From Anaerolineae bacterium (GTDB lineage: Bacteria; Chloroflexota; Anaerolineae; 4572-78; J111): a stretch of 9,324 nucleotides of DNA. Position 1 is the stretch's first letter. Each line of letters opens with the position of its first letter. Positions 1 to 9,324 of the stretch are shown here, piece by piece. The notes beneath the pieces were generated by a model. The model did not search any database and had not been told where the DNA came from. It saw only the letters and a program-made list of their open reading frames with translations. The DNA lies in assembly GCA_020433835.1 (NCBI GenBank), contig JAGRBY010000260.1, forward strand, positions 1 through 9,324. Reading direction: 5' to 3'. Made by a program: the position numbers and the translations under genes.

Positions 1-4
1 CAGT

Positions 5-22
5 CCGATGCTTTAGCATCGG
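5..22. repeat. Short-loop hairpin at the left edge
   Basis: CCGATGCT at 5-12 and AGCATCGG at 15-22 form a perfect 8-bp stem around a TT loop. No T-run follows on either strand, so an intrinsic terminator for a gene off the left edge is not supported. It resembles the other tight palindromes in this window (2446-2492, 2735-2752), so a dispersed palindromic element is the better reading. Positions 23-180 hold no gene I can support. They include the similar words ATCTGTG (89-95) and ATCTGCG (99-105), 10 nt apart. Confidence 0.6.
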
Positions 23-162
23 GCTAGGGCGGGGCGGAAGTCACCTCCTTGAAATCCATATTGAGCCTTTTAATTTTTATCAGCGTTTATCTGTGAAAAT
101 CTGCGTCCTAATCTCTGGTTGTGACTTTGCCAGTTTACGTAATACGGCTTGATAAGATCAAT

Positions 163-211
163 AAAATTCTATCAATTCCAACTCCACAAACTCCACAAAC
201 TCTATCAACTC
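163..211. repeat. 9-nt tandem repeat upstream of the DUF2277 gene
   Basis: Two exact copies of ACTCCACAA (181-189, 190-198) are followed by the related ACTCTATCA (199-207) and the start of another copy (208-211). Diverged 9-mers continue to the left to about 163. The run ends just before the ribosome binding site GGAG at 217-220. It is a small minisatellite lying in the 5' leader of the next gene. No function is evident. Confidence 0.6.
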
Positions 212-229
212 TAAACGGAGATAATGTCT

Positions 230-499
230 ATGTGCAGAAACATCAAACCGCTCTACAACTTCGAGCCACCGGCCACCGAAGACGAAATTCGGGCGGCGGC
301 TGTGCAGTTTGTGCGCAAGGTGAGTGGCTTTACCAAACCATCCAAAGCCAACGAAGCGGCCTTTGCCATGGCCATCGACGAGATAGCCGCCGTCACGGCC
401 AACCTTCTCGATGCGCTGGAGACAAACGCACCACCCAAAGACCGCGAAGAAGAAGCGGCCAAAGCGCGTACCCGTTCGGCTCAGCGATTTTCGTCCTAA
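230..499 (+). CDS. DUF2277 family protein
   Basis: A small cytosolic protein of 89 residues whose sequence closely matches what I know of DUF2277. It opens with MCRNIKPLYNF, has the central block FVRKVSGFTKPSKANEAAF, then a helical segment AIDEIAAVTANLLDAL and a charged tail. Length is normal for the family. An ATG six nucleotides upstream (224) is in frame, but GGAG at 217-220 lies only 3 nt from it and 9 nt from the ATG at 230; the family also normally begins with MCRNI, so 230 is preferred. The biochemical role of DUF2277 is unknown to me. The AraC-type regulator starts 53 nt downstream on the same strand, but the palindrome between them suggests the regulator may have its own promoter. 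No signal peptide or membrane segment is seen. Confidence 0.88.
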   Translation: MCRNIKPLYNFEPPATEDEIRAAAVQFVRKVSGFTKPSKANEAAFAMAIDEIAAVTANLLDALETNAPPKDREEEAAKARTRSAQRFSS

Positions 500-520
500 A
501 TTCGTCAAAACCGTACCCAT

Positions 521-535
521 CCGGTATGATACCGG
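521..535. promoter_or_regulatory. Palindrome overlapping a possible -10 of the AraC-type gene
   Basis: CCGGTAT (521-527) and ATACCGG (529-535) are perfect arms around a single central G. The palindrome ends 17 nt before the regulator's ATG at 553 and overlaps its leader. It contains TATGAT (525-530), a plausible -10 hexamer, but the -35 position reads only TTCGTC (501-506), which is weak. The geometry would suit an operator that blocks its own promoter. That role is inference. Confidence 0.4.
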
Positions 536-552
536 TACACGGAGACACGTAA

Positions 553-1230
553 ATGGATCTTATCTTTGACGAAAGAGAATCGGACTCGCCCTTGGTCCAC
601 CTTATCTGGCAGAGCCAGAGTGAGCGCGACGGCTCCTTCATTTCTACTGCCATAACCCGCTGGGAGATGGTGGTGACCACGTACCAGGACCAGGTTACGG
701 TCACGGTGCGCGGCCCCGAGACCAAAGCGACTCACGTTGATTATCCGGCGGACGTTGAATTTTTTGGTATTCAATTCAAGCCGGGGGCTTTTATGCCCCA
801 TCTTCCCACGGCAGAGTTGACCAACGACGGCATCAATTTACCGGAAGCAGCCAATAAATCTTTTTGGTTGAACAGTGAGTCTTGGGAATTGCCCACCTTT
901 GACAATGCCGATGTGTTTATCGCCCGCTTGATGCGCGAGGGGCTGCTGGTTCGCGATCCCGTGGTCGAGGCCGTGCTGCAAAATCAACCGCTTGATATGT
1001 CGCTACGTTCCGCTCAACGCCGTTTTTTGCGGGCCACCGGCTTAACCCGGGGCACCTTCGAGCAAATCGAACGCGCCCGCCAAGCTGTAAACCTTCTCGA
1101 GCAGGGCACTTCCATTGTCGATGCCGTTTACCACGCCGGCTATGCCGATCAGCCGCATCTGACCCGTTCGCTAAAGCGTTTCGTCGGCCAAACTCCTGCC
1201 CAAATCTTGCGCACCGACGAAGCCAAGTAG
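553..1230 (+). CDS. AraC-family transcriptional regulator
   Basis: A 225-residue cytosolic DNA-binding protein. The C-terminal third is an AraC/XylS-type double helix-turn-helix. The first HTH covers about residues 149-172 (SLRSAQRRFLRATGLTRGTF) and the second about 186-216, ending in GYADQPHLTRSLKRFVGQTP, the classic AraC signature with the Q-P-H-L-T-R-x-x-K-R-F-x-G-x-T-P layout. The N-terminal 130 or so residues are a predicted beta-rich sensing domain with the family-typical FFGIQFKPGAF segment near residue 70. No ligand residues can be assigned. The start is supported by GGAG at 541-544, 8 nt from the ATG. A perfect 7+7 palindrome lies just upstream. The RibD_C-type reductase follows on the same strand with its own likely promoter and is a plausible target. 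I know of similar AraC-type regulators beside small enzyme genes, but the ligand and regulon are unknown. Confidence 0.87.
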   Translation: MDLIFDERESDSPLVHLIWQSQSERDGSFISTAITRWEMVVTTYQDQVTVTVRGPETKATHVDYPADVEFFGIQFKPGAFMPHLPTAELTNDGINLPEAANKSFWLNSESWELPTFDNADVFIARLMREGLLVRDPVVEAVLQNQPLDMSLRSAQRRFLRATGLTRGTFEQIERARQAVNLLEQGTSIVDAVYHAGYADQPHLTRSLKRFVGQTPAQILRTDEAK

Positions 1231-1265
1231 CTGTCGTTTTTGTTCAATACAGCCTCCTTTTGATG

Positions 1266-1303
1266 TGCTATGATGATCGTATTGATAATAACAAACGAAG
1301 GAG
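1266..1303 (+). promoter_or_regulatory. Extended -10 promoter and RBS for the RibD_C-type gene
   Basis: TG at 1266-1267, one spacer base, then TATGAT at 1269-1274 make an extended -10 element, which would not need a good -35; none is visible at the expected distance. The ribosome binding site GAAGGAG at 1297-1303 is 9 nt from the ATG at 1313. The reductase can therefore be transcribed separately from the AraC-type gene ending at 1230. Confidence 0.5.
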
Positions 1304-1312
1304 AATATACCC

Positions 1313-1879
1313 ATGCGAAAATTAAAACTTCAAGTTCAAATGACGGTTGACGGATACGTTGCCGGCCCCAACGGCGAAATGGATTGGGTGATGTGGAACT
1401 GGGATGACGCCCTCAAAACCTACGTCAAAGAATTAACAGAACCCGTTGACTGTATCGTTCTGGGCCGCAACTTGGCCGAAGGGTTCATTCCCCACTGGGC
1501 TGGCGTAGCTGCCGATCCGGCCAACCCGGACGTTGCAGCAGGCAAGAAATTTACGGACACTCCCAAAGTTGTTTTTACCAAGACGCTCGATGCGTCACAA
1601 TGGGATAACACCGTTTTAGCCAAAGGCGACCTGGTTGACGAAATCACGAAACTTAAAAACCAGGAGGGTCAAGACATCATCGTTTACGGCGGCGCGACCT
1701 TTGTAGCCAGCCTCATCAAACATGGGCTGATTGACGAGTATCACTTATTCGTTAATCCCGCGGCTATTGGCGAGGGTATGGCGATCTTTAACGAACTTGA
1801 TAGCAAACAAAATCTGACCCTTGTAAAGGCTACAGTATTTGAATGCGGGATTGTTGTCCTGAATTACGAACCGAAATAG
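1313..1879 (+). CDS. Dihydrofolate reductase family protein (RibD C-terminal domain)
   Basis: A 188-residue cytosolic protein with the single-domain RibD_C/DHFR-like fold. The N-terminal strand and loop read SVDGY-type as TVDGYVAGPNGEMDW (residues 11-25), which in the family shapes the NADPH/substrate pocket. GRNLAEGF (51-58), KVVFTKTL (85-92) and YGGATFVASLIKHGLIDEY (125-143) are the remaining family blocks; the GGA turn contacts the cofactor phosphate in related reductases. These stand-alone proteins are usually annotated as dihydrofolate reductase or deaminase/reductase, but they are not proven to reduce dihydrofolate, and the true substrate is unknown. Full length. It follows the AraC-type gene after 82 nt on the same strand, which makes it a candidate target of that regulator. 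Confidence 0.88.
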   Translation: MRKLKLQVQMTVDGYVAGPNGEMDWVMWNWDDALKTYVKELTEPVDCIVLGRNLAEGFIPHWAGVAADPANPDVAAGKKFTDTPKVVFTKTLDASQWDNTVLAKGDLVDEITKLKNQEGQDIIVYGGATFVASLIKHGLIDEYHLFVNPAAIGEGMAIFNELDSKQNLTLVKATVFECGIVVLNYEPK

Positions 1880-1960
1880 ATCGAACCGGCAATTACCATG
1901 CTAATAATAGATTGGTTCAGTTTCCATTATAGGTCGATCAAGCTCTTTAAATGGGCAAAC

Positions 1961-2401
1961 TATTTGGACAGTACAACGACCATGGTACAAAAACTGGACC
2001 AAGCTTAGGCCATGGCGAGGATCATGGTGATAAAAGCTTCTTCCGTTGAGATTTATTTAGGGGACATTCGTGTTTTCATGCAGGGAACGTTGTGTTTACA
2101 TTAGGGAATCTTGCCGTTGTGAAAGTAAATCTTGCCGTTGCATTGGTTCATGCTTAATTTTTGCTTGTCCATGGTACTTTTTGTTTGGGTAACGTTGTGT
2201 TTACGTTAGGGAATCTTGCCGTTGTGAAAGTAAATCTTGCCGTTGCGTTGGTACACGCTTAATTTTTACTTGTACATTCTTAATTTTTGCTTGTCCATGG
2301 TACTTTTGCAACGGTACATCCAAGTTTTGCAATGGTATATCCAGGTTTTGCAACGGTACATCGGTGTTTTCGGGCGGTACACAGCGTGTAATGGAGTGAT
2401 A
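1961..2401. repeat. 21-nt periodic repeat array with a duplicated higher-order block
   Basis: From 2066 to 2380 the sequence divides without gaps into fifteen 21-nt units. Most begin AT or AC, have a T-rich centre and end in GGTAC, GTCC, GTAA or GGGA. Units at 2108 and 2213 are identical; those at 2087 and 2192 differ at one base. Three units near the right end (2297, 2318, 2339) share TTTTGCAA followed by GGTA. The block starting at 2087 (five units) recurs at 2192 as six units, because the CTTAATTTTT unit is present twice (2255 and 2276). The in-phase word ATGGT also occurs at 1982 and 2024, so the period extends weakly to about 1961; a weak unit at 2381-2401 closes it. There are no spacers, so this is not CRISPR. 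It may be a minisatellite or an array of protein-binding sites. Confidence 0.85.
2087..2317. repeat. Higher-order tandem duplication inside the 21-nt array
   Basis: Copy 1 is 2087-2191 and copy 2 is 2192-2317. Each contains in order ACGTTGTGTTTAC, ATCTTGCCGTTGTGAAAGTA, ATCTTGCCGTTGC, CTTAATTTTT and ATGGTACTTTT. Copy 2 carries one extra 21-nt unit, and the final unit keeps only its first 11 bases in common. Length change by a whole unit points to slippage or unequal recombination between units. Confidence 0.85.
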
Positions 2402-2445
2402 AGCGACTCTTAAGCACTATACTTTCTTGAAAATAGGTTTAGGTG

Positions 2446-2492
2446 GACAAATCGCTGATTTGTCACGGATGGAACAAGTCGGCGACTTGTTC
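2446..2492. repeat. Pair of adjacent tight palindromes
   Basis: GACAAATC (2446-2453) pairs with GATTTGTC (2457-2464) around GCT. Seven bases on, GAACAAGTC (2472-2480) pairs with GACTTGTTC (2484-2492) around GGC. Both are perfect and share the ACAA/TTGT arms with a three-base GC-containing loop. No T-run follows, so they are not classical terminators. They look like a dispersed bacterial palindromic element (REP-like). Confidence 0.65.
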
Positions 2493-2592
2493 TACTGTTT
2501 TCATTGCCGGTGTCGTCTCAACCGAGACTGTTGGCCTCCCGTGAAAGTAAGTAATTTTCATAACTAACTTATGAGTTTGAGACCAGGCTGAA

Positions 2593-2665
2593 TAGACAGG
2601 ATTTACAGGATTTCCAAGATTAAAATAAGTAAAAATCATATTAATCCTGCCGAAGGTTCTGTCTA
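2593..2665. repeat. Imperfect inverted repeat with tandem ACAGGATTT
   Basis: ACAGGATTT occurs twice in tandem (2596-2604, 2605-2613). TAGACAG (2593-2599) is inverted as CTGTCTA (2659-2665), and CAGGATT is inverted as AATCCTG (2643-2649). I recall very similar AGGATTTACAGGATT-type words as dispersed intergenic repeats in several phyla, so this is probably a genomic repeat and not a local regulatory site. The rest of 2493-2734 shows no gene I can support. Confidence 0.6.
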
Positions 2666-2734
2666 AACTAATGTAACAACTTAGAGTTGAAAACTACTTA
2701 CAGACCCGGAGAGTCAAAGTTTACCAACGCGGAT

Positions 2735-2752
2735 GACAAAGCGAGCTTTGTC
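2735..2752. repeat. Tight palindrome upstream of the HTH_42 gene
   Basis: GACAAAGC (2735-2742) pairs with GCTTTGTC (2745-2752) around GA. Its arms resemble those of the palindromes at 2446-2492, so it is probably another copy of the same element type. It lies 26 nt before the AGGAG ribosome binding site (2779-2783) of the next gene, so it would be in or near its leader. Confidence 0.55.
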
Positions 2753-2794
2753 GCTCCAACCCATTTTCATTAACCATCAGGAGCAATTCCACTC

Positions 2795-3874
2795 ATGACG
2801 GATTTCAATATTGCCGATTTGCGGCTGCATAACCAGGCTATTGCGCCATCGCACTTGGCGACAGCGGGTGATGTCGTCAGAAGATTGGGGGCGGTTCAGG
2901 CTCAGGATTATCTGGGGACGCTGTGGGCGCTGGGGCTGCGCATGCCAAAAGCGGTCGAAACCGATATTGAGCAGGCCATTGCCAACCGCGAGATCGTACG
3001 CACCTGGCCGATGCGCGGCACGCTCCATTTTGTCGCGCCGGAAGACGTACGCTGGATGCTGGCTCTGCTAACGCCCCGGATTATTGCCAGGGCGGCCCGG
3101 CGGTACAAGCAACTTGAGCTGGATGAAGCCACCTTCGCCCACAGTGAAACCGTATTCGCCCAAGCGCTGCAAGGCGGCAACTGCCTCACCCGGCCCGAAA
3201 TAATGACGGTGTTAGAGGAAACCGGTATTTCTACCCAAGGCCAGCGTGGTTATCATCTGCTGTGGCATGCAGCTCAAAACGGCTTGATCTGCTTTGGCCC
3301 TCGGCATGGAAAACAGGATACGTTTGTGTGGCTTGATGATTGGCTGCCCGCCGGTAAGACTCTCAACCGGGACGAGTCGCTGGCCGAGTTGGCCCGCCGC
3401 TATTTTACCGGTCATGATCCGGCGACTCTACAGGATTTTATATGGTGGTCGGGGTTGTTAACAGCCGATGCCCGCGCTGCCGTCGAGATGGTGGCAGCGG
3501 AGTTAGAAGAAGTTGTTATCGACGGCCAAACCTACTGGTTGGCTTCACCTGATTCTGTTCCGCAAGCTCCATCGCCCACGGTGTATCTCTTACCTGGATT
3601 TGATGAGTACCTGTTGGGCTATCGAGATCGCAGCGCCGTACTCGATCCGGCTCACAACGACAAAATCGTGCCCGGCGGCAACGGGATGTTCAAATCAACC
3701 ATCGTTATCGATGGTCAGGTGGTCGGCACCTGGAAACGGACATTGAAGAAAACGACGGTGACCATCGAACTCCAGCCCTTTAATCCCCTAAGCGATGTCG
3801 AGAGCGAGGCCGTCGCAACGGCGGCGGAAACGTATGGAGCATTTCTCGAACGAACGGTGAATTTTACCAACTGA
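2795..3874 (+). CDS. Winged-helix HTH_42 protein (AlkZ/YcaQ superfamily)
   Basis: A 359-residue cytosolic protein of the HTH_42 family (winged helix DNA-binding domain, PF06224). The N-terminal block RLGAVQAQDYLGTLWALGLR (30-49) carries Q35-A-Q37, matching the glutamine-x-glutamine motif that is catalytic in AlkZ, a DNA glycosylase that unhooks alkylated bases and interstrand crosslinks. Other family blocks are RTWPMRGTLHFV (69-80), a winged-helix segment near 130-170, and LLPGFDEYLLGYRDRS (265-280). Length is typical. The start has AGGAG at 2779-2783, 11 nt before the ATG, which is a little far. It is a solitary plus-strand gene whose last 11 nt overlap the 3' end of the convergent methyltransferase gene. 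Family membership is firm; glycosylase activity is inferred only from the QxQ motif, because many members are uncharacterised. Confidence 0.87.
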   Translation: MTDFNIADLRLHNQAIAPSHLATAGDVVRRLGAVQAQDYLGTLWALGLRMPKAVETDIEQAIANREIVRTWPMRGTLHFVAPEDVRWMLALLTPRIIARAARRYKQLELDEATFAHSETVFAQALQGGNCLTRPEIMTVLEETGISTQGQRGYHLLWHAAQNGLICFGPRHGKQDTFVWLDDWLPAGKTLNRDESLAELARRYFTGHDPATLQDFIWWSGLLTADARAAVEMVAAELEEVVIDGQTYWLASPDSVPQAPSPTVYLLPGFDEYLLGYRDRSAVLDPAHNDKIVPGGNGMFKSTIVIDGQVVGTWKRTLKKTTVTIELQPFNPLSDVESEAVATAAETYGAFLERTVNFTN

Positions 3875-4397
3875 CCGCCGCATAAATGGTGTGTAAAAAT
3901 CGGCTTGATCTTTCGGCTAAAAGCTGGGTATGGGTAAAGCCGCAGGTGCGAGCCAACTTCTCCCAACTTTGATAGGAGAGTGGATAAGGCACCCAATGGT
4001 TACCGCGATCGACACCGTATTCGACCACAATAAAGCGTCCTTCAGGGCGAAGATAGCTTTTGAGCTGCTGCACGACGGACGCCTGGGCCGCGTACTTCTG
4101 AAAGTGGAGCGCATTGGCCACGACGAGGCCATCCAATGGTGGCAGATCAGCGAGCGGTTGGGTGAAGTTGGCGGTTCGGTAATGAACCGTTGTATGGGGG
4201 AATTGCGATTGCATCGCTCGTGCTTGGGTGCGCAGCGATCCCCGATCTTGATCGATAGAGTAGATTTCTGCATCCTGGCCGAGCAGTTCGGCCAGAGCCA
4301 GCGTAAACGCGCCGGTGCCTGAGCCAAAATCGGCCCAGATACCGCCCGGCGCGGGTATGCCGCCGCGCAGCAGGTTAACGTGATCGGTGTGGTTCAT
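3864..4397 (-). CDS. Class I SAM-dependent methyltransferase
   Basis: A 177-residue Rossmann-fold methyltransferase. Motif I is WADFGSGTGAFTLALAE (21-37), the glycine-rich S-adenosylmethionine loop. The acidic residue after strand 2 is D49 in IYSIDQD, motif II is LDGLVVANALHF (88-99), and strand 5 is GRFIVVEYG (120-128). The C-terminal portion (HWVPYPLSYQSWEKL...) is where the substrate would bind, but the substrate cannot be predicted. It is on the short side for the class and starts only about 20 residues before motif I, so the N-terminal cap is minimal. It begins 21 nt after the PPOX-type gene on the same strand and is probably co-transcribed. Only a weak GGA precedes the ATG, so translational coupling is likely. 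Its 3' end overlaps the HTH_42 gene by 11 nt. Confidence 0.85.
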   Translation of the reverse strand: MNHTDHVNLLRGGIPAPGGIWADFGSGTGAFTLALAELLGQDAEIYSIDQDRGSLRTQARAMQSQFPHTTVHYRTANFTQPLADLPPLDGLVVANALHFQKYAAQASVVQQLKSYLRPEGRFIVVEYGVDRGNHWVPYPLSYQSWEKLARTCGFTHTQLLAERSSRFLHTIYAAVSW

Positions 4398-4418
4398 CGA
4401 ATTTCCATTATGATATGT

Positions 4419-4829
4419 TTATGCTTCTGTCCAAACAATCTTATTCGGCGCAAACTTGCCGCTTTTATAATCGAGCGGTTCCTCAATGCCAAAGCTCCAG
4501 GAAACGGTCGGCGTGATGGCGATATATTCTTTGTGACCAAACTGGCCGTCGCGTTCTACAATTTCGGCCAGGCCATGCACCTTGATTTGGCGCGGCTTCC
4601 AGGGTCGAACCGACTCCAGGTCGTCGATAATGAGCGATACTTTGGTGTTACCGGCCACCACATTTTTGTATTTGCGCGTGCCCGGTAAGTTGATACCGCC
4701 GATGTAAAAACGACTGCCATCGAACGCAAAACCGACCGCATCGACTGTCGGCTGACCCTTGGAAGAAACCGTGGCTAATCGGGCCAGATGTTGACTTTTT
4801 AAGTAGTTACGTTCTGCTTCGGAAAACAT
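4419..4829 (-). CDS. PPOX-class F420-dependent oxidoreductase family protein
   Basis: A 136-residue split-barrel flavin/deazaflavin-binding protein. The opening MFSEAERNYLKSQHLARLATV, followed by GQPTVDAVGFAFDG, IGGINLPGTRKYKNV (43-57), VSLIIDDLESVRPWKPRQIKV (64-84) and a late SWSFGIEEP, match the PPOX-class F420-dependent subgroup I know from MSMEG_5819-like proteins. Known relatives use reduced F420 or, in other subgroups, FMN or heme, so cofactor choice is inferred from subgroup resemblance. The start is well supported: AAGGAG at 4841-4836 lies 6 nt from the ATG. It is the fourth gene of the minus-strand run, 86 nt after the MDR oxidoreductase and 21 nt before the methyltransferase, which makes the last pair an operon. 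The host would need F420 synthesis, which is not visible here. Confidence 0.83.
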   Translation of the reverse strand: MFSEAERNYLKSQHLARLATVSSKGQPTVDAVGFAFDGSRFYIGGINLPGTRKYKNVVAGNTKVSLIIDDLESVRPWKPRQIKVHGLAEIVERDGQFGHKEYIAITPTVSWSFGIEEPLDYKSGKFAPNKIVWTEA

Positions 4830-4854
4830 GGTTCTCTCCTTGTTGTAAGCGGTT

Positions 4855-4928
4855 AGCCATCAGCTTTCAGCATTCAGCAAAAAACTAAAAGCTAAAAGCT
4901 GATGGCTGAACGCTGTTAGCTGACGGCT
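4855..4928. repeat. Composite inverted repeat reaching into the MDR gene's 3' end
   Basis: AGCCATCAGCTTT (4855-4867) is perfectly inverted as AAAGCTGATGGCT (4895-4907). A longer, imperfect pair joins 4855-4878 with 4905-4928, with 20 of 24 positions complementary, so the two right arms compete for one left arm. The repeat covers the stop codon and last codons of the minus-strand oxidoreductase (coding to 4916). It could fold in the message between that gene and the PPOX-type gene. The GCTGA/TCAGC words look like a dispersed intergenic repeat. No T-run supports an intrinsic terminator. Confidence 0.7.
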
Positions 4929-5881
4929 AATACAATACGTCCTCGGCCATGCCCGGTCTGGCTGAGTTCATGGGCCTGGCGAGCCTCTTGTAAGGAAAAA
5001 ATCTGACCCACGACCGCCTTAACCTGACCTTCGTCGATCAACCGGGCGATCATCGCCAAATCTTCACTGGTGGGGGTTACGGCGTTTTTCACAGCGCGAA
5101 TACCCAACACTTTCGCTAATTGCGCCGATGGCTTTTCGAGCAGCGAGACCAGAGTTCCGCCGCGTTTAACAACCGTCATCGAACGCTGTAAGGTCTCCCC
5201 GCCGATGGTATCGAGTACCAAATTCACTTCAGACACAGCCTTTTCGAAGGGAGTAGTGGTGTAGTCGATGACCGTATCTGCGCCCAGAGAATGTACAAAA
5301 TCGACGTTCGCAGTTGATGTTGTGGCGATCACCTGCGCTCCTTTCCAGCGGGCAAACTGAACCGCGAACAACCCCACCCCACCGGCTGCCCCGTGAATGA
5401 GAACACGTTGACCGGCACGCAGTTCGCCATCGCCAAAAAGGGCCGACCAGGCCGTTGTGGCTCCACCGGATATAGTAGCGGCTTCGGTAAACGTAAGCGA
5501 CTGCGGTTTGAGGGCCAGCAGGCTGTATGTCTTCGGCGTCAAGGCCGGAGGCTCCACAGGTGTTACTGTATATTCAGTATAAGCACCGTGGGTACTTCGA
5601 CCAAAAACCGCCTGGCCTTTACAGAAACGTGTTACGCCGGGGCCAACTGCCTCGATCACCCCGGCGATGGCTGAGCCGGGAATGTAGGGAAAGGATTGAG
5701 GGTAAAACTTTTTGAAGAAACCCTGGCGCATCTTCCAATCGGCCGGCAAGACCCCGGCAGCGTGAACCCGAATGAGCACCTCGCCGGCTTGCGGTTTCGG
5801 GCGTAGAATTTGTTCAGATCGAAGTTGTTCAGGGTCTCCATACTGGTAAACGCGGATAACCTGCATTGTTTGTCTGGCCAT
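4916..5881 (-). CDS. Zinc-independent MDR / NADPH:quinone oxidoreductase family
   Basis: A 321-residue medium-chain dehydrogenase/reductase. The N-terminal GroES-like domain holds VLIRVHAAGVLPADWKMRQG (35-54) and PGSAIAGVIEAVG (68-80), and the Rossmann domain has HGAAGGVGLFAVQFA (163-177), the NAD(P)H dinucleotide loop. The zinc ligands and the structural cysteine cluster of alcohol dehydrogenases are absent, which fits quinone/enone reductases that use NADPH. The C-terminus HGRGRIVLAV is the usual family ending. Residues about 110-122 look like a small insertion relative to typical members. The ATG at 5881 is preceded by GAGGT (5890-5886) at short spacing; the ATG at codon 6 (5866) is an alternative. 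Its last codons and stop lie inside an inverted repeat. It sits between an aldo/keto reductase and a PPOX-type gene, which suggests reactive carbonyl or quinone handling. Substrate unknown. Confidence 0.87.
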   Translation of the reverse strand: MARQTMQVIRVYQYGDPEQLRSEQILRPKPQAGEVLIRVHAAGVLPADWKMRQGFFKKFYPQSFPYIPGSAIAGVIEAVGPGVTRFCKGQAVFGRSTHGAYTEYTVTPVEPPALTPKTYSLLALKPQSLTFTEAATISGGATTAWSALFGDGELRAGQRVLIHGAAGGVGLFAVQFARWKGAQVIATTSTANVDFVHSLGADTVIDYTTTPFEKAVSEVNLVLDTIGGETLQRSMTVVKRGGTLVSLLEKPSAQLAKVLGIRAVKNAVTPTSEDLAMIARLIDEGQVKAVVGQIFSLQEARQAHELSQTGHGRGRIVLAVS

Positions 5882-5915
5882 AGTGACCTCGTACTTAACT
5901 GATAGGCTAAGGCTG

Positions 5916-5961
5916 AGGCGAAGGCTAAGAAGTCGTTGTTTTGAATTTTGTTCCTTCGCCT
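5916..5961. repeat. Inverted repeat between the AKR and MDR genes
   Basis: AGGCGAAGG (5916-5924) pairs perfectly with CCTTCGCCT (5953-5961) across a 28-nt loop. It lies in the 93-nt gap between the aldo/keto reductase stop (5975) and the oxidoreductase start (5881) on the minus strand. With no T-run after it, termination is not clear; it may reduce read-through or stabilise the upstream message. The neighbouring GGCTAAGGCTGAGGC words look repetitive. Confidence 0.55.
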
Positions 5962-5974
5962 TAAACCTGCTTTT

Positions 5975-7000
5975 TTACATCCTGGTTTTGCTCTGGTCAA
6001 TCAAATTGAAAGTATTCCCATAGATCAGCTTGCGAACGCCATCGCTGGCCAGAAAATCGTGGGGAAAACCCAATTGGGGCTGGCTCAGGGCGCTGAGTTT
6101 GTTGCGCTGCTCGTCGGTTAGGTGTACATCTAAACAGCCCAGATTTTCCTGAAACTGATCGAGCCGACGACTGCCGATAATCGGAATAATATTACCCGGT
6201 TGGGAGCGCAGCCAGGCCAAAGCTACCTGAGCCGGAGTGTGGCCTATCTCTTCCGCAATCTGAATTACGCCGTTGACAAGCGCGAGCTTTTGTTCATCGG
6301 CTTGGTTGCCAAAACGACCTCCTTCACTGCGGTTAGCATTATATTTGCCGCTGAGCAGACCGCCGCCCAACGGCGACCAGCAGGTTACGGCCATTTCAAA
6401 AGCTTGGGCCATCGGCAGCAGGTCGCGCTCGACATCGCGCTGAACAAGATTGTATTCTACTTGTAAGCCAACAAACGGCGTCCAGCCTCGTAATGTGGCC
6501 AGCGTATTGGCCTGCGCTATGATCCAGGCCGGTGTGTCAGAAACGCCAACGTACAAAATTTTTCCGGCCCGCACCAGATCATCAAGCCCCCGCATAATTT
6601 CTTCAACCGGCGTGAGAAAATCCCAGGCGTGAAGCCAATAGAGATCGATGTACTCGACATTTAGCTGTTTTAGGCTCGCTTCGACAGATTGGACCATACT
6701 TTTGCGGTGATTACCTCCCCCGTTGGGGTCATCGGCCCGTTGGGTGAGGGTGTACTTGGTGGCAATGACGAAACGGTCACGATCCTGCTGGACAAAGTCG
6801 CCAATAAGTCGCTCGCTCATGCCTTTGGCATAGTAGTTGGCCGTATCAATGAAATTGCCGCCAGCTTCAACAAACGCATCGAATATTTTTCGGCTTTCCT
6901 CTGCCGAAGCGCCAAAGCGTCGATCATCACCAAAGATCATAGCCCCCAGGCACAGTTCTGAGACGCGTAATCCAGTTTTACCCAAAAGTTTATAGCGCAT
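5975..7000 (-). CDS. Aldo/keto reductase
   Basis: A 341-residue cytosolic (beta/alpha)8 NADPH-dependent oxidoreductase that would reduce carbonyls to alcohols. The catalytic tetrad is intact: D52 and Y57 in FIDTANYYAKGMSE, K82 in VIATKY and H124 in YWLHAWD. The start MRYKLLGKTGLRVSELCLGAM and the late cofactor-phosphate motif IIPIIGSRR (271-279) are family standards. A loop rich in D, G and N (about 90-98) precedes the conserved RKSMVQSVEASLKQL. Length matches the YajO/YghZ-like subgroup, though I cannot assign a specific member. AAAGGA at 7015-7010 lies 9 nt from the ATG. It follows the ABM-family gene by 47 nt on the same strand and precedes the MDR oxidoreductase by 93 nt, so it is probably transcribed from the promoter upstream of the ABM gene. 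Physiological substrate unknown. Confidence 0.92.
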   Translation of the reverse strand: MRYKLLGKTGLRVSELCLGAMIFGDDRRFGASAEESRKIFDAFVEAGGNFIDTANYYAKGMSERLIGDFVQQDRDRFVIATKYTLTQRADDPNGGGNHRKSMVQSVEASLKQLNVEYIDLYWLHAWDFLTPVEEIMRGLDDLVRAGKILYVGVSDTPAWIIAQANTLATLRGWTPFVGLQVEYNLVQRDVERDLLPMAQAFEMAVTCWSPLGGGLLSGKYNANRSEGGRFGNQADEQKLALVNGVIQIAEEIGHTPAQVALAWLRSQPGNIIPIIGSRRLDQFQENLGCLDVHLTDEQRNKLSALSQPQLGFPHDFLASDGVRKLIYGNTFNLIDQSKTRM

Positions 7001-7047
7001 AATTTTTGTTCCTTTACGATGTCAAACCACTTAATGCCTTAGAAATA

Positions 7048-7392
7048 TTAAAGCCCAACACGCTTATACGTTCCCAAGTCGGCTTTGATGCCAAGTCGGA
7101 CGAATAATTCTTGAGAGTTGAAATTCATTGCTTGATGCATGGCCTTGACAGCGGCTTTGGCCGGCTCGATTGATTCGATGCTGTCCCATTCAACCATGGT
7201 CATAATATGGGATTCACCCGGCTCCGATGCCTGTTCCAGCACAAAATCCTGGAGAAAACCGGATTGCTGCTTGAGCAGTTGATGGGTAGCCTGCACCTTT
7301 TCGATGAATTCTTCACGGGCATGGTCTGGAACAACGAACTTATCGACGCGATAGATGTGTTCAGATTGATTAGAGAACGTATCTTTTTGCAT
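7048..7392 (-). CDS. Antibiotic biosynthesis monooxygenase (ABM) family protein
   Basis: A 114-residue single-domain dimeric alpha/beta ferredoxin-like protein of the ABM superfamily. IYRVDKFVVPDHAREEFIEKV (13-33) is the first strand and helix, GFLQDFVLEQ (45-54) the second strand, and HIMTMVEWDSIESIEPAKAAV (62-82) the third strand and following helix, in the usual order. ABM-family proteins include cofactor-free quinol monooxygenases (YgiN-type) and heme-degrading enzymes; no diagnostic ligand is present, so only the family is assigned. The ATG at 7392 is chosen because GGAGGG (7402-7397) lies 4 nt upstream. A GTG in frame at 7404 overlaps that Shine-Dalgarno sequence and is unlikely to be used. 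It is the first gene of the five-gene minus-strand run and lies just downstream of a strong palindrome at 7422-7444, probably its operator. Confidence 0.8.
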   Translation of the reverse strand: MQKDTFSNQSEHIYRVDKFVVPDHAREEFIEKVQATHQLLKQQSGFLQDFVLEQASEPGESHIMTMVEWDSIESIEPAKAAVKAMHQAMNFNSQELFVRLGIKADLGTYKRVGL

Positions 7393-7421
7393 TTTTCCCT
7401 CCACAAGAAGGCTAATTTTTT

Positions 7422-7444
7422 GATATCCTACAAATAAGGATATC
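7422..7444. promoter_or_regulatory. Operator-like 23-bp palindrome upstream of the redox cluster
   Basis: GATATCCT (7422-7429) and AGGATATC (7437-7444) are perfect 8-bp arms around the A/T-rich spacer ACAAATA. It ends 29 nt before the ABM-family ATG (7392), exactly where a promoter would sit on the minus strand, with TAGGAT inside the palindrome as a possible -10. Palindromes with TATCC/GGATA arms and a 7-nt spacer resemble sites of winged-helix redox regulators such as the HxlR/DUF24 group, but no such regulator gene is in the window, so the binding protein is inferred only. Confidence 0.55.
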
Positions 7445-7509
7445 GCAAGAAAGGTGTTTAGCCATCAAGCCAACGAGCAGTTTTTCTTTTGATCAAGGGG
7501 GCAGGAGAT

Positions 7510-7531
7510 AGCCTGTCCATAAGGACAGGCT
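7510..7531. repeat. 9-bp hairpin in the divergent intergenic region
   Basis: AGCCTGTCC (7510-7518) pairs perfectly with GGACAGGCT (7523-7531) around ATAA. No gene ends here on either strand and no T-run follows, so it is unlikely to be a terminator. It abuts the 74-nt duplication beginning at 7531 and may be part of the same repeated element. Confidence 0.6.
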
Positions 7532-7742
7532 GAAACACTGAGGTATTGAAAAGCCTGATTTCACTGAATTTCGACTGCGGACGCGGGGGCAAACCGGCGC
7601 TCATTGAAACACTGAAACACTGAAAATGATGATGTCACTGAATTCTGCCTTGCAACGAGAGGGCTTTCTTGACAGTGAATAGATGAGAACACAGCCCGAA
7701 GCGGTTCAGTGGCCTCATTGCCCTCAGTAATTCAGTGTTTCA
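7531..7742. repeat. Diverged 74-nt tandem duplication with an inverted match
   Basis: TGAAACACTGA at 7531-7541 recurs at 7605-7615 (and again at 7613-7623). TCACTGAATT at 7561-7570 recurs at 7635-7644, and TGAAAA is also conserved at the same 74-nt offset. The first word returns inverted as TCAGTGTTTCA at 7732-7742, overlapping AATTCAGTG (7729-7737), the inverse of the second. So this gap holds two diverged copies of a 74-nt unit and an inverted end. It contains no gene that I can support. Confidence 0.65.
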
Positions 7743-7785
7743 CTCTCGCCCCATACCTAAAACGCACCTTATATCACGGGAGCAT

Positions 7786-7814
7786 TTGCAAAAACAGAAC
7801 ATTTGTACTATACT
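7786..7814 (+). promoter_or_regulatory. Sigma70-type promoter for the VOC gene
   Basis: TTGCAA (7786-7791) and TATACT (7809-7814) are separated by exactly 17 nt, a good match to TTGACA and TATAAT. Transcription would start near 7820, leaving a leader of about 135 nt before the ATG at 7957. The leader is A/T-rich; I see no riboswitch or attenuator in it. The Shine-Dalgarno sequence AAGGAGG (7943-7949) is strong. Confidence 0.6.
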
Positions 7815-7956
7815 CATTGATGAAATCAACAAAACTTTGGCTATGTTCTTGTTCCCTCTTTTTTTAACTCGACACCTGCTACAGTTATCATCCTCTCAAT
7901 CCATACTTAAGCGTTATTATTCACATTTTACAATCAAAACTTAAGGAGGCATTATT

Positions 7957-8388
7957 ATGACAGTTCAACCCATCCCCGAAGGGTATCATACCGTTACACC
8001 TTATCTGATTGTGTCAGGAGTACCCCAACTTATCGATTTTGTAAAAGAGGCTTTCGGAGCCGAAGAGCTGGTACGCATGGCTCAGGGAGACGGAACTATC
8101 GGCCACGCCGAGGTTAAAATTGGTACCTCGCGGGTGATGATGGGTGAGGCCAGCGGCAACTTCAAGCCGATGCCGACGATGCTTCATCTGTATGTAGAAG
8201 ATACGGATGCGTTTTATCAAAGTGCATTGCAAGCCGGAGCGACATCGATTATGGAGCCGGTAGATCAATTTTATGGGGATCGCATGGGGGCTGTGCAGGA
8301 TGCGTTCGGCAACCAATGGTGGATCGCCACCCATGTTGAGGACGTTCCCCCGGAAGAGATAGCTAAACGGGCCAGCCAGCAATTCTGA
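7957..8388 (+). CDS. VOC family protein (glyoxalase/bleomycin-resistance fold, PhnB-like)
   Basis: A 143-residue protein of the vicinal oxygen chelate superfamily. GYHTVTPYLIVSGVPQLIDF (9-28) and FVKEAFGAEE open the first beta-alpha-beta-beta-beta half, HAEVKIGTSRVMMGE (50-64) follows, and the second half runs from MLHLYVEDTDAFYQSALQAGA (75-95) to YGDRMGAVQDAFGNQWWIATH (106-126). The D-A-F-G-N-Q-W loop differs from the commoner D-P-F-G-H-x-W, so a metal ligand or turn found in many relatives is changed. Relatives serve as PhnB-like proteins of unknown role, fosfomycin/bleomycin resistance proteins or dioxygenases; none can be chosen here. AAGGAGG lies 7 nt from the ATG. It has its own promoter, is divergent from the redox cluster and stands alone before the nested palindrome. 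Confidence 0.87.
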   Translation: MTVQPIPEGYHTVTPYLIVSGVPQLIDFVKEAFGAEELVRMAQGDGTIGHAEVKIGTSRVMMGEASGNFKPMPTMLHLYVEDTDAFYQSALQAGATSIMEPVDQFYGDRMGAVQDAFGNQWWIATHVEDVPPEEIAKRASQQF

Positions 8389-8406
8389 TAGCGAATGTGC
8401 TTCCGG

Positions 8407-8562
8407 CTGAAAGGAGGGTAGCACAACAGAAACCGGGGAGAGCGGTAAAGAACCCAGGTTTTTGCCTAAGTTGTAAACATGTTGCCCGATTTAGCCTAAA
8501 TAGAAGCCTTTGCCGGTTACATGTTCAAGAAAAACCTGGGTTCTAATGCTACCACGCTTCAG
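8407..8562. repeat. Large nested palindrome between VOC and DinB genes
   Basis: Arms nest in one order around a common centre near 8496: CTGAA (8407-8411)/TTCAG (8558-8562), GGTAGCA (8417-8423)/TGCTACC (8547-8553), AGAACCCAGGTTTTT (8449-8463)/AAAAACCTGGGTTCT (8530-8544), AACATGT (8476-8482)/ACATGTT (8519-8525), and a central ATTTAG/CTAAAT (8489-8501). All listed arms are perfect. Candidates are a MITE-like element, since TAA flanks both sides of the 15-bp arms (8446-8448, 8544-8546), or a folded leader of the DinB message. It holds no gene. Confidence 0.75.
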
Positions 8563-8588
8563 TGCAGAGCTACCGAAAGGAGAAACGC

Positions 8589-9104
8589 GTGAATCTTCAG
8601 GATATAATAACGTTGTATGCTTATAATGATTGGGCAACACAGCGTATTTTAACCGCCAGTGCTCAAGTTACTCCCGAACAGTTTGTAACTTCCACCGATC
8701 ACAGCTATGGAAGTTTACGGGGTACGCTCGTCCATACTCTCGATGCCGAGTACGGCTGGCGGATGCTGTGTCAACATAATACCTTCACCCCCGAGCTGGA
8801 AGAATCAGAATTCCCGACGCTGGATGCTCTAGCGCAACGGTGGCAGACCGAACAGGGGGCGATGCAAGAATATCTGGCCCAGTTGCAGGATGATGATCTT
8901 ACGCAGCGGGTTCGATACACCACCAACAGTGGGCAGAAACGCGCACGAATCCTATGGCACTGCCTGCTGCATGTGGTCAACCACGGCACCCAACACCGTA
9001 GCGAGGCGGCGACTATGCTTACCTCCTACGGCCACTCGCCCGGCGATCTCGATTTTACCGTCTTCTTGAGTTATCAGGAAGAGGCTACACTATCATTGGA
9101 GTAA
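8589..9104 (+). CDS. DinB family protein
   Basis: A 171-residue four-helix-bundle protein of the DinB/YfiT superfamily. LYAYNDWATQRILTAS (9-24) is the first helix. The metal-binding triad is intact: H49 in GTLVHTLDAEYGW, and H132 and H136 in HVVNHGTQHRSEA. Superfamily members bind Zn, Ni or similar ions; several act as thiol transferases for mycothiol or bacillithiol, others are uncharacterised or damage-inducible. The GTG at 8589 is preferred because AAAGGAG (8576-8582) lies 6 nt upstream. An upstream in-frame GTG (8562) would run through the Shine-Dalgarno sequence and add residues that the family lacks. The DUF1697 gene starts 5 nt after its stop, so they form an operon. The leader carries the large nested palindrome. 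Confidence 0.85.
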   Translation: MNLQDIITLYAYNDWATQRILTASAQVTPEQFVTSTDHSYGSLRGTLVHTLDAEYGWRMLCQHNTFTPELEESEFPTLDALAQRWQTEQGAMQEYLAQLQDDDLTQRVRYTTNSGQKRARILWHCLLHVVNHGTQHRSEAATMLTSYGHSPGDLDFTVFLSYQEEATLSLE

Positions 9105-9109
9105 TTACG

Positions 9110-9324
9110 ATGAAAACCTATATTGCCCTATTTAGGGGAATCAACGTGGGCGGAAAGCATTCTCTGCCAATGAAAGATCTGCGCGGGCTGCTTGAAAAAC
9201 TCGATGCGAAGAACGTTAAAACGTACATTCAAAGTGGTAATGCTGTTTTCCAGCACACTACAGACGATGTCGATCACCTCGCCGAGCGTATTAGCAGTGC
9301 CATCGAAGAGAACCACGGCTTTGC
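9110..9324 (+). CDS. DUF1697 domain protein, 3' end outside the window
   Basis: The first 71 codons of a DUF1697 protein. FRGINVGG (8-15), the stretch SLPMKDLRGLLEKLDAKNVKTY and YIQSGNAVF (39-47) are family signatures; full proteins are usually about 175-185 residues, so roughly 60 percent is missing past the right edge. GGAG at 9098-9101 sits 8 nt before the ATG and lies within the end of the DinB gene, whose stop is 5 nt upstream, so translational coupling is expected. The family's function is unknown. DUF1697, DinB and VOC genes often occur near each other in soil bacteria and Chloroflexota in my experience, without a demonstrated shared pathway. Confidence 0.9.
   Translation, partial: MKTYIALFRGINVGGKHSLPMKDLRGLLEKLDAKNVKTYIQSGNAVFQHTTDDVDHLAERISSAIEENHGF

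Follow-up and report, generated by a model that had tools for sequence, protein, structure and literature searches.

A strict 21-base array in an Anaerolineae genome: a dispersed, helically phased repeat and probable multi-site protein-binding region from a mobile element that is dead or non-autonomous

Is a strictly periodic tandem array between two bacterial genes a simple minisatellite, or is it a set of protein-binding sites belonging to something that has moved around the genome? This question was raised by a stretch of 9,324 nucleotides from an Anaerolineae bacterium (hereafter the window), in which an earlier note had described 21-nt units and proposed a multi-site binding array or the relic of a transposon end. 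Here we show that the strict 21-base array is genuine, and that it is a dispersed, ordered and helically phased repeat. It probably belongs to a mobile element, non-autonomous or dead, in which it would serve as a multi-site region for protein binding.

The array lies in an intergenic stretch of about 915 bp between a RibD/DHFR-like gene and an AlkZ-like DNA glycosylase gene (Table 1); other genes of the window carry AraC-type, methyltransferase, dehydrogenase, aldo/keto reductase, glyoxalase and DinB domains. Repeats that also occur in a sister genome (G001) are stacked along this stretch: an inverted-repeat element, the array, a palindromic repeat, an element with 24-nt ends and a second palindromic repeat. 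A search with the AlkZ-like protein against genome contigs gave 47 loci. The closest one, L001 (Anaerolineae bacterium HKST-UBA12, genome G001), is syntenic with the window, its AlkZ-like protein is 89% identical, and the aligned DNA blocks are 85-94% identical; it is also the only one of the 47 loci with a close homologue of the left gene (the homologue at L009 is 22% identical). In L001, the AlkZ-like gene begins 4 bp after the stop codon of the left gene, or 13 bp from where the left-gene match ends, and the whole block of about 915 bp, array included, is absent, which, with no outgroup to the pair, fits a gain in the window as well as a loss in L001. Since the other repeats of the block are missing there too, the ends of the element, and with them a target-site duplication, cannot be read from L001. 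A second strain with the array at this locus was not found among the 47 AlkZ-like loci. The aldo/keto reductase gene of the window (5975-7000, in the region 5914-7061) is likewise without an aligned counterpart in L001.

Table 1 Features of the array locus and its surroundings in the window
Feature	Position	Strand	Evidence or remark
Left flanking gene, RibD C-terminal/DHFR-like	1313..1879	+	PF01872, E 3.8e-29
Inverted-repeat (MITE-like) element of ~97 bp left of the array (head), arms AGATTGGTTCAGTTT / AAACTGGACCAAGCT	1909..2005	.	Arm pattern, copies
Spacer of 18 bp from head to array, same length at C332	2006..2023	.	Head register -115 from first array unit at both loci
Array, 17 contiguous in-phase 21-nt units, phase start 2024	2024..2380	+	TRF, autocorrelation, unit profile
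First five-unit block of the 105-nt higher-order repeat	2087..2191	+	
Five-unit block again, as six units, with one extra CTTAATTTTT-type unit	2192..2317	+	
Final three units, GGTACATCCAAGTTTTGCAAT type	2318..2380	+	
Palindromic REP-like repeats	~2425-2540, ~2699-2771		Each matched repeatedly in the sister genome
Second small element, 24-nt inverted ends (79%)	2547-2701		Copies in the sister genome: 95% (L050), 87% (L052), 74% (L059)
Right flanking gene, AlkZ-like DNA glycosylase	2795..3874	+	PF06224, E 2.2e-77

Autocorrelation confirmed the 21-nt periodicity: over positions 1961-2401, the value at lag 21 was 0.479, compared with 0.269 ± 0.023 in 500 first-order Markov resamplings (z 9.3), and further peaks appeared at lag 105 (z 10.7) and lag 126 (z 7.9). 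TRF agreed, reporting periods of 21 nt and of 105 nt (1.8 copies, 93%). The units are contiguous and keep one phase without an indel, as had been described, but there are 17 of them rather than fifteen (the first three with weak unit-profile scores). They occupy only part of the region first assigned to the array, of which positions 1961-2005 are the right part of the separate inverted-repeat element of about 97 bp. The word ATGGT indeed recurs in a single phase at 1982, 2024, 2171 and 2297, and the recurrence of a five-unit block as six units was verified: the units at 2108 and 2213 are identical, and those at 2087 and 2192 match at 20 of 21 positions. The array DNA appears non-coding.

We compared 51 units from the window array and the three related arrays described below (17, 17, 10 and 7 units at the four loci). 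Each unit has a boundary box at positions 17-21/1-2 (GGTMC-AT like) and a T-rich box at positions 9-11: position 18 is G in 50/51 units, position 1 is A in 48/51, position 2 is T or C in 51/51, and T is dominant at positions 9-11, with an exact TTT in 30/51. This bears out the T-rich centre and the GGTAC/AT-like boundary noticed before, and from these conserved positions the two boxes lie about one helical turn apart. The fixed 21-nt unit also supports the earlier proposal of a multi-site array in a single helical phase. The right edge, on the other hand, need not be the terminus of the TG type that had been suggested: TGTGTACC is an ordinary unit-boundary box, and two of the sister arrays extend beyond the corresponding point.

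The array is not confined to the window. Searching related genomes, we found three further arrays in G001, all at other loci (C332, C899 and C504). The window array matched that of C332 at 80% over 318 bp without gaps, that of C504 at 79% over 104 bp, and that of C899 in two overlapping stretches at 72% and 75%. This occurrence at several loci disfavours a purely local minisatellite. Although their loci differ, the C332 and C899 arrays share 96% identity over 131 bp; therefore, copying or conversion was recent. All four arrays have the same order and polarity of unit types, read in one phase (C504, whose contig starts inside the array, from the middle onward), and all finish in a variable count of ATGGCACTTTTGCAACGGTCC-like units. 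An extra terminal block, ATGCTCCAAAATAGGGGGTAC followed by GTCTTAATTTTTCT, is present only in C332 and C504 and is unrecognisable in the final units of the window array (8/21 matches), and the 105-nt duplication is present in the window and in C332 and was not seen in C899.

The surroundings of the sister arrays differ. Convergent genes flank the C899 array, one Ham1-like and one without a Pfam match. The C332 array is flanked by divergent genes; one encodes a 257-aa protein, and the product of the other has lectin-like and TSP3 domains and is at least 2183 aa long. The C504 array adjoins a paralogue of the 257-aa gene. Both copies of the 257-aa protein were without a Pfam match over the cut-off, and among 12 genomes of the family the gene occurs in G001 only. 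C332 and C504 do not represent independent insertions, as both belong to a duplicated segment that includes a paralogous gene. The stretch from the 21-nt array to the 257-aa gene contains a second tandem repeat of about three units of about 23 nt (L093 337-416 and the matching part of L091); it ends in TTTGACA downstream of C504 or TTTTGACA downstream of C332, which by eye, and by eye only, resembles an IS21 end. The left flank of C899 (L092 1766-1891), which has no head element, gave an in-phase 21-nt profile signal (P 0.002-0.003) that may be a more decayed extension of the array, and another in-phase signal to the right of C899 (P 0.004-0.007) falls partly inside a palindromic repeat.

Array DNA was detected in 1/12 genomes of the family, 1/25 of the order and 1/400 of the phylum, each time in G001; the phylum search, in whose results shown at most two candidates per genome were scored, was of low sensitivity and missed C504 in G001. 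The unit pattern with one mismatch allowed was found in 2/396 genomes of the class, G001 (8 matches) and G254 (2 matches). Phage and plasmid records had no match to window positions 1880-2794, plasmid records none to the C504 or C332 arrays, and viral_contigs 0 matches for two patterns. Thus, the family, order, class and phylum samples searched held no convincing relatives beyond the window and one sister genome.

Directly left of the window array is the element that we call its head. The inverted-looking motif noted earlier at 1983-1999 exists, but it is the right arm ('CTGGACC') of this separate 97-bp element and not part of the array. The head is short, has terminal inverted repeats and is multi-copy, as is expected of a MITE; the array itself does not have this set of properties. 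The 15-nt arm of the head (AGATTGGTCCAGTTT), allowing at most one mismatch, had 105 matches in G001, compared with 2 for the reversed control, 4 in G002 and 0 in both G010 and G012; among the G001 matches listed, 12 start in the first 100 bp of a contig. In 20 G001 copies and a C508 copy, all selected for intact arms, both arms lie within 85-98 bp, and no clear target duplication was visible by eye in the 21 copies.

The window head and the segment left of the C332 array are identical at 55/97 positions, ungapped and in the same register, whereas random positions gave an identity of 0.25 ± 0.045 (maximum 0.40), and just left of the head arm identity between the two loci drops to background (9/32). 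From this identical register and the background identity beyond the arm, we conclude that the head and the array, separated by the 18-bp spacer, occur as a combination at both loci. A head at C899 is at most weak (36/97 vs C332 and 31/97 vs the window). The in-phase signal left of the window and C332 arrays is the head element itself, and the relatedness of head and array-unit sequences was not above that in 200 shuffles.

The fixed unit length can be compared with the expected number of indels. All 51 units are 21 nt when read in phase, and a minimum spanning tree connecting them needs 173 substitutions. As controls we used the local non-coding indel rate (11 gaps per 109 substitutions, window vs L001 intergenic DNA) and 16 alignments of the other repeats of the block with their G001 copies (13 gaps per 187 substitutions, or 10 per 187 when adjusted for 4 of the 13 gaps being one 8-nt gap common to four copies). 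These rates predict 17.5, 12.0 or 9.3 indels, compared with 0 in register (Poisson P 3e-8, 6e-6 and 1e-4), where the array copies are non-independent and the units are read in a fixed phase. The spanning tree may overstate the changes up to twofold, and with a strict bound of 87 substitutions the expectation falls to 8.8, 6.0 or 4.7 (P 2e-4, 2e-3 and 1e-2). Three off-register array alignments contain 1-nt gaps. The head is also ungapped relative to C332, with 42 mismatches and 2.9-4.2 indels expected, so the absence of indels is not peculiar to the array, and the argument from unit length is weakened both by this and by the strict bound.

The arrays at several loci, their common unit order, the head register at two loci and the lack of in-register indels support what we tentatively regard as the best explanation: positions 1909-2380 of the window would be one copy of a low-copy, lineage-limited, non-coding dispersed repeat, non-autonomous or a relic, with a phased multi-site predicted binding array. 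The points against it are that the ORFs scanned near the arrays gave no transposase or Rep over a Pfam cut-off, that neither a convincing second end nor a target duplication was found, that C899 has no clear head, and that the array is known from two genomes only. Like MITEs and REP-RAYT-type repeats, the array is short, non-coding, dispersed and intergenic, its own enzyme is absent, and it directly follows a 97-bp inverted-repeat element. Unlike MITEs, it has no clear terminal inverted repeats, and the sister genome holds three related arrays as against 105 arm matches of the 97-bp element.

The main rival to this explanation is a neutral minisatellite spread by recombination. Such a repeat would have grown by slippage and unequal crossing-over and spread via segmental duplication and inter-repeat recombination, its fixed length reflecting recent amplification and homogenisation and not selection. 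Bacterial minisatellites and VNTRs resemble the array in their head-to-tail units and in changing length by whole units; accordingly, the unit number differs by locus (17, 17, 10 and 7) and a five-unit block is duplicated in the window. The lack of a linked transposase or binder near the arrays, the position of C332 and C504 inside one duplicated segment and the gapless head also suit a minisatellite. However, the array departs from minisatellites and VNTRs in that several loci carry it and its unit types keep a fixed order, identical at four loci; in addition, 0 in-register indels contrast with the 9-17 expected (5-9 with the strict bound), and the register of head, spacer and array was retained at two loci. 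We consider a neutral minisatellite a possible but doubtful origin.

The proposal of a transposon end was sustained in part. The dispersal, the absence of the array from this locus in the sister, the unit order, the fixed head distance at two loci and the analogy with tandem IS21 units speak for it; against it stand the lack of a linked transposase over the cut-off, of a second end and of a target duplication, and a similarity to IS21 that stays within the range of shuffles. In line with the note, no transposase over the Pfam cut-off was found among the scanned ORFs of the window. The suggested association of array copies with istA/istB or rve-type transposases was not found among the ORFs scanned near the four arrays, which also gave no other transposase or Rep over the Pfam cut-off. 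The nearest transposase candidate, about 1.3 kb from the C504 array (L093 1493-2113; Y1_Tnp E 0.13, below the cut-off), is possibly a REP-associated Y1-type transposase, and the palindrome CCCACGCTCTGCGTGGG lies directly upstream of it. G001 had 7 matches to PF01695, 6 of them over the cut-off; the best one is an IstB fragment at a contig start, and the others may be other ATPases, since this family also matches in 13/14 control genomes. None of these matches is on an array contig; short contigs may hide full copies. PF00665 had one match in G001, below the cut-off. Downstream of the array, the best candidate for the opposite (inverted) arm matched at 10/15 positions, and a candidate inverted pair of 19 nt at 2151-2169 / 2398-2416 had 74% identity.

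For a direct comparison with IS21 we collected 23 IstB loci (E up to 1e-40) from 17/150 genomes of the same class. Right-side TRF arrays of 23-24 nt, with units such as GGTTCCCTTTTCGACTGTCAAAC, were present at 8/23 loci, two of the eight being near-identical ends in one genome; the longest had 4.7 copies. Both sides were available for 20/23 loci, 15/20 had an inverted match, and 29 of the resulting 30 ends were compared (one was dropped because of Ns). The mean local score to these 29 ends was reached by 46, 20, 12 and 15 of 60 shuffles for the window, C332, C899 and C504 arrays, respectively, and the best single score by 8, 43, 4 and 5 of 60. In the best alignment of C504, 54 nt run end to end with one IS21 terminus, a score matched by 5/60 shuffles. 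A profile of 24 hand-picked IS21 units (TTTTCG subgroup) gave at best 11.9 (C504), compared with a shuffle mean of 5.9 (sd 3.1, maximum 13.2; 40 shuffles per array).

The resemblance is thus one of architecture. IS21 ends (L1/L2 and R1/R2, bound by IstA) are tandem direct repeats of bipartite sites, and an excerpt of one study describes two conserved regions about 10 bp apart at a 23-bp spacing (PMC10122671). The array is analogous to such ends in that both consist of tandem units with two conserved regions. It differs in its spacing of 21 instead of 23-24, in its 17 units instead of about 2-5, and in having no linked istA/istB, inverted second end or demonstrated 5-bp target duplication, nor a similarity above shuffles. 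The direct comparisons, made with IS21 and with a Rep_3 iteron, do not place the array among the IS21, Mu, Tn7 or iteron systems.

An iteron- or partition-like array, in which the units would be sites for a Rep_3-type initiator or a centromere-binding protein left by integrated plasmids, also fits the architecture. Iterons are direct repeats about two helical turns apart, as are the units of the array, and they are usually far less diverse than these units. The only exact match in viral_contigs to a relaxed two-box, two-unit pattern was a 21-bp repeat present in three copies, which lies upstream of a Rep_3 gene (L168 10650-10720, in IMGVR_UViG_3300021431_000005), with a phage-type integrase gene nearby. 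Like the array, this iteron has 21-bp direct repeats in one helical phase, with an A/T tract and a GGTAC-like box whose spacing follows from the pattern used in the search. Outside the ten positions which that pattern prescribes, however, it matched the array units no better than shuffled sequences (the best unit gave P 0.79 and the mean P 0.41). The period of the array fits a definition by near-identical 17-22-bp direct repeats, and its units are diverse; moreover, no Rep domain was found among the ORFs scanned around the four arrays, and the array, unlike Rep_3 iterons, is present at several loci. We conclude that the L168 match shows that such a spacing exists before a Rep gene, not that the window array is an iteron, and we regard an iteron origin as unlikely.

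A bolder reading would be a new kind of non-autonomous element, in which an inverted-repeat head at a fixed helical register is combined with a long one-ended array of transposase or initiator sites; it would be moved in trans as a unit, the 21-bp phase being selected while the sequence drifts. The titles and abstract openings retrieved in a literature search, mostly outside subscription journals, contained nothing on such an array. We rate this reading as quite improbable.

Very improbable is a chromosomal regulatory or nucleoid-binding array of the host, that is, phased T-tracts bending the DNA or an operator array. T-boxes and boundary boxes do alternate each half unit at a fixed unit length, but the neighbouring genes differ among the window, C899 and the C332/C504 pair (the pair having one paralogous gene in common), their orientation is inconsistent (codirectional, convergent and divergent), the array is missing at the orthologous sister site, and promoter-like sequences were not in excess (2 found vs 2.3 in shuffles). 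The relic of a gene for a heptapeptide repeat (21 nt being seven codons) is scarcely credible: frame-breaking indels are absent, peptides such as VHGTFAT and VPLQNLD recur in two frames and the short C504 array can be read through its 56 codons in one of six frames, but in the window, C332 and C899 arrays every one of the six frames is interrupted by stops (3-9 per frame in the window and C332), one stop is common to four loci, and substitutions show no codon-position bias (P 0.26, 0.07 and 0.17). A structured RNA was also rejected, with no Rfam match in the window and a fold of 1961-2401 at z -0.20 vs 100 shuffles.

Returning to the dispersed repeat with a predicted binding array, we propose the following layout: the inverted-repeat head of 97 bp would be followed, after a spacer of 18 bp, by 21-bp units arranged in a polarised array. 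Each unit would be bipartite, with its two boxes lying about one helical turn from each other and facing the same side of the DNA. The putative binder may be a protein with two DNA-binding heads, either tandem HTH or double winged helix domains like those of transposases and Rep initiators, and neighbouring units may be bound cooperatively. The array would most likely have served a mobile element, by now non-autonomous or dead, as its multi-site end or its recognition region. Its phase would have been maintained while the element was used and copied around the genome, and unit number would change through unequal exchange of whole units.

At present the array is a local curiosity, as no convincing relative is known from the samples searched beyond the window and one sister genome. 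Nevertheless, it illustrates that a tandem array resembling a simple minisatellite in one sequence can turn out to have related copies elsewhere, at several loci and in a fixed internal order. Should the phase constraint prove real, the array would be a natural case of many bipartite sites on one face of the DNA, and its binder could be isolated directly.
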